From: Kibdelosporangium persicum
GTDB taxonomy: Bacteria; Actinomycetota; Actinomycetes; Mycobacteriales; Pseudonocardiaceae
DNA length: 64,000 nucleotides
Assembly: GCF_013280595.1 (NCBI RefSeq)
Contig: NZ_JAAATY010000009.1
Span: 186,001 to 250,000, forward strand
Direction: 5' to 3'
Part shown: positions 1-64,000 of the stretch, in pieces
How positions within the stretch are numbered: position 1 is the first letter of the stretch
Layout: each line of letters begins with the position of its first letter
Notes under the pieces: model-generated
Told to the model about the DNA's origin: nothing
Databases searched by the model: none
What the model saw: the letters and a program-made list of their open reading frames with translations, nothing else
Translations under genes and position numbers: made by a program

Positions 1-309
1 CGCGCACACCAAAGCGCGCGCGAGCGGTACCGGGCACGCGAACTTCTCCGCCCACCACTCCGGTTGCGGGCCGGACCATGCGATCGCCGCGTCCGCGTCC
101 CGTTTGTCGACGCCACCGCCAGGGAAAACGCTCATCCCACCGGCGAACGCCATCCCGACGACGCGGCGCAGCAGGAAGGCCTCGATGCCGTCCGGGGTGT
201 CTCGCAGCAACACGACTGTGGCCGCGTCCTTCGGCGTCACCGGCGGATCAGGGAACTCGTCCGGAACCATCGATTCCGGCAGAACCATCTCCTTCGGTAG
301 TTCACGCAC
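1..309 (-). CDS. NUDIX hydrolase, N-terminal part (cut by window edge)
   Basis: The minus-strand frame is open from a GTG at 309 to the window edge (103 codons). After a short leader it reads as the opening strands of a NUDIX fold: a DAATVVLLRD strand, then FLLRR, then a GGMSVFPGGGVDKRD stretch typical of actinobacterial NUDIX proteins of the CoA-pyrophosphatase-like group. These enzymes hydrolyse nucleoside diphosphates linked to another moiety. The NUDIX box itself (GX5EX7REUXEEXGU) lies outside the window, so catalytic competence cannot be judged. An ATG at 288 is an alternative start but its AAGGAG is too close. It is divergent from the oxidoreductase gene at 377. Confidence 0.72.
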   Translation of the reverse strand, partial: MRELPKEMVLPESMVPDEFPDPPVTPKDAATVVLLRDTPDGIEAFLLRRVVGMAFAGGMSVFPGGGVDKRDADAAIAWSGPQPEWWAEKFACPVPLARALVCA

Positions 310-376
310 AACGCGAGCCTAAGCCCGGGGCGGGCCGCGCACGGGGTGACCCGGCTCACCGGTCGATACTGGGCGC

Positions 377-1282
377 GTGGACGAACAAGTGCGGGTTGGA
401 CTGATCGGTGCCGGACTCTGGGCGGAACGCGCGCACGCGCCGGGCCTGGCCGAGCACCCGGGGGTGCACTTCACCTCGGTCTGGGCACGTCGCCGCGACG
501 CGGCCGACACGATGGCCAAGGCGTACTGCATCGAACCGGCCGATTCCCCGGCGGAACTCTTCGACCAGGTCGACGCGGTCGCCTTCGCCGTCCCTCCGGC
601 CGTGCAGGCCGAGCTGGCGCTGCGGGCGGTGGCCGCGGGCAAGCACGTGATCCTGGAGAAACCCATCGCCGCGACCGTCGACGAAGCGAAACGACTCGCG
701 GGCGCGATCGCCGACGCCGGAGTGGTGTCGCTGGTGTCCCTGGTCCGCCGGTTCGCGCAGGAGACCAAGGACTGGCTGGCGGATCTGCACGCGACCGGCG
801 GCTGGGTCGGCGGCAACGCCCAGTGGATGTCCGGCGCCCTGCTGTCCGAGGACTACTCGGGTTCGGCGTGGCGGCACGAAAGCGGCGCGCTGCTCGACGT
901 CGGCCCGCACGTGATCGACCTGATGGACGCCGCCCTCGGCACGATCACCGATGTTCTGGGCGCGAGCCGCGGCCAGCGGGACCTCTGGCACTTCATCCTC
1001 GGCCACGAGACCGGCGCGACGAGCACGATCACGATCTCGCTGAGGATGCCGCTCCGGCCGACGGTGGTCGACTTCAGCGTGTACGGCGACAACGGCTACC
1101 GCACCTTGCCAGGCCGCGAAACCCCCTCGGACCAGGCCTTCACAGTCCTGCTCGACGACTTCGTCGCGATGGTCCACAGCGGCACGACAAGCCATCCCTG
1201 CGACGCCCAGCGCGGCCTGCACCTGCAACGCATCATCGAGGACATCGCCCGGGAGACCGAGAAACCACCCGGACCTGAGTGA
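377..1282 (+). CDS. Gfo/Idh/MocA-family NAD(P)-dependent oxidoreductase
   Basis: A 301-residue protein with an N-terminal Rossmann fold (GLIGAGLWAERAH, residues 8-20) and the conserved E94-K95-P96 motif of the Gfo/Idh/MocA family, followed by the alpha/beta C-terminal domain. Members oxidise or reduce sugars, inositols or related polyols with NAD(P); the substrate cannot be predicted here. The GTG start is preceded by GATACT and a 6-nt gap, which suggests a leaderless transcript. It stands alone, converges with the gene ending at 1516, and is separated from it by the DnaA-box cluster and a hairpin terminator. The length is slightly short for the family (usually 330-380). Confidence 0.85.
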   Translation: MDEQVRVGLIGAGLWAERAHAPGLAEHPGVHFTSVWARRRDAADTMAKAYCIEPADSPAELFDQVDAVAFAVPPAVQAELALRAVAAGKHVILEKPIAATVDEAKRLAGAIADAGVVSLVSLVRRFAQETKDWLADLHATGGWVGGNAQWMSGALLSEDYSGSAWRHESGALLDVGPHVIDLMDAALGTITDVLGASRGQRDLWHFILGHETGATSTITISLRMPLRPTVVDFSVYGDNGYRTLPGRETPSDQAFTVLLDDFVAMVHSGTTSHPCDAQRGLHLQRIIEDIARETEKPPGPE

Positions 1283-1341
1283 GCAGCCCCCGAATCCAAC
1301 CTACCGAGCGGGTCCGACAACTCGGGCAGGCAGCGGAGCCG

Positions 1342-1432
1342 TCGTCCACAGCCGGTCCGGTCGGCCAGCGGTTGTCCACAGGCACGCTCAGGGTTGTCCA
1401 CAGGCGCGCAGGTCCGCCGGAGGTTGTCCACA
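1342..1432 (+). other. Cluster of four DnaA boxes in one orientation
   Basis: The nonamer TTGTCCACA, which is the actinobacterial DnaA-box consensus, occurs exactly at 1372-1380, 1394-1402 and 1424-1432. A one-mismatch copy (TCGTCCACA) is at 1342-1350. Start-to-start spacings are 30, 22 and 30 bp, close to whole helical turns. The segment lies between a gene end (1282) and a terminator (1476) and no convincing gene covers it. No dnaA, dnaN, gyrB or parAB is nearby, so this is not oriC. A DnaA titration or regulatory site is the likeliest reading. Confidence 0.6.
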
Positions 1433-1475
1433 GCTGTGCGGAAACCGGAACCGGCCACCCGGCATCGGACGCATG

Positions 1476-1505
1476 AAAAGGGCCGTACGGCCGCACGGCC
1501 CTTTT
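1476..1505. terminator. Bidirectional terminator hairpin
   Basis: A perfect 11-bp stem (1476-1486 with 1495-1505) with AAAA at one foot and TTTT at the other, so it works as a Rho-independent terminator on both strands. It separates the convergent genes ending at 1282 and 1516. Confidence 0.85.
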
Positions 1506-1515
1506 CCGAAAACGC

Positions 1516-2778
1516 TCAGGCGCCGGGTGGGAAGCGCGGTGGTTCGACCGAGCCGCCCGCGGTGGGCGGGACGCCGTTGATGATCCGGGGCGTCGCCGCC
1601 GACGGGCTCGACCACTTCGCTTCGGCGTCGGAGTGCCTGCCGGACTTGTCGGTCTGCCAGCTCAGCTTCTTGTTGCTGGACGCCTCTGCCTGCTCCCGCT
1701 TGGCCAGCTCTTCCTGTAACTGGCGCAGCAGGTCGCGTTCCTGGTCGTTGAGGTCACTGTCCTCGAACGTGTCCTTCGAGGACGCGGCCGAGGGAGCCGG
1801 AGCCGGCGCCGGCTTCTTCGGCTTGGTGACCGGTTCGGGCTCGTCAACGCTGCTTGTCGCTTGACGCAGCCCGGGTTGGTCGAAATTTGGCCGCTCCGGG
1901 CGGGCCGGGGGCTCGGTCACCGCGTCGGGCACGGGCTCGATCACCGGTTCGATGACGTTGGTCGTCTCTTTCGGTGACGGCTTCGGTGCCTTGCCCGACG
2001 TCGTGGCCGGCGGGTCCATCTCCGGGATCCAGCTGCTCGTGGCCGGCTGGTCGTCCACCACCGCCACCGCGGGGACGTCGTCCTTCCACGATGTCTCGCG
2101 CTGCTGCGCCCAAGTCCGTGAGGTCTCTGAAGCAGGCTCCTCTACGGCCCCGTCGAACGAGACCCGGCGTGCCTGCTGCATGCCCTGGCGGTGGTACTCG
2201 CTCAGCGGCGAGTTGTCCCGCAGGACCTCGACGGCCGCGCGAATCCCGGCTCGCCGCAGGGCGTGCTCGATCCGGTAGGCGGTCGCGGGCGGGAAGCCGC
2301 GCGGGCCGATCTCGACGAGCACGAGCCGGTGCGGCACGGACCCGGCGACCGCCCCTGCCGGGGTGGTCCGCCAGACGCACCACAGCGCGCGGACGTCCGG
2401 CAGGACTTCCAGCACGCGGTGCACGGCGTCGCTCACGCCCGCCTCGGCGCCACCGATCTGCGAGTCCACCAGTCCCGGGTGGAACTTGTGGACCGGCGGA
2501 CGGGCCCGGCCGTCGTCCACCTTCAACTGCTGGATCAGCGTCGTGTCGCAGTTCGCCTCGGCGAACATCGCCTCCAGGTCTCTGCGCTCCACCGGCGACA
2601 GCGGAATCCGGCCGGCCACCAGGCAGCCGGCGATCAGTTCCAGCGAGCGGTCCAGTTCCGCCGAGGCCAGCAGCTCGCGGGCGTCGGTCAGCGCGTCGTC
2701 GTCCAACCTGCCAGCGAGGCCCAGCAAGAGGTCATGGACACGGATCGGGAGCGCAACGCGGTCAGCGACCTGGGTCAC
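1516..2778 (-). CDS. Conserved actinobacterial protein of unknown function, long disordered C-terminus
   Basis: A 420-residue protein with no family I can name. Residues 1-80 form a helical segment starting VHDLLLGLAGRLDDD that resembles the N-terminus of the upstream gene product (HELLLRLAGRLPD), so the two are paralogues. Residues about 110-215 look like a folded alpha/beta region. The rest is low-complexity Pro/Glu/Thr-rich sequence with a predicted coiled coil near residues 341-372. There is no signal peptide or membrane segment. The GTG start has GAGAAG upstream. It lies 35 bp downstream of its paralogue in the same orientation, so the two are probably co-transcribed. Function unknown. 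Confidence 0.7.
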   Translation of the reverse strand: MTQVADRVALPIRVHDLLLGLAGRLDDDALTDARELLASAELDRSLELIAGCLVAGRIPLSPVERRDLEAMFAEANCDTTLIQQLKVDDGRARPPVHKFHPGLVDSQIGGAEAGVSDAVHRVLEVLPDVRALWCVWRTTPAGAVAGSVPHRLVLVEIGPRGFPPATAYRIEHALRRAGIRAAVEVLRDNSPLSEYHRQGMQQARRVSFDGAVEEPASETSRTWAQQRETSWKDDVPAVAVVDDQPATSSWIPEMDPPATTSGKAPKPSPKETTNVIEPVIEPVPDAVTEPPARPERPNFDQPGLRQATSSVDEPEPVTKPKKPAPAPAPSAASSKDTFEDSDLNDQERDLLRQLQEELAKREQAEASSNKKLSWQTDKSGRHSDAEAKWSSPSAATPRIINGVPPTAGGSVEPPRFPPGA

Positions 2779-2813
2779 GACTTCTCTCCATTCCAGCTGG
2801 TCGAGCGGGCGCG

Positions 2814-3437
2814 TCAGCTCGGGACCAGGTGGCCCCCTTCTGCCGCACCCATGGCCAACGGCACCGATGCCGCCAGTGCCGCCTGGTGGTACCGAGGAAG
2901 CAGGATGCCCCTCGGGATCACCTCGACGCTCGGCTCGTGTTCACCGAGCGCACGCAGTACCCGTTGCAGTTCGCCGGCGAGCTTCGCGCACTGCGTGGTC
3001 GCAGTCACCAGGACGACACGCGTGGCAGCACCACCACCCGTTCGTGGCAGACGCCACGTCCCGCGGACCTCACCGATATCGGATCGGTCCCGAACAATCG
3101 CCCCAAGAACTACACCCGTGGAGTCACCCATGCTCACCCATTCGGGCGACTCTGACGTGAAGGTGTAGTCGACTTCGGCGATTTCGTCCACCCATGGCAG
3201 CGCATTCAACCGCTCAGGATCCGCGCCCGCGGGCCGCAAGGCGTTCGTGAGCAGGCGAGACTCTTCCGCGGTGAGTCCGACACGTTCTCGCAAAAGTGTC
3301 AGCGGCAACGTGCGGGCGAGTGCGGTCACGGCCCCCGCGGCGAGCCAGTCGCGGAACCGCCAGAGCTGACGGTCGGGCAGACGGCCGGCGAGCCGCAGCA
3401 GTAGCTCGTGGCAGTCCGACTCGGCGTAGCTGTCCAT
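2814..3437 (-). CDS. Conserved actinobacterial protein of unknown function (paralogue of the next gene)
   Basis: A 207-residue soluble protein. Its first 80 residues (HELLLRLAGRLPD, then a helical stretch ending near TAEESRLLTNAL) match the start of the product encoded at 1516-2778, while the C-terminal half is alpha/beta. It lacks the long disordered tail of its neighbour. The ATG start has a good GGAGAG Shine-Dalgarno. It sits 25 bp downstream of the RidA-like gene on the same strand, so the whole minus-strand group 4070-1516 may be one transcript. I recognise no catalytic motif. Confidence 0.7.
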   Translation of the reverse strand: MDSYAESDCHELLLRLAGRLPDRQLWRFRDWLAAGAVTALARTLPLTLLRERVGLTAEESRLLTNALRPAGADPERLNALPWVDEIAEVDYTFTSESPEWVSMGDSTGVVLGAIVRDRSDIGEVRGTWRLPRTGGGAATRVVLVTATTQCAKLAGELQRVLRALGEHEPSVEVIPRGILLPRYHQAALAASVPLAMGAAEGGHLVPS

Positions 3438-3462
3438 AAGAGCTCTCCTCCCAGCGGCGGGC

Positions 3463-3918
3463 TCAGCCCACCTCGAAGATCACTTCGATCTCGACGGGCG
3501 CGCCGAGCGGGAGCTCGGCCACCCCGACGGCGGCGCGGGCGTGCCTGCCCGCGTCCGCGAACACCTCGCCGAACAGCTCCGAGGCGCCGTTGACCACAGT
3601 GGGGATCGCCGTGAACCCTTCGGCCGCGGCGACGAACCCGCCGACCTTGACCACGCGCACCACCGCGTCGATGCCGACGAGACTGTGCACGGCGGCGAGC
3701 GCGTTCAGCGCGCACGTGCGAGCGTGCGCCTTGCCCTCCTCCGGGCTGATCTCGCCGCCGACCTTGCCGGTCGCGGCGAGGGCGCCCTCGATGAAGGGCA
3801 GCTGACCGGAGACGTACACGTGCGATCCGGACCGCACCGCGGGCACGTACGCGGCGACCGGCGCGGCCACCGACGGCAACTGAATGCCCAGCTCAGCGAG
3901 CTTCTGCGACCAACTCAT
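3463..3918 (-). CDS. RidA (YjgF/YER057c/UK114) family protein
   Basis: A 151-residue RidA-fold protein: YVPAVRSGSHVYVSGQLPF near the N-terminus, the EEGKAHARTCALNALAAVHS helix, and the C-terminal ELPLGAPVEIEVIFE strand. Canonical RidA proteins deaminate reactive enamine/imine intermediates of PLP enzymes, but the catalytic arginine of the active subgroup (usually in an R-x-x-V motif near the C-terminus) is not obvious here, so this may be a RidA-like member with another role. The ATG overlaps the stop of the DUF4177 gene (ATGA), indicating translational coupling. The position beside DUF4177 and ArsA genes matches M. tuberculosis Rv3678c. Confidence 0.88.
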   Translation of the reverse strand: MSWSQKLAELGIQLPSVAAPVAAYVPAVRSGSHVYVSGQLPFIEGALAATGKVGGEISPEEGKAHARTCALNALAAVHSLVGIDAVVRVVKVGGFVAAAEGFTAIPTVVNGASELFGEVFADAGRHARAAVGVAELPLGAPVEIEVIFEVG

Positions 3919-4070
3919 GCCTTGGGCCGCTTCAGAAAGGCCACGAGCTGTTCGCCGGTGGGACCCGGCTGCACGGTGACGAGTTCCCAGCCGTCCTCGC
4001 CCCACTGGTCGAGGATCTGTTTGGTGGCGTGCGTCAGCAGCGGAACGGTCGCGTACTCCCACTTGGTCAT
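3915..4070 (-). CDS. DUF4177-type small protein
   Basis: A 51-residue protein beginning MTKWEYATVPLL and containing the ILDQWGEDGWELVTV core typical of DUF4177 proteins, ending in FLKRP. Function unknown. Longer in-frame versions exist, but the ATG at 4070 gives the usual family length and N-terminus (WEY). The stop overlaps the ATG of the RidA-like gene by 4 nt. The same adjacency is found in mycobacteria next to the ArsA-WhiB4-PonA2 block, which supports a real gene. Confidence 0.85.
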   Translation of the reverse strand: MTKWEYATVPLLTHATKQILDQWGEDGWELVTVQPGPTGEQLVAFLKRPKA

Positions 4071-4131
4071 GTGCCGGAGACTATCCCGTGCCGCTTCGTG
4101 ACGGACCGGACGGCCGGGTAGCGTCCACGAA

Positions 4132-4383
4132 GTGGAGACGTGGCGAGTCATCGCGGGCCTGCTGATCGGCTTCGGCGGCGTGATCCTCGTGCTGCTGGCG
4201 ATGGCACAGACCCGGGACCGCAAGGGCGCGACCAACTCGAGCGTGGCGCTGGCCGGTGCGATCTCGTTCACCATCGTCCTGTTGCTCTGCGTGTTGTCGC
4301 TGACGGTCCTGCCGGGGCCGGTGGTGTGGGTGGTCGTCGCGGCGGTCGGAGTCACCAACACAGTGCTCTTGCTCACGAGCTGA
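4132..4383 (+). CDS. Small two-helix membrane protein
   Basis: An 83-residue protein with two hydrophobic helices (about residues 5-24 and 38-80, the latter possibly two segments) separated by a charged TRDRKGATNSS loop. The GTG start lies 7 nt after TAGCGT, a typical leaderless arrangement. It is 45 bp upstream of the ArsA-like pair and in the same orientation. I do not recognise a family; a membrane partner of the ATPases is only a guess from position. Confidence 0.65.
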   Translation: METWRVIAGLLIGFGGVILVLLAMAQTRDRKGATNSSVALAGAISFTIVLLLCVLSLTVLPGPVVWVVVAAVGVTNTVLLLTS

Positions 4384-4428
4384 CGCCTGCTGGGAGCGCG
4401 CCGTTAATCCGACATTTACGCTGAAGTT

Positions 4429-5433
4429 GTGACCTCCCCTGTCGTCGGCTGGACCGATCACGTGGCCAGAGCCCGGCTGCACGTGGTGACCGGCAAGGGC
4501 GGTACCGGCAAGACGACCATGGCCGCGGCGCTCGCGATCGCGCTGGCGACCGGCGGCAGGCGGGTCCTGCTCGCCGAGGTCGAGGGTCGTCAGGGAATCG
4601 CGCAGCTCTTCGACACCGAGCCGTTGCCGTACGCCGAGCAGCGCATCGCGTCCGCGCCCGGCGGCGGTGAGGTCCGCGCGCTGCACGTGGACGCCGAGGC
4701 GGCGCTGCTGGACTACCTGTCGATGTTCTACAACCTGGGCATCGCCGGGCGGACGCTGCGCCGGATGGGCGCGATCGACTTCGCCACCACGCTGGCGCCG
4801 GGCCTGCGGGACGTGCTGCTCACCGGCAAGATCAAAGAGACTGTCGGGCGCACCGGCGACAACGGCCGGCACCTGTACGACGCGGTCGTCCTGGACGCGC
4901 CGCCGACCGGCCGGATCGTGAAGTTCCTCGATGTCACCAGGGCCATGGCCGATCTGGCGAAAGTCGGCCCGATCAAGGGGCAGAGCGAGGGCGTGGTCCG
5001 GTTGCTGCACTCCGACGACACCGCCGTACACCTGGTCACGCTGCTGGAGGAGATGCCGGTCCGGGAGACGCTCGACGCCGTCGCCGAACTCGACGGCGCC
5101 GACCTGCGACCGGGCGCCGTGATCGTCAACCGGGTCCGGCCGCCACGGCTGCCCGCGCGCTCGGTCACGTCCGCCGCCGGGGGCCGCGTCGACGCGTCGC
5201 GCATCCGTACCGGCCTGGAGACGGCCGGGCTCGACCTGGACGAGGACGTTCTCGACGGCCTGGTGGCCGAGACGGTCGAGCACGCGATCCGCGTGCAGGC
5301 CGAGAGCACCGCGCGCGAGCACCTGGCCGAAAGCGACCTGCCCGCGCTGGAACTGCCCGAGATGACCGACGGGGTCGACGTGGCCGCGCTGTACGAAATG
5401 GCCGAGATCATGGTCGAACAGGGGGTCCGGTGA
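4429..5433 (+). CDS. ArsA-like P-loop ATPase, first subunit (Rv3679-like)
   Basis: A 334-residue SIMIBI-class ATPase with a deviant Walker A (GKGGTGKTT, residues 22-30), a switch region VVLDAPPTGR and a C-terminal helical domain. It belongs to the ArsA/Get3-like anion-ATPase group, paired as in mycobacterial Rv3679-Rv3680. In mycobacteria the pair has been linked to envelope and redox tolerance rather than arsenite export, and no arsB/arsC/arsR is present here. The GTG start follows TACGCT by 6 nt, suggesting leaderless initiation. It overlaps the second ATPase by 4 nt (GTGA), so the two subunits should be made together. Confidence 0.9.
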   Translation: MTSPVVGWTDHVARARLHVVTGKGGTGKTTMAAALAIALATGGRRVLLAEVEGRQGIAQLFDTEPLPYAEQRIASAPGGGEVRALHVDAEAALLDYLSMFYNLGIAGRTLRRMGAIDFATTLAPGLRDVLLTGKIKETVGRTGDNGRHLYDAVVLDAPPTGRIVKFLDVTRAMADLAKVGPIKGQSEGVVRLLHSDDTAVHLVTLLEEMPVRETLDAVAELDGADLRPGAVIVNRVRPPRLPARSVTSAAGGRVDASRIRTGLETAGLDLDEDVLDGLVAETVEHAIRVQAESTAREHLAESDLPALELPEMTDGVDVAALYEMAEIMVEQGVR

Positions 5434-6557
5434 GCACACCAGCCCTGAAGACCGACGAGCTGATCGACGATCCGTCGACCAAGGTGATCGTCTGCTGCGG
5501 CTCCGGCGGGGTCGGCAAGACCACGACAGCCGCGGCCCTCGCGGTGCGCGCGGCCGAGCGCGGCCGTAAGACCGTCGTGCTGACGATCGACCCGGCGCGC
5601 CGGCTGGCCCAGGCGCTCGGCCTTCGTGAGCTGGGCAACCAGCCGCGTCGCGTGGAGGTCGACGGGTTCGAGCCCGAGGGCGACCTCTCGGCCATGATGC
5701 TCGACATGCGCCGCACGTTCGACGACATGGTGCACGCGCACGCCGGGCCCGAGAAGGCCAAGGAAGTGCTGGCCAACCCGTTCTACCGGACCATCTCCAG
5801 TTCGTTCTCCGGCACGCAGGAGTACATGGCGATGGAGAAGCTGGGGCAGCTGGCCGCCGGGGGCGAGTGGGACCTGATCATCGTCGACACCCCGCCGAGC
5901 CGGTCGGCGCTGGACTTCCTGGACGCGCCGCAGCGCCTGTCCACCGCGCTGGACGGCCGGATGATCAAGCTGCTGGCCGGCCCGGCCAAGGCGGGCGGCT
6001 GGGGGCTTCGCAAGATCGTCGGCGCCGGGTTCTCGCTGTTCGCCAAGGCCGTGTCGACGATCGTCGGCGGGCAGCTGCTGGCCGACGCGTCCGCGTTCGT
6101 GCAGGCCTTCGACAGCATGTTCGGCGGGTTCCGGGAACGTTCGACCCGCACGTACGAGCTGCTGCGGTCCGGCGGCACGGCGTTCCTGGTGGTCGCCGCG
6201 CCCGAACCGGACGCGCTGCGGGAAGCCAGCTACTTCGTCGAACGGCTCGCCGGTGAGTCCATGCCGCTGGCCGGGCTCGTGGTCAACCGCACTCACCCGG
6301 TACTGGCTGAACTGCCCGGCCCGGAGGCCCTCACGGCCGCCGAGGCGCTGGAGCGTCGTGGCGATTCGCCACTGGCCGCGGCCGTGTTGCGATTGCATGC
6401 CGATCGGGTATCAGTCGCGCAACGGGAACAGCGGTTGGTCGCCAGGTTCACCCGGGCGCACCAGGGCGTGCCGGTCGCCCGCGTGCCCGCCATGCCATCG
6501 GACGTGCATGACCTGGCGGGCCTGCGGCAGATCGGTGAGCAGCTCAGCGCGGGCTGA
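5430..6557 (+). CDS. ArsA-like P-loop ATPase, second subunit (Rv3680-like)
   Basis: A 375-residue partner of the preceding gene. Walker A is CGSGGVGKTTTAAA (about residues 24-37), followed by VLTIDPARRLAQALG, the switch II-like DTPPSRSALDFLD, and a C-terminal helical region. The DPAR motif after Walker A is characteristic of ArsA/Get3 ATPases. It is translated from a GTG overlapping the upstream stop. It converges with the WhiB gene 15 bp away, with no visible terminator between them. A heterodimer with the first ATPase is the likely active form. Confidence 0.9.
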   Translation: MSTPALKTDELIDDPSTKVIVCCGSGGVGKTTTAAALAVRAAERGRKTVVLTIDPARRLAQALGLRELGNQPRRVEVDGFEPEGDLSAMMLDMRRTFDDMVHAHAGPEKAKEVLANPFYRTISSSFSGTQEYMAMEKLGQLAAGGEWDLIIVDTPPSRSALDFLDAPQRLSTALDGRMIKLLAGPAKAGGWGLRKIVGAGFSLFAKAVSTIVGGQLLADASAFVQAFDSMFGGFRERSTRTYELLRSGGTAFLVVAAPEPDALREASYFVERLAGESMPLAGLVVNRTHPVLAELPGPEALTAAEALERRGDSPLAAAVLRLHADRVSVAQREQRLVARFTRAHQGVPVARVPAMPSDVHDLAGLRQIGEQLSAG

Positions 6558-6572
6558 GCGGCGACGTCGGCG

Positions 6573-6878
6573 TCAGCCGACCTGTGCGTCTTCGGGTTCG
6601 TGCTGGCGACGTGCGTTGTCCAGCAGGTCACGCCACGAACTGACGTCCGGCCTGCGGCGCAGCAACGCGCGACGCTCCCGCTCGGTCATCCCGCCCCAGA
6701 CGCCGAACTCGATTCTGTTGTCGAGCGCCTCGGCGAGGCACTCGGTGCGCACCGGGCACGCCACGCACACCAGTTTCGCCTTGCGCTGTTCCGCGCCTCG
6801 TACGAAGAGCTCATCCGGATCGTCACCACGGCACGCCGCGTTGACGCGCCAGTCCTGTGGTTTGGGATGCGAATACAT
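6573..6878 (-). CDS. whiB4: WhiB-family iron-sulfur transcription factor (WhiB4-like)
   Basis: A 101-residue protein with the four WhiB cysteines at positions 16, 38, 41 and 47 (C-x21-C-x2-C-x5-C), which bind a redox-sensitive [4Fe-4S] cluster, followed by the GVWGG turn (59-63) and a basic C-terminal segment (ERERRALLRRR) that contacts DNA. The symbol rests on conserved context: in M. tuberculosis whiB4 lies between the ArsA pair and ponA2 exactly as here. It is divergent from the penicillin-binding protein gene. WhiB4 in mycobacteria responds to oxidative stress and nitric oxide. Confidence 0.93.
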   Translation of the reverse strand: MYSHPKPQDWRVNAACRGDDPDELFVRGAEQRKAKLVCVACPVRTECLAEALDNRIEFGVWGGMTERERRALLRRRPDVSSWRDLLDNARRQHEPEDAQVG

Positions 6879-7073
6879 CTCCCCCAGCTCCTACCGTCGT
6901 GTCCATTGCCCGAAGCCCCCCGGCTCCAGCAGCCTGTCGTGACAAAATTGACGACGTTCGAACGCCCCCGGTTCCACCCCTTCGTTGACTACTCGCACAC
7001 GGGCGCTCAGAAGTCAATGCGATACCGCAGCGTAGTCAGCGGCGGGAAGGGGTTACTCGGTACCCTGGCCTTC

Positions 7074-9596
7074 GTGCGCTTCACGAGCGGTGTGGTCAAG
7101 ATGCTCAGCCTCTGTGTGCTGGCCGGAGTGCTGGTCGCCGGGATGCTGTTTCCCATGGTCGGAGCGCTCGGCGTGGCCTCGAACCGGGCCAGCGACACGA
7201 TCGACAGCGCACAGGCGGAGATGGTCGAGATACCGCCGCCCCTGATCACCTCCATGACCGCCGCGAACGGCCAGCGGATCGCCACGCTCTACGACCAGTA
7301 CCGGATACCGGTGGCCGCGGAGCAGATCTCGCCGGTGATGAAGGAAGCACTGATCGCGATCGAGGACAGGCGCTTCTACGAACACCACGGCGTGGACTGG
7401 AAGGGCACAACGCGTGCCGCGCTGAGCACGAGCGGTGGCAACCAGCAGGGTGGCTCCACGCTCACCCAGCAGTACGTGAAGAACTACCTGATCAACGTCG
7501 TCTACCGCAACAACAAGGCCGAGCAGCAGAAGGCACAGGAGGCCAAGGTCGCCCGCAAGCTGCGGGAGGCCCGGCTGGCGCTGCAGCTCGAGCAGAAGAT
7601 GACCAAGGAAGAGATCATCACCGGCTACCTGAACGTGGTCGAGTTCTCCAACTCGATCTACGGCATCGGGGCCGCGGCGGCGACGTACTTCAACACCACG
7701 CCGGACAAGCTGACCGTGCCGCAGTCCGCGCTGCTGGCCGGGATGGTGCAGAACCCGACGATGTTCAACCCGTGGCAGCGCGCCCCGCAGGCGCTCAGCC
7801 GCCGCAACGTCGTGATCGACACGATGATCGAGACCGGCCGGGTGTCCAAGGCCGACGGCGAGGCCGCCAAGGCCACCCCGCTGGGCGTGGCCGAGGAGCC
7901 GGTGAAGCCCGCGAAGAACTGCAACGGCGCGGGCCCGGAGGCCGGGTTCTTCTGCCAGTACGTCACCGAGTACCTGGAGAAGCTCGGCTTCACCCAGGAC
8001 CAGCTGGCGACCGGCGGCTACACGATCAAGACCAGCCTGGACCTGAGCGCCACCTCGCTGGCCAAGAAGGCCGCGATGGAGCAGGTGCCCAAGACCACCG
8101 ACGGCATCGCGAACGTGATGGCCATCGTCAAGCCGGGCAAGGAGAAGCACGAGGTCGTCGCGCTGGTGTCCAACCGCGACTACGGCCAGGACGCCTCGAA
8201 GGGCCAGACGCAGTACCCGCAGCCGTACGGCATCGAGAACAAGTTCGGCACGGGATCGATCTACAAGATCTTCACCGCGGCCGCGGCCCTGGAGAAGGGC
8301 CTCGGCATCAACACCCAGATCGACACCCCGACGACCTACGTCTCGCACCTGTTCACCGGCGGCAGCGAGAAGAGCTGCCCGCGCACCGAGCGGCCGAACG
8401 ACGGCAACACCCGGTGGTACTGCCTGAGCAACTACAACGACCAGTACCCACCCCGGATGACGCTGCAGGACGCGCTGGCGAAGTCGCCGAACACCGGCTT
8501 CGTCAAGCTGGAGGAGATGCTCGGCAGCACGGACCCGGTCGTGGACATGCTGGTCCGGCTGGGCATGCGCGAGACGATGGCGTCGAACATGAGCGGCAAG
8601 CCCGCCAAGCCGGGTGAGGAGTCCCAGGCGCAGCACTTCCGGAGCAAGCCGGGCTACCCGGGCAACGCGTCGCTGACGCTCGGCCCGAGCCCGATGAGCC
8701 CGCTTGAGCTGGCCAACGTGGCCGCGACGCTGATGAGCGGTGGCGTCTGGTGCCCGCCGTCACCGATCGTGGAGATCATCGACCGCAACGGCAAGCCGGT
8801 GGACCTGAAGGGCAAGGAGCAGCCCTGCGAGCAGGCGGTGGCCGAAGGGCTCGCCAACACGCTCGTGATCGGCCTGAGCAAGGACGACCTGCCCGGCGGC
8901 ACGGCCCACAACGCGGCGCGGACCGTCGGCTGGAACCGCCCGATGATGGGCAAGACCGGCACGACCCAGGACTTCAAGTCCGCGGGCTTCGTCGGCGCGG
9001 TCCCGCAGTACGCGGCGGCGGCGCTGACCTTCGCCGACGGCAATCGGCCGCGCCCGATCAACGTGAACAGCGATCCGCCCCGGCTGTCGGACAACGGCAA
9101 CATCTTCGGCGGCAAGACCCCGGCCCAGACCTGGTTCGCGGCGATGAAACCGCTGCTGGGCGACGCGCCGATCCTGCCGCTGCCGCCGACCGACCCGAGA
9201 TACGTCGACGGCGGCCCGGAGACGAAGGTGCCGGACGTCGTCGGCAAGTCCCAGGAAGAGGCGACGAACATCCTCCAGGGCGCCGGCTACCAGGTCGCCG
9301 TGCTCCAGCGTGACGACAGCAGACGCAGGGGCACAGTCGTGAGCCAGACGCCACGCGGTACGAAACTGCCCGGCGGCACGATCACGATCTACGTGTCCAC
9401 AGGCATCGCCCCGCAGCAGCACGACACGCCCGTCAACCCGCCGGCCAGCAGCGGAGCTCCGACAGGCACGCCGCCTCCTACCGGCGGTGAGGAGCCCGGC
9501 GGTGGTGAACCCGGCGGTGATCCCGGCGGCGGCGAAGGCGGCGGTGATCCCGGTGGCGGTGAAGGCGGCGGCGGGGGCGACCCCGGCGGCGGCTAG
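7074..9596 (+). CDS. ponA2: Class A penicillin-binding protein with PASTA domain (PonA2-like)
   Basis: A bifunctional peptidoglycan synthase of about 840 residues: a membrane anchor near residues 9-32, GT51 transglycosylase (EDRRFYEHHG at 97-106, then QGGSTLTQQ), transpeptidase (S395-x-x-K398, S471-x-N473, K627-T-G), one PASTA domain at about 719-783 and a Gly/Pro-rich tail. I prefer the GTG at 7074, 7 nt after TACCCT (leaderless pattern), which gives a short cytoplasmic tail; ATG 7017 is an in-frame alternative 19 codons longer. Context matches M. tuberculosis Rv3682. Its TAG stop is part of the CTAG target of an inserted MITE. Confidence 0.93.
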   Translation: MRFTSGVVKMLSLCVLAGVLVAGMLFPMVGALGVASNRASDTIDSAQAEMVEIPPPLITSMTAANGQRIATLYDQYRIPVAAEQISPVMKEALIAIEDRRFYEHHGVDWKGTTRAALSTSGGNQQGGSTLTQQYVKNYLINVVYRNNKAEQQKAQEAKVARKLREARLALQLEQKMTKEEIITGYLNVVEFSNSIYGIGAAAATYFNTTPDKLTVPQSALLAGMVQNPTMFNPWQRAPQALSRRNVVIDTMIETGRVSKADGEAAKATPLGVAEEPVKPAKNCNGAGPEAGFFCQYVTEYLEKLGFTQDQLATGGYTIKTSLDLSATSLAKKAAMEQVPKTTDGIANVMAIVKPGKEKHEVVALVSNRDYGQDASKGQTQYPQPYGIENKFGTGSIYKIFTAAAALEKGLGINTQIDTPTTYVSHLFTGGSEKSCPRTERPNDGNTRWYCLSNYNDQYPPRMTLQDALAKSPNTGFVKLEEMLGSTDPVVDMLVRLGMRETMASNMSGKPAKPGEESQAQHFRSKPGYPGNASLTLGPSPMSPLELANVAATLMSGGVWCPPSPIVEIIDRNGKPVDLKGKEQPCEQAVAEGLANTLVIGLSKDDLPGGTAHNAARTVGWNRPMMGKTGTTQDFKSAGFVGAVPQYAAAALTFADGNRPRPINVNSDPPRLSDNGNIFGGKTPAQTWFAAMKPLLGDAPILPLPPTDPRYVDGGPETKVPDVVGKSQEEATNILQGAGYQVAVLQRDDSRRRGTVVSQTPRGTKLPGGTITIYVSTGIAPQQHDTPVNPPASSGAPTGTPPPTGGEEPGGGEPGGDPGGGEGGGDPGGGEGGGGGDPGGG

Positions 9597-9780
9597 GTCG
9601 TGTTTCGAATGTCCCGGTCGATGAGAGTCTGCCCCGGCCGGAGGCTGGAATCGGCTCGGTGGGGCGGTTCCTGGCGTCGCCGCGGATCGCCGCGAATACT
9701 GGTTGTCTTTGGGCGGTCCCGCGGTGGCGTCAGGGGCCGCATCCGGCCCGGCTATCGCGATCGGGCATTTGAAACACGGC
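9597..9780 (+). mobile_element. MITE, copy 1 (184 bp)
   Basis: A non-coding element with imperfect terminal inverted repeats of about 25 bp (outer ends GTCGTGTTTC and GCCGTGTTTC), flanked by CTAG (9593-9596) on the left and CTAT (9781-9784) on the right. It matches, in the opposite orientation, a shorter copy at 48790-48910. Copy 1 carries about 63 extra internal bases. It encodes no transposase, so it would be mobilised in trans. The CTAG target resembles IS5/IS427-group preference and the TA core is also compatible with IS630 types. Confidence 0.8.
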
Positions 9781-9799
9781 CTATTACCGGCCTATGTCA

Positions 9800-9831
9800 G
9801 AAAGCCCGCAGGCTCGTGCCTGCGGGCTTTC
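9800..9831. terminator. Terminator hairpin downstream of ponA2 and yqeY
   Basis: A perfect 13-bp stem (9800-9812 with 9819-9831), AAA/TTT-flanked on both sides, placed between the converging ponA2 and YqeY genes and just outside MITE copy 1. Confidence 0.85.
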
Positions 9832-9856
9832 CGGCATTTCGGCGTGCCGCGACGCG

Positions 9857-10327
9857 TCAGGAGGTCAGCTTGGCCTTGACGGCGGCGGCGACCCGGCTGC
9901 CCTCGGCGCGACCGGCGACCTTGGCGTTGGCGGCCTTCATCACCAGGCCCATCTGCTTCTGGGTGGGGGCGCCGCCGACCTGCTCGGCCACCTCGGCGAC
10001 GGCCTGGTCGACCAGGCTGGCGAGGTCGTCGTCGGACAGCTGGGCCGGGAGATACTCGGCGATCACGTCGGCCTCGGCGCGCTCGGCCGCTGCCTGCTCG
10101 GCACGGCCCGCGGACTCGAAGGCCTCGGCGGCCTCCTTGCGCTTCTTGGCCTCACGGGTCAGCACGCGCTGGATCTCCTCGTCGGTCAGCTCCCGCGCCT
10201 GCTTGCCGGCCACTTCCTCGTTGCTCACCGCCGCCAGCACCATCCGCAGGGTGCCCAGCCGGGTGGCGTCCTTGGCCTTCATCGCGACGACCATGTCCGA
10301 CTTCAACTTGTCCTTGAGCTCCGGCAT
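9857..10327 (-). CDS. GatB/YqeY domain protein
   Basis: A 156-residue protein with the YqeY architecture: an N-terminal helical half (MPELKDKLKSDMVVAMKAKD, then RLGTLRMVLAAVSNEE) and a C-terminal half that resembles the tail domain of GatB (EYLPAQLSDDDL, then MGLVMKAAN). Stand-alone YqeY proteins are thought to bind tRNA or help amidotransferases, but the function is not settled. The ATG at 10327 fits the family N-terminus, although its upstream region lacks a good Shine-Dalgarno. It is divergent from the metallophosphoesterase gene. Confidence 0.9.
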   Translation of the reverse strand: MPELKDKLKSDMVVAMKAKDATRLGTLRMVLAAVSNEEVAGKQARELTDEEIQRVLTREAKKRKEAAEAFESAGRAEQAAAERAEADVIAEYLPAQLSDDDLASLVDQAVAEVAEQVGGAPTQKQMGLVMKAANAKVAGRAEGSRVAAAVKAKLTS

Positions 10328-10403
10328 AACGCGAACGTTACCGCTCACTTCCATCCTGGCGGCGGCTGACACGAAGTCCAGGGGGCGCCGTACCCTCGGA
10401 TAC

Positions 10404-11354
10404 GTGAGCATGTTGGGCCGAATCGCTTTGACGACGACAGCAGCAGGTGCGGCAGGCATCGCCTACGCGGCCGGGATCGAACGAAGGCGCTGGACACTAC
10501 GCCAAGCCACCCTGCCGGTCCTCGGCGAAAACGCCCGTCCACTCCGGATCCTGCACATCTCGGACATCCACATGCTGCCGGGCCAGCGCTCGAAACAACG
10601 CTGGATCGCCGCACTGGACGCCCTGGAACCCGACCTCGTCGTCAACACCGGCGACAACCTCGCGCACAAGCAGGCCGTGCCCGCTGTCGTGCGTGCGCTC
10701 GGACCGCTGCTCAACCGTCCCGGCGTCTTCATCTTCGGCAGCAACGACTACTACGCGCCCAAGCCGAAGAACCCGGCCCGCTACCTGCTGCCCAGCGCGA
10801 AGAAGAAGCGCATCCACGGCATCCCCCTGCCCTGGCGCGACCTGCGTGCGGCCATGGTGGAGCGCGGCTGGCACGACCTGACCCACGTCCGCCGCATCGT
10901 CAGCGCCGACGGCCGCAACATCGCCGTCGCAGGCGTCGACGACCCACACCTGCGCCGCGACCGCTACAGCGAGATCGCAGGCCGCCCAGACCGCACCGCA
11001 GCCCTCCGCCTGGGCATCACGCACTCACCGGAGCCACGCGTCCTCGACGCGTTCGCCAACGACGGCTACGACCTCGTCCTCGCGGGCCACACCCACGGCG
11101 GCCAACTCCGCATCCCCGGCTACGGCGCCCTGGTCACCAACTGTGATCTCGATCGCTCCCGCGCCCGCGGCGCCTCCCGCTGGGGCAGCCACATGTGGCT
11201 GCACGTCTCCGCCGGACTCGGCACATCCCCTTACGCCCCAGTGCGATTCGCCTGCCCGCCGGAAGCCAGCCTGCTGACCCTCGTACCCAGGACGAACGGC
11301 GGGGAAACAGCCAAACCCAATACCCGCTTCGGAGCCCGCGCGGACGTCCGCTAG
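10404..11354 (+). CDS. Metallophosphoesterase (calcineurin-like; Rv3683-like)
   Basis: A 316-residue protein with an N-terminal hydrophobic segment (residues 4-22) and all metal-ligand motifs of the calcineurin-like fold: D-I-H, GDN, GSND (in place of GNHD), and GHTH near residue 230. Members hydrolyse phosphomonoesters or diesters with two metal ions; this subgroup (YkuE-like) is membrane-associated. The GTG start is 7 nt after TACCCT, again a leaderless pattern. Longer in-frame readings upstream run through the MITE and were discarded. It precedes tRNA-Pro and corresponds to the gene following ponA2 in mycobacteria. Confidence 0.9.
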   Translation: MSMLGRIALTTTAAGAAGIAYAAGIERRRWTLRQATLPVLGENARPLRILHISDIHMLPGQRSKQRWIAALDALEPDLVVNTGDNLAHKQAVPAVVRALGPLLNRPGVFIFGSNDYYAPKPKNPARYLLPSAKKKRIHGIPLPWRDLRAAMVERGWHDLTHVRRIVSADGRNIAVAGVDDPHLRRDRYSEIAGRPDRTAALRLGITHSPEPRVLDAFANDGYDLVLAGHTHGGQLRIPGYGALVTNCDLDRSRARGASRWGSHMWLHVSAGLGTSPYAPVRFACPPEASLLTLVPRTNGGETAKPNTRFGARADVR

Positions 11355-11375
11355 AGTTACCCCTGCAAGACAAGC

Positions 11376-11449
<74 letters not shown>

Positions 11450-11458
11450 CTCGGCGAC

Positions 11459-11503
11459 AGGCGACCCATGGTCGGTGCTTCGCACCTTCCCTCTGGGTCG
11501 CCT
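11459..11503 (+). terminator. Hairpin terminator of tRNA-Pro
   Basis: A 10-bp stem (11459-11468 with 11494-11503) encloses a second small hairpin (11474-11478 with 11482-11486). It is followed by a T-rich run and starts 10 nt after the tRNA. Confidence 0.75.
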
Positions 11504-11511
11504 CGTTGTTT

Positions 11512-11571
11512 CTTCTGGGGGCCGAGCCCCCAGACCCCCACGGTGCGGGCTCCTTACCTTCCAGCGCTGGG
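11512..11571 (+). repeat. Stable-RNA-trailing repeat, copy A
   Basis: A sequence of about 60 bp, nearly identical to the reverse complement of 23777-23835. Its core is a GC-rich hairpin (CTGGGGGC cga GCCCCCAG) followed by CCCCCACGGTGCG and a CCAGCGCTGGG palindrome. It lies downstream of tRNA-Pro on the same strand, as the other copy lies downstream of the SRP RNA. The surrounding 11504-12084 holds no gene I can support; it contains this repeat and the long inverted repeat at 11711-11856. Confidence 0.75.
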
Positions 11572-11710
11572 CGCGTTTTCGTTGGACCAGCGGCGCGGCT
11601 TTGCCGCGATAGCGGCGAGGGCGGCGGTGATCCGCCTACGCGGACCGGCCCCGGGCGGTAGTCATACGGATCTCCGTCGTTAGGTGCGCGGTAGCGCGTG
11701 GGTGGTCTTC

Positions 11711-11856
11711 GTGCTCCCTTCCTCCCGTTTGGCCTGGACGTAGTCCAACCATGGGGGTCAAGGGGTCGGCCCACGCGAGGAACCGGGCTGGAAGTCGAAC
11801 CGATCCCCTTGACGCCCATGGTTGCCTTTGGCAGGCCGGGCGGGAGGAAGGGAGTG
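11711..11856. repeat. Long imperfect inverted repeat (arms of about 58 bp)
   Basis: The left arm 11711-11769 and right arm 11800-11856 are imperfect reverse complements, with a near-perfect 22-bp core (CCATGGG...GGGG at 11749 pairing with 11800-11821) and outer pairing of CTCCCTTCCTCCCG with CGGGAGGAAGGGAG. A 30-nt loop separates them. As RNA it would form a very stable cruciform-like hairpin. No coding sequence fits. Confidence 0.7.
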
Positions 11857-12084
11857 CGGCCCCCTCTCCTCTTGGTGGCCTGCCCGTCCGGCGAGGACAC
11901 CCTCTTGAGAACCCAACCCCAGCGCCAAGAAGGACGAAGACACCACCGACTAACCCAATCTGGTGAACATCGCGGTTCAACTCGCTGTCCGTCACAGGCC
12001 GAATGGGCCTGTCCGCTGACTACTTGCCGTCATTGACTTGGCACGCCACCAAACCAGTCGTCGGGATGAGGCAGGATCGACCCC

Positions 12085-13923
12085 GTGACGAAGCATCCCG
12101 CAGCAGAGGAGCCCGAGCGGCTGTTCACCGATCCTGAGAAGGACGCACGGTGGCGGGCCAGATTCCGGGCGGCCCGAATCAGCCTGCCCGAATGGGCCCG
12201 TGACGCTCCCGACCGCAATGTGTACACCTCCAACGCCAGCGGGGTGTGGGAGACATACGCGTGGGACCGGCTGACGGGCAATCACCGGCAGGTCACCGAC
12301 CGCCCGAATGGCACGTACAACTCCACGATCAGCCCGGACGGCGAGCACATCTGGTGGTTCGCCGACACCGACGGCGACGAGTTCGGCAGCTGGGTGGTCG
12401 AGCCGTTCGCCGGGCGGCCGGTCGACGAGGAGCCACGGCCGGCGATCGCCGAGGTGCCGCGGGGGTATCCCGCCGGCGTGGAGATCGGCCGGTCGGTCGC
12501 AGCGATCGGCATCTCCAACGACGACGGCACCACAATCGTTGTCTCCCATAACGGTCAGCCTGGCCAGGTGATCTACTCGAACGAACACGACGCCGGTGTG
12601 GCGGCGCACTCGCGCGACGAGCGGTATCTGGCCATCGCGCATTCCGAGCACGGCGACAACAGGCACACCGCCCTGCGCGTGGTCACCACGACCGGCGAGA
12701 AGGTCGCCGAGCGGTGGGATGGCAAGGGCAAAGGCCTCGACGCCATCGGGTTCAGCCCGGTCGACGGCGATCCGCGGTTGCTCGTCCTGCACGAACGGCA
12801 CGGCCGCGAAGAGCTGCTGATCTGGGACGTCGAGGCGGACACCGAGACGGAGATCAGCCTCGACCTGCCGGGCGAGGTGACCGCCGCATGGTACCCCGAC
12901 GGCCGGTCGCTGCTGGTCGTGCACACCCATCAGGCTCGCAACACGGTGCACCGCTACGAGATCGAGACCGACTCTCTCTCCTTTTTGGACACTCCAGCCG
13001 GGACGATCGGGTCCGCGAGCGTCCGGCCGGACGGGACGATCGAGTACTCGTGGTCGTCGGCGGCCGAGCCGCCGTTGATCCGCGCGCTGCACGCCGACGG
13101 CACCGATCGGGTCCTGTTGACGCCGCCCGGCGACCGGGCACCGGGATCGGTCAGCCTGACCGATGTCTTCGTGCCCAGCGAAGGTGGGGACGTGCACGCC
13201 TTGGTCGCGCGGCCCGCCGACGCGCCGGACGGCCCGCTGCCCACTGTCTTCAGCCTGCACGGCGGCCCGCACTCGGCCGACGAGGACCGGTTCTCCGCGT
13301 ACCGCGCGGCATGGATCGACGCGGGCCTTGCCGTGGTGCACGTGAACTACCGCGGTTCCACCGGCTACGGCTCGGCTTGGCGGGACGCGATCGAAGGCCG
13401 CCCGGGTCTCACCGAGCTCGCGGATGTCGCCGCCGTGCACGAGTGGGCGGTCGGCACAGGCCTGGCCGATCCGGAGAAATGCGTGGTGGCAGGCGCTTCC
13501 TGGGGTGGGTACCTCAGCCTGCTCGCCGCCGGTGTCCAGCCGGACAAGTGGGCCGCGGCCGTCGGCGGCGTGCCGGTGGCCGACTACTTCGCGGCCTACG
13601 AGGACGAGATGGAGCCGCTGCGCGCGTTCGACCGTGCGCTGTTCGGCGGATCGCCGGAAGAACTGCCTGACCTGTACCGGGAATGCTCACCGTTGACGTA
13701 CGTCGACCAGGTGCGCGCCCCGATCCTGGTCTGGGCGGGCGAGAACGACCCGCGCTGCCCGATCCGCCAGATCGACAACTACCTCGACCGGCTCGCCGAG
13801 CGCGGCGCGAAGTACGAGGAGTTCCGGTACGACGCCGGGCACGGCTCGCTGGTGGTCTCCGAGACGATCAAGCAGGTCGGCATCGAGGTGCACTTCGTGC
13901 TCCGGATGCTCGGCATGCGGTGA
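12085..13923 (+). CDS. S9-family serine peptidase (prolyl oligopeptidase/acylaminoacyl peptidase type)
   Basis: A 612-residue cytoplasmic protein. The N-terminal two-thirds (to about residue 350) is a WD/TolB-like beta-propeller with ISPDGEHIWWF-type blades; the C-terminal alpha/beta-hydrolase domain has the nucleophile S472 in GASWGGY, D555 in ENDPR and H586 in DAGHGS. The oxyanion-hole segment SLHGGPH is also present. Such enzymes cleave short peptides or acylated N-termini. It is a single gene, started from a GTG 7 nt after CAGGAT, and is closed by a strong hairpin terminator. Confidence 0.92.
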   Translation: MTKHPAAEEPERLFTDPEKDARWRARFRAARISLPEWARDAPDRNVYTSNASGVWETYAWDRLTGNHRQVTDRPNGTYNSTISPDGEHIWWFADTDGDEFGSWVVEPFAGRPVDEEPRPAIAEVPRGYPAGVEIGRSVAAIGISNDDGTTIVVSHNGQPGQVIYSNEHDAGVAAHSRDERYLAIAHSEHGDNRHTALRVVTTTGEKVAERWDGKGKGLDAIGFSPVDGDPRLLVLHERHGREELLIWDVEADTETEISLDLPGEVTAAWYPDGRSLLVVHTHQARNTVHRYEIETDSLSFLDTPAGTIGSASVRPDGTIEYSWSSAAEPPLIRALHADGTDRVLLTPPGDRAPGSVSLTDVFVPSEGGDVHALVARPADAPDGPLPTVFSLHGGPHSADEDRFSAYRAAWIDAGLAVVHVNYRGSTGYGSAWRDAIEGRPGLTELADVAAVHEWAVGTGLADPEKCVVAGASWGGYLSLLAAGVQPDKWAAAVGGVPVADYFAAYEDEMEPLRAFDRALFGGSPEELPDLYRECSPLTYVDQVRAPILVWAGENDPRCPIRQIDNYLDRLAERGAKYEEFRYDAGHGSLVVSETIKQVGIEVHFVLRMLGMR

Positions 13924-13940
13924 CATCGGGCGTGACATGG

Positions 13941-13987
13941 ACTGGCCCGCGTGCGCACCTCCCTGCCAGGTGCGCACGCGGACCAGT
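13941..13987 (+). terminator. Strong terminator after the S9 peptidase gene
   Basis: A 20-bp stem with one mismatch (13941-13960 with 13968-13987), 7-nt loop, then TTTTTC. It lies between convergent genes and can serve both. Confidence 0.9.
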
Positions 13988-14000
13988 TTTTCTTGGGGAG

Positions 14001-14477
14001 TCAGACCGACTGGGCCTGCCACATCCAGTGGGCCTGCTCAAGGTCCTTGGCGATGTCGATCAGAAGGTCCTGGGTGACGAGATCGGACTTGTCGGTCTCG
14101 TCGATCCGCGCACGCAACCGCTTGACCAGCGCCTCCAGCGTGGCGACGATCGCGGTGACGGTGTCCTTGTCGGAAAGCCAGCCGTCGGGGTACTCGGGCA
14201 CACCCGAGCTCTCGACCACGGTCCTGGCCTTGCCGTTCGGTGAGACACCGATCGCGTTGGCGCGCTCCGCGACCTCGTCGACGTAAGTGCGTGCGGTGGA
14301 AACAAGTTCGTCGAGCTGTGTGTGAACACTGCGGAAGTTCTTACCGACCACGTTCCAGTGCGCCTGCTTGGCGATCAACGACAAGTCGATCATGTCGACC
14401 AGCGTGGCCTGCAGGATTGCACCGGTGGTCTTCTTGTCCGCCTCCGGCAACGGACTGGTGATCGGGGACTTGCTCAC
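14001..14477 (-). CDS. dps: Dps-type ferritin-like DNA-binding/iron-storage protein
   Basis: A 158-residue ferritin-like protein with the Dps signature: AKQAHWNVVGKNFRSVHTQLDEL (inter-subunit ferroxidase His and Asp) followed by the DEVAERANAIG helix. Dps dodecamers oxidise Fe(II) with H2O2 and protect DNA. The start GTG 14477 is chosen because AGGAGG lies 9 nt upstream; the longer GTG at 14495 would put that Shine-Dalgarno inside the gene. It is last in a minus-strand group with Ohr and an FMN reductase, all pointing to peroxide defence. Confidence 0.93.
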   Translation of the reverse strand: MSKSPITSPLPEADKKTTGAILQATLVDMIDLSLIAKQAHWNVVGKNFRSVHTQLDELVSTARTYVDEVAERANAIGVSPNGKARTVVESSGVPEYPDGWLSDKDTVTAIVATLEALVKRLRARIDETDKSDLVTQDLLIDIAKDLEQAHWMWQAQSV

Positions 14478-14522
14478 TGCACATCGCCTCCTCACCAGAA
14501 GGCCTACCCGGTGCCGCAGGCG

Positions 14523-14948
14523 TCAAACCGTCGCCGTAACGGTGACTTCGATGTTCCCCCGAGTGGCGTGGGAGTACGGGCACACCTGGTGCGCCTGCGC
14601 GACCAGCTGGTCAGCCCGGCCCTGTTCGAGTCCTGGCAGGTGAGCGGCCAGTTTCACGGAAAGCACGAACTTGTCGTTGTCGTCCTTGTTCAGCGTGACG
14701 GACGCGGTGACTGTCGTGTCACCGATGTCGGCCTTCGCCTGCCGGGCGACCAGCCGCAGCGCGCTGTGGAAACAGGCCGAGTAGCCGGCCGCGAACAGCT
14801 GTTCAGGGTTGGTGTACGTGCCGCCAGGGCCGCCCATCTCCTTCGGCGTCGCCAGCTTCTCGTCGATCACACCATCCGACGAGACCACCTCGCCGTTGCG
14901 ACCGTCGCCTTTGGACGTCGCTTCGGCCGTGTACAGCGCCTCAGCCAT
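14523..14948 (-). CDS. ohr: Organic hydroperoxide resistance protein (Ohr/OsmC family)
   Basis: A 141-residue OsmC-fold peroxidase. The two catalytic cysteines are C59 (GYSACFHSAL) and C123 (QVCPYSHA), with R17 as the usual partner arginine. The product reduces organic hydroperoxides with lipoyl or dithiol reductants. Length and the N-terminus (LYTAEATSKGDGRNG) are typical of Ohr rather than OsmC. The ATG has AGAGACGAGGGAA upstream. No OhrR regulator is adjacent. It lies between an FMN reductase and dps in the same direction. Confidence 0.93.
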   Translation of the reverse strand: MAEALYTAEATSKGDGRNGEVVSSDGVIDEKLATPKEMGGPGGTYTNPEQLFAAGYSACFHSALRLVARQAKADIGDTTVTASVTLNKDDNDKFVLSVKLAAHLPGLEQGRADQLVAQAHQVCPYSHATRGNIEVTVTATV

Positions 14949-14999
14949 GTTCCCTCGTCTCTGATCAGGATGTTCAGTGAACGAGGCCAACGCTACGCG

Positions 15000-15554
15000 T
15001 CACCTGCCGAGTGTGAACTCCGCGACTTGACGCCCGATCGTGCGCAATGTGGTGGCCACGGAGTCGCTGGAGCACTCGCCCGCGCCGTCGAACCGCACCT
15101 CGGCCGAGTTGATCGCGGAGCCGAGCGGTGTGGGCCAGCCCCGCAGCGCGTGCACGATCGACCGCAGCGACGTGAGCGTGGTGACGGCGGCCTGCCAGCC
15201 CTGCGCGGTCGCGACACAGCCAACGGCTCGGCCGTCGAGGTATGGACGTTCGTCTTCGCGGAGGTCCTCGACGTAGTCCAGGGCGTTCTTCACCAGGCCC
15301 GAGATCGTGCCGTGGTAGCCGGGTGAGACGAGCACCACACCGTCGGCGTCACGGAGGTTCTCGACGAGCCTGTGCGCGGCGGCCGACCGTTCCGGCACCG
15401 CGGGATCGTAGAACGGCAGCACCAGGTCGTCCCCGCTGATCACCGTGGTCTTGGCGCCCAGTTCCTCGGCACCGGCCAACGCGACCCGCAGGGCCCACTC
15501 GGACTGGGAGTTCGTCCGCAGGGAACCACCGATACCCACCACATGAATGGCCAC
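15000..15554 (-). CDS. NADPH-dependent FMN reductase family protein
   Basis: A 184-residue flavodoxin-like reductase: FMN phosphate-binding loop GGSLRTNSQS (residues 9-18), SPGYHGTISGLVKNALDYVEDL (the usual SPEYhgsipGxLKNaLD motif), and GCVATAQG. These enzymes use NAD(P)H to reduce FMN, quinones or azo compounds. The GTG start at 15554 gives the family N-terminus. It heads the minus-strand group with ohr and dps. It is unrelated in detail to the second FMN reductase at 49539. Confidence 0.88.
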   Translation of the reverse strand: MAIHVVGIGGSLRTNSQSEWALRVALAGAEELGAKTTVISGDDLVLPFYDPAVPERSAAAHRLVENLRDADGVVLVSPGYHGTISGLVKNALDYVEDLREDERPYLDGRAVGCVATAQGWQAAVTTLTSLRSIVHALRGWPTPLGSAINSAEVRFDGAGECSSDSVATTLRTIGRQVAEFTLGR

Positions 15555-15628
15555 CTACCCAGCCTAGGACGTCAAGTCGGGTTGAGTTCCAGACCTTTCA
15601 GGGAACTTACCGGCAGTAGCATCGGGTG

Positions 15629-16675
15629 ATGCCGCTCTCATCGATCGCCGTTCAGGGCACCGCGTTACGCGCTCTCTACCGTCTGCCGCACCGAATCCGC
15701 AGGCTGATCGCCGGTCCGCCGATCCGGCTGGACGGACAGGAACTGGCTCTGGACGCGCAGTTGCTGCTGCGCGCTCGTGCGATGTCCGGGGTACCGTCGC
15801 TGGCCAGCGGCACTCCGGCGAAGGCCAGGCATGACCTGGTCGCAGGCTCCCGGATGATCGCGGGCACGCCGATCGAGCCGGTCGACGCACGGGACCTGAG
15901 CATCGGGTCCATCCCCGCCCGGCTCTACACACCGACCGGCCTGGCCGAGGGCTCGCCGTTGCTGGTGTTCTTCCACGGCGGCGGGTTCGTGCTCGGCAAT
16001 GTCGACTCCCACGACAACACGTGCCGTTTCCTGGCCAAGCACGCCCGCGTACGGGTGCTGTCAGTGGACTACCGGCTCGCGCCCGAGCACCCGTTCCCCC
16101 ACGGCGTCGAGGACGCGCTGACGGCGTTCAAGTACGCCCACACGAACGCGAAACAACTGGGCGCCGATCCGGACGCGATCGCGGTGGGCGGTGACAGTGC
16201 CGGTGGCAACCTCGCGGCCGTCGTGGCGCTCGTGACCACGCGCGAAGGCGGCCCGAAGCCCGCGTTCCAGCTGTTGATCTATCCGGCCACGGACTCGACC
16301 AGGGACACCCGGTCCAAAAAGCTGTTCGCCGAGGGCTTCTTCCTGACCAAGGACGACATGGACTGGTTCATGGGGCACTACGCGGTGAACGAGCAGGACA
16401 AGCACGACCCTCGGTACTCACCGCTGCTCGCGCCGGATCTGTCCGGGCTGCCGCCGGCGTACCTGGCCACGGCGGGATTCGACCCCCTGCGTGACGAGGG
16501 CGAGGCGTACGCGGAGCGGCTACGAGAGGCCGGCGTGCCCGTCATGCTGTCGCGGCACGCCGACCTGATCCACGGCTATGCCAACTTCCTGGGTATCGGA
16601 ACCCGTTTCCGGGAAGCGATGTTCGAAGCCGCCGGAGTGCTGCGCTCCGGCCTGGAACTGAAGCCATCCGAGTGA
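15629..16675 (+). CDS. Alpha/beta hydrolase, hormone-sensitive-lipase (HSL) group esterase
   Basis: A 348-residue esterase with the HSL oxyanion motif HGGGFV (about residue 116) and nucleophile elbow GDSAGG (Ser near 190), the catalytic Asp in FDPLRDEG and His in HGY close to the C-terminus. Members hydrolyse short to medium acyl esters. TAGCAT lies 6 nt upstream of ATG 15629, favouring leaderless initiation there over GTG 15626. It has no signal peptide. It is divergent from the FMN reductase gene and convergent with the Fur-family gene. Confidence 0.9.
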   Translation: MPLSSIAVQGTALRALYRLPHRIRRLIAGPPIRLDGQELALDAQLLLRARAMSGVPSLASGTPAKARHDLVAGSRMIAGTPIEPVDARDLSIGSIPARLYTPTGLAEGSPLLVFFHGGGFVLGNVDSHDNTCRFLAKHARVRVLSVDYRLAPEHPFPHGVEDALTAFKYAHTNAKQLGADPDAIAVGGDSAGGNLAAVVALVTTREGGPKPAFQLLIYPATDSTRDTRSKKLFAEGFFLTKDDMDWFMGHYAVNEQDKHDPRYSPLLAPDLSGLPPAYLATAGFDPLRDEGEAYAERLREAGVPVMLSRHADLIHGYANFLGIGTRFREAMFEAAGVLRSGLELKPSE

Positions 16676-16682
16676 CCTGCTG

Positions 16683-16727
16683 TGAGGGCCGCGCTCCGGG
16701 CGTCAGGCGCTGGGAACGCGGCCCTCA
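16683..16727. terminator. Bidirectional hairpin between esterase and Fur-family genes
   Basis: An 11-bp perfect stem (TGAGGGCCGCG at 16683-16693 with 16717-16727) with a 23-nt loop. Its right arm lies inside the last codons of the Fur-family gene. Confidence 0.7.
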
Positions 16728-17161
16728 TTGCGGATGCAGCCGGGACACAGACCCCAGAACACCACCTCGGTCTCGTCGATGACGTAACCAGCCGTCTGTT
16801 CCGGGGACAAGCACGGCGCCGCGCCGACCGTGCAGTCGACGTCCTCGGTGCGGCCGCATACGCGACAGACGAGGTGATGGTGGTTGTCGCCCGTGCGGGT
16901 CTCGAAGCGGGCCGGGTGCCCGGCGGGCTCGATCTGGCGTACCAGGTCGGCGGCCACGCAAACGTGCAGCACGTCGTAGACGGCCTGGGTGGACACGGCG
17001 CCGAGGAGCTCACGTACGCCGGTGGCGACCTGGTCGGCGGTGGTGTGCGGATGATCGGCCAGCCAAGCCAGAACCGCGAGCCTCGGTGCGGTGACACGCA
17101 GGCCCGACGCCTTCAGTTGCGCACGCAGCGTGGCGCGGTCCGGGGCGGTCGGTGTCGTCAT
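16703..17161 (-). CDS. Fur-family metalloregulator
   Basis: A 152-residue protein: winged helix at residues 15-80 (LRVTAPRLAVLAWLADHPHTTADQ), then the dimerisation domain with HHHLVCRVCG and a C-terminal CPGC pair forming the structural zinc site. The length and C-terminal CPGC resemble actinobacterial FurA/CatR-type regulators, which usually control a katG-type catalase; no katG is adjacent here. It is divergent from an MFS transporter, which may be its target. The 165-bp spacer holds a TGACTGAAATGG-N-type AT-richer stretch near the start codon that could be an operator, but I cannot assign one. Confidence 0.9.
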   Translation of the reverse strand: MTTPTAPDRATLRAQLKASGLRVTAPRLAVLAWLADHPHTTADQVATGVRELLGAVSTQAVYDVLHVCVAADLVRQIEPAGHPARFETRTGDNHHHLVCRVCGRTEDVDCTVGAAPCLSPEQTAGYVIDETEVVFWGLCPGCIRNEGRVPSA

Positions 17162-17326
17162 CGGTACCTACCTCAAGCAACCATTTCAGTCATTCATTCC
17201 CTCCAGAGTGCGGGATGATTCGCGATGTCGCCTACGCCATCCGTGTGACGGTGTTCCCGACGAGGCGCTGAGTGAACAAAAAACCGGCTTGCCCACTACA
17301 GAGATCAGGTGATCCCCTGACTGGTT

Positions 17327-18520
17327 GTGGAGCGTTATCGACGGATGCTGACCCTGCCGGGCGTTCGCACGCTGATGGTCCTGATGTTCTTCGCCAGGAT
17401 CCCGGCGACGGCCACATCCATGGCGCTTACGTTGCACGTGGCCATCGGTCTGGGACGTGGCTACGGCGCGGCGGGCCTAGTCGGTGCGGCGGCGACAATC
17501 GGCATAGGCATTGGGGCGCCGTACTCCGGACGGATCATCGACCGGTTCGGGCTGCGGACCGCCGTGGTGATCACCACAGTCGGTGAGACGGCGTTCTGGG
17601 CGACCGCACCGCTGATGCCGTACGAACTGCTGCTGCCGACGGCGTTCGTCGGCGGCCTGTTCGCCATCCAGGCGATGTCCATCGGACGGCAGGCGATCGC
17701 CGCGCTCGTGCCGGAAAGCCACCGCCGGGCGGCGTACTCGATGGACTCGATCTCGATCGAACTGAGCTTCATGATCGGACCGGTCGTCGCGGTCGCCCTG
17801 GCCACCCAGGTGTCCACATCGGTCGCGTTGCAGACACTCGCCGTGGGCTGCGTGGCCGTCGGTGTCGCGTTGTTCGCGTTCAACCCGCCGGTCCGCGGCG
17901 ACGAAGAAGCCGTGACCGGCGAACGGCCACCGAGGCGGGAATGGCTGACCAGCAGGCTGATCGCGGTGCTGGTGATCGGATCCGGTGCGTTGTTCGTCCT
18001 GGCGGGCACCGAGGTGACGGTCGTGGCGGTCCTGCGTGCACACGGCGAGGTGGAATGGACCGGCGCCGCCACCGTGATCCTGTGCCTGGCCTCGGTCGTG
18101 GGCGGGCTCGTGCACGGCGCCGTGCGCAAGTCGTTGCCGCAAGTCGTGTTGATGGCTTTGCTTGGCGCGCTGACGATCCCCGTGCTGTTCGTGGACAGCA
18201 CCTGGTGGGTCGTCGCACTCGCGCTCGCGCCGGCCAGCGCCATGTGCGCACCGGCTCTCGCAGCCACGGGCGAGCAGGTCAGCCGGCTCGTCCCAGCGGC
18301 TGTGCGCGGGGAAGCGACGGGGCTGCAGAGTTCGGCGTTCACCTTCGGGGCCGCGCTGGGCTCACCGGCCATCGGGTTCGTTGTGGACCACAGCGGATCA
18401 CCGGGCTGGGGCTTCGTCGGCGCCGGTGCCGGCGGACTGATCGTCGCCGCGGGTGCGGCGCTGCTCGTCCGCCGGTCACCGGCCCCCGTTCCCAAGGAAC
18501 CCGCAGCTCAGCCCTCGTGA
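17327..18520 (+). CDS. MFS transporter
   Basis: A 397-residue membrane protein with about 12 hydrophobic helices and the MFS loop 2-3 motif (PYSGRIIDRFGLRTA, residues 64-78). It is probably a drug or small-molecule exporter of the SET/DHA type; the substrate is unknown. The GTG at 17327 is the usable start nearest the divergent Fur-family gene. The last codons and the TGA stop form one arm of a terminator shared with the opposing asd gene. Confidence 0.85.
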   Translation: MERYRRMLTLPGVRTLMVLMFFARIPATATSMALTLHVAIGLGRGYGAAGLVGAAATIGIGIGAPYSGRIIDRFGLRTAVVITTVGETAFWATAPLMPYELLLPTAFVGGLFAIQAMSIGRQAIAALVPESHRRAAYSMDSISIELSFMIGPVVAVALATQVSTSVALQTLAVGCVAVGVALFAFNPPVRGDEEAVTGERPPRREWLTSRLIAVLVIGSGALFVLAGTEVTVVAVLRAHGEVEWTGAATVILCLASVVGGLVHGAVRKSLPQVVLMALLGALTIPVLFVDSTWWVVALALAPASAMCAPALAATGEQVSRLVPAAVRGEATGLQSSAFTFGAALGSPAIGFVVDHSGSPGWGFVGAGAGGLIVAAGAALLVRRSPAPVPKEPAAQPS

Positions 18521-18561
18521 GTGTTTATCAGGGTTCTAACCCCGATAAACACTCACGAGGG
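18512..18561. terminator. Bidirectional terminator built from the ends of two convergent genes
   Basis: An 18-bp perfect stem (18512-18529 with 18544-18561) extended by GGG/CCC pairing. The stop codons of the MFS gene (18518-18520) and of asd (18553-18555) both lie inside the stem. Confidence 0.85.
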
Positions 18562-19614
18562 GGTGACCAGGGCTTCGGCGATTTCGTAGGTGTTCAGGGC
18601 CGCGCCCTTGCGGAGGTTGTCGCCGCAGACGAAGAAGTCCAGCGTGTTCGGGAAGTCCAGGGCCTGACGGACCCGGCCGACGTACGTCGGGTCGGCGCCC
18701 ACGACGTCCGCCGGGGTCGGGAACCTGCCGTTCGCCGGGTCGTCGACGAGCACGATCGACGGCTGCGCCCCGAACACCTCGTGCGCTTCGGCGACCGTCA
18801 CCGGGTTGGCGAAAGTCGCGTGCACGGCAAGGGAATGTGTCGTCACGACCGGCACGCGCACGCAGGTCGCCGAGACCTTCAGGTCCGGGATTCCCATGAT
18901 CTTGCGGGACTCGTTGCGGACCTTCAGCTCCTCGCTCGCCCAGCCGTCCTCCTTCAGCGAACCGGCCCACGGGACCACGTTCATCGCCAGCGGCGCGGGG
19001 AACGGCGAGTCCGCGATGGACAGTCCGGCCGCTTCGAGAGCCTCGCCGACGTCACCGGCGCGCGAGCCGACGTGCTTGCCGGACACGGCTTCCAGCTCGG
19101 CGTAGAGCCGGTCGATGCCGGCCTGGCCGGCACCCGACGCCGCCTGGTACGAGGCCACGACAAGCTCGGTGAGCACGAACTTCCGGTGCAGTGCGCCGAC
19201 CGCCGCCATCATCGACAGGGTCGTGCAGTTCGGGTTGGAGATGATGCCGCGCGGGCGGTCGTGGATCTTGTCCACGTTCACCTCGGGCACCACCAGCGGC
19301 ACGTCCGGGTCCATCCGGAAGGCTCCGGAGTTGTCCACCGCGATCGCGCCGCGCTGCGCCGCGATCGGCGCCCACTGCGCGGAGATCTCGTCGGGCACGT
19401 CGAACATCGCCACGTCCACGCCGTCGAAGGCCTCGGGCGAGATCTCCACGACGGTCAGTTCCTGGCCGCGCACGGTCATCTTCTTGCCCGCCGACCGCGC
19501 CGAGGCGATCAGCCGGACCTCACCCCACGGGAACGAGGGCCGGTTGTTCATGACGTCGATCATCACGCTGCCGACGGCGCCGGTCGCGCCGACGAGAGCC
19601 AGTACCGGTGCCAT
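18553..19614 (-). CDS. asd: Aspartate-semialdehyde dehydrogenase
   Basis: A 353-residue enzyme that reduces aspartyl phosphate to aspartate semialdehyde in the lysine/threonine/methionine and diaminopimelate pathway. Visible features are the NADP-binding [10 protein letters not shown] (residues 9-18), the active-site Cys in SNPNCTT (about residue 130), and [13 protein letters not shown]. It overlaps the lysC stop by 1 nt (TGATG), so translation is coupled. The lysC-asd order is the standard actinobacterial arrangement (Rv3709c-Rv3708c). Confidence 0.97.
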
Positions 19615-20132
19615 CAGCGACCACTCCCCGCGTACACCACGGCCTCTTCGTTCCCGCCCAGCTCGAACGCCTCGTGGATGGCGCGCACCGCCGCGTCCAG
19701 CTCGGTGTCCCTGATCAACACCGAGATGCGGATCTCCGAGGTGTTGATGATCTCGATGTTCACGCCCGCGCGGGCCAGCGCCTCGCAGAACGTCGCCGTC
19801 ACGCCGGGGTGCGAGCGCATGCCCGCGCCGACCAGCGAGACCTTGCCGATGTGGTCGTCGTAGAGCACCTGCTCGAAGCCCAGCTCGGCGCGCACCTTCT
19901 CCAGCGCCGCCACCGCCGTCGGGCCGTTGGCCTTGGACAGCGTGAACGTGATGTCGGTGCGGCCGGTGTGGGTGGACGACACGTTCTGCAGCACCATGTC
20001 GATGTCCACGCCGATGTCGGCGATCACCCGGAAGATCGCGGCCGCGACGCCGAGCTTGTCCGGCACGCCGACCACAGTGATCTTCGCTTCGGAACGGTCG
20101 TGCGCGACGCCCGTGATCATCGCTTGTTCCAC
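19614..20132 (-). CDS. Aspartate kinase beta subunit from an internal in-frame start
   Basis: Codon 250 of lysC is GTG (20132-20130), preceded by GAGGAG with 6 nt spacing. Initiation here gives a 172-residue polypeptide consisting of the two ACT domains. Corynebacterium glutamicum and mycobacterial aspartokinases are alpha2beta2 enzymes whose beta subunit comes from exactly this type of internal start and has the same size. The Shine-Dalgarno is seen directly; production of the subunit is inferred from the family. Confidence 0.65.
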
Positions 20133-20879
20133 GGAGAGCTCCTCGATCGACCCGGTCACGACGGTGCCGGGCTTTTGGTTGAACGACGACCGGACCCGGA
20201 CCGGCACCCCGTACCGCCGGGCGTATTCGACACAGCGCAGCATCAGCACCTTGGCGCCGGTGGCGGCCATCTCCAGCATCTCCTCGTAGGTGATGCGGTC
20301 CAGGTGCCGGGCGTTGGGCACGATCCGCGGGTCGGCGGTGAACACGCCGTCCACGTCGGTGTAGATCTCGCAGACGTCGGCGCCGAGCGCGGCCGCCAGG
20401 GCCACCGCGGTGGTGTCCGTGCCGCCGCGGCCGAGCGTGGTGATCTCGTTGGTGCCCTGGCTGACGCCCTGGAACCCTGCCACGATCGCGATGGCGCCGT
20501 CGTCGAGCGCCTCCTGGATCCGGCTCGGGGTGACGTCGATGATGCGGGCGTTGCCGTGTGCCGCCGTGGTGATCACGCCCGCCTGCGAGCCGGTGTACGA
20601 CCGGGCCTCGAGGCCTTGCGCGTGAATGGCCATGGCCAGCAGCGACATGGAGATCCGCTCACCGGACGTGAGCAGCATGTCCAGCTCGCGCGCCGGTGGC
20701 ACCGGGGCGACCTGACCAGCGAGGTCGAGCAGCTCGTCGGTGGTGTCTCCCATCGCGGAGACGGCCACGACCACGTCGTTGCCCGCCTTCTTGGTGGCCA
20801 CGATGCGTTCGGCGACCCGCTTTATCCGGTCGGCGTTCTCAACGGAGGAACCGCCGTATTTCTGGACGACGAGCGCCAC
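19614..20879 (-). CDS. lysC: Aspartate kinase
   Basis: A 421-residue aspartokinase: the N-terminal kinase motif KYGGSSV (residues 7-13), GRGGTDTTA for nucleotide binding, then two ACT domains that sense lysine and threonine. It makes aspartyl phosphate, the first step of the aspartate pathway. The GTG at 20879 gives the canonical [12 protein letters not shown] start. The gene contains an internal in-frame start for a separate regulatory subunit (see next entry) and is directly followed by asd. Confidence 0.97.
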
Positions 20880-21003
20880 GCAGCTCAACCCTCTCCTCAA
20901 TCGCTTCAGACCACGTCGGGGTGAGCCTACCTGCGCGTGGTAGCGGGTTACGTTCGTCGTGTGGCGCCGCCCACTTGGCCTAACTACCTCTAGCCTGTCG
21001 GGC

Positions 21004-22215
21004 GTGTCCACGACGGAGGTGACTCGGCAGCCGGTTGCGACCCTGGAAAGCCACGACGAGCCCACGAGCAGACCCTGGACCGCCTGGAGAGTCGCCTACC
21101 TGCTCGCCCCTGCCCTGATCTACCTGGGCATCCGCGAGCTCGGGCTGCTCGTGCTGTCGTGGATGAGTCATCAGACACGCTTCCCGATGGGCCAGGCGCT
21201 CACATCCTGGGACGCGGACTGGTACCTGGGCATCGCCGCGGGCGGGTACGACAACGTGCCGATGCGTCTGGTCGACGCCTACAGCCAGCGCAGCGCGGAG
21301 ACGCCACTGGCGTTCTTCCCCGGCTACCCGAAGCTGATCAACTACCTGGCCGCGCCCTTCGGCGGCACGGAGTCCGCGCGCATGTTCGCGGCGTTCACGA
21401 TCACCATCGTCGCCGGGGTCTTCTGCGCGTACGCCCTGGCCCGGATCGGCAGGCTGATCCCCGGCGGGTCGACGCGGGCCGGGCTGATCCTGGTCGCCCT
21501 GTTCGCCGCGGCGCCGATGAGCATCGTGCTGGTCATGCCGTACTCCGAGGCGCTGTTCTGCGCGTTCGCGGCGTGGGCCCTGGTCGGGGTGCTCGAACGG
21601 AACTGGATCCTGGCCGGTCTGGCGTGCGCGTGCGCCGGCCTGGTCCGGCCGACCGCGGCGGCGCTCGTGCTCGCGGTCGGGCTCGCGGCCCTGGTGGCCG
21701 TGATCAAACGCGAGGACGGCTGGCGGCCGTGGCTCGGCGGCCTGCTGGTGCCGCTCGGCCTGGTCGGCTACCTGGGCTGGGTCGCGACCCGGACCGGCGA
21801 GCTGCTCGGCTACTTCAAGCTGCAGGAACGCGGGTGGGACTCGCGGTTCGACGGCGGCGCGGCCACGTGGCGGTTCGCGGTCGAGGCGCTGACCCGGCAG
21901 CTGTCCGTGCTCGAAGGTGTGACGATCCTGGTGCTGCTCGGGGCCATCGTGCTGGTCGTGATCGGGTTCCGGATGAAGGTGCCGTGGCCGCTGATGGTGT
22001 TCGGCGTGGGCGTGCTGATCATGGACATCGGGTCGAACGGGCTGATGGCGTCCAAGGCGCGGCTGCTGCTGCCCGCGTTCGTGCTGCTGATCCCGATCGC
22101 GATCGGCCTGGCCAAGCGGAAGACCGCTACGGTCGTGCTCACGTTGACCGGGCTGGCCCTGGTCACGTCCTGGTTCGGTGCGTACTCGGTGACGGTGTGG
22201 AGCTGGGCGATCTGA
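21004..22215 (+). CDS. Polytopic mannosyltransferase (PIG-V-like)
   Basis: A 403-residue membrane protein with about 9-10 helices. The first periplasmic loop carries [16 protein letters not shown] and [10 protein letters not shown], matching the WD-x-x-WYLxIAxxGY and FFPxYP signatures of PIG-V-type glycosyltransferases that use polyprenyl-phosphate mannose. In actinobacteria such GT-C enzymes decorate lipoglycans or proteins. The GTG at 21004 is 7 nt after TAGCCT, a leaderless pattern. It is coupled to the downstream nitroreductase by a TGATG overlap. Confidence 0.8.
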
Positions 22216-22784
22216 TGCATCCGTTGATGAGGGAGCGGTGGAGCCCGCGGTGGCTCGATGCCTCCGCCGTGGTGACCGACGCGCAACTGGAAGCGATGCT
22301 GGAGGCCGCGCGCTGGGCGCCGTCGTACGGCAACTCGCAGCCCGCCCGCTACATGGTCGGACGACGCGGTGACTCGACCTTCGAGCGGATCTTCGAGGTG
22401 CTGAGCCGGCGCAACCAGAACTGGGCACGGAACTCCGCGGTGCTGATGCTGGGCATCGCGATGACCGTGAACCACAAGGGCACGTTGCCGCTCAACGAAT
22501 ACGGCCTCGGCCTGGCCACGGAAAACCTGGTGCTGCAGGCCGTGGCCGAAGGCCTGGTCGCGCACCAGATGGGCGGGTTCAACGCGGAGGGCGCGCGAAT
22601 CCTGTTCGAACTGCCGCCGGAGGCCCGGCCGGTCGTGGTGATCGCGGTCGGCAAGCTGGGTGACCGCGACGCGATCCCGGACGATCTCCGGGAACGGGAA
22701 CTCGCCCCGCGCAGGCGGCTGCCGCTCTCGGAGATCGCCTTCACCGGATCGTGGGGAAATCCGGCGCTCAGAGCTGAGCGGTGA
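22215..22784 (+). CDS. Nitroreductase-family FMN oxidoreductase
   Basis: A 189-residue protein with the nitroreductase features RWSPRWLD near the N-terminus, AARWAPSYGNSQPARY (FMN-binding R-x-x-S-x-x-N-Q-P-x-R), and ATENLVLQAVAEGLVAHQMGGF. It probably reduces nitroaromatics or quinones with NAD(P)H; the physiological substrate is unknown. Translation is coupled to the mannosyltransferase. Its last 17 bp overlap the 3' end of the convergent protease gene. Confidence 0.9.
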   Translation: MHPLMRERWSPRWLDASAVVTDAQLEAMLEAARWAPSYGNSQPARYMVGRRGDSTFERIFEVLSRRNQNWARNSAVLMLGIAMTVNHKGTLPLNEYGLGLATENLVLQAVAEGLVAHQMGGFNAEGARILFELPPEARPVVVIAVGKLGDRDAIPDDLRERELAPRRRLPLSEIAFTGSWGNPALRAER

Positions 22785-23550
22785 TCGCCGCGTGGTAGGT
22801 GGCGATCCGGCCGTACACGCCGGGGTAACCGGCGAGCGCACAGCCACGGCCCCATGAGGTGTCACCGATCAGCTTGCCGCCCGCGACCAGCGGGCCACCG
22901 GAGTCGCCCTGGCAGGTGTCCACGCCACCGTTCGGGTAACCGGCGCAGACCATGGCCGTCTGGATGAACGACGTGCCGTAAGCACTGCGGCAGCTTGCGT
23001 CACTCGTGAGCGGGACGTTGGCCTTGAGCAGGTAACGAGAAGTCGAACCGCCGGAACTGGTGGTGCCCCAGCCGAGGATCGTCGTCTGGGTGCCCGCCGC
23101 GTAGAGCGCCGTGTCCTGCGGCGTGGCCAACGGCAGGTACGGGCCCGGGAGGCTGGTTCCGAGGGTCAGCACGGAGACGTCGTAGCCGCGGGTCGCGGTC
23201 GTGTAGCTCGGGTGGATCCAGATCCGGGTCACGGTCGCGACCGTGCCCGCGGTGCTCTGCTTGTCCTCACGTCCCCACACCACACGGGTGCTCGACGCGC
23301 TACGGCCGACGGTGCAGTGCGCCGCGGTGACCACCTTGGTCGCGCTGACCAGCGTGCCGCCGCAGAACTGCGAGCCAGAGGAACTGGCCAGGTAGACGGT
23401 GTACTTGTAGTCGTTGATGTTGGCACGGGTGCCGCCAACGATCATCGGCGTGACGTCGGCCGATGCCACTGACACGGACGACAGGGTGGCCAGCGTCGTC
23501 ACAACCGCGACGATGCAGGCCCGCACCAGGCGGGGCAGGGTAGCCGCCAT
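22768..23550 (-). CDS. Secreted trypsin-like serine protease (S1A)
   Basis: A 260-residue pre-protein: a signal peptide (residues 1-31, cleaving after VASA), a short pro-segment ending before IVGG (typical zymogen activation site), then chymotrypsin fold with catalytic His in TAAHC, Asp in YDVSVL and Ser in GDSGGP. The S1 pocket residue region DTCQGDSGG suggests trypsin-like Arg/Lys specificity. ATG 23550 has AAGGAGA at ideal spacing, so the longer upstream readings are rejected. It resembles Streptomyces griseus trypsin. Confidence 0.95.
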   Translation of the reverse strand: MAATLPRLVRACIVAVVTTLATLSSVSVASADVTPMIVGGTRANINDYKYTVYLASSSGSQFCGGTLVSATKVVTAAHCTVGRSASSTRVVWGREDKQSTAGTVATVTRIWIHPSYTTATRGYDVSVLTLGTSLPGPYLPLATPQDTALYAAGTQTTILGWGTTSSGGSTSRYLLKANVPLTSDASCRSAYGTSFIQTAMVCAGYPNGGVDTCQGDSGGPLVAGGKLIGDTSWGRGCALAGYPGVYGRIATYHAAITAQL

Positions 23551-23776
23551 GGTTGTCTCCTTTTCCTCGGTGCCGCTCATGGCCAAGCGGCATGATCCAT
23601 GAGTAATCGGACGACAACAGACCGTGCAACCCGCTGATCGGCGCATGACATTGCCAGTCAAAGGATCAGGCCAAGGCAGAAAGCCACAGAGCCACCGCAC
23701 CCAGCACTGGTCAAACCCCACCCCGCCCCACGCCGGTCACCCCCAACGCACCCGATGCTGGTCAAACCCCACCGCA

Positions 23777-23835
23777 CCCAGCGCTGGGTCGGAAGGAGCT
23801 CGCACCGTGGGGGTCTGGGGGCTCGGCCCCCAGAA
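23777..23835 (-). repeat. Stable-RNA-trailing repeat, copy B
   Basis: The reverse complement matches 11512-11571 over nearly its whole length, including CCAGCGCTGGG at one end and the CTGGGGGC/GCCCCCAG hairpin. It lies downstream of the SRP RNA on the RNA's own strand. Between 23551 and 23776 there is no supported gene; that stretch contains two copies of CTGGTCAAACCCCACC about 50 bp apart. Confidence 0.75.
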
Positions 23836-23890
23836 AACACCGGGGCTATGCCCGCGCCCACAGCGCAAGGAGGCACGCAGCGAAATAAGC

Positions 23891-23912
23891 GGGCTCGGCC
23901 CCCAGAAAACAC
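23891..23912 (-). repeat. Partial extra copy of the stable-RNA-trailing repeat
   Basis: The 22 bp here are identical to 23819-23840 (the GGGCTCGGCCCCCAG hairpin half plus AAAACAC), 72 bp closer to the SRP RNA than copy B. Confidence 0.7.
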
Positions 23913-23966
23913 AGGGCGGACCCGGTCCGCGACCCCCAGCGGCAAGCAAGACCCCAGCAAAGAAGC

Positions 23967-24052
23967 GGACCCCGTGCACCTGCCAGAGCCCGCTTATCCT
24001 TGCTGCCTTCCGGCCCTGGGGAGGTTCACAGGATGGACACCGCACGAGGTCC
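23967..24052 (-). ncRNA. ffs: Signal recognition particle RNA, small (4.5S) type
   Basis: The minus strand reads GTGAACCTCCCCAGGGCC then GGAAGGCAGCAAGG, the universally conserved SRP helix 8 with its GGAA tetraloop region. The ends pair as GGACCTCGTGC (from 24052) with GCACGGGGTCC (to 23967), closing an 86-nt hairpin. It lies beside dnaX, as in other actinobacteria, but on the opposite strand. It targets membrane and secretory proteins with Ffh. Confidence 0.95.
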
Positions 24053-24125
24053 ACGTTCAGTGTAGCGAACCGGCGAACAGGTCCTGGCGCCGGGATTGTC
24101 GGTGCCCTTGGGTAGGGTCACCTCC

Positions 24126-26072
24126 GTGGCGCTCGCCCTCTACCGCAAGTACCGTCCGGCGACCTTCGCTGAGGTGGTCGGTCAGGAGCACGTCACCGAG
24201 CCGTTGCGCACGGCGCTCGCGGCCGGTCGGGTCAATCACGCGTACCTGTTCTCCGGGCCGCGCGGCTGCGGCAAGACGTCCAGTGCGCGGATCATGGCCC
24301 GGTCGCTCAACTGCGAGCAGGGGCCGACGCCCGATCCGTGTGGTGTGTGCGAGTCGTGCATCTCGCTGGCGCCGAACGGGCCGGGCAGTGTCGACGTGGT
24401 CGAACTGGACGCGGCCAGCCACGGTGGTGTCGACGACACGCGTGAGCTGCGGGACCGGGCGTTCTTCGCTCCGGCGATCTCGCGCTACCGGGTCTTCATC
24501 ATCGACGAGGCCCACATGGTCACCACGCAGGGTTTCAACGCCCTGCTGAAGATCGTGGAGGAGCCACCCGAGCACCTCATCTTCATCTTCGCCACCACCG
24601 AGCCGGACAAGGTCCTGCCGACCATCCGCTCCCGTACCCACCACTACCCGTTCCGGCTGATCCCGCCGGGCGTGATGCGGGAGCTGCTGGAGCGCAACTG
24701 CGCGGCCGAGGGTGTCACGGTCGAGCCGTCGGTGTTCCCGCTGGTCATCCGGGCGGGCGGCGGCTCGGCCCGGGACACGCAGTCCGTCATGGACCAGCTG
24801 CTGTCCGGTGCCGGTCCGGACGGGGTGACGTACGAGCGCGCGATCGCGCTGCTGGGCGTCACCGACATCGCGTTGATCAACGACATGGTCGACGGTCTGG
24901 CGACCGGCGACGCCGCGGCCGTGTACGGCACGATCGAGCGGCTCGTCGACGCGGGGCACGACCCGCGACGGTTCGCCTCGGACCTGCTCGACCGGTTGCG
25001 TGATCTGGTTCTGCTCAGTGCCGTTCCGGATTCCGGCGCGCGCGGGCTGGTGAACGTGCCCGGTGACGAACTCGGCCGGATGAGCGCGCAGGCCGACCGG
25101 ATCGGCCCGGCCACGTTGTCCCGGTTCGCCGAGATCGTCCACACAGGACTGATCGAGATGCGCGGGGCGACGTCGCCGCGTCTGGTGATGGAGCTGCTGT
25201 GCGCGCGAATGCTCCTGCCCGCCGCGGTACAGGGCGATCCGTCGCTTGATTCCGCTGTGCTGCAACGGCTTGAGCAGCTGGAGAAGCGTGCCGCGGTCGC
25301 GCCCGTCGCCGCTGCCGCCGTTCCGGCCCTTGCTCAGCCCGCTCCCGCACCTCAGCCCGCTCCCGCGCCCCGGCCCGCGGCGGAACCCGTTGCCACGCCT
25401 GTGCGACAGCAGGCGCCGCCGCCTCCACCGGCCCCGGCTCCCGCGCCTCAGCCGGAACCTGTGGCCGCACCGCCCGCGGAGCCGGGTGCGATGGACGCGG
25501 CGGCCATTCGCCGGATCTGGCCGGAGCTGCTCGGGGAAGTCCGGCGTCAGCCTGGCGGCCGGAGCACCGAGGCCATGCTCACCAACGCGACCGTGCAGAG
25601 CGTCGACGGCGACACCGTCGTGATCGCGCACGCCGCGGCGCCGTTGGCGCGCCGCTTGGCGGACGCGCGGAACGTCGACCTGATCAGCCAGGCGCTGAGC
25701 AACGTGCTCGGTGGGAAGTGGCGGGTCACGTGCGTGCACGCCGGGTCGGCTCCGGCACCGCAAGCCCAGGCCCCCGCCCAGCCGCGGCCGCAGCCGACGC
25801 GCCCGAGCCGTGCGTCGGCGCCTGAGCCGCCGCAGCGCCAGGCTACGCGTCCGGCGGCGGACCACGACGACATCCCGCCGCCGCCGGAACCGCCCGAGCC
25901 CGACGACCCCCTCCCGCCCCCTCCCCCGCCGAAGACCCCGGAGGAGGAAGAGGAGGAGATGCTCGCCGAGGCCTCGCACAAGCCCAGCGAAGGCGAGCGT
26001 GTCGTGGCCCGTGACCCGGAAGAAGTGGCGATCGAGCTGCTGACCCAGGAACTGGGCGCCCGCAAGATCTAG
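24126..26072 (+). CDS. dnaX: DNA polymerase III subunit gamma/tau
   Basis: A 648-residue clamp-loader ATPase: MALALYRKYRPATFAEVVGQ start, Walker A GPRGCGKTS (about residues 45-53), zinc module with four cysteines (LNCEQG, DPCGVCESC), Walker B IIDEAH and the arginine-finger SRT motif. Residues about 370-470 and 545-640 are Pro/Ala-rich linkers flanking a tau-type domain. The GTG lies 7 nt after TAGGGT (leaderless pattern). It loads the beta clamp at the replication fork. No frameshift slippery run of A residues is evident. Confidence 0.97.
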   Translation: MALALYRKYRPATFAEVVGQEHVTEPLRTALAAGRVNHAYLFSGPRGCGKTSSARIMARSLNCEQGPTPDPCGVCESCISLAPNGPGSVDVVELDAASHGGVDDTRELRDRAFFAPAISRYRVFIIDEAHMVTTQGFNALLKIVEEPPEHLIFIFATTEPDKVLPTIRSRTHHYPFRLIPPGVMRELLERNCAAEGVTVEPSVFPLVIRAGGGSARDTQSVMDQLLSGAGPDGVTYERAIALLGVTDIALINDMVDGLATGDAAAVYGTIERLVDAGHDPRRFASDLLDRLRDLVLLSAVPDSGARGLVNVPGDELGRMSAQADRIGPATLSRFAEIVHTGLIEMRGATSPRLVMELLCARMLLPAAVQGDPSLDSAVLQRLEQLEKRAAVAPVAAAAVPALAQPAPAPQPAPAPRPAAEPVATPVRQQAPPPPPAPAPAPQPEPVAAPPAEPGAMDAAAIRRIWPELLGEVRRQPGGRSTEAMLTNATVQSVDGDTVVIAHAAAPLARRLADARNVDLISQALSNVLGGKWRVTCVHAGSAPAPQAQAPAQPRPQPTRPSRASAPEPPQRQATRPAADHDDIPPPPEPPEPDDPLPPPPPPKTPEEEEEEMLAEASHKPSEGERVVARDPEEVAIELLTQELGARKI

Positions 26073-26079
26073 CGGCTGG

Positions 26080-26457
26080 TCACGCGACAAGGAGCAGCAC
26101 GCTGATCACCAGCATCACCGCTGCGGTGCTGGCGTGGACGCCGTAAGCGACCGCCTTGGGTCCTTTGTTGCGCAACACGATCAGCGCGTCGCCGACGGGG
26201 ATGCCGGTCGCGGCCAGCATGAACCAGCCCAGCAGGTGGGGTGACCCGCCGATCAGCAGGACGAAGACGAAGATCCCCGAGGCGATGTCGCGGACGCCTT
26301 TGACGGTCAGCCATGCCTGGAAGGTGCGGTCCTCGGTCGGCGTGCCGGGGATGCCGAACCCGGCCGCGGCCTGCGGTGCCCAGAACACACGTGCGCCGAT
26401 GACGATGATGCCCACGCCGATCAGGGCGGCGAGTACTAGGGCGACGTTGGTGAGCAT
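26080..26457 (-). CDS. DUF4267 small membrane protein
   Basis: A 125-residue protein with four hydrophobic helices and the DUF4267 pattern (FGIPGTPTEDRTFQAWLTVKGVRDIASG, then GDALIVLRNKGPKAVAYGVHA). Function unknown; in actinobacteria such genes are often next to TetR regulators, as here. A CTAGC-N3-GCTAG palindrome centred about 40 bp upstream of its ATG suggests repression by the divergent TetR protein. It converges with dnaX, ending 8 bp from it. Confidence 0.85.
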   Translation of the reverse strand: MLTNVALVLAALIGVGIIVIGARVFWAPQAAAGFGIPGTPTEDRTFQAWLTVKGVRDIASGIFVFVLLIGGSPHLLGWFMLAATGIPVGDALIVLRNKGPKAVAYGVHASTAAVMLVISVLLLVA

Positions 26458-26490
26458 GGTGGCTTCCTCCCAGGGACAGCGCCTCGGTTG

Positions 26491-26503
26491 CTAGCAGCGC
26501 TAG
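26491..26503. promoter_or_regulatory. Palindromic operator 1 (CTAGC-N3-GCTAG)
   Basis: A perfect palindrome 34 bp upstream of the DUF4267 start. The same 5-3-5 pattern recurs at 26542-26554. CTAG is rare in such GC-rich DNA, so two matching sites within 64 bp are unlikely by chance. Confidence 0.75.
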
Positions 26504-26541
26504 TTGTTGTGTCGACGATAGCCATACTGTCGACAGAATGT

Positions 26542-26554
26542 CTAGCGTTGCTAG
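26542..26554. promoter_or_regulatory. Palindromic operator 2, overlapping the tetR -10 box
   Basis: CTAGC-gtt-GCTAG; its right half-site shares bases with TAGAAT (26552-26557), the probable -10 element of the leaderless tetR transcript. This predicts autorepression. Confidence 0.75.
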
Positions 26555-26563
26555 AATCGAGTG

Positions 26564-27145
26564 GTGTCCGCCATCAAGGAGCGCCGGGAACGGGAACGCG
26601 CCCAACGCCACCAGCTGATCATCACGGCAGCCCGCGAACTCGCCGAAGCCGAAGGCTGGGAAGCGGTGACGACGCGACGGCTCGCTGAGCGCGTCGAGTA
26701 CAGCCAGCCCGTGCTGTACAGCCACTTCAGCGGCAAGGACGCCATCGTTCGCGCCGTCGCGATCGACGGCTTCGGCGAACTCGCCGCCCGCCTACGCCAG
26801 GCCCGGCTGGCCGATCCGGAACCACTGCGGCAGGCTCTGCATGCCGTCTGCCGCGCTTACCTGGAGTTCGCCTCCGAGCGGCCCGCCCTCTACCAGGCGA
26901 TGTTCGTCATGCCGACCGACGTGAAGTTCGCGCACGCCGAGACACCGCCCCCGCTGCGCGCCGGCTTCGACGAATTCGTCAGCTGCTTCCGGCCGGACAA
27001 CGCGCGGCGCGAACTGTTCGCCGAAGTCGTCTGGAGTACGTTGCACGGCATAGCCGTGCTGTCGGACAGCGGCCGTATCCCTGCGGACGTTCAGGACGAG
27101 CGGCTTGACTTCCTCGTCAGTCGGCTCACCGACACCCCAGACTGA
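26564..27145 (+). CDS. TetR-family transcriptional regulator
   Basis: A 193-residue regulator with an N-terminal helix-turn-helix (IITAARELAEAEGWEAVTTRRLAERVEYSQPVLYSHF-type, residues about 18-56) and a C-terminal ligand domain of the WHG/TetR_C type. GTG 26564 is chosen because TAGAAT lies 6 nt upstream; GTG 26561 is also possible. It is divergent from the DUF4267 membrane protein, with one palindromic operator next to each promoter, so it probably represses both genes and is released by an unknown ligand. Confidence 0.9.
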   Translation: MSAIKERRERERAQRHQLIITAARELAEAEGWEAVTTRRLAERVEYSQPVLYSHFSGKDAIVRAVAIDGFGELAARLRQARLADPEPLRQALHAVCRAYLEFASERPALYQAMFVMPTDVKFAHAETPPPLRAGFDEFVSCFRPDNARRELFAEVVWSTLHGIAVLSDSGRIPADVQDERLDFLVSRLTDTPD

Positions 27146-27167
27146 CCGGCCGCATCCTCACTGTGCC

Positions 27168-27211
27168 GGAACGGTCAACTCGGGGTGCTGGAACGGTCAA
27201 CTCGGGGTGCT
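27168..27211. repeat. Two perfect tandem copies of a 22-bp unit
   Basis: The unit GGAACGGTCAACTCGGGGTG plus CT occurs at 27168-27189 and 27190-27211, with a degenerate third copy following. It sits between the converging tetR and amidase genes and may affect termination. Confidence 0.7.
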
Positions 27212-27229
27212 GGAGTGGTGGACACGGGG

Positions 27230-28099
27230 TCAGGCTAGGTAGGCGAGGATCGCTGAGGAGATGGCGGCCGCGTAGCGCTGGCGGCCGTCCGGACTGGACA
27301 ACACCGCGGCTTCTTGGGCGTTGCGCATGTTCCCGCATTCCACCAAGGCCGCCGGGCGCTCGGAGAGGTTCAGGCCGCCGAGGTCGGCCCGTGGGGACAG
27401 GCCGTCCGATCCGATGTAGGTGGACGGCGCGAAACCCGCTGAGCGCAGGCCATCCCGCAGTGTCCTGGCGAGACGGATCGCCGGTTCGCCCTGGGCCGGG
27501 TTCAGCGGCGGCGCCGAGTAGGCGATGTGAAAGCCATGTGCGCCAGGGGAATTCGAGCCATCGGCGTGAATGGACACGACCGCCGCCGCGCCCGCCTGGT
27601 TGCCGATCGCGGCCCGCCGGTCCACACAAGGCCCGACGCCGGTGTCGTTGTCGCGGGTCATCACGACCTTGATCCCGTTGGCAGTCAACAGATCCCGTAC
27701 GCGGACCGAAACGTCCCACGTGAACTGGTGCTCGGCGTAGCCCGCGTTGGTCGACGTTCCGGTCGTGTTGCACGCCTTGGTCTGCCCACGACCCGCGGGC
27801 ACCTTCTTGTTGATCTCCGCGGGGTTCGACGCGTTGCCGCCGTTGTGCCCGGGGTCGAGGACCACGACTTTGTCCGGTACCGGCGCCTGCCGTGCCGACG
27901 GAGCCGAGGGTTCGGTCACGACCGACCCGGTCGACGACGGCACCGGCACCGTGGGCGAGCCGGGCGGAACATCCACCACCGTCGCGCTCAGTACCCGTGA
28001 CGCCGCCGTCGGTGTGCCCGTTTCGGTGGTCCCGCACGCGGCGAGGAAGACCAGCGCGGTGGCGAGCGTGAAACAGGCGCGGCGAGGCGAGGACGTCAC
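27230..28099 (-). CDS. Lipoprotein N-acetylmuramoyl-L-alanine amidase (Rv3717/Ami1-like)
   Basis: A 289-residue precursor with a lipobox LAAC (Cys22), a Ser/Thr/Pro-rich linker to about residue 70, then an Amidase_3 domain: VVLDPGHNGG (Zn His), YAEHQF (Zn Glu), SIHADG (Zn His) and the catalytic Glu in VECGNMRN near residue 257. It cleaves the bond between muramic acid and the stem peptide in the wall. The lipobox implies membrane anchoring, unlike the soluble mycobacterial Ami1. It is divergent from ybaB, as Rv3717 is from Rv3716c. Confidence 0.92.
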   Translation of the reverse strand: MTSSPRRACFTLATALVFLAACGTTETGTPTAASRVLSATVVDVPPGSPTVPVPSSTGSVVTEPSAPSARQAPVPDKVVVLDPGHNGGNASNPAEINKKVPAGRGQTKACNTTGTSTNAGYAEHQFTWDVSVRVRDLLTANGIKVVMTRDNDTGVGPCVDRRAAIGNQAGAAAVVSIHADGSNSPGAHGFHIAYSAPPLNPAQGEPAIRLARTLRDGLRSAGFAPSTYIGSDGLSPRADLGGLNLSERPAALVECGNMRNAQEAAVLSSPDGRQRYAAAISSAILAYLA

Positions 28100-28154
28100 A
28101 CCGAGAGACTAGTCTTGACAACAGGAACACGGACGCGAACTCGAGGAGCCAGCG

Positions 28155-28490
28155 GTGCAACCCGGAGGAATGCCGAACATCCAGGACATCCTGCAGCAGG
28201 CGCAGGCCATGCAGGAGAAGCTCGCGTCCGCGCAGCAGGAGCTCGAGGAAGTCGAGGTGACCGGCACCGCGGGCGGCGGTTTGGTCACCGCGACGGTCTC
28301 CGGCGCCGGTGAGCTGACCGCGCTGGTCATCGATCCGAAGGTGGTCGACCCCGAGGACGTCGAGACCCTGTCCGACCTGGTCGTGGCCGCGATCAGGGAC
28401 GCCAACCGCAACGCGCAGAAGCTCGCCGAGGAGAAGATGGGCGGCCTGGCAGGCGGGTTCGGCGGCGCACTGGGACTGCCCGGTCTCTGA
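28155..28490 (+). CDS. ybaB: YbaB/EbfC nucleoid-associated protein
   Basis: A 111-residue protein with the family pattern: an N-terminal coiled helix ([21 protein letters not shown]), then [18 protein letters not shown], a beta-sheet and a C-terminal helix; the tail is Gly-rich. Dimers bind DNA as tweezers and are almost always encoded beside recR, as here. The GTG has GAGGAGCC upstream. It overlaps recR by 1 nt (TGATG). Confidence 0.95.
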
Positions 28491-29086
28491 TGTACGAAGG
28501 CCCGGTCCAAGACCTGATCGACGAGCTCGGCCGGCTGCCGGGGGTGGGTCCGAAGAGCGCCCAGCGGATCGCCTTCCACCTGCTGGCCGCCGAGCCCGCG
28601 GACATCGCGCGGCTGCAGGACGCGCTGCAGAAGGTCAAAGAAGGCGTGGTGTTCTGCGACGTCTGCGGCAACGTCTCCGAGCAGGCGACGTGCCGCATCT
28701 GCCGGGACGCCCGGCGTGACCCGCAGAAGGTGTGCGTGGTCGAGGAACCCAAGGACGTGCTGGCGATCGAGCGGACCCGGGAGTTCAAGGGCCGCTACCA
28801 CGTGCTCGGCGGCGCGCTGGACCCGTTGTCCGGCATCGGCCCGGACCAGCTGCGGATCCGCCAGCTGCTGTCGCGGATCGGCGAGCACGACATCACCGAG
28901 GTGATCCTGGCGACCGACCCGAACACCGAGGGCGAGGCCACGGCCACCTACCTGATCCGGCTGCTGCGTGACTTCCCCGGGCTGACCGTGACCAGGCTGG
29001 CCTCCGGGCTGCCGATGGGCGGTGACCTGGAGTTCGCCGACGAGCTCACGCTCACCCGTGCGCTCTCCGGCCGCCGGGCGGTGTGA
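28490..29086 (+). CDS. recR: Recombination mediator RecR
   Basis: A 198-residue protein: helix-hairpin-helix ([19 protein letters not shown], residues 11-29), a four-cysteine zinc finger (CDVCGN and CRIC), Toprim domain ([24 protein letters not shown]) and the C-terminal Walker-like helix. RecR with RecO loads RecA on SSB-coated gapped DNA. It is translationally coupled to ybaB upstream and to the kinase gene downstream (GTGA overlap). Confidence 0.97.
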
Positions 29087-29625
29087 TCGACGAGATCCTG
29101 GCGGCGCCGCCGAGACTCGGCGGCGTCCGTCTCGTCGCGGTCGACGGCCCCTCGGGCTCAGGCAAGTCCACCTTCGCCCGTGAACTCGTCGCCGCCCTGC
29201 CCGGCGCCGCGCTCGTCTCCACCGACGACTTCGCCACCTGGGACGACCCGGTCGCCTGGTGGCCCCGGCTCGAAGCCGGTGTGCTGCGACCGCTCGCCGA
29301 GGGCCGGCCCGGCGCCTACCAGCGGATGGAGTGGCAGGACGGTACGCCCAGGCTGGGCGGATGGGTCACCGTCGAGGTCCCCGGCGTGCTGGTGCTCGAA
29401 GGCGTCTCGGCGGGCAGGCATTCGATCCGTTCCCAGTTGTCCGCCCTGATCTGGTGTGAACACCCCGATCCGGCCGAACGCCTCGAACGCGCGGTGGCCC
29501 GTGACGGCGAGGCCAGTCGGCGACATCTCGCCGACTGGCAGCGCTTCGAGCAGGGCTGGTTCGCCGTCGACCGCACGCGTGACCACGCCGACCACGTCGT
29601 CACGACAGCGTTGGGCAATGCCTGA
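29083..29625 (+). CDS. P-loop kinase of the uridine-kinase-like group
   Basis: A 180-residue protein with Walker [10 protein letters not shown] (residues 22-30), a [11 protein letters not shown] segment typical of uridine kinase-like enzymes (substrate-binding Asp), and [22 protein letters not shown] near the lid. Probable small-molecule or nucleoside kinase; the substrate is unknown. The overlap with recR (4 nt) places it in the ybaB-recR operon. Confidence 0.82.
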
Positions 29626-29722
29626 CCCGAGGCATGGTTGGCCGATTCGTGACCTGGTAGCGGCCCGGAAGCGGATATGGTCGGCGACCAGAACGTGCCA
29701 TTCTGACTTTTTGGGGTGTTCG

Positions 29723-31411
29723 ATGGTGCAGTCCCGTAAGGTCCGAACCGGTCGCCTCGCGGCGGTCGGCCTTTCCGCGGTTCTCGTCTTATCCGCCTGC
29801 GCGGAGTCGCAGAGAGGGCAGAACGATCAGGGTGCCGGTGACGCCACCGCCAAGGCAGGCGGCACCATGACCTTCGCGACCGAGGGTGCACCGAAGCTGT
29901 TCGACCCGTTCTTCGCCACCGACGGCGCGACCTTCCGGACCTCCCAGCAGATCTTCGAGGGACTGGTGGAGTTCAAGCCGGGCACCGCGGAGGTCGAGGC
30001 GGGCCTGGCCGAGAAGTGGGAGTCCACCCCGGACGGCAAGCAGTGGACGTTCACCCTCCGCAAGGGCGCGAAGTTCCACGACGGCACCGAGTTCAACGCC
30101 GACGCCGCCTGCTACAACTTCAACCGCTGGTACAACCAGAAGGGCGCGGGCCAGAGCCCGGCCGTCACCGGCTACTGGCAGGACAACTTCGGCGGGTTCT
30201 CCGACGGCGCCAAGCCGTCGCTGTTCAAGTCCTGCACGGTCAAGGACCCGCAGACCGCCGTGGTCGAGCTGACCAGCTACACCAGCAAGTTCCCGGACAT
30301 CCTCGGCCTGCCGTCGTTCGCCATGCAGAGCCCGACCGCGATGAAGCAGCACAACGCGGACAACGTGGTCCAGCAGGGCGACAGCTTCGTCTACCCGGCC
30401 TACGGCCAGGAGCACCCCAGCGGCACCGGCCCGTTCAAGTTCTCCAAGTACGACAAGGCGAACGGCACCGTCGAACTGGTCCGCAACGAGGACTACTGGG
30501 GCACCAAGGCACTGCTGGACAAGCTGATCCTGCGGGCGATCCCGGACGAGACCGCACGCAAGCAGGCGTTGCAGTCCGGTGACGTGCAGGGCTACGACCT
30601 GCCGTCCCCCGCGGACTGGGACCAGCTGAAGAAGGACGGGCACAAGCTGCTGATCCGTCCGGCGTTCAACGTCATGTACCTCGGCATCGGCCAGAAGAAC
30701 AACGCGAAGCTGCGTGACCTGAAGGTGCGCCAGGCGATCGCGCACGCCATCGACCGCGAGGGCCTGATCAAGCAGCAGTACCCGGAGGGCGCGAAGGTCG
30801 CCGAGAACCTCTACCCGGACACGGTCTCCGGCTGGACCGCCGACGTGCAGAAGTACGAGTACAACCCGGAGAAGGCCAAGACCCTGCTGGCCGAGGCGGG
30901 CGCGAGCAACCTCGAGGTCACGTTCTACTGGCCGACCGAGGTCACCCGGCCCTACATGCCCAACCCGCGCGACATCTTCGGGTTCATCCGGGGCAACCTC
31001 GAGGCGATCGGGATGAAGCTCAACGTGGTCAGCAAGCCGTGGAACGGCGGCTACCTGGAAGACGTCGACCAGGCCAAGGCCGACGTGTTCCTGTTGGGCT
31101 GGAACGGTGACTACAACACACCGGACAACTTCATCGGCAACTTCTTCTCCGACCCGAACAACCGGTTCGCCACCGGCTCGGCGACCTGGGGCGCGCAGCT
31201 GTCCGCCGAGATCAAGGCGGCCGACGCCGAGCCCGACACGAACAAGCGCAAGGCGATGTACGAGGCGCTGAACAAGAAGCTGAAGGCGGAGTACCTGCCG
31301 GCCATCCCGGTCGCCCACTCGCCGCCCGCGCTGGTCACCTCCGCCAAGGTCAGTGGCCTGGTCCCCAGCCCGTTGACCGACGAGCGGTTCCACACCGTCA
31401 GCCTCGGCTGA
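29723..31411 (+). CDS. Peptide ABC transporter substrate-binding lipoprotein (family 5), operon 1
   Basis: A 562-residue family 5 (DppA/OppA-type) solute receptor with a lipobox LSAC (Cys26). The mature part has the usual EGLVEFKPGTAEVEAGLAEKWESTPDG opening and a C-terminal Rossmann-like lobe. It would bind di- or oligopeptides outside the membrane. The ATG at 29723 has a GGGGTG stretch at suitable distance; the long upstream reading frame is rejected. First gene of a five-gene transporter operon. Confidence 0.93.
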   Translation: MVQSRKVRTGRLAAVGLSAVLVLSACAESQRGQNDQGAGDATAKAGGTMTFATEGAPKLFDPFFATDGATFRTSQQIFEGLVEFKPGTAEVEAGLAEKWESTPDGKQWTFTLRKGAKFHDGTEFNADAACYNFNRWYNQKGAGQSPAVTGYWQDNFGGFSDGAKPSLFKSCTVKDPQTAVVELTSYTSKFPDILGLPSFAMQSPTAMKQHNADNVVQQGDSFVYPAYGQEHPSGTGPFKFSKYDKANGTVELVRNEDYWGTKALLDKLILRAIPDETARKQALQSGDVQGYDLPSPADWDQLKKDGHKLLIRPAFNVMYLGIGQKNNAKLRDLKVRQAIAHAIDREGLIKQQYPEGAKVAENLYPDTVSGWTADVQKYEYNPEKAKTLLAEAGASNLEVTFYWPTEVTRPYMPNPRDIFGFIRGNLEAIGMKLNVVSKPWNGGYLEDVDQAKADVFLLGWNGDYNTPDNFIGNFFSDPNNRFATGSATWGAQLSAEIKAADAEPDTNKRKAMYEALNKKLKAEYLPAIPVAHSPPALVTSAKVSGLVPSPLTDERFHTVSLG

Positions 31412-31436
31412 GACGCGGGAAAGACCGAAGAGAACT

Positions 31437-32462
31437 GTGCTCCGTTACACCGTCCGGCGGCTGCTGCAGCTTGTGCTCGTGGTCGTGGCGCTGTCGCTGC
31501 TGCTGTTCGCGTGGTTGCGTTCGCTGCCAGGAGGGCCGGTCTCGGCCCTCCTGGGCGAGCGGGCCACCCCTGCCCTGCGTGCCCAGCTGACCGCCGAGCT
31601 GGGTCTGGATCAGCCGATTTTCGTGCAGTACTTCAAGTTCCTCGGACGCGCCTTGTCCGGTGACTTCGGCGTGTCCACCGGTGTGCAGCCGGGCGACTCG
31701 GCGATGGAGATCTTCCTGCAACGGTTTCCGGCGACGCTGGAGTTGTCCGTGCTGGCGATCCTGATCGCCGTCGCGGTCGGAATCCCGTTGGGCTACCTGG
31801 CCGCCCGCCGCCGCGGCGGCGTGCTGGACAACCTCAGCGTGGTCGGCTCGCTGATCGGCGTCGCGGTGCCGGTGTTCTTCCTCGCGTTCGTGCTCAAGCA
31901 GGTCTTCGCGGTGGAGCTGGGCTGGTTCCCGACCACCGGACGGCAGGAGGGCGGGCTGGACGCGACCAGGGTCACCGGGTTCTTCGTGCTGGACGGCCTG
32001 ATCACGCGTGAGTGGGACGCGGCGTGGGACGCGGTCAAACACCTGATCCTGCCGGCGATCGCGTTGTCCAGCATCCCGTTCTCGGTGATCTTCCGGATCA
32101 CCCGGGCCTCGGTGCTCGACGTGCTCGACGAGGACTTCGTGCGCACCGCCGAGTCGAAGGGCCTGACCACTCCGGTGATCCGGCGACGGCACGTGCTGCG
32201 CAACGCCATGTTGCCGGTGGTGACCACGATCGGCCTGCAGACCGGGGCGTTGCTGGCGGGTGCCGTGCTGACCGAGAAGGTGTTCGCCTTCCCCGGCATC
32301 GGCCAGGCGCTGGCGATCGGCTTCGAGCGGCGTGACTACCCCGTGCTGCTGCTGTTGATCCTGTGCGCCGCCGGGGTTTTTGTCCTCGTCAATCTGGCGG
32401 TCGACCTGTCCTACGCGGTGATCGACCCCCGGATCCGGAGCGGATCGGGCGGTGGCCGATGA
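31437..32462 (+). CDS. Peptide ABC transporter permease (DppB type), operon 1
   Basis: A 341-residue permease with six helices. The N-terminus (MLRYTVRRLLQLVLVV) and the EAA-loop region (DFVRTAESKGLTTPVIRRRHVLRNAMLPV) are typical of DppB/OppB. It lies 25 bp after the binding-protein gene and overlaps the next permease by 4 nt (ATGA). Confidence 0.93.
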   Translation: MLRYTVRRLLQLVLVVVALSLLLFAWLRSLPGGPVSALLGERATPALRAQLTAELGLDQPIFVQYFKFLGRALSGDFGVSTGVQPGDSAMEIFLQRFPATLELSVLAILIAVAVGIPLGYLAARRRGGVLDNLSVVGSLIGVAVPVFFLAFVLKQVFAVELGWFPTTGRQEGGLDATRVTGFFVLDGLITREWDAAWDAVKHLILPAIALSSIPFSVIFRITRASVLDVLDEDFVRTAESKGLTTPVIRRRHVLRNAMLPVVTTIGLQTGALLAGAVLTEKVFAFPGIGQALAIGFERRDYPVLLLLILCAAGVFVLVNLAVDLSYAVIDPRIRSGSGGGR

Positions 32463-33388
32463 CGGCACGTACGGACAAGATCGACAAGCTGGCCCAGCAC
32501 ACCGCCAGGTCCGACGCCGGGGTGAGCCTGGCCGCCGCGGCCTGGCGCAGGCTGCGCCGCAACCCGGTGTTCCTGCTCGGCGCGGCGATCGTGGTGGCGT
32601 TCGTGGTGCTGGCGCTGCTGGCGCCGCTGCTCGCCCCGCACGACCCGGCCGAGCCGATGCTGGGCGACCAGGTCGTCCGCGCCCGCAACGAGATCCCGCC
32701 GTCCCAGCCGGGGCATCCGCTCGGCGGCGACCAGGTCGGCCGTGACCTGCTGTCCCGTCTGCTGGTCGGCGCCCAGCAGACGCTGCTGGTCGGCGTGCTG
32801 GCCACGTTGATCGGCCTGGCGGGCGGGTTGGTGCTCGGCACGCTCGCGGGCGCGTTGAGCGGATGGGTCGACACCGTGGTCATGCGTGTGGTCGACGTGA
32901 TGCTGTCGATCCCGGGCTTGCTGCTGGCGGTCTCCATCGGCTCGTTGTTCGCCCAACCCAACCAGTACACGGTGATCCTCGCGGTGGCGATCGTGCAGAT
33001 CCCGGTGTTCGCCCGGCTGTTGCGCGGCTCGATGCTGGCGCAGCGGCACAGCGATCACGTGCTCGCCGCGCGTGCGCTGGGCGTGCGGGAACGGGCGATC
33101 GTGTTCCGGCACATGCTGCCCAACTCGCTGGGACCGGTGATCGTGCAGGCCACCCTGGTGCTCGCGATCGCGATCATTGAGGCGGCCGGGTTGTCGTTCC
33201 TCGGTCTCGGCAATCCCGACGACCGGCTTCCGGAGTGGGGGCAGATGCTCGGCCAGGCGCAGAACGTCATCGACAGTCATCCGGAGCTGGCGTTCTGGCC
33301 GGCCGGGTGCATCGTGGTGGTGGCGTTGGGTTTCACATTGGTGGGCGAGTCGCTGCGCGAGGCGCTCGACCCGAAGAGCCGGCGGTGA
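32459..33388 (+). CDS. Peptide ABC transporter permease (DppC type), operon 1
   Basis: A 309-residue permease with a cytoplasmic N-terminal extension (about 40 residues), DPAEPMLGD and HPLGGDQVGRDLLSRLLVGA, the classic DppC signature before helix 2, and an EAA loop HVLAARALGVRERAIVFRHMLPN. It forms the membrane channel with the preceding DppB-type protein. Start ATG overlaps the upstream stop. Confidence 0.93.
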   Translation: MTARTDKIDKLAQHTARSDAGVSLAAAAWRRLRRNPVFLLGAAIVVAFVVLALLAPLLAPHDPAEPMLGDQVVRARNEIPPSQPGHPLGGDQVGRDLLSRLLVGAQQTLLVGVLATLIGLAGGLVLGTLAGALSGWVDTVVMRVVDVMLSIPGLLLAVSIGSLFAQPNQYTVILAVAIVQIPVFARLLRGSMLAQRHSDHVLAARALGVRERAIVFRHMLPNSLGPVIVQATLVLAIAIIEAAGLSFLGLGNPDDRLPEWGQMLGQAQNVIDSHPELAFWPAGCIVVVALGFTLVGESLREALDPKSRR

Positions 33389-33394
33389 TTCTCG

Positions 33395-34402
33395 GTGGCG
33401 TTGCTGGAAGTTCGTGACCTGAAGGTGGAGTTCCGCCGCCGGGGTGAGGAGCCCGTACGTGCCGTCGACGGGGTCAGCTTCGATGTGCAGCCAGGCCAGA
33501 CGGTCGGGCTGGTCGGCGAGTCCGGCTGCGGCAAGTCCGTCACCGCTTTGACGATCATGGGCCTGCTGCCGAAGCGGGGCCCGCACGTCTCCGGTTCGGC
33601 CCGGTTCGACGCGACCGAGCTGCTGTCGTTGTCCGACAGGCAAATGCGTGACCGGCGCGGCCGTGATCTCGGCATGGTGTTCCAGGACCCACTGTCCTCT
33701 TTGAACCCGGTGGTGCCGATCGGGTTGCAGGTCACCGAGGTCCTGGAGCGCCACCGGGGGATGTCGCGCCGGCAGGCCACAGTGGAGGCCGCCGACCTGC
33801 TCGACAAGGTCGGCATCCCGGACCCGAGGCGCAGGCTCGACGAGTACCCGCACCAGCTGTCCGGCGGCATGCGGCAGCGCGCGCTGATCGCGATCGCGCT
33901 GGCCTGCCGTCCCCGGCTACTGATCGCCGACGAACCGACCACCGCGCTTGACGTCACCATCCAGGCGCAGATCCTCGCGCTGCTGGCGAATCTGGTGCGG
34001 GACACCGAGACCGCGCTGATCATGATTACGCACGACCTCGGTGTGGTGGCCGGCCTGTGCGACGAGGTGAACGTGCTCTACGCGGGCCGCGTGGTCGAAC
34101 GGGCCAAGCGCCACGATTTGTTCGCCATACCAAGGCATCCGTACACGCACGGCCTGCTGTCCTCGATCCCCAGGCTGGACGCGCCGAGAGGGGACCGGCT
34201 GTCGCCGATCACCGGCTCGGTGGCCGACAACATCCCGTGGACCACCGGGTGCGCGTTCGCGCCCCGCTGCCCCAACGCCTTGGACGTCTGCGTCGAGGTG
34301 ACTCCGGAGATGACGGACGACGTCGGCGTGCCGGACAACCGGTCGCTGCGGTGCCACAACCCGGTCGAACGGGCCAAGCGTGACGGGGAGGCCCTGGTAT
34401 GA
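33395..34402 (+). CDS. Peptide ABC transporter ATPase (DppD type), operon 1
   Basis: A 335-residue ABC ATPase: Walker [10 protein letters not shown] (about residues 43-51), signature LSGGMRQRA, Walker [13 protein letters not shown], switch His in ITHDLG, and the C-terminal oligopeptide/dipeptide extension with clustered cysteines ([14 protein letters not shown]). It powers uptake with its DppF-type partner, with which it overlaps by 4 nt. Confidence 0.95.
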
Positions 34403-35511
34403 CCGACACCCTGGTCGAGGTGCAGGACATCAAGGTGCACTTCCCGATCAAACGCGGGGTCGTGCTCGACCGGACCGTCGGCTACGTCTACGCCGTCGAC
34501 GGCGTTGACCTGGCCATCCGGCGTGGCGAGACCTACGGGCTGGTCGGCGAGTCCGGGTGCGGCAAGTCGACGCTCGGCCGCGCCATGCTCAAGCTGACCG
34601 AGCCGACGGCGGGCCGCGTCGTCTTCGACGGCATCGACCTGTCTGCCATGAAGGGCGAGCCGCTGCGCACGATGCGCCGCCGGATGCAGATGGTCTTCCA
34701 GGACCCGATGTCCTCGCTGGACCCCCGGCAGTCGGTGGAATCGATCCTGGTCGAGGGGATGCGGGCACACGGCCTGGACACCGACCGGCAGGCGACGGCC
34801 AAACGCCTGCGTTCGCTGCTGTCGTCGGTCGGCCTGCCGAGCACGTCACTGCGCCGCTATCCCCACGAGTTCTCCGGTGGCCAGCGGCAGCGGATCGGCA
34901 TCGCGCGGGCGCTCACGGTCGAGCCGGAACTGATCGTGGCCGACGAGCCGGTCTCCGCGCTCGACGTGTCCGTGCAGGCCCAGGTGATCAACCTGCTGGA
35001 GGATTTGCAGCAGGAGTTCGGCCTGACCTATCTGGTGATCGCGCACGACCTGGCCGTGGTGCGGCACATCTCCGACCGGGTCGGCGTGATGTACCTCGGC
35101 GGCCTGGTGGAAGAGGCGCCGTCGGACCTGCTGTACGCCGAGCCGCTGCACCCGTACACGCGGGCGCTGTTCTCGGCGGTGCCGGTGCCTGATCCGATCG
35201 TGGAGGACAGGCGCGAACGCATCCTGCTCGCCGGGGACCTGCCGTCGCCGGCCAGGCCGCCGGCCGGCTGCCGCTTCCACACCCGGTGCCCCTGGCGTCA
35301 GCGGCAGCGGTGCGACACCGAGCGGCCGGCGCTGCGGGAGATCGCGCCCGGCCACCGGGTCGCGTGCCACTACGCCGAGGACATCAGGGCCGGGAAGATC
35401 CGGCCGCACGCGGTCGAGCCGGAGTTGGTCGAACAGGACGTCACCGGCGGTATCGGACCGGACGACCCGCTGGCCGGCCCGGCCTCCGTCACGGAGGCGC
35501 TCGGTCCGTGA
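34399..35511 (+). CDS. Peptide ABC transporter ATPase (DppF type), operon 1
   Basis: A 370-residue ABC ATPase: Walker [11 protein letters not shown]-loop [12 protein letters not shown], signature [12 protein letters not shown], Walker [13 protein letters not shown] and the C-terminal cysteine-bearing extension ([15 protein letters not shown]). The VSALD variant distinguishes DppF from the DppD type (TTALD). Last gene of operon 1; a hairpin terminator follows. Confidence 0.95.
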
Positions 35512-35527
35512 AGCGCGGACACGCCGT

Positions 35528-35573
35528 ACGGACCGGCTTTCACACTTCGTTCGAGTGAATTTCGCCGGTCCGT
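35528..35573 (+). terminator. Terminator of transporter operon 1
   Basis: A 10-bp stem ACGGACCGGC/GCCGGTCCGT (35528-35537 with 35564-35573) with a second inner helix TTCAC/GTGAA. It starts 17 bp after the operon 1 stop. From here to 35860 I see no gene; the stretch should hold the promoter of operon 2. Confidence 0.75.
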
Positions 35574-35860
35574 CAACCGGACTTGCCCGGCCCATCACCT
35601 GTCCGTGGGTGAGATACCACACACCCGTCTTTCGTCGGGACTGTTCGCGACGCGGTGGTTCAAAGTCGACAATCCGGCGGCGCACGTGGCCACAAAATTT
35701 CACAGTGCGTGACCACACCCATGGTGCTGCGTGTTTTTTGGGAAACGACGTGGCCCGATTGTGACCTCCGGTGGTACGGGCCGCACACTTGACCGACTAG
35801 ATTCGGCGACCACAGTGTGAGACCCGGACAACATCCGGACGGTTTTCTAGGGAGTGCGTG

Positions 35861-35977
35861 ATGGCTTACCCGCGATCCGCGCGTCCGATGCAGCGTGCTG
35901 CCTCAGACGCGTCGCGGCGACCGCTGCAAGTCACAAGTGCCTGCGTTGACCGCTCGACCCGCACTCCGATCGCATGA
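35861..35977 (+). CDS. 38-residue upstream ORF coupled to transporter operon 2
   Basis: ATG 35861 has GGGAG 6-7 nt upstream and opens a 38-codon frame rich in Arg and Ser with one Cys (residue 28). Its TGA overlaps the ATG of the DppC-type gene (ATGA at 35974). The combination of a good Shine-Dalgarno and exact coupling suggests a translated leader that controls operon 2. I do not recognise the peptide, and it does not match the usual actinobacterial Cys leader pattern. Confidence 0.5.
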   Translation: MAYPRSARPMQRAASDASRRPLQVTSACVDRSTRTPIA

Positions 35978-36975
35978 CCGCCCCGCTTGAGGTCTCCTCC
36001 GGGTCTTCTGAAGCACAACCGGAGGCCGCCCTCCAGGGCATGGGCAAGAAGGCGATCCAGGGCCGTTCCCTCGGTCAGATCGCCTGGATGCGGCTCAAGC
36101 GCGACAAGGTCGCGATGGTCAGCGGCATCCTGATCGTGGTGATGATCATCGCCGCCGTCGTGGCCCTGCTGCTGGACCGGGTCTTCGGGGTGATCGACCC
36201 GAACGCCTTCAACCAGGACCTGATCGATCCCGACCTGCAGATCCCCAGAGGGGCCATGGGCGGGATCAGCCTGGAGCACCCGTTCGGTGTCGAGCCGATC
36301 AACGGCCGCGACATCCTCACCCGGATCTTCGCCGGGTCGTGGATCTCGCTGCTGATCGGCTTCGCGGCCACCTTGCTGTCCGTGCTGATCGGCACCGTCA
36401 TGGGTGTCATCGCCGGGTACTTCCGCGGCTGGGTGGACACCTTCATCAGCCGTCTGATGGACGTGTTCCTCGCCTTCCCGTTGCTGCTGTTCGCCATCGC
36501 GCTGGTCGGTGTGGTGCCGGACAACGCGTTCGGCTTCGGCCGCGACGGGTCGCGGATCTTCATGCTGATCTTCATCATCGGGTTCTTCAGCTGGCCGTAC
36601 ATCGGCCGGATCATCCGGGCGCAGACGCTTTCGTTGCGGGAACGCGAGTTCATCGACGCGTCCCGCAGCCTCGGTGCCCGGGCACCGCACGTCCTGTTCA
36701 AGGAACTGCTGCCCAACCTGGTCGCGCCCATCCTGGTCTACTCGACCCTGCTGATCCCGACGAACATCCTGTTCGAGGCGGCCCTGTCGTTCCTCGGTGT
36801 CGGTATCCAGCCACCGTCGGCGACGTGGGGCACGATGCTGTCCGAGGCGTCCAGGTGGTACCAGGTCGACGCCTGGTACATGGTTTTCCCAGGTCTGGCC
36901 ATCTTCATCACCGTGTTGGCCTTCAACCTTTTCGGTGACGGACTTCGCGACGCACTGGATCCGCGAGCGCGTTAG
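35974..36975 (+). CDS. Peptide ABC transporter permease (DppC type), operon 2
   Basis: A 333-residue six-helix permease with a longer N-terminal cytoplasmic region (about 45 residues) than its operon 1 counterpart, the HPFGVEPINGRDILTRIFAGS motif, and an EAA loop FIDASRSLGARAPHVLFKELLPN. Unusually, the DppC-type gene comes first in this operon, before the binding protein. It is coupled to the short upstream ORF. Confidence 0.92.
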   Translation: MTAPLEVSSGSSEAQPEAALQGMGKKAIQGRSLGQIAWMRLKRDKVAMVSGILIVVMIIAAVVALLLDRVFGVIDPNAFNQDLIDPDLQIPRGAMGGISLEHPFGVEPINGRDILTRIFAGSWISLLIGFAATLLSVLIGTVMGVIAGYFRGWVDTFISRLMDVFLAFPLLLFAIALVGVVPDNAFGFGRDGSRIFMLIFIIGFFSWPYIGRIIRAQTLSLREREFIDASRSLGARAPHVLFKELLPNLVAPILVYSTLLIPTNILFEAALSFLGVGIQPPSATWGTMLSEASRWYQVDAWYMVFPGLAIFITVLAFNLFGDGLRDALDPRAR

Positions 36976-37035
36976 GCCATCGGAAAAGCCGCCGACCCGG
37001 TGGCTGCTAGCAACCTAAAAGGGGTGCAACTGTAG

Positions 37036-38793
37036 ATGAGGAAACAACGCACGGTCACGATGGTCGCCGCCGGCGCGGCAGCCGTCATGGCACTCTCCGC
37101 GTGTGGCGGCGGAGGTGGCAGCAACAACAACAGCAACGGCGGCACCACCGCCACCGGCCCCAACGCAGCCATCGGCAAGGTCTTCAACCCTTCCGACAAG
37201 AAGGGCGGCACCCTGCGGATGGCCAACGCGGGTGACTGGGACTCGCTGGACCCGGGTGACACCTACTACGCGTACTCGTGGAACTTCATCCGGCTGTACG
37301 GCCGCTCGCTGATGATGTTCAAGCCGGCCCCGGGCCAGGAAGGCGCCAAGCTGACGCCGGACCTCGCCGAGGCCAAGGGCGAGCCGAGCGCCGACCTGAA
37401 GACCTGGACGTACAAGATCCGCAAGGGCGTCAAGTTCGAGGACGGCACGGTCGTCACCTCGAAGGACGTCAAGTACGCGGTGTCCCGGTCGCTGGACAAG
37501 GACACGTTCCCCAACGGCCCGACGTACTTCAACGAGTTCCTCGACCTGCAGGGCTACACCTCGCCGTACAAGGACAGCGACCCGAACGGCCTCGGCCTGA
37601 AGGCCATCGAGACGCCGGACGACAACACCATCGTGTTCAAGCTGTCCAAGCCGTTCGCGGACTTCGACTACTTCGCCGGCATGCCGTCCACGATCCCCGT
37701 GCCGAAGGCCAAGGACACCGGGACGAAGTACAAGGAAAAGGTCATCTCCACCGGTCCGTACAGGTTCGAGACCAACGAGCTCGGCAAGAGCTTCACGCTG
37801 GTCCGCAACGAGCACTGGGACCCGGCGACCGACCCGAACCGCAAGGCGCTGCCGGACAAGATCACCATGGCGCTGAACGTCAACGCGGACGACATCGACA
37901 ACCGGCTGATCTCCGGTGACCTCGACGTCGACGTGGTCGGCAGCGGTGTGCAGCCGGCCGCCCAGGCGAAGATCCTCGCGGACCAGGCGCTGAAGGCCAA
38001 CTCGGACAACCCGCTGGCCGCCCGCCTCTGGTACACCAACATCAACGGTGACGTCGCGCCGCTGAACAACATCGAGTGCCGCAAGGCGATCCAGTACGCC
38101 GCCGACAAGACCGGCTACCAGCGTGCCTACGGTGGCGCCACCGGTGGCGAGATCGCGACCAGCCTGCTGCCGCCGGTCATCCCGGGCTCGGAGAAGATCG
38201 ACCTGTACCCGAGCAAGGACAACGCGGGTGACGTCGAGAAGGCCAAGCAGGCACTGGCCGCCTGTGGCCAGCCGAACGGCTTCGAGACCAACATCGCCTA
38301 CCGCGCCGAGCGTACGAAGGAGAAGGCGGTCGCCGAGTCGCTGCAGCAGTCCCTCGGCCGGGTCGGCATCAAGCTGAACATCAAGTCCTACCCGACCGCC
38401 GACTACGCCAAGCTGTACGCGGGCAAGCCGGACTTCGCCAAGTCGAACAACCTGGGCCTGATGGTCTTCGGCTGGGCCGCCGACTGGCCGAACGGCTTCG
38501 GCTTCCTCAAGGAGATCACCGACAGCCGCACCATCAAGCCTGCCGGTAACACCAACTTCTCCATCAAGGACCCGAAGGTCGACGCCGCCATCGACAAGGC
38601 GATGACCGAGAAGGACGAGGCGGCTCGCCAGAAGGCATGGAGCGACGTCGACCGCGCCGCCATGGAGACCGCGTACGCCCTGCCCGGTGTGATCGCCAAG
38701 GGTCTGTACTACCGGCCGAAGAACCTGACCAACGTGTTCATCACCGACGGTTTCTCGGAGTACGACTACACCGCCCTGGGCGTGCAGAACTGA
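37036..38793 (+). CDS. Peptide ABC transporter substrate-binding lipoprotein (family 5), operon 2
   Basis: A 585-residue family 5 receptor with a signal peptide ending in lipobox LSAC (Cys23) followed by a Gly/Asn-rich linker. It contains the GGTLRMANAGDWDSLDPGDTYYAYS opening of the mature domain and a KIRKGVKFEDGTVV segment. It is only distantly similar to the operon 1 receptor, so the two systems probably prefer different peptides. GGGGTG precedes the ATG. Confidence 0.93.
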   Translation: MRKQRTVTMVAAGAAAVMALSACGGGGGSNNNSNGGTTATGPNAAIGKVFNPSDKKGGTLRMANAGDWDSLDPGDTYYAYSWNFIRLYGRSLMMFKPAPGQEGAKLTPDLAEAKGEPSADLKTWTYKIRKGVKFEDGTVVTSKDVKYAVSRSLDKDTFPNGPTYFNEFLDLQGYTSPYKDSDPNGLGLKAIETPDDNTIVFKLSKPFADFDYFAGMPSTIPVPKAKDTGTKYKEKVISTGPYRFETNELGKSFTLVRNEHWDPATDPNRKALPDKITMALNVNADDIDNRLISGDLDVDVVGSGVQPAAQAKILADQALKANSDNPLAARLWYTNINGDVAPLNNIECRKAIQYAADKTGYQRAYGGATGGEIATSLLPPVIPGSEKIDLYPSKDNAGDVEKAKQALAACGQPNGFETNIAYRAERTKEKAVAESLQQSLGRVGIKLNIKSYPTADYAKLYAGKPDFAKSNNLGLMVFGWAADWPNGFGFLKEITDSRTIKPAGNTNFSIKDPKVDAAIDKAMTEKDEAARQKAWSDVDRAAMETAYALPGVIAKGLYYRPKNLTNVFITDGFSEYDYTALGVQN

Positions 38794-38832
38794 GTTACCG
38801 CAGCGACCAGTAAAAGGTAGGTGAAGGCAGCT

Positions 38833-38866
38833 GGTGGCCGGGACGCGCGAGCGTGTCCCGGCCACC
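38833..38866 (+). promoter_or_regulatory. Intergenic mRNA hairpin between binding-protein and permease genes
   Basis: A perfect 12-bp stem (GGTGGCCGGGAC with GTCCCGGCCACC; 38833-38844 and 38855-38866, 10-nt loop) without a T run. Such hairpins after binding-protein genes often protect the upstream mRNA or reduce read-through, giving excess receptor over permease. Confidence 0.65.
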
Positions 38867-38879
38867 AAGGCCGAGTACG

Positions 38880-39893
38880 GTGTTCGCTTACATCATCCGA
38901 AGGCTGATCGGAGCGGTGATCCTGCTCTTCGTGGTCAGCATGGTCACCTTCGCGATCTTCTTCCTCGTCCCGCGGATCGCCGGCGCGACCGTCGAGGACA
39001 TGGCGTCCCGCTACGTCGGCAAGACCGCCGACGAGGCCGCCATCCACTCGATGGCGGAGAGGCTCGGGTTCACCGACCCGCTGTACGAGCAGTACGGGCG
39101 GTTCGTCGCGGGAATCTTCGCCGGTGCGGACTACGACACCGGCGCCGAGGTCGTGCATTGCCCGGCACCGTGTTTCGGCTACTCGTTCATCACGCGCAAC
39201 CCCGTGTGGCCCGACCTGGTCGACCGGATGGGTGTGACGATCTCGTTGGCCCTGGGCGCCGCTGTGATCTGGCTGGCGTTCGGTGTCGGCACCGGTGTCG
39301 TCTCGGCGTTGCGCCGGGGCACCTTCTTCGACCGGGCCTCCATGGGCATCGCCCTCGCGGGCGTCTCGCTGCCGATCTTCTTCACCGGTCTGCTGTCGCT
39401 GACGATCTTCAGCTACGGCCTCGGCTGGACGGCGCCCGGCGGCAGCTACACGGACTTCGCCGAGGATCCGCTGCAGTGGGCGGGAGCGTTGATCCTGCCG
39501 TGGATCACCTTGGCGTTCCTCAACGCGGCCGGGTACGCCCGGCTCACCAGAGCGACCATGCTCGAAACGATGAACGAGGACTTCATCCGTACCGCGCGGG
39601 CGAAAGGTCTCAATGAGCGCACCGTGGTCGTCAAGCACGGCCTGCGTTCCGTGCTCACGCCGATCCTCACGATCTTCGGCTTGGACCTCGGCATCCTGCT
39701 CGGCGGCGCGGTGCTGACCGAGAGCACGTACTCACTGCCCGGTCTCGGCAAGTACGCCGTGGACGCGATCGTGAGCAACGACCTGCCGAAGGTGCTCGGC
39801 GTGACCCTGGTCGGCGCGACCTTCATCATCATCGCGAACCTGGTTGTTGACCTGTTGTACGCCGTCGTCGACCCGAGGGTGCGTTACTCGTGA
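38880..39893 (+). CDS. Peptide ABC transporter permease (DppB type), operon 2
   Basis: A 337-residue permease with six helices and the DppB N-terminus (FAYIIRRLIGAVILL). The EAA loop reads DFIRTARAKGLNERTVVVKHGLRS. GTG 38880 is chosen because the alternative at 38853 lies inside the intergenic hairpin. The first periplasmic loop carries two cysteines (CPAPC) that could form a disulfide, a feature absent from the operon 1 permease. It overlaps the next gene by 4 nt (GTGA). Confidence 0.9.
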   Translation: MFAYIIRRLIGAVILLFVVSMVTFAIFFLVPRIAGATVEDMASRYVGKTADEAAIHSMAERLGFTDPLYEQYGRFVAGIFAGADYDTGAEVVHCPAPCFGYSFITRNPVWPDLVDRMGVTISLALGAAVIWLAFGVGTGVVSALRRGTFFDRASMGIALAGVSLPIFFTGLLSLTIFSYGLGWTAPGGSYTDFAEDPLQWAGALILPWITLAFLNAAGYARLTRATMLETMNEDFIRTARAKGLNERTVVVKHGLRSVLTPILTIFGLDLGILLGGAVLTESTYSLPGLGKYAVDAIVSNDLPKVLGVTLVGATFIIIANLVVDLLYAVVDPRVRYS

Positions 39894-40969
39894 CAGATTC
39901 CAAAGAGGACTTGCTGGCCGGCGACGCCGCACGCCCGTCCAACCGTCCGGACGAGGCGTTCCTGCAGGTCCGTGATCTGAAGGTGCACTTCCCGACCGAC
40001 GACGGCATCGTCAAGTCGGTCGACGGGCTGACGTTCTCCCTCGACCGGGGCAAAACCCTGGGCATCGTGGGCGAGTCCGGCTCCGGCAAGAGCGTGACCA
40101 GCCTGTCGATCATGGGCTTGCACAAGCAGGGCACCGCGAACATCTCCGGGCAGATTCTGCTCGACGGCCAGGACCTGGTCACCTCCACGCCCGAGCAGGT
40201 GCGGGAGCTGCGCGGCAAGCGGATGGCGATGATCTTCCAGGACCCGCTGACCGCGATGCACCCGTACTACACGATCGGCGCCCAGATCGTCGAGGCGTAC
40301 CGGGTGCACCACAAGGTGTCCAAGGCGGTGGCCAAGAAGCACGCGGTCGAGATGCTCGACCGGGTGGGCATCCCGCAGCCGGACAAGCGCGTGGACGACT
40401 ACCCGCACCAGTTCTCCGGCGGTATGCGGCAGCGCGCGATGATCGCGATGGCGCTGTCGTGCGACCCGGAGCTGCTGATCGCGGACGAGCCGACCACCGC
40501 GTTGGACGTGACCGTGCAGGCGCAGATCCTGGACCTGATCGTGGATCTGCAGAAGGACTTCAACTCCGCGGTCATCATCATCACCCACGACCTCGGTGTG
40601 GTCGCCGAGCTGGCCGACGACATCATGGTGATGTACGCGGGCCGTTCGGTGGAGTACGGCAACTCGCACGAGATCTTCACGGCGCCGCAGCACCCGTACA
40701 CGTGGGGTCTGCTCGGCTCGATGCCCCGGCTCGACCGGGAGCGCAGCGAGCGGCTGCTGCCGATCAAGGGCACGCCGCCCAGCCTGATCAACGTGCCCGA
40801 GGGGTGCCCGTTCAACCCGCGCTGCGCGTTCGCGGGCCTCAACGGCGACCTGTCGACCACCGAGCGCCCGGAGTTCCGGGAAGTGAGCCCCGGCCACCAC
40901 ATCGCGTGCCACCTGTCCGGCGAGCAGCGTCAGCACTTGTGGGACACCGAGATCAAGCCGAAGTTGTGA
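39890..40969 (+). CDS. Peptide ABC transporter ATPase (DppD type), operon 2
   Basis: A 359-residue ABC ATPase with a 20-residue N-terminal extension, Walker [10 protein letters not shown], signature [12 protein letters not shown], Walker [13 protein letters not shown] and the cysteine-bearing C-terminal extension (CPFNPRC). It pairs with the following DppF-type protein. Confidence 0.95.
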
Positions 40970-40973
40970 GCTG

Positions 40974-42014
40974 ATGAGTGAACTGACCTCCTCCCCCACA
41001 CCCACCAGGACCGAGACGCTGCTCGAGGCGAGCGGTCTGCAGAAGTACTTCCCGATCCGCAAGGGCCTGTTGCAGCGCGTCAAAGGCAACGTGCAGGCGG
41101 TGGACGGGCTGGACTTCACGGTGCAGAAGGGCGAGACGCTCTCGCTGGTCGGCGAGTCCGGCTGTGGCAAGACGACCACCGGCCGTCTGCTGACCCGGCT
41201 GCTGGAGCCGACCGCGGGCAAGATCACCTTCGAGGGCCGGGACATCACGCACCTGTCGCAGTCGGCCATGCGCCCGCTGCGCCGGGACGTGCAGATGATC
41301 TTCCAGGACCCGTACTCGTCGCTGAACCCGCGGCACACCGTCGGCGCGATCGTCGGTGCGCCGTTCCGGCTGCAGAAGGTGCAGACCGAGAACGGCGTGA
41401 AAAAGGCCGTGCAGGACCTGCTAGAGCTGGTCGGCCTGAACCCGGAGCACTACAACCGCTACCCGCACGAGTTCTCCGGCGGTCAGCGGCAGCGCATCGG
41501 CATCGCCCGCACGCTCGCGCTGAAGCCCAAGCTGATCGTGGCCGACGAGCCGGTCTCCGCGCTGGACGTGTCGATCCAGGCGCAGGTGGTGAACCTGCTG
41601 GAGGACCTGCAGAACGAGCTCGACCTGACCTACGTGATGATCGCGCACGACCTCTCGGTGGTGCGGCACGTGTCGGACCGGGTCGCGGTGATGTACCTCG
41701 GCAAGATCGTCGAACTGGCCGACCGCACGAGCCTGTACGAGCGGCCGATGCACCCGTACACCGTGGCGCTGCTGTCCGCGGTGCCCGTGCCGGACCCGGA
41801 CCGCAAGGCCAAGCGGGAACGCATCCGGCTGAAGGGCGACGTGCCGTCGCCGATCAACCCGCCGTCCGGCTGCCGGTTCCACACCCGGTGCTGGAAGGCC
41901 CAGGAGATCTGCAAGACCCAGGAGCCGCCGCTGGCCGAGCTGGCACCGGGCCATCAGGCCGCGTGCCACTTCCCGGAGAACACCGGGGAGGAGCAGACCG
42001 TCAAGGTCGTGTAG
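40974..42014 (+). CDS. Peptide ABC transporter ATPase (DppF type), operon 2
   Basis: A 346-residue ABC ATPase: Walker [11 protein letters not shown]-loop [12 protein letters not shown], signature [12 protein letters not shown], Walker [13 protein letters not shown] and a C-terminal extension with CRFHTRC. Four bases separate it from the DppD-type stop. Last gene of operon 2. Confidence 0.95.
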
Positions 42015-42028
42015 CAGCTGTTCTTCGC

Positions 42029-42060
42029 GAAGGCCCCCGCCGGTTCCGGCGGGGGCCTTC
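42029..42060 (+). terminator. Terminator of transporter operon 2
   Basis: A GC-rich stem of 13-15 bp (GAAGGCCCCCGCC with GGCGGGGGCCTTC) just after the stop, shared with the convergent LacI-family gene. Confidence 0.88.
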
Positions 42061-42065
42061 TCCGT

Positions 42066-43094
42066 TCAGCGCTGGGTGGATTCCCGGACGGTCAGCGAGA
42101 CCGGCAGGACCTCGTGCCGGTTGGCGGGGGACTGCCCGGACAGCAGTTCGTGCAGTATCTCGACCATCTGGTGGACCTGCTCGGCCGGTTCCTGGTGCAC
42201 CGACGTCAACGGCGGGTCGGAGACCGGCGCCAGCGACGGGTTGTCGTCGAAGCCCACGACCGCGACGTCCTCGGGGATTCGGCGGCCTGCCATCCGCAAG
42301 GCCCGCAGTGCGCCGATCGCCATCGGGTCGCTGGCGACGAACACCGCGTCCAGGTCGGGGTGCTCGTCCAACAGCCGGGCCATCGCGGCTTCCCCGCCGG
42401 TCTGGGTGAAGTCGCCGCTCGCCGCTCGTCCCGCCGTGGGCAGCCCTTGCGCGGCAAGGGTTTCCCGCCAGCCGGTGAGCCTGTCGAGCGCCGCCGGGTG
42501 GTCCTCGGGGCCGCTGATCGTCACGATGTTCCCGCGGCCGAGGCCGATCAGGTGCTCGACCGCCAGCCGGGCGCCCGCGACGTTGTCGTAGTCCACTGTG
42601 TACAGGTCCGAGCCGGAGCGGCCCGGGCGGCCGCCGAAGACCACCGGGACACGCAACAGCTTCAGGGCGACCGGCAGCGGGTCACCGCTGTGCGGCGCGA
42701 AGACCAGCGCGCCGTCGACGTGGCCGCCGTCGAGGAACTTCATCGTGCGGGGGATGTCGTCCGGCGCGTCGACGAACATCACCAGCATCTGGCTGCCGCG
42801 GTTAGCCAGTTCGCGGAACGCCGCGCGCATCACGATCAGGAAGTACGGGTCGTCCAGGACCTTCGACTCGGGTTCGGACAGCACGAGCGCCACCGCGCCG
42901 GTCCGTTTTGTGACCAGCGACCGCGCCGCCTGGTTCGGCGAATAGCCGAGATCCCGGGCCGCGGCCAGCACCGCTTCCCGTGCCTTCGGGCTGACGTACA
43001 TCTCCTCGTTCAGCGCGCGCGACGCGGTCGAGCGGGACACTCCCGCGTAGGCCGCGACATCCTCCAGCGTCGGCCGGTCTTGAGTTGACCCCAC
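42066..43094 (-). CDS. LacI-family transcriptional regulator
   Basis: A 342-residue repressor: the N-terminal LacI helix-turn-helix (TLEDVAAYAGVSRSTASRALN, residues 8-28) with the hinge helix SPNQAARSLVTKRT, then a periplasmic-binding-protein-like sugar domain (VFGGRPGRSGSDLYTVDYDN; DAVFVASDPMAIGALRAL). Effectors are usually sugars; the target genes are unknown. GTG 43094 gives the standard length. It converges with transporter operon 2. The 308 bp from 43095 to 43402 hold no supported gene. Confidence 0.92.
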   Translation of the reverse strand: MGSTQDRPTLEDVAAYAGVSRSTASRALNEEMYVSPKAREAVLAAARDLGYSPNQAARSLVTKRTGAVALVLSEPESKVLDDPYFLIVMRAAFRELANRGSQMLVMFVDAPDDIPRTMKFLDGGHVDGALVFAPHSGDPLPVALKLLRVPVVFGGRPGRSGSDLYTVDYDNVAGARLAVEHLIGLGRGNIVTISGPEDHPAALDRLTGWRETLAAQGLPTAGRAASGDFTQTGGEAAMARLLDEHPDLDAVFVASDPMAIGALRALRMAGRRIPEDVAVVGFDDNPSLAPVSDPPLTSVHQEPAEQVHQMVEILHELLSGQSPANRHEVLPVSLTVRESTQR

Positions 43095-43402
43095 CCGTAA
43101 AGCATAGGACAACCGACCCGGCCGGGCCTGCGACAAAAGTCCTGTTCACAGGATGATCTGACGCTCGGACACGAGACATCCGCGGGCCGCTGTCGCGACG
43201 GGTGAGCGCGCAGGCATCGGCAAGGGCGATGCTCAGGGAAAGCCGGTGCCCGGATTTCGGCGGAACACGCCAGATCTCCACAATTACTCCAACAGTGCGA
43301 CAAATCCGTTCCCGAGGTAACAAAGGGATAGCTCGCGTAGCAGGCGTGCTCGAACGCGCGATGCGCTTTGTGAACCGACCAGCAAATTCGCGGAGCGGAT
43401 CA

Positions 43403-45310
43403 ATGGCGCGACAAGAACAACTGCTACGAACCGACGGCGGCACAAATCGGCTCCGCCGGCGGGCGGTGGCGGCCATCCTGCTGATGCTGCTGCTGATCGG
43501 CTGGAGCGTGCTGGACCTGCAGAAAGTCTTCGGATTCGCCGATGTGGCCATGTCAGCGGATTTCGTGCACGCGGCGTTGCGTGTGTCGACATTCGTCTGC
43601 GTGCTCGCGCTGGCCGTGTACCTGATCTTCAAAAGTGACCGGCCACAGCTGGACAACCTGCATGTCGGCTCGCCGAAACTGCAGGCCGAACTGGATGCCG
43701 GTATGGAGATCTTCAAGGCGGAAAGGTACTGCCTTCGCGTGTACACCGACGAAGTGTCACGACTTTTCACCGCGATGCTGGCGAATCTGCCCAGTTACCT
43801 CTTCCGGATCAACGAGGACATCAAGCTGGGGCACGGCAATCTCGAGGCGACCACCACACTGCACCTGAGAATGCAGCCGTCCGTCGATGACGAGCCGATC
43901 GACTGCGAGAAGGCGGAGACCATCCTCGTTCCCGTCATCATGGCGCGCAAAGGTCTGCTCTTCGACAATCTGCTGGTCAAGGACGCCTCCGGCAGAGTGC
44001 TGCCGACGTTGTCCCAGTGGGAGACCCGTGGCCTGACCGCGCTGGCGGTTCGAGCGCTGTTCGGATTCATCGACGAGGCTCCGCCACCGCGACCGACCTG
44101 GCTCGACCGGATCCGGCGCAAGAAGGTCGTCGCCCCCGAGCCGGACGACGAACTCCTCACGGCGTTCGTGGAGATCGTCCGGGACGCCATCTGCCTTGTC
44201 GGCTCGCCGACCATGCTGGCGACCCAGGAATCCGCCCGTGGCCTGAACGATCGCCGGGACCGGGCGCTCGACCGGCTCGCGGATCTGCGGGCCAAGATGC
44301 CGGACGGGTTGTACCAGCGGCTGTCCGAAGTCTGCCGGTCGCTCGCGGACAACTACCTGATCATCGCGGAGGTGCCGAAACCGTCCGGCACCAACCTGAT
44401 CGTGCAGTACACCGCGCACACGCAGAACGAGCGGTCATTGCAACGGGGCAAGGAGAAGCTGCGCGCCCGGCTCGGCCTGGACCCGCACATGCTCGACATC
44501 GCGATGCCACGAATGCTGCAGGCCGACTCGTACCACTGTCAGATCACCGCGCCGACGGGCCTGCACGTGTTCAGCCACCACCTTGAGGCCCTCGGCGGGA
44601 AAACACCGCTCAAACAGGAGAATTTCCAGGTCGGCGGCGTCCAGCAGTACGTCCGGCTCTATCACGAGGAAAGCAGGACCGTCGCTCATCTCTACGTGCG
44701 CAGACACGGTGCGGCGATAACCACCAGCGACGTCCGTCGCGCCAAGGGAATCGGCTCGGGCGTCAAATCCGTGCTGTCGTTACGCGAGACACCGCCAGGA
44801 ATGCTCGGCTCGGCCGCCACCCTGGCGACCGTTGTCGCGACCATAGTGCTGTTTCTGACCGTCACAAGACTCGGTCTGGCAGGCGACCAGACGACCGGTT
44901 CCAGTCTGCCCGGACTTCTTTTCGCGGTACCGGCATTCATCGCGGCGGCGCTCGGCAGAGGTGTGGACGGGAGCAGGCTCTCCCAATCTTCGCTGATCAC
45001 CTACTTCGGCCTGTTGCTCGTATTCATCACATCGATTTCGGCGACGCTGCTCTATGCGCTCGACGCGGCGAAGAGGCTACCGACCGAGGTCATGATCGAA
45101 CTGTGGCCGTCCGCCGTGTTCTGGCCGACCGACTGGATCTGGCTCGGATTGTCGCTGGTCACATGGGGTGTCGCGATCTTTTTGATCCGCGAGCGGCGTG
45201 ACCAGACGCGTTACTACCTCGCCAATCTCCAACGTGCCGGCCAGCGACAGAGTCGTCGGAACGTGTCCTTGACACCGGCCGACCAGCCAGCCACTCTTAC
45301 AGGAAGGTAG
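43403..45310 (+). CDS. Large membrane protein of unknown function
   Basis: A 635-residue protein I do not recognise. Two N-terminal helices (about 21-39 and 53-74) are followed by a soluble region of about 390 residues without known motifs, then four C-terminal helices (about 469-490, 505-520, 535-558, 588-607). The soluble part includes an RRKK patch near residue 235 and a late HLYVRRHGAAITTSDVRRAKG segment that could enter a complex. GGAG lies 8 nt before ATG 43403, so the longer upstream reading is rejected. A small gene follows after 5 bp. Codon use is slightly less GC-biased than that of its neighbours. Confidence 0.75.
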   Translation: MARQEQLLRTDGGTNRLRRRAVAAILLMLLLIGWSVLDLQKVFGFADVAMSADFVHAALRVSTFVCVLALAVYLIFKSDRPQLDNLHVGSPKLQAELDAGMEIFKAERYCLRVYTDEVSRLFTAMLANLPSYLFRINEDIKLGHGNLEATTTLHLRMQPSVDDEPIDCEKAETILVPVIMARKGLLFDNLLVKDASGRVLPTLSQWETRGLTALAVRALFGFIDEAPPPRPTWLDRIRRKKVVAPEPDDELLTAFVEIVRDAICLVGSPTMLATQESARGLNDRRDRALDRLADLRAKMPDGLYQRLSEVCRSLADNYLIIAEVPKPSGTNLIVQYTAHTQNERSLQRGKEKLRARLGLDPHMLDIAMPRMLQADSYHCQITAPTGLHVFSHHLEALGGKTPLKQENFQVGGVQQYVRLYHEESRTVAHLYVRRHGAAITTSDVRRAKGIGSGVKSVLSLRETPPGMLGSAATLATVVATIVLFLTVTRLGLAGDQTTGSSLPGLLFAVPAFIAAALGRGVDGSRLSQSSLITYFGLLLVFITSISATLLYALDAAKRLPTEVMIELWPSAVFWPTDWIWLGLSLVTWGVAIFLIRERRDQTRYYLANLQRAGQRQSRRNVSLTPADQPATLTGR

Positions 45311-45315
45311 AAAAC

Positions 45316-45585
45316 ATGGAAGCGGCGGACTTCGTGATGACCTTTTTCAGAAAGAAAAAGGAAGAAGAATCAGCGACGGCCGACTGGCGGGCGGGCAGAC
45401 TGGTTTTCCGCCGCCCCGAGGCGACCGAGTTGAGCTTCTCCCGGCTGAACTTCCTGCGGTCCTCCGACGACCACGCCACGCTCCGCCGATCGGTCTCGCG
45501 GATCTACGACGGTCGCCGGGACATGACCGAAGAGGACATCGAGGCCGAGTACCTCAGGATCCAGCGCAGGCTCGACGGAACCTGA
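45316..45585 (+). CDS. Small charged protein coupled to the large membrane protein
   Basis: An 89-residue soluble protein: FFRKKKEEES lysine/glutamate patch near the N-terminus, then an Arg-rich helix, ending in a TEEDIEAEYLRIQRRLDG helix. It has a strong AGGAAGG Shine-Dalgarno located in the last codons of the upstream gene, so the two are co-translated. I know no family. It may be a cytoplasmic partner of the large membrane protein. Confidence 0.7.
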   Translation: MEAADFVMTFFRKKKEEESATADWRAGRLVFRRPEATELSFSRLNFLRSSDDHATLRRSVSRIYDGRRDMTEEDIEAEYLRIQRRLDGT

Positions 45586-45769
45586 CCGGCGACAACAACC
45601 GTCCGCCACGGAATCGGTCAAGTCACAACGCTGCGCGATGATTCGTACACAGGGCGTTTTCCCTTGTACGCCAATAGGTTGACGTGAACCGGACGGGGTA
45701 ACACCAATCCGGATAACGGCGATTTATGGACAAGCGTCCACCCTGGACCCTTCCGCACGGGAGTTGCCC

Positions 45770-48033
<2,264 letters not shown>

Positions 48034-48099
48034 GCTGGGCGTACGCCGTTACTCCGATCGGCCGGGTTTCCGAACAGGCGTCCAGGTCTACCCCAAAGC

Positions 48100-48399
48100 A
48101 TGACTACTCGCAGATGGCATGTGACGAGCGGGCGGGGGACGGCGGCTCGGGTTGTGTTCGGGGTCACGGCGATCTTCGCGCTGATCGAAGCCGTGTACAT
48201 CCTGCTGATCGTCCTGGGTGCGAACACCGCGAACGGCTTCTTCGCGTTCATCCAGTCGCTCGCCGAACCGCTCGCCCTCTTCTTCCCTGGCCTGTTCGGC
48301 ACCGGTAACTACAACCTCGACATCTTCCTGAACTACGGCCTCGCGGCAGTGTTCTGGCTGGTCGTGGGCTCGATCCTGGCTCGGGTCATTGGCCGGTAA
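48100..48399 (+). CDS. Small membrane protein, twin 1
   Basis: A 99-residue protein with two helices and the motif AEPLALFFPGLF...NYGLAAVFWLVVGSILARVI, shared with the next gene. Function unknown; homologues seem common in actinobacteria as YggT-like small proteins. It lies divergent from leuA. Its loop between the helices is rich in Asn and Phe. Confidence 0.75.
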   Translation: MTTRRWHVTSGRGTAARVVFGVTAIFALIEAVYILLIVLGANTANGFFAFIQSLAEPLALFFPGLFGTGNYNLDIFLNYGLAAVFWLVVGSILARVIGR

Positions 48400-48453
48400 C
48401 GGTTTGTTACTGGACAGTAGCCAAAGCTGCTGGGCCATGCCAGACTCCTGAGC

Positions 48454-48789
48454 ATGGCCCAGCACGCCGAGTCCGACCGCTCCGGGAAGAGCGCGGGTGC
48501 CACTCGTGCACAGGTCGTGGGCATCGTGGCAGGCGTGGTCCGGTGGATCGGCCTGCTGATCACGCTCATCCTCGTGGTGCACGTCCTGCTGACGGTCGGC
48601 AGCGCCAACCCGGACAACGGGATCACCAGCTTCTTCGCCGACTGGGCGGAGCCGCTCGCGCTCGGGTTCAAGGACCTGTTCACGCCGAGCGATCCCAAGC
48701 TGCTCGTGCTGGTCAACTACGGCATCGCCGCGCTGTTCTGGCTGATCGTCTCAAGCGTCCTGGCCAGGATCATCCGCCGCTTCGCCTAG
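48454..48789 (+). CDS. Small membrane protein, twin 2
   Basis: A 111-residue paralogue of the preceding gene, with the same AEPLALGFKDLF...NYGIAALFWLIVSSVLARII core, plus an N-terminal charged tail. A tandem duplication is the simplest explanation. Its TAG stop lies within the CTAG target of MITE copy 2. Confidence 0.75.
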   Translation: MAQHAESDRSGKSAGATRAQVVGIVAGVVRWIGLLITLILVVHVLLTVGSANPDNGITSFFADWAEPLALGFKDLFTPSDPKLLVLVNYGIAALFWLIVSSVLARIIRRFA

Positions 48790-48910
48790 GCCGTGTTTCA
48801 AATGCCCGATCGCGATAGCCGGGCCGGATGCGGCCCCTGACGCCACACCGAGCCGATTCCGGCCTCCGGCCGGGGCAGACTCTCATCGACCGGGACATTC
48901 GAAACACGAC
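48790..48910 (-). mobile_element. MITE, copy 2 (121 bp)
   Basis: Nearly identical in reverse complement to 9597-9780 but lacking about 63 internal bases. It is flanked by CTAG on both sides (48786-48789 and 48911-48914), a clean 4-bp duplication (or TA duplication). It lies between the stop of twin 2 and the end of the TetR gene, whose C-terminus now reads into the element. Confidence 0.85.
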
Positions 48911-49476
48911 CTAGGCAGGTAGCCGTACAGGAACGCGTGCACGACCTTCGGGTAGTCGCGGACCTCCGCGATCATGACGCTGAACAGGTGTGCGGCGAAC
49001 CCGGCGTCCGGCACGTCCAGCAGGCCCTGGTCACGCAACTCCTCGAACCTCTCGGCCAGCGCACGCTGGACGCGCCACGGACCGGCCTCCCGCCAGGCCT
49101 GGTAGATCTTCTCGGGGAAGTGCGCCCGCTCGGCACCCATCCGGCGGCTCATCGCGAAGTGGTCGTCGAACTCCGGCTGCGGCCGGTTCCACTCCTCGGC
49201 CAACGCGACCAGCGCGGCGGGCAGATCGGTGACGTTCGTGAGCCGCCGCTCGATCATCGCCTCGTGCACCTCGGCGACCTGGCGTGAACTCGCCAGCAGC
49301 ACCTCGGCGAAGAGGTGTTCCTTGTTGTCGAAGTGGTTGTAGATCGTCCTGGTCGACACACCCGCCTCCGAGGCGATCAGGTCGATGCTCGCAGTGAGGT
49401 AGCCGACCCGGCCGAACACCGCCCTGGCGGCCCGCACGATCGCGTCATACTTCTCGTTTCGCCTGGTCACGGCCAT
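48883..49476 (-). CDS. TetR-family regulator with MITE-encoded C-terminus
   Basis: A 197-residue regulator: HTH at about residues 25-55 (LTASIDLIASEAGVSTRTIYNHFDNKEHLFAEV). The ligand domain resembles the TetR_C_7/AefR-like type. The last nine residues (RSCFECPGR) are encoded by the MITE; without it the frame would have ended after PRRSGG, overlapping twin 2. It is divergent from an FMN reductase, its likely target, across a 62-bp spacer containing ACAACG/CGTTGT half-sites. Confidence 0.88.
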   Translation of the reverse strand: MAVTRRNEKYDAIVRAARAVFGRVGYLTASIDLIASEAGVSTRTIYNHFDNKEHLFAEVLLASSRQVAEVHEAMIERRLTNVTDLPAALVALAEEWNRPQPEFDDHFAMSRRMGAERAHFPEKIYQAWREAGPWRVQRALAERFEELRDQGLLDVPDAGFAAHLFSVMIAEVRDYPKVVHAFLYGYLPRSCFECPGR

Positions 49477-49502
49477 CCCATCAGCAAAATTACAACGAAC
49501 GT

Positions 49503-49532
49503 TTTACATAGTTGCCATGCACGTTGTACTTT
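49503..49532 (+). promoter_or_regulatory. Probable promoter of a leaderless FMN reductase transcript
   Basis: TTTACA (49503-49508), an 18-bp spacer and TACTTT (49527-49532), with the ATG 6 nt after the -10 box. TACAACG and CGTTGTA half-sites within and beside the spacer may form the TetR operator. Confidence 0.55.
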
Positions 49533-49538
49533 ACCTCC

Positions 49539-50129
49539 ATGACACAGCTGAAGCTCGTCGTGATCGTGGGCAGCGTCCGGGAGGGCCGCCGCGGTCCGTT
49601 GATCGGCGACTGGTTCGTCGAGCAGGCCGCACAGCACGGCCGGTTCGAGGTCGAGGTCGTCGACCTCGCCGACGTTCCACTGCCTCTCGTGATGCCGCCG
49701 CAACCGCCGGCGATGGCCGAACCCGAACGGCCCGCCGGCCTCGCGGCCGTGACCGAGGTGCTGGCGGCCGCGGACGCCTTCGTCGTGGTCACGCCGGAGT
49801 ACAACCACAGCTTTCCGGCTTCCCTCAAGGCTTTCGTCGACTGGCACTGGAGCCAGTGGCGCGCCAAGCCGATCGGGTTCGTCTCGTACGGCTCAGCCGG
49901 CGGCGGCCTGCGCGCGGTCGAGCAACTCAGGTCGGTGTTCGCCGAACTGCACGCGACGACCGTGCGGGACCAGGTCAGCTTCCACCGCTACTGGCTGGAG
50001 TTCGACGACAACGGCCGGCCGGTCGACGCCGAGACGCACACCGGCGACGCCAAGCTCATGCTCGACCAGCTGACCTGGTGGGGCACCGCGCTGCGCGACG
50101 CGCGAACCGTTACCCCATACGCGGTTTAG
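49539..50129 (+). CDS. NADPH-dependent FMN reductase family protein (TetR-linked)
   Basis: A 196-residue flavodoxin-like reductase: GSVREGRRGPLIGDWF (FMN phosphate loop, residues 10-25), TPEYNHSFPASLKAFVDW and SYGSAGGGLRAVEQLR. Probably a quinone or azo reductase induced through the divergent TetR regulator. ATG 49539 fits a leaderless transcript; the longer reading from 49512 would cover the -10 box. It converges with the RpiB-family gene, overlapping by 4 bp. Confidence 0.9.
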   Translation: MTQLKLVVIVGSVREGRRGPLIGDWFVEQAAQHGRFEVEVVDLADVPLPLVMPPQPPAMAEPERPAGLAAVTEVLAAADAFVVVTPEYNHSFPASLKAFVDWHWSQWRAKPIGFVSYGSAGGGLRAVEQLRSVFAELHATTVRDQVSFHRYWLEFDDNGRPVDAETHTGDAKLMLDQLTWWGTALRDARTVTPYAV

Positions 50130-50530
50130 AGCTGCGCGATGTTGGCGGCCTCGTCCGGATCGGGCTCGCCGACACCGAGAAACGCCTTCGTCACCTCGAC
50201 TGCGACGTCAGGCGCGAGCCGTTTCAGGCTCAGCGCAAGGACATTCGCGTCGTTCCACTTCCGTGCGCCTTCGGCGATCCACGCGTCCCACGCCAGCGCG
50301 GCCCGCACGCCGGGAACCTTGTTCGCCGCGATCGCGGTGCCCGTGCCGGTCCAGCACATCACCACGCCGAAGTCCGCGTCACCGTCGGCCACAGCTCGGC
50401 CCACCGCCGCGCCCAGCTGTGGCCACGACTCGCCCTGGGCAGGCCGCACGACCTGATGCTCGGCCGTCAGGTAGTCGAGAACGGCCTGGGTGGTCTCGTT
50501 CTGATCGTCGGCCGCGAACGCGATTCGCAT
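50126..50530 (-). CDS. RpiB/LacA/LacB-family sugar-phosphate isomerase
   Basis: A 134-residue protein with the family core: MRIAFAADDQNETTQAVLDYL, GVVMCWTGTGTAIAANKVPGVRAALAWD (catalytic Cys and anion-binding GTG loop) and NDANVLALS. RpiB interconverts ribose 5-phosphate and ribulose 5-phosphate; this short actinobacterial version has the active-site Cys in CWTGTG. The exact sugar phosphate is uncertain. Confidence 0.88.
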   Translation of the reverse strand: MRIAFAADDQNETTQAVLDYLTAEHQVVRPAQGESWPQLGAAVGRAVADGDADFGVVMCWTGTGTAIAANKVPGVRAALAWDAWIAEGARKWNDANVLALSLKRLAPDVAVEVTKAFLGVGEPDPDEAANIAQL

Positions 50531-50564
50531 GCCCAGAACGGTACCCCGGCCGGGCGAGCTGTCC

Positions 50565-51428
50565 TCAGTCCCGCTCTCTGATGTTCGTGTGCGGCCTTGA
50601 GCCGTCCACGTCGGTGAAGCCGTACGTCTCGGCGAGCTTTGCCGTCGTTGCGGCCTTGCCTGTGTAGGAAAGCACGTCGGGGTCAGCGGCCAATGCGGCG
50701 ACCGCGCGGCCGACGAACCGGGGCGACTCGGCACGGCTGATGTCGAAGGCACCAGCACCCGGTATGTCGAGCACGCTGACTCCCTCCTCGGTCACGCGTG
50801 CAGCGGTCTCAAGCAGCTCGGTACGCACTAAACCGGGCCAGACCGACACAGCCGCGATGCCGTGCGGCTTCAGCTCGACCGCCATGTCCGCGGTGAGTTT
50901 GTCCACCCCCGCCTTGCCGACGCCGTACACCACGTTGTGCGAGTACCCGGCCGCACCGGACGAGGAGATGTTGATGATCGACCCCGGCCGCGGGGCCTTC
51001 AGCATGAGTGGCACCGCGAAAACACTTGCCACGTAGTGGGACCGCAGCCCGATGTCGATCACCTGGTCCCAGGCGGCGACCGGCAACGTCCAGAATGGAC
51101 GGTTGAGCCACGGCGCGATGTCCGGGGCGGAGAAGACGTTGTTCACCAGGACGTCCAGGTGACCATGGTCGGCTCCGACCCTGGCGAAGAGCGCCTCGAC
51201 CTTGCCGTCGTCCCGGTGGTCACACTCGACGGGAATGCCGACGCCGCCCAGAGCGGTCACTTCCTCCGCCGTCGCTGTGATCGTGCCGGCCAGCGGCCCT
51301 TCGGTCACCGTCCGCCCGGTGAGGTAGACGACCGCTCCCGCAGCGCCCAGTTCGAGTGCGATCCCCTTGCCGACACCCCGGCTCGCGCCGGTCACGACAG
51401 CAACCTTGCCCGCCAGCAGTGAACTCAT
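50565..51428 (-). CDS. Short-chain dehydrogenase/reductase
   Basis: A 287-residue SDR: cofactor motif TGASRGVGKG (residues 13-22), NNVFS (in place of NNAG), catalytic Ser in SSSGAAG and Y-x-x-x-K in YGVGK. The overall pattern resembles the DHRS1 group, with a longer substrate loop. ATG 51428 gives the canonical N-terminus (SSLLAGKVAVVTGASRG). The substrate is unknown. The 35-bp gap to the RpiB-family gene suggests one transcript. Confidence 0.9.
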   Translation of the reverse strand: MSSLLAGKVAVVTGASRGVGKGIALELGAAGAVVYLTGRTVTEGPLAGTITATAEEVTALGGVGIPVECDHRDDGKVEALFARVGADHGHLDVLVNNVFSAPDIAPWLNRPFWTLPVAAWDQVIDIGLRSHYVASVFAVPLMLKAPRPGSIINISSSGAAGYSHNVVYGVGKAGVDKLTADMAVELKPHGIAAVSVWPGLVRTELLETAARVTEEGVSVLDIPGAGAFDISRAESPRFVGRAVAALAADPDVLSYTGKAATTAKLAETYGFTDVDGSRPHTNIRERD

Positions 51429-51565
51429 CCACCCACCCTGGCACACCGTGCGGACATCCGGGTATAGCTGCCGCGAGCGCCGCCGGACCGTACGTACGAT
51501 CGATCGTGCTCACCCAGGCGCGGGGGCGATTCCGGCGTTTCGAAGCGACCGGCATGGCCGAGGCA

Positions 51566-52383
51566 TTAGCGGAGGACACCAGCAAGGCGAGAGCCTGCCC
51601 ACTCGCGCGCGGCGGTCGCCATCCGTGTCTTCCACGGTTGAGGGTCAGCGCTGGCGATGTCGTCCCACATGCGTGCACTGGCCAACGCAAACGCGTCCAG
51701 CGACGCATCGGGCGCCGTGTGCCAGGCATCGGATCGCCGCGCCCATGTCTCGGCTTGCGCCACTGTGTGGCCTGCGGCGACCAAGCGAACGAGTAGGCAA
51801 CAAGGATCAATCCAGGCGGTACCGCGGGTCGGCCAAGCCCAGTCGATCATTCGCGCCGTGCCATCAGCCGGAATGAGCATGTTCGCGGGGTTGTAGTCCG
51901 TGTGCAACAAAGTGTTGCCCGCCAGCATCTCGGCTGCGGCAGGTTGGTCGAAGTAGGCCGCCCATCGTTGCCGGGCATCTTTCAATGGCAAGTCCGGACA
52001 CGGCAAGTCGGCGACCGCACGCATGGCCTCGACGACTACCGGCAGATCCGCAGACCCTGGGGTGTAGTCGGGGTGACGGCCTTCGACGTACTCGAACCCC
52101 AACACGTCCCAGCCGGCGACACTGTCGAGATGCCACAGCATCGCGGGCGCGAGCGGGCGCACGTGAGGATTGATCATGGCTTCGCGCTGCTGCGTGATTA
52201 CGCCAGGATGATCAGTCCGAATACCCTTGACGAACACCTTGCCCATCGCAGTGTCGAGTACTGCGGCAAGAGCGGAGTTCATGCCCTCGGACACGCGGCG
52301 ACATGTTCGATGTGGCCAGTGCGGGCGCTGATGGCGTCGCGTACATCACCAGGGAGGTCCTGCCAGTCGGTGCGTTGTTGCAT
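51566..52383 (-). pseudogene. Aminoglycoside-phosphotransferase-like gene, frameshifted
   Basis: The main frame (52294-51566) encodes most of an APH-fold kinase, with GKVFVKG (ATP Lys), LHTDYNPANML (catalytic loop H-x-D-x-x-x-x-N) and MIDWAWP (metal Asp). Its N-terminus lies in another frame: ATG 52383 opens 34 codons reading DWQDLPGDVRDAISARTG, which is closed by TGA at 52279. Inserting one base near 52290 would join VAAC directly to EGMNSALAAV. One lost base, real or a sequencing error, is the cause. A GTG at 52294 could give a truncated product. It neighbours the RiPP-like genes. Confidence 0.8.
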
Positions 52384-52441
52384 GAGTCCTCGGCGAAGAC
52401 GACAGGTGGGCGGCTGGTCGCGAGCAGGCTACCGACGTGAC

Positions 52442-52476
52442 TGGTGGGCCGACCGTCCGGCACGCCCGGCCCACCA
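52442..52476 (-). terminator. Hairpin after the RiPP-like precursor
   Basis: A perfect 10-bp stem TGGTGGGCCG/CGGCCCACCA (52442-52451 with 52467-52476), starting 11 nt after the precursor stop. Confidence 0.65.
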
Positions 52477-52486
52477 CGGAAATCTC

Positions 52487-52618
52487 CTAGTAGGGGTTGT
52501 CGTCCGACGCAGCACAGTTGTATCGGGCGAAAGCGCCCAATTCCTCGACGTCGTCGACGAGCTCAATCTCGTCGACGTCCAGCGGGCGAGGAGTGAACTC
52601 GATCGACACCGCGGTCAC
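52487..52618 (-). CDS. RiPP-like precursor peptide (43 residues)
   Basis: GTG 52618 has a strong GGAGG Shine-Dalgarno and starts 4 nt after the stop of the radical-SAM remnant gene. The product has an acidic leader-like region (residues 13-27, ten Asp/Glu/Val/Leu-rich positions) and a short core ending YNCAASDDNPY, with one Cys (35) and aromatics F30, Y33 and Y43. Size, leader/core layout and linkage to a maturase remnant indicate a ribosomally made, post-translationally modified peptide. I cannot assign a known RiPP class. Confidence 0.7.
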   Translation of the reverse strand: MTAVSIEFTPRPLDVDEIELVDDVEELGAFARYNCAASDDNPY

Positions 52619-52622
52619 GATC

Positions 52623-53135
52623 TCACCTCCCTCCGTGTTGGCAATAGCGGGTCAGGGGCGCCTTGGCTTCCTGGTAGAGCTTCGCCAAGGGCCGACAAGT
52701 CCAGCAGGACCCGGAGAGCGCGCAGCCCGAACAGCCACCCGTACGTAGCATCAGCGCGTCGGCAGCGTCACCAAGCCGGGTCAAGCCCCCGATGCCCTCA
52801 TCCATCAACGGCACCTTCGGGTCACGGCCGACCTTGCAAATGCTGGCCATACCGTGAGGATCACAGCCGAGATTCAACTCGTACGACGCCCGACCGAATC
52901 CATAGGGCGACGGCTGACGGACAAGCGCCGTGTCCGAGATTTTCTCGCCCGACAGATCGATTCCCCAACGTTGACTTGCCGCATTCACCAGCCACGTTGG
53001 ACATATAGCAGCAGAGTCACTCACGACACCCAGCAGTTCAGCGTAGCGGTTCTTCCCAATCTTAATCGCTTGCCGACTGTCAGGCCGCAAGACGAGATAG
53101 TCGGTCAGGAACGGACTAGCAATGATCTTATGCAA
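52623..53135 (-). pseudogene. Radical-SAM/SPASM peptide maturase lacking its catalytic core
   Basis: A 170-residue in-frame product started at TTG 53135 (GGGAGG 7 nt upstream). Residues 1-85 resemble the N-terminal region of actinobacterial RiPP maturases, reaching RASYELNLGC, the start of the radical-SAM domain. The next residues, DPHGMASICKVGRDP, belong to the C-terminal SPASM region, followed by GGCSGCALSGSCWTC and YCQHG. The CxxxCxxC cluster motif and the barrel (about 220-240 residues) are missing. The junction lies near 52856-52866. The remnant could bind auxiliary iron-sulfur clusters or the leader but cannot do SAM chemistry. Confidence 0.75.
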
Positions 53136-53289
53136 CGCACACCTCCCGACGACCTATTCGGGCACGACCAACGACCGTGCCACGAGTGGGCGCACCCACG
53201 CACTCGACCAGTCGAGCCGTAACCGAACGGCCCAACCATGCCGACGTCGCGGACATCGATCGAGTGCGGCTCGGACACGGTGTCGCGTA

Positions 53290-53501
53290 GGTCCTGGAGG
53301 CTCGACGTCGACACAGCCGTCGAGCAGTGGACAACGGCACACGGTGATGGCGAGCGTGTCGAGGGACAGCCGGAGGTCCGGCCACCACTCGGCCGACACG
53401 TCCAGCGGCACCTGTAGGACGTCACTCGGCGAACAGGGCTAGCCAGGAACCAAGGTCATCAGCTCCGCACGCTGGTTCCGCCAGTCGCGTTCGGGCCACT
53501 C
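53290..53501 (-). pseudogene. Decayed coding sequence upstream of the maturase remnant
   Basis: Three short minus-strand pieces in different frames read like one protein: WPERDWRNQRAELMTL, then WLALFAE, then VLQVPLDVSAEWWPDL with continuing sequence. Each has host-like codon bias and is interrupted by a stop or frameshift. No full frame remains. The identity is unknown; it probably belonged to the same cluster. Confidence 0.35.
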
Positions 53502-53505
53502 AGAC

Positions 53506-54249
53506 TCATGAGTCGGTGAGGTGACGCAGGTAGGCACCAGGGTTGTCGAGGTAGCGGCGCCAATGGTCGACGAGCTGTAAATCTGACCACTTCACCCGAC
53601 GTAGACCGTGTTCACCCACTTCGATGATGTCGGCACCAGGTGTGGAGGCGAGGATCGGTGAGTGCGTCGCGCACACCACTTGTGCGCCTGCCTCGCCAAG
53701 TTCGTGCATCAGGGCAACGAGTTGCAGGCACGCGGTGAACGACAGCGCCGACTCAGGTTCGTCCATGACATAAAAACCGGGATCACGGAACATCGACCGG
53801 AACACGGCAAGGAATCCCTCGCCGTGGCTCATCTCGGCCGTGTTCTCGTCCCAGTAGCCAGGGACACCGCCAAGGTTCTCGGTCATGCTGAACGCGGTTT
53901 CAGCACGCAGGAAGAAGCCCTTCTTCTTCAGCCGCGGTCCGGCCAACATGCGAGCGCCTTTGGCGGTGGTCTCCAGTCTCAGGACCTCGCCAAGAGCTGT
54001 CTTGGTGGTATCGGCGTTGCCCGCTTTGCGGGCTGCTCGTCCGCCGCGCGCGTCGAGCTTGAACCCCTCGGCGATGGCCTCGACCAAGGTCGACTTACCC
54101 GAGCCGTTGTCGCCGACGAGAAACGTCACCGGGTGCGTGAACTCGACGCCGTGCTCGACCACTTCGGCGACGGCCGGCACCGTGTATGGCCACCGCCGGT
54201 AGTCCATCGGGCGTCGAGATTCCGGCACGTAGGCGCGGTTGACGAACAC
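53506..54249 (-). CDS. AAA-family ATPase (ABC/SMC-like)
   Basis: A 247-residue single-domain ATPase: Walker A GDNGSGKST (about residues 46-54), ABC-like signature region MSHGEGFLAVF, Walker B FYVMDEPESALS and His switch ATHSPIL. This is the OLD/RecF-like AAA_23 type, with a short coiled region between Walker A and B. Stand-alone members occur near mobile elements and sometimes in defence systems, but no nuclease partner is adjacent. GTG 54249 gives the standard start. Confidence 0.88.
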   Translation of the reverse strand: MFVNRAYVPESRRPMDYRRWPYTVPAVAEVVEHGVEFTHPVTFLVGDNGSGKSTLVEAIAEGFKLDARGGRAARKAGNADTTKTALGEVLRLETTAKGARMLAGPRLKKKGFFLRAETAFSMTENLGGVPGYWDENTAEMSHGEGFLAVFRSMFRDPGFYVMDEPESALSFTACLQLVALMHELGEAGAQVVCATHSPILASTPGADIIEVGEHGLRRVKWSDLQLVDHWRRYLDNPGAYLRHLTDS

Positions 54250-54309
54250 TCATGCCCTCCTGATCGTAGTTTGGCTGACATCTACCGTTCGGCCCACAGG
54301 GACCAGTAA

Positions 54310-54501
54310 CACACACGGCCAAACCTCACCAATGGGCGAGATGGCCACTTTGTCGCGGGCACAGTGCCCGCAAAGCTGATCAACGCTCGGCTGCCGCTCA
54401 CGTACACCGCGCCCGACTTGGCGGAGATGGTCAACGCGTACCTCACCCTCGATCCCAAGGGCGGCAAGTTCAGCACGGGCCTCATCGACACGTTTCGGTA
54501 G
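54310..54501 (+). pseudogene. Gene fragment with strong coding bias, identity unknown
   Basis: This plus-strand frame (stop TAG at 54499-54501) has near-maximal third-position GC and reads like protein (AKLINARLPLTYTAPDLAEM, then NAYLTLDPKGGKFS). It has no plausible start and opens just after a stop at 54307. It looks like the 3' end of a gene truncated by rearrangement, abutting the integrase remnant at about 54500. Confidence 0.4.
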
Positions 54502-54717
54502 CGGTGCGCATCGTTGGCCGCCGATGTGGCCTCGATGAAGTCGTCGATGTGGTGTGCCTCGACGTCGTGCCCCTGCCCGGCGAGCCATTCGGCCCACCGT
54601 CGAGCGGTGTAGGTAGCTGCGCTCCGTGTTCGCCGACAGGGCCTTGGCCCTGATCGTCTTCCGCCACCGCTCGGCCAGCATGCCCCAGACCGCGGTGTTG
54701 GTACTGGTCTCGCCCAT
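54502..54717 (-). pseudogene. Tyrosine-recombinase (integrase) N-terminal remnant, frameshifted
   Basis: From ATG 54717 the minus strand encodes MLAERWRKTIRAKALSANTE and RSYL, the start of a phage-integrase core-binding domain. A frameshift near 54610 moves the rest (ARRWAEWLAGQGHDVEAHHI, then DDFIEATSAANDAHRYRN) to another frame. The sequence then breaks off at about 54500 before the catalytic domain. It marks a decayed mobile element close to tRNA-Ser. Confidence 0.7.
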
Positions 54718-54835
54718 GTCACAAACTCAGCAATCGTGTTGTCACCGACCGCTGTGCTTGCCATGAGGCCCGCCACGCACCCCGCTGACCCCCCGGTTTT
54801 GTGAGGTCAAGACCCCGTCCGGTACCCTCTTCGAC

Positions 54836-54925
54836 GGAGGATTCGCATAGTGGCCTAGTGCGCACGATTGGAAATCGTGTTGGGTGTGATAGCCCTCAGG
54901 GGTTCAAATCCCCTATCCTCCGCCA
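54836..54925 (+). tRNA. tRNA-Ser (anticodon GGA)
   Basis: A 90-nt type II tRNA: acceptor GGAGGAT/ATCCTCC, anticodon stem CACGA/TCGTG with loop TTGGAAA giving GGA, a long variable arm (TTGGGTGTGATAGCCCTCA), T-loop GTTCAAATC, discriminator G and encoded CCA (54923-54925). Confidence 0.96.
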
Positions 54926-54929
54926 GCCT

Positions 54930-55228
54930 CAGCCGACGTGTGTCCGCGGAAAACGCGGACCACGTCGGCTGATGACCATGCAGGGGGGACCACCCCCCAA
55001 ACCCCCCGACACACCTCAGCCGACGCGTGCCCACAGAAAACGCGGACCACGTCGGCTGATGACCATGCAGGGGGGACCACCCCCCAAACCCCCCGACACA
55101 CCTCAGCCGACGCGTGCCCACAGAAAACGCGGACCACGTCGGCTGGTGACCATGTAGCGGGACTCCACCGAACCTCAGCCGACGCGTGCCCACGGAACGT
55201 GCGGGCCACGTCGGCTGATTTTGCCGGG
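54930..55228 (+). repeat. Tandem 87-bp hairpin repeats downstream of tRNA-Ser
   Basis: Units begin at 54930, 55017, 55104 and 55176 (87, 87 and 72 bp apart). Each starts with the inverted pair CAGCCGACG...CGTCGGCTG. The first two also carry GGGGGG-ACCA-CCCCCC. Copies 1 and 2 differ at only a few positions; copies 3 and 4 are degenerate. Both strands stay open by chance of the 87-bp (29-codon) period, but no start signals or homology support coding. Confidence 0.85.
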
Positions 55229-55234
55229 AGCTGG

Positions 55235-55264
55235 GCGCCGGGGCTCACGGGTGAGCCCCGGCGC
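55235..55264. terminator. GC-rich terminator hairpin
   Basis: A 14-bp perfect palindromic stem GCGCCGGGGCTCAC/GTGAGCCCCGGCGC downstream of the small minus-strand gene ending at 55269. Confidence 0.75.
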
Positions 55265-55268
55265 GCTT

Positions 55269-55418
55269 TCAGCCCTCTTCGTCGGGCTTGGCGTGATCCG
55301 CCACACCCGGGTGCGGGTCACGGGACAGGTCGACGAGCGGGTGCGGCCCGTCCGCGTCGTCCGGCAACGCGTGGCTGGGCCTGCGCGTCCCGACCTGATC
55401 CTGGTTGTCCGAGCTCAT
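55269..55418 (-). CDS. 49-residue charged protein, unknown
   Basis: ATG 55418 is preceded by GAGGAGG at 6 nt, an almost ideal Shine-Dalgarno. The product is hydrophilic and rich in Asp, Pro and His (DADGPHPLVDLSRDPHPG), with no predicted membrane segment, and is probably disordered. It lies 31 bp downstream of the secreted nuclease gene in the same direction. I recognise no family. Confidence 0.6.
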   Translation of the reverse strand: MSSDNQDQVGTRRPSHALPDDADGPHPLVDLSRDPHPGVADHAKPDEEG

Positions 55419-55449
55419 CCACGCCCTCCTCTTCGTGTCAAAGTGGACA

Positions 55450-57891
55450 CTACCGATGGGAGGCACGGACCTGCTCGATGAGGTCGAGCAGATCGAACAG
55501 CGCGTCCAGCCAGTCCTCGCCCGCGCTCGGCCGGAAACGGACCACCTGCGGGTCGTGATCACTGACCTGATCAGCGAATTCGGCGTTGATGTGAACCACG
55601 TCATACTCCAGGCCACGCGACGCGCGACTGGTCAGTGTGTGATCCAACACCTGCGAGTTGCCCTCGAAGATGTACGTGTAGCGCTCGCGCGCGGGCAACG
55701 TGTCGATCAGGGCCTTCACCGCGCCACCACGGGTCAGCTCGGCCAGGACGGGCGAGAACTGGAAGTCGTTGAGGTCACCGGTGAGCACGATGTTCGCCTT
55801 GCGGTCCACGGCCAGCACGCTGTCCACGAAACCGCGCAACGCGATCGCCTGCTTGATCCGCTGTGCCTCGCTGGACCGGTTCGGCGGCTGGAAACGGCCG
55901 TGCACGGACTGGTCGCCGCCCTTGGAGCTGAAGTGGTTCGCCACCACGAACACCTTGCGGCCCTTGAAGACGAACTCGCCGGCCAACGGCTTGCGGGACC
56001 TCTCCCACGCGGCGTTGCCCGGGTCGATCCGGCCGGGTGACACCGAAAGCGCCGCCTTGCCGTGCTGCTTGACCACCTGGACCGGCGTGGCCGCGTCAGC
56101 ACCAGGACGATCCACAAAGGACACCCTGGCCGGGTTGAAGATGAACGCCACCCGGATGTTGCCGCCCGGCTCGCCGCCGTCGGCGTTGTTCGCCGGGTTG
56201 ATCTGGCGCCATTCGTACCGCGGTCCGCCCTGCGCGACGATCGCGTCGGTGAACTTCTTCAGCGTCTGGCCGGCCGACACCGTGCCGTCGTTCGTGGCGC
56301 CGTTGTCGTCCTGGATCTCTTCCAGCGCGATGATGTCCGGGCTCGCCAGGTTCTCCACGACGCCCTTGGCCAGCCGGTCGAACTTGGTCTGCTCGTCACC
56401 CGGGTCGAGGTTCTCGACGTTGTACGTGCCGATCGCCAGCTCGCCGGTGCGCTGCTTGCGGGTCTTCTCCGGCTGCAGCCCGCCGCCGGCCACCTGGCCG
56501 AGCGTGGTGGCCTGCAAGGTGTACCCGCCGAAGCTGGAGTAGTCCAACGGGCCCTCGGTCACGCCGGTCAGCTTGTCGTTGACGTTCGCCTGCGGGAAGG
56601 GCCGCTCGGCGAACGGGATCAGCGACATGACCTTCAACCGGCCGGGGTTCGGCTGGTCGTAGCCCGTGTACAGGGTCCCGCCGCGGGCGGTCGGGTTCTC
56701 ACCGGGCCGCACGGTCACGTACATCTCGTAGAACTCCGTCGACGGGCCGACAACACGCACATCGGACACCGCGACCCGCATGCCCTCCCGGGACTCGTAG
56801 TAGTCCAATGTGTACTCTGCGGGCCTGAGCTCGAGCGAGTCGATGTTGCCGCCGGACGGCACGTAGCCCGCCGGGAGCGAACCGATGGTTTCGGCCTGCG
56901 GCAGGGCGTTCCCCGCCGACGAGACCGTCCACGACGCACCGGTCAGCTGGGTCACCGACTGGTACGTCGAGTTCGCGTCGTTGTCCGGCAGCGCTTCCTT
57001 CACCGTTCCGGTGACCACGACGGCGTCACCGACCTTGACGTTCGGGGAGGCCGTCCCGGTCAGCACGAACAAGCCTTCGCTGGTACGGGGATCGGCGTCC
57101 GGCGCGGTGTCCTGGAACCAGAAACCACGGTCCCGGCCGAACGCGCGGATCGCGGTGACCACACCGGACACGTTCGCGACCTTCTTGCCCGACAAGGGCG
57201 AAACCCGCGTGACGCCCTGAATGTCGTGGATCTTCGCGGAAACCGGGGGCGTACCGCCGCCGGGGCCTTCGCCCGCGGCGTTGACCGGGGTCGGTTCACC
57301 GGTCGCGAAGTCGGCCGAGTTGTTGTCCGTGTCCGTGCGGTTGACGCGGGCCGACGAGGTGGTGTTGCCCGTGCCAGGCGCCGGCGCGGTCTCACGGACC
57401 GTGGCGTTGCCGTACCCGATCAGGTCATGGATCCGGGGGTCGGCGGCACAGTCCGCGGCGGTCAGGCACGTCAGCAGGTCGGTGCTCCTGACCAGCGCGA
57501 CCGTGCCCGCACCCCCGGCCATCGCGATCGTGCCCACGGCGTCCGGAGTGGGCAGGTCGACGGTTCCGCCGGCGCCCCTGGCCTCGCTGACCAGGTACGT
57601 CCCGCCTGGCTGGACCTCACCGGCGAGGCGGGTGGCCTGCCAGCGGCTGGACGCGCTCGGCGCGGCGGGCAGGTACTGCACACTCCAGCCGGCCAGCGAG
57701 ACCGGCGCCGTCCCGGCGTTGGTCAGCTCGACGAAGTCCTGGGTCAACGTGGCGCCGGAGTTGCCGCCGCCCCCGTAGACCTCGCCGATCAGGATGTCCT
57801 GGCTGGGCGCCGCGGCCGCGGCCGGAACGGCCACGACCATGGTGAGCCCGACGGACGCCGCCACGGCGAGCCCGCGTAAGGATGAGGTCAC
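55450..57891 (-). CDS. Secreted endonuclease/exonuclease/phosphatase with lamin-tail domain
   Basis: An 813-residue pre-protein: signal peptide (1-28, AAAAAPS), lamin-tail domain (about 30-185: LIGEVYGGGGNSGATLTQDFVELTN), an OB-like segment (about 230-340: VANVSGVVTAI), then an EEP nuclease domain (about 480-790) with GTYNVENLDP, IIALEEIQDDNG, NHFSSKGGD, LTGDLNDF and the catalytic SDHDP. Such proteins are extracellular DNases or phosphodiesterases for phosphate or nucleotide scavenging. GTG 57891 has GGGAGGA upstream; longer readings are rejected. Confidence 0.93.
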   Translation of the reverse strand: MTSSLRGLAVAASVGLTMVVAVPAAAAAPSQDILIGEVYGGGGNSGATLTQDFVELTNAGTAPVSLAGWSVQYLPAAPSASSRWQATRLAGEVQPGGTYLVSEARGAGGTVDLPTPDAVGTIAMAGGAGTVALVRSTDLLTCLTAADCAADPRIHDLIGYGNATVRETAPAPGTGNTTSSARVNRTDTDNNSADFATGEPTPVNAAGEGPGGGTPPVSAKIHDIQGVTRVSPLSGKKVANVSGVVTAIRAFGRDRGFWFQDTAPDADPRTSEGLFVLTGTASPNVKVGDAVVVTGTVKEALPDNDANSTYQSVTQLTGASWTVSSAGNALPQAETIGSLPAGYVPSGGNIDSLELRPAEYTLDYYESREGMRVAVSDVRVVGPSTEFYEMYVTVRPGENPTARGGTLYTGYDQPNPGRLKVMSLIPFAERPFPQANVNDKLTGVTEGPLDYSSFGGYTLQATTLGQVAGGGLQPEKTRKQRTGELAIGTYNVENLDPGDEQTKFDRLAKGVVENLASPDIIALEEIQDDNGATNDGTVSAGQTLKKFTDAIVAQGGPRYEWRQINPANNADGGEPGGNIRVAFIFNPARVSFVDRPGADAATPVQVVKQHGKAALSVSPGRIDPGNAAWERSRKPLAGEFVFKGRKVFVVANHFSSKGGDQSVHGRFQPPNRSSEAQRIKQAIALRGFVDSVLAVDRKANIVLTGDLNDFQFSPVLAELTRGGAVKALIDTLPARERYTYIFEGNSQVLDHTLTSRASRGLEYDVVHINAEFADQVSDHDPQVVRFRPSAGEDWLDALFDLLDLIEQVRASHR

Positions 57892-58053
57892 GCTCTGTCC
57901 TCCCTCATGACAATCAACCGGGGCATCGTCCCCCGGCCGGGTGAACGAAGGAAGTACGGGGAGGCAACTGTTCGGCCTCTTCACACCCGGCAGCCGGTGT
58001 GCAAGCATGTGGTCGCTCCCGCCGCCTGGGTAGATTGACCAGGAGGCAGCTAT

Positions 58054-59376
58054 ATGCGCCGAACGCAGCGCATTCTGACGACTCTGACTGTCCTGGCGGT
58101 GACGGTGGCACTGACCCCGGCCGTCCAGGCAGCGCAGCCGTTCACCGTCATGACACCGGCCACCGAGGTCGCGTCCCGGTCGGACCGCCGGCCGGTCGCG
58201 GGCGGCATCTACGACGCGAAGGCGAACCAGACCTTCATCTCGTGGTCCGGCAAGGCCGCCGACACCTACGTCCAGTCCTACGACCACCGCGCCAAGACCT
58301 GGTCCGTGCCCAAGTTCATCGCCGCGGGCGAGTCCGACTCGCACAACTACCCGACGATGATCCAGGCCGACGACGGGCACATCCTGCTGGTGCGCGGGAT
58401 GCACAACACCGCGACGGTGATCAGCCGGTCACCGAGGCCGCACTCGCTCGAAGGCGACTGGACGACGTTCGAAGCTCCAGCGGGTAAGGCCGCCAGCTAC
58501 CCGATGCCCTTCAAGACGTCCGACGGAACGCTCTACGTGTTCTACCGCGAGACCACACGGGACATCGACAAGGTGACGCCGACCGACACCCGGCCGATGA
58601 AGTACATCGTGTCTAAGGACAACGGCCGCACGTGGAAGAACTCGGTGGAGCTGACCGGGAAACCGTTCGCCATCGGTTCGACAGCGCGGCCGGACAACAT
58701 GAACGAGATCTACATCGGACAGTTGCGGCAGGACCCGCTGACCGGTCTGGTGCACATCGTGTACACGCTGGCCGGCGGCGGGCCGACTCAGCACGTGCAC
58801 GACTACTACCACCGCAACATCTACTACGCGGTGTTCAACCCGTACAACCAGCACTTCTACTCGGCGAGCGGGCATGACCTCGGCTACGACATCGACGACG
58901 CCGACCAGGAGACCCACCTGAAGGTCGCCGAGACGCCGTTGGAGCGGCCGACCGGCACCCTGAAGTCCCCGGACTACATCCAGCAGGTCGGCGGCAGCAT
59001 CGGCCGTCCGTTCCTGCTGTGGTTCACGTTCGACAACACCACCGGCACGCCACTGAACCAGGCGAGCGTGTGGAACGGCCGGAAGTGGGAGACGCGGCAG
59101 GTCGCCTCCGGCGTCCGGACGCGGGAGATCGAGCCGATCAACCCGGTCACCTGGCGCGTGTACGCGACCAGGGACGGCAAGCCGAACATCGAGACCTACA
59201 CGCTGCGCTTCGGCAAGGAGTGGAAGGCCGAGACGGTGATCCCGACACGCAAGCCCGTGCAGCGCGTCGAGGTGATCGGCGACTTCCGTGACCCGGCGAG
59301 GATTCTGGCCAGCGGCGCGTCGAGCGCTCGCGACGTGGCCATCGCGGACGGCGACATCTACGTGGCCGGCCGGTAA
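58054..59376 (+). CDS. Secreted BNR-repeat (BNR_4-type) protein, putative glycan-active enzyme
   Basis: A 440-residue protein with a signal peptide (1-26, VQAAQ) and a beta-propeller of the BNR_4 kind (YDAKANQTFISWSGKAADTYVQSYDH; SHNYPTMIQADDGHILLVRG; SKDNGRTWKNS Asp-box). Families with this fold include polysaccharide lyases and rhamnosidases. Histidines and tyrosines in the HDYYHRNIYYAVFNP region may line the active site, but the substrate cannot be deduced. AGGAGG lies 7 nt before the ATG. It is divergent from the nuclease. Confidence 0.85.
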   Translation: MRRTQRILTTLTVLAVTVALTPAVQAAQPFTVMTPATEVASRSDRRPVAGGIYDAKANQTFISWSGKAADTYVQSYDHRAKTWSVPKFIAAGESDSHNYPTMIQADDGHILLVRGMHNTATVISRSPRPHSLEGDWTTFEAPAGKAASYPMPFKTSDGTLYVFYRETTRDIDKVTPTDTRPMKYIVSKDNGRTWKNSVELTGKPFAIGSTARPDNMNEIYIGQLRQDPLTGLVHIVYTLAGGGPTQHVHDYYHRNIYYAVFNPYNQHFYSASGHDLGYDIDDADQETHLKVAETPLERPTGTLKSPDYIQQVGGSIGRPFLLWFTFDNTTGTPLNQASVWNGRKWETRQVASGVRTREIEPINPVTWRVYATRDGKPNIETYTLRFGKEWKAETVIPTRKPVQRVEVIGDFRDPARILASGASSARDVAIADGDIYVAGR

Positions 59377-59386
59377 ACGCCCATGC

Positions 59387-59421
59387 GGGAAGGGCCTCGC
59401 CAACGCGGCGAGGCCCTTCCC
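59387..59421. terminator. Terminator between the BNR gene and the propeller array
   Basis: A perfect 15-bp stem GGGAAGGGCCTCGCC/GGCGAGGCCCTTCCC (59387-59401 with 59407-59421), 5-nt loop, shared by convergent genes. Confidence 0.9.
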
Positions 59422-59439
59422 TGGTGCTACTGGCGTGGA

Positions 59440-60234
59440 TCAGCCGACCAGGCGGGTGCCGTTCCAGCCCCAGCCGCGCTGAACCGGGGTGTAGCCGCTG
59501 TTGTCACCGAGGAACTCGATGAGGTTGCCGGCCTGGTCGATGACCAGGAAATGGTTGAACTCGGTGCCGACCATCAGCCGCGCGGCGCTGAAGTCTTCCT
59601 CGAAGCGGATCTCGCGCAGGTTGGCGCCGCCGTCGAAGAAGTCGTACCACTCCGACAGGATGCCGTCGCCCTTGATCTCCAGGAAGTCGATGTCGTCGGT
59701 GCCCGCGATGGTGCGGGTGTTGTGCCAGCCGATGCCGATGACCCACCGGGACAGGCCGTTGTTCGCACCGAACTCCCACACGAGCAGCTCACCGGAACCG
59801 TTGATCTCCAGGAAGCGGCCCGGTGCGATGCCGGTGATCACCTTGGTGTTGTACCAGGCGGTGCCGACGGTCGCCGGGACGTAGGTGCTGCCGTTCCACG
59901 TCCACTTGACCAGGTTGGAGCTCGAGTTGATCTCCAGGAAGGTGTTCGGGTCCAGGCTGGTGATCTGGCGGGTGTTCTCCCAGCCCTGACCGCGGACCTG
60001 ACCGCTGAAGGTCTCACCCGCACGGGTCCAGCGGACCAGCTGGCCGGCGGCGTTGATCTCCATGAAGGAGTGTCCGTCGGTGCGCTGCACGCCGACGTCG
60101 TTGCCCCGGTCGATCTTCTCGTCCGCCCGCAGCGGCTTGGTGAAGTCCGACGGAGCGGCCGAGCTCGTGCCCGCGGTACCGATGAACATGGCCGCAGCCA
60201 CACCGATGGTGGCTGCCACCTTGATGAGTCGCAC
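59440..60234 (-). CDS. Secreted five-repeat beta-propeller protein, paralogue 1
   Basis: A 264-residue precursor with a signal peptide (1-27). The mature protein has five repeats of about 43 residues starting at F57, F99, F141, F184 and F229, each with F-x-E-I-x3-G-x-L-x2-W and ending W-x3-R-x-I-x-G. It ends exactly at the last repeat (TRLVG). The five-fold pattern suggests a five-bladed propeller like tachylectin-2, which binds N-acetyl sugars; function here is unknown. GTG 60234 has GGGGAG upstream, and the CAACACTGTTG palindrome lies 72 bp upstream. Confidence 0.8.
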   Translation of the reverse strand: MRLIKVAATIGVAAAMFIGTAGTSSAAPSDFTKPLRADEKIDRGNDVGVQRTDGHSFMEINAAGQLVRWTRAGETFSGQVRGQGWENTRQITSLDPNTFLEINSSSNLVKWTWNGSTYVPATVGTAWYNTKVITGIAPGRFLEINGSGELLVWEFGANNGLSRWVIGIGWHNTRTIAGTDDIDFLEIKGDGILSEWYDFFDGGANLREIRFEEDFSAARLMVGTEFNHFLVIDQAGNLIEFLGDNSGYTPVQRGWGWNGTRLVG

Positions 60235-60305
60235 TTGAGGTCTCCCCTTGATTGTTTCGGCCTTGTGCGGCCGGAACAAATGATCACCGTAACCACCCGC
60301 GTCCA

Positions 60306-60316
60306 CAACACTGTTG
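60306..60316 (-). promoter_or_regulatory. Palindromic upstream element of paralogue 1
   Basis: CAACA-C-TGTTG, followed on the plus strand by CGCCACGGCGAAAAC. The same block precedes paralogue 2 and, degenerately, paralogues 3 and 4, at 69-74 bp from the start codons of 1-3. Confidence 0.65.
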
Positions 60317-60350
60317 CGCCACGGCGAAAACATGCGACGGCGGGAAACGG

Positions 60351-60385
60351 CGAGGTCCCGCCCGCGTGTCGCGGACGGGACCTCG
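60351..60385 (-). terminator. Hairpin after paralogue 2
   Basis: CGAGGTCCCG/CGGGACCTCG (60351-60360 with 60376-60385), 25 bp past the stop of paralogue 2. It suggests that paralogues 1 and 2 are separate transcription units. Confidence 0.7.
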
Positions 60386-60409
60386 TGGTTTCAGGCCTGG
60401 CTGAAACGG

Positions 60410-61228
60410 TCAGCCGAGCAGACGGCTGTTGTCCCAGCCCTGGCCGACCTGACGGCCGACCCAGGCGTTCTGGGCCTCGTCGACGGCGAGCTCCCACAGC
60501 GTGCCGTCATCCGGCACGATCAGGAAGTGGTAGGAGTCCGTGCCGACGATCAGCCGGACGTCGGAGAAGTTGGCGTTCGGGCCGAACGGGAACTCCTGCA
60601 GGTTGCCCGCGACGCCGAACCAGTTGGAGACCGAACCGAGCTCGTCGGTACCGACCTCGATGAAGTCGATGATGTGGTCCTCGGGGCCACCGAGACCCGC
60701 GATCAGCCGAGCGGCCTCCCAGCCGACGCCGAGGTGGTACGGCGCCAGGGTGGTGCCGTGGAAGGTCCACTGGACGAGCTGACCGTCGTGCTTGATCTCC
60801 AGGAACCGGTTGTCGTCGATGCCGCTCAGCAACCGGGTCGGCGTCCAGTTGGTGCCGACGACCTCCTCGATGAAGCCGCTGCCGGTCCACGTCCAGCGCG
60901 ACAGTCGGTAGTCGGCCTTGAGCTCGACGAAGACGTTCTCGTTGAGAGCCGTGATCTGAAGGGTGTGTGCCTCGTCCCAGCCCGAGCCACGGATCTGGCC
61001 GGAGTAGCTGTCGCCGGAGCGGGTCCAGTAGACCAGCTGGCCCTGCTTGTTGACCTCCCAGAAGGAGTGGCCATTGGTCCGCTGGGCGGAGAACCCGCTG
61101 TCCTGCTTGGCCGGCGCGGGACCCATCGGCTTGCTGTAGTCGTTCTGGGCGGCCGAGCCGGTAGCGGCGGCACCGAGGAACATGGCCACGGCGACACCGA
61201 CGGTCGCCGCCACCTTCGTAAGTCTCAC
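60410..61228 (-). CDS. Secreted five-repeat beta-propeller protein, paralogue 2
   Basis: A 272-residue precursor with a signal peptide (MRLTKVAATVGVAVAMFLG, cleaving near 27) almost the same as in paralogue 1. It has the same five-repeat pattern (HSFWEVNKQGQLVYWTRSG, then ENVFVELKADYRLSRWTW) with longer loops in repeats 3-4 (GLGGPEDHIIDF) and an ending in SRLLG. GTG 61228 has GGGGAGA upstream. The CAACACTGTTG palindrome is at 61302-61312. Confidence 0.8.
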   Translation of the reverse strand: MRLTKVAATVGVAVAMFLGAAATGSAAQNDYSKPMGPAPAKQDSGFSAQRTNGHSFWEVNKQGQLVYWTRSGDSYSGQIRGSGWDEAHTLQITALNENVFVELKADYRLSRWTWTGSGFIEEVVGTNWTPTRLLSGIDDNRFLEIKHDGQLVQWTFHGTTLAPYHLGVGWEAARLIAGLGGPEDHIIDFIEVGTDELGSVSNWFGVAGNLQEFPFGPNANFSDVRLIVGTDSYHFLIVPDDGTLWELAVDEAQNAWVGRQVGQGWDNSRLLG

Positions 61229-61301
61229 TTGCAGTCTCCCCATTGTGTGTAGTGGCCTTGTCTGGCCGGTTACCATCCTGGCCCGCTCCGGGCACAGCGG
61301 A

Positions 61302-61312
61302 CAACACTGTTG
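61302..61312 (-). promoter_or_regulatory. Palindromic upstream element of paralogue 2
   Basis: CAACACTGTTG identical to the element upstream of paralogue 1, 74 bp from the GTG, followed on the plus strand by CGCCTCAGCGGAAACAT. Confidence 0.65.
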
Positions 61313-61437
61313 CGCCTCAGCGGAAACATCCATCCGCTCGCGTCGTGACCAGCAATGTCGTGGCGACCCAACGGATCGCGACCGCCGAACGAGTGCTCTA
61401 CAAGAGACACCCCATTACTCCACATGAGACAATTCAA

Positions 61438-62256
61438 TCAGCCGATCAGCCGAGTGCCGCCCCAGTCCTGGCCGACCCGCACCGGCGTGTACTCCCCGTT
61501 GTCCTGGAGCGTGAACTCGTACAGGTCGCCGTTGGTCAGGATCACCAGGAAATGCTGGAAGTCGGTACCGACGATGAGCCGGACGGCGGTGAAGTCCGCG
61601 ACGTCGAACCGGGTCTCCCGCAGGGCGTGGCCGGCCGACTCGAAGTCGTACCACTCCGACACCGCGCCCGCGCCTTCGATCTCGATGAAGTCGACGAAGT
61701 CCTTGCCCGCGATCGCCCTGGTGTTGTCCCACTGCGTGCCGATCGGGTCGTACCCGGTGATGGAGTAGTTACCGTCGAAGTACCAGACGCGCAGGTCACC
61801 CAGGTTGTTGATCTCCAGGAACGCGTTCGGCGCGACACCGCTGACCAGCCTGGCGGGCTCCCAGCCCTGGCCGACGTTCTTCTCGGTGTAGAACGAGCCG
61901 TTCCACGTCCACAGCGACAGCCGGAAATCGCCCTTGATCTCGATGAAGTGGGTTTCGTCCAGGCTCGTGATCGCCCTGGTGTTCGCCCAGTCGGTGCCCC
62001 GCACCTGCGGGACGAAGCTCGCACCGGCCCTGGTCCAGTACACCAGCTGCCCGGCGCCGTTGATTTCCAGGAACGAGTGGCCGTTGGTCCGCTCGGCCGA
62101 AACGTCCCGCTGTTCGGTGATGGTCGTGCCGGGGACCAGCGGCTTGCCGAAGTCGTCGCCCGCCGCTGATCCCGTTCCCGCCGCGCCGGCCAATCCTGTG
62201 CCGATCAGCCCCGCGGCGGCCACACCCCTGATGAGTACAGACTTGATGGTTCGCAC
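61438..62256 (-). CDS. Secreted five-repeat beta-propeller protein, paralogue 3
   Basis: A 272-residue precursor with a signal peptide of different sequence (VLIRGVAAAGLIGTGLAGAAG), so its export region has diverged more than its repeats. The mature part has the five repeats (HSFLEINGAGQLVYWTRAG, THFIEIKGDFRLSLWTWNG, NAFLEINNLGDLRVWYFDG) and ends TRLIG. A degenerate upstream element CCACACCGTTG lies at 62325-62335. It probably folds as a five-bladed propeller outside the cell. Confidence 0.8.
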   Translation of the reverse strand: MRTIKSVLIRGVAAAGLIGTGLAGAAGTGSAAGDDFGKPLVPGTTITEQRDVSAERTNGHSFLEINGAGQLVYWTRAGASFVPQVRGTDWANTRAITSLDETHFIEIKGDFRLSLWTWNGSFYTEKNVGQGWEPARLVSGVAPNAFLEINNLGDLRVWYFDGNYSITGYDPIGTQWDNTRAIAGKDFVDFIEIEGAGAVSEWYDFESAGHALRETRFDVADFTAVRLIVGTDFQHFLVILTNGDLYEFTLQDNGEYTPVRVGQDWGGTRLIG

Positions 62257-62324
62257 TGTTCCCGCCCCTCCGTACCTCTGTCGGGAAGTACGGCAACAGC
62301 GTCACCCGAGGCGCCACACGAAGA

Positions 62325-62335
62325 CCACACCGTTG
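62325..62335 (-). promoter_or_regulatory. Degenerate upstream element of paralogue 3
   Basis: CCACACCGTTG, two differences from CAACACTGTTG, followed on the plus strand by CGCCACAGCGGAAAT, 69 bp from the GTG. Confidence 0.5.
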
Positions 62336-62351
62336 CGCCACAGCGGAAATG

Positions 62352-63077
62352 TCAGCCGATCAGCCGAGCGTTGTTCCATCCGGTGCCGCGCTGCACCTTC
62401 ACGTAGCCGAGCTCGGGATCGAGGGTGTACTCGAACAGGTCACCCGCGGGCGTGTCGACCACGAGGAACCGGTCGAGGTCCAGACCGGCGATCAACCGGG
62501 CGTCGGAAAGGTCCATACCATCGTGGTGCACCTCCTGGACGCCCTGTCCCCAGCCGAAGTCGTACCAGTCGGACAGCCCGCCGGTGCCCTTGACCTCCAT
62601 GAAGTTGATGTTGCCCTTGCCCGCGATCAGCCGGGTGGCACCCCAGTTCGAGCCGATCACCGACCTGGTCAGCTGGTTGGACGCGGTGAACTCCCACAGC
62701 ACGAGTTCGCCGGCCGTGTTGATCTCGATGAACCGGTTGGACGCGATGCCCGCGATCAGCCGCGCGGGCTGCCAGCCCTGGCCGACCACGTCCTCCGCGT
62801 AGTGCTGGCCGGTCCACGTCCACTTCGCCAGCCGGTAGTCCGGCTTGATCTCCAGGAACGTGTTCGTGTCGAGGCTGGTGATGGCGTGCGTCCCGTCCCA
62901 GTCGCTGCCCCGCACGTGGTTGGCGAAGGTGTTGCCGGACCTCGCCCAGTACACCAACTGACCCTGGTTGTTGACCTCGATGAACGAATGACCGCCGGTC
63001 GACTGGATGCCGATCGACTCGGCAGCCTGCACCATGCCCGTTCCAGCCCCGTCCGCGAGCACCTTCTTGGCTTCCAT
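62352..63077 (-). CDS. Five-repeat beta-propeller protein without signal peptide, paralogue 4
   Basis: A 241-residue paralogue with the five repeats (HSFIEVNNQGQLVYWARSG, NTFLEIKPDYRLAKWTW, NRFIEINTAGELVLWEF) and ending ARLIG. The N-terminus (MEAKKVLADGAG) has no hydrophobic stretch, and neither do in-frame codons further upstream, so it is either cytoplasmic or has lost its export signal. ATG 63077 has AGGGGA at 7 nt. The 315 bp upstream, to the regulator at 63393, hold its promoter region and a weak copy of the shared element near 63248. Confidence 0.78.
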   Translation of the reverse strand: MEAKKVLADGAGTGMVQAAESIGIQSTGGHSFIEVNNQGQLVYWARSGNTFANHVRGSDWDGTHAITSLDTNTFLEIKPDYRLAKWTWTGQHYAEDVVGQGWQPARLIAGIASNRFIEINTAGELVLWEFTASNQLTRSVIGSNWGATRLIAGKGNINFMEVKGTGGLSDWYDFGWGQGVQEVHHDGMDLSDARLIAGLDLDRFLVVDTPAGDLFEYTLDPELGYVKVQRGTGWNNARLIG

Positions 63078-63392
63078 CGCACCGTCCCCTCTGCTCCGTT
63101 CGGCCCTACACCTGGTCATCGCTCGACGGGAGAAATTCATCACTCGATTACCCGGGTGAAACTGCATCGTGTCCGAACCTTGTCGTGGCCCCGGCCGGTG
63201 CGGCCTGGTCGCGCCGGCAAACCGATGGCCGATCCCGGCGGGAAGCACCACACTCCTGCAGCACGACGGAAACATTCCGGTCACGTCCGGCGATGCACAT
63301 ACCAAGAGGGGGCAGTCTGCCGTGCAGGGCAACCTGGGACTGGGGCGGCACGTCTTGAAGGGAAGGGGTGGCTTCGCACTGGGGGGTCTGAG

Positions 63393-64000
63393 GTGCTGAG
63401 GATTCATTTCACTACTGCTGACTTGATCCGTACCCGGGTGGCCGCTGCCGCGGATCCGTTCTGGGAGATGGTCCTCAGCCGTCGCAGATTGTTCGAACAG
63501 GACACTGCGCTGGTCATGAGACCGTGGGTGGAACAGATGCGGCCGCAGTCCGGATCGGCACTGCTGCGGCCAGGTTTGGTCGCGTTGGCCGCGTTGAGCC
63601 CGAAAGGGCCGTACTTTCCCGACTTCATGACGCCAGGCGAAGCCGCCGGGGGTTTCGACTCGGGCATGCAGGCCGTGTTGAGCACGCCGAAGTCCCGGCT
63701 GAGCGCGGAGATCGCCCACCTAGCCGCTTCGGCGGACGTGCCGGCGTGGGTACGCCGGGTGGCCGACGGCGAACCCGAGGTTCTGGCCGCTTTGGACCAG
63801 TCCTTGCGGTCGTACTACGAGACGGCGATCAAGCCGCTGGACACGCAGATCCAGTCCAGAGTGGACGCCGACAGGCAGCGCCGTGGCCGGGACCTCCTCG
63901 ACGGCGGCATCGACCAGTTGCTGACCGGTTTCGCGCCGATGATGCGATGGCGCGCGCCGGTGCTGGAGGTCGACTATCCCGTCACGCGGGACCTGTACCT
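63393..64000 (+). CDS. ArsR-type transcriptional regulator, N-terminal part (cut by window edge)
   Basis: GTG 63393 opens a frame running to the window end (202 codons). The sequence LRIHFTTADLIRTRVAAAADPFWEMVLS and the following helical region (RPGLVALAALSPKGPYFPDFMTP) match the N-terminal DUF5937-like domain that precedes a winged helix in many actinobacterial ArsR-type regulators. The DNA-binding domain lies beyond the window. It is divergent from paralogue 4 and could control the propeller array, an inference from position only. Confidence 0.72.
   Translation, partial: MLRIHFTTADLIRTRVAAAADPFWEMVLSRRRLFEQDTALVMRPWVEQMRPQSGSALLRPGLVALAALSPKGPYFPDFMTPGEAAGGFDSGMQAVLSTPKSRLSAEIAHLAASADVPAWVRRVADGEPEVLAALDQSLRSYYETAIKPLDTQIQSRVDADRQRRGRDLLDGGIDQLLTGFAPMMRWRAPVLEVDYPVTRDLY

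Follow-up and report, generated by a model that had tools for sequence, protein, structure and literature searches.

APH-type kinases, namely LxmK and TvaC, are found in class V lanthipeptide and thioamitide clusters, in which a HopA1-like partner also occurs. In a survey of actinobacterial prophages, 13 of the 2112 were reported to carry small BGCs, with class I lanthipeptides and T3PKS given by name (PMC10023795), and RREs are the subject of a further paper (PMC12710340). The locus described here lies in a 64,000-nt stretch of the Kibdelosporangium persicum genome (contig NZ_JAAATY010000009.1, positions 186,001 to 250,000; hereafter, the window). Its genes are most probably (we estimate a probability of about 0.86) a decaying copy of a three-gene mobile cassette, which encodes a radical-SAM/SPASM maturase, a cysteine-core precursor peptide and an APH-like kinase. 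The original prediction had placed a 43-aa ORF 4 nt after a 170-aa ORF, and its coordinates for both, which lie on the minus strand, are confirmed (Table 1).

Table 1. Positions, in window coordinates, of the cassette genes, their lesions and the surrounding insertion site.
Feature	Position	Strand	Basis
Extra DNA, 4.24 kb, between RpiB-like gene and tRNA-Ser(GGA)	50548..54786	.	Comparison with congener G001
APH-like kinase, third cassette gene, frameshifted	51566..52383	-	Frame from ATG 52383 stops at TGA 52279; body open from GTG 52294 to 51566
Precursor peptide, 43 aa, GTG start (52618), acidic leader, core YNCAASDDNPY	52487..52618	-	ORF and relatives
TAC (Tyr33) where 48 CxC-type relatives have Cys	52520..52522	-	Codon comparison
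Radical-SAM/SPASM peptide maturase remnant, 170 aa, TTG start (53135)	52623..53135	-	Homology to full-length relatives
Junction of the deletion, where the Cys91 codon meets an Asp codon; placed to within about 1-3 nt	52861..52865	-	Alignment to L003
tRNA-Ser (GGA), edge of the extra DNA	54836..54925	+	

The nearest relative of the 170-aa window protein is a 370-aa protein of Saccharothrix deserti (L003). The alignment of the two is collinear over L003 residues 1-91 and then over 292-370, and the intervening stretch has no counterpart in the window protein, in which an N part (residues 1-91) is joined directly to a C part that corresponds to the SPASM region. Missing in comparison with L003 are 600 nt, or 200 residues, in frame; this confirms the predicted in-frame loss of the core at the jump from NLGC to DPHGMASICK, and revises the predicted size of the deletion, 220-240 residues. 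The CxxxCxxC motif is absent as had been noted, two of its three cysteines (C95 and C98, L003 numbering) being deleted and C91 retained. Also deleted are the remainder of the SAM-binding core and the downstream C282, and six C-terminal cysteines (C300, C335, C338, C344, C347 and C365) are retained.

The window protein has no match in Pfam (PF04055 included) or in NCBIfam, a result that would also be expected of a short gene family that is new and has no relation to radical SAM. Outside the deletion, however, the protein is homologous to the family maturase, its two halves being 65% and 86% identical to L003 (142 and 130 bits), which itself matches the Pfam radical-SAM domain PF04055 at 58.7 bits. 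An unrelated short family is refuted by this comparison, and we give it practically no credence. PF04055 matches were also found for the relatives L014 and L070, and a SPASM match in Pfam was found neither for the window protein nor for full-length L003. Among solved structures, the window protein had one match only, at chance level (E 0.37). ORF length alone is uninformative at this place, because the GC-rich sequence also holds a 368-aa ORF on the opposite strand; the G+C content of the remnant is 0.597, as compared with 0.667 in the left flank.

Relatives of the 170-aa protein were found at 23 loci in the genome contigs searched; at 21 loci for which start codons were chosen, the maturase ORFs span 365-381 aa. 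For family-wide counts we used 53 rows of distinct proteins, each matched by a single tblastn segment that begins no later than residue 6 and extends at least to residue 365. This set leaves out repeated proteins, L004 (cut by a contig end), L054-L060 (damaged or cut) and the loci L102-L108, which were collected afterwards. Stops occur in this set at codon 40 of L053 and at codon 362, near the end, of L083. CxxxCxxC is present in all 53 distinct full-length relatives, and no other homologue with the same 170-residue length and junction was seen among the fetched loci. In a tree of 54 rows, the window protein groups with L003 in a clade of eight (support 100/99), and phage, viral-contig and plasmid rows are dispersed among the chromosomal ones; the window row fills 46% of the columns in this tree, and several long-branched mobile rows are placed unsurely. 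Across a phylum-wide sample, matches occurred in 10/396 genomes, this genome (G000) included, four of them weak and one (G517) a fragment only. No description of the cassette was found in the open-licence full-text literature, as judged by title or abstract start.

Just downstream of the maturase, a short ORF with a recognisable core was present in 53/53 distinct full-length rows. These cores carry CxC in 48/53 cases, mostly followed by three residues and then D(D/S)xPY, with variants, and a single cysteine in the form GCG(D/E/N)DNP(Y/F) in 5/53. The GCG subgroup (L070, L071, L072, L073 and L084) was seen, among the 53 rows, only on phage, plasmid and viral contigs. The window precursor likewise lies directly downstream of the maturase, separated by 4 nt (52619-52622) and with a strong GGAGGTGA ahead of its GTG. 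It retains DDNPY, with YNC, found in the window alone, in place of CxC or GCG. All seven clade-mates have CxC, and the codon of the first cysteine is TGC in six of them and TGT in L003, as compared with TAC in the window; TGC to TAC is one change. Judged by its codons, the precursor is readable and lacks the first conserved core cysteine; it is not intact, as had been supposed, because this cysteine is a Tyr. By sequence comparison the difference is a strong hint of decay, and a hint rather than proof because five relatives manage with one core cysteine at a different spacing. An NCBIfam match of the precursor to a CrpP-related family was dismissed as chance level (E 0.23).

The third gene, encoding the kinase, carries a net -1 frameshift near its N-terminus, such that its first 34 codons lie in a different frame from the body; a restart could occur at the GTG listed in Table 1 or at an ATG just after it. 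From residue 24 on, the window kinase is 67% identical to the L003 kinase, which matches Pfam APH at 21.7 bits, just below the cut-off of 23.2, and no match for the kinase was found among solved structures. A kinase occurs within about 1.2 kb downstream of the maturase in 47/53 rows, the six without it being L010, L018, L023, L073, L077 and L079. In at least two of the 47 kinase-bearing rows (L008 and L016), in which the maturase is full-length, the coding sequence of the kinase is distributed over two or three frames.

As the genome is a draft of 89 contigs, we considered whether the strain might have a full maturase of which the assembly lost 600 nt. Collapse at a repeat is unlikely, because the sequence that the two breakpoints in L003 have in common amounts to no more than about 1-3 nt; in addition, the kinase frameshift and the Cys-to-Tyr difference would each need a separate error. 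Assembly collapse is in our judgment very improbable.

All residues that are invariant among 17 full-length relatives and lie outside the deletion are present in the remnant. In relative-rate comparisons with seven outgroups, the N part showed 5-11 window-unique changes as compared with 4-7 on the L003 lineage (the largest contrast, 11 versus 4, with outgroup L005), and the C part 1-4 as compared with 1-4; dN was far below dS, which is saturated. Because amino-acid change is not clearly raised, the remnant has either eroded only recently or remains under constraint. Substitution and relative-rate tests cannot separate these two states, so selection on the remnant was not accepted on their account; recent decay is favoured because two further cassette genes are damaged.

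The same observations could also suit a functional, non-catalytic protein that acts as a leader-binding decoy, a regulator or an electron-transfer helper, since the junction is in frame, the start, the Shine-Dalgarno sequence and the 4-nt spacing are kept, every invariant residue outside the deletion is present and the substitution rate is not clearly raised. Against such a protein stand the frameshifted kinase, the lost precursor cysteine and a genome in which no family maturase was found for it to help, and we consider it unlikely. The best other radical-SAM protein in the 10.35-Mb genome reached 51.7 bits (28% identity to L003), well apart from the scores of the remnant halves, so that an intact paralogue, for which a search had been proposed, was not found. 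A profile search of the genome at E up to 1e-30 returned only the two remnant halves. The precursor search, in which a diverged precursor would be missed, returned the peptide itself and one chance match at E 0.65, and no second precursor. Thus, the proposal that the remnant helps a maturase elsewhere finds no support, and help in trans to another maturase was rejected on the absence of a family maturase and of a second precursor in these searches; a distant, non-family maturase in the same genome is conceivable. The other half of the original prediction, a dying cluster, is borne out by the maturase deletion, the kinase frameshift and the change of the precursor Cys to Tyr.

A second kinase homologue (45%) is encoded at C3:359229-360011 (L063), on a contig in which neither a maturase match (E up to 10) nor a precursor match was detected. 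By eye, this gene adjoins genes for a GntR-type regulator and an ABC transporter.

Damage is frequent across the host family, in which 30/390 genomes, this one included, match at E up to 1e-30. Of these, 21 have an undamaged full-length maturase (loci L032-L052, whose frames stay open to the end of the matched region), eight have damaged copies only and one (G022) is cut by contig ends. The damaged-only carriers hence make up 8/29 of those that can be assessed (G000, G050, G099, G199, G201, G202, G208 and G358). Some of the lesions may be sequencing or assembly errors, because five of the eight genomes (G050, G199, G201, G202 and G208) are incomplete drafts, with 87-97% completeness. In G099 (L058), which is a single contig, two large in-frame deletions remove CxxxCxxC and leave a maturase ORF of 199 aa, a loss of the core that is independent of that in the window.

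This second in-frame loss counts in favour of a functional remnant, but the G099 precursor is also without its core, and the other damaged copies in the family have frameshifts, stops or fragments. It also bears on a more specific and distinctly improbable proposal, in which loss of the core, with the reading frame and leader-binding parts kept, was selected. The remnant would then have been domesticated as a decoy, sequestering the leader peptides of phage-borne cassettes that enter the cell and so conferring immunity to them; if this were true, G099 would represent a second case. The patchy spread of the cassette and its frequent breakage would fit a trait that aids the mobile element more than the host.

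The cassette family is horizontally mobile: relatives with a full-length maturase occur on a phage, on viral contigs, on plasmids and, here and there, on genome contigs. In the isolated Streptomyces phage Success (L070, NC_073472.1, positions 266-2380), the cassette is present as gp01-gp03 near one genome end. Here gp01 is the kinase, gp02 the 38-aa ORF and gp03 the maturase, and the annotations given to them are kinase, hypothetical protein and oxidoreductase, respectively. The Success maturase shares 47% identity with L003, in an alignment that spans 99% of the length. When 50,697 phage records were searched at E up to 1e-15, two matched, and both belong to Success, the only distinct phage recovered. 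Plasmid records matched in 8/72,556 cases, of which one is an 11.85-Mb, chromosome-sized record; two others, with 40% identity, are replicons of 1.8 Mb from a single species; three smaller plasmid records were examined (L071-L073), and L073 has no kinase match.

A scan of IMG/VR revealed ten viral contigs with a cassette maturase. The S. deserti copy lies on one of them, L075, where an endolysin gene follows the kinase at a distance of about 0.6 kb and a tail gene lies beyond it; in L076 and L084, an endolysin gene lies at about 3 and 5 kb, respectively. For seven of the ten contigs (L075, L076, L077, L080, L081, L083 and L084), one to four neighbours each were searched against PHROGs, and all seven gave endolysin, tail, portal, integrase, primase or polymerase-type matches. 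The cassette is accordingly located within a phage in Success and in these seven viral contigs.

The window copy itself lies in extra DNA at one edge of which is a tRNA-Ser gene. In congener G001, the gene block ending at 50547, which we take to be an RpiB-like gene, and the block starting at 54787 are only about 40 bp apart. Five other compared congeners hold different material at this site, about 1.2 to 17 kb, and in congener G002 the material includes a phage-type integrase; the seventh congener, G007, gave no anchor match for the comparison. Because the congeners hold differing material there, the site is a place of repeated gain and loss, and the spot between the RpiB-like gene and tRNA-Ser(GGA) (in the window and in L096-L101) is likely an insertion hot spot. 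A family maturase was found in 0/7 congeners.

A clear phage function was found for none of the tested ORFs in the extra DNA. An AAA/OLD-like ATPase of 247 aa is encoded there at 53506-54249 on the minus strand; as many ATPases do, it matches PHROGs families of unknown function, and its best PADLOC match is mad3 (62.8 bits, 374-position model), among 90 generic ATPase matches. Beside tRNA-Ser, at 54250-54776, a pair of overlapping frames was rejected as an integrase remnant, being integrase-like by eye only, with no PHROGs match and two Pfam matches far below cut-off. Just downstream of tRNA-Ser, at 54936-55220, tandem CAGCCGAC...ACGTCGGCTG units can be seen by eye.

A decaying mobile cassette suggests the following sequence of events. 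By analogy with SPASM maturases, the enzyme of an intact copy would most likely bind the acidic leader and act through its radical-SAM cluster on the cysteine core, where it may form thioethers; phosphorylation of the peptide or of a target would fall to the kinase. The cassette DNA was presumably gained beside tRNA-Ser and then eroded. Three lesions are shown by the sequence: the SAM-binding core is gone with the in-frame 600-nt deletion, the kinase is broken by the frameshift and Tyr stands in place of the first core cysteine. A cassette in this state should yield no modified peptide. The window copy, read as a set of pseudogenes, points to a compact radical-SAM peptide cassette on actinophages and plasmids.

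The full-length relatives resemble maturases of the MftC, PqqE, SkfB and StsB type in their PF04055 domain, CxxxCxxC motif, cysteine-rich C-terminus and adjoining small peptide gene. They differ in that the cassette partner is an APH-like kinase, and the window copy differs further in lacking the core. The best NCBIfam match of L003 is the mycofactocin maturase TIGR03962, at 72.9 bits as compared with a curated cut-off of 265, and assignment to a known NCBIfam maturase was rejected, as all 25 NCBIfam matches listed for L003 fall below their curated cut-offs. Similarity of the maturase family to solved structures is confined to the core, the best match being cytosylglucuronate decarboxylase (7vob, 67 bits), with SkfB (6efn) at 53 bits and PqqE (6c8v) at 30 bits. 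Prokaryotic viperins (pVip) share the similarity in the radical-SAM core, and one PADLOC model pairs them with a kinase (58 and 55 bits), but the likeness is limited to the core, and the cassette has in addition a cysteine-rich C-terminus and a peptide gene. Identity as a viperin was rejected, the NCBIfam score being 49 bits versus a cut-off of 180 and the PADLOC match being limited to the core.

The placement of an APH-like kinase beside a RiPP-like precursor is shared with class V lanthipeptide and thioamitide clusters, from which the cassette differs in having a radical-SAM enzyme. No HopA1-like partner was detected among the shared neighbours, compared by clustering within about 6 kb rather than by profile. 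The cassette also differs from the BGCs surveyed in prophages, since no radical-SAM cassette is named in the excerpted text of that survey (PMC10023795). As a small biosynthetic-type cassette carried by phages, with an endolysin gene nearby in L075, L076 and L084, it is akin to the 'morons' of phages.
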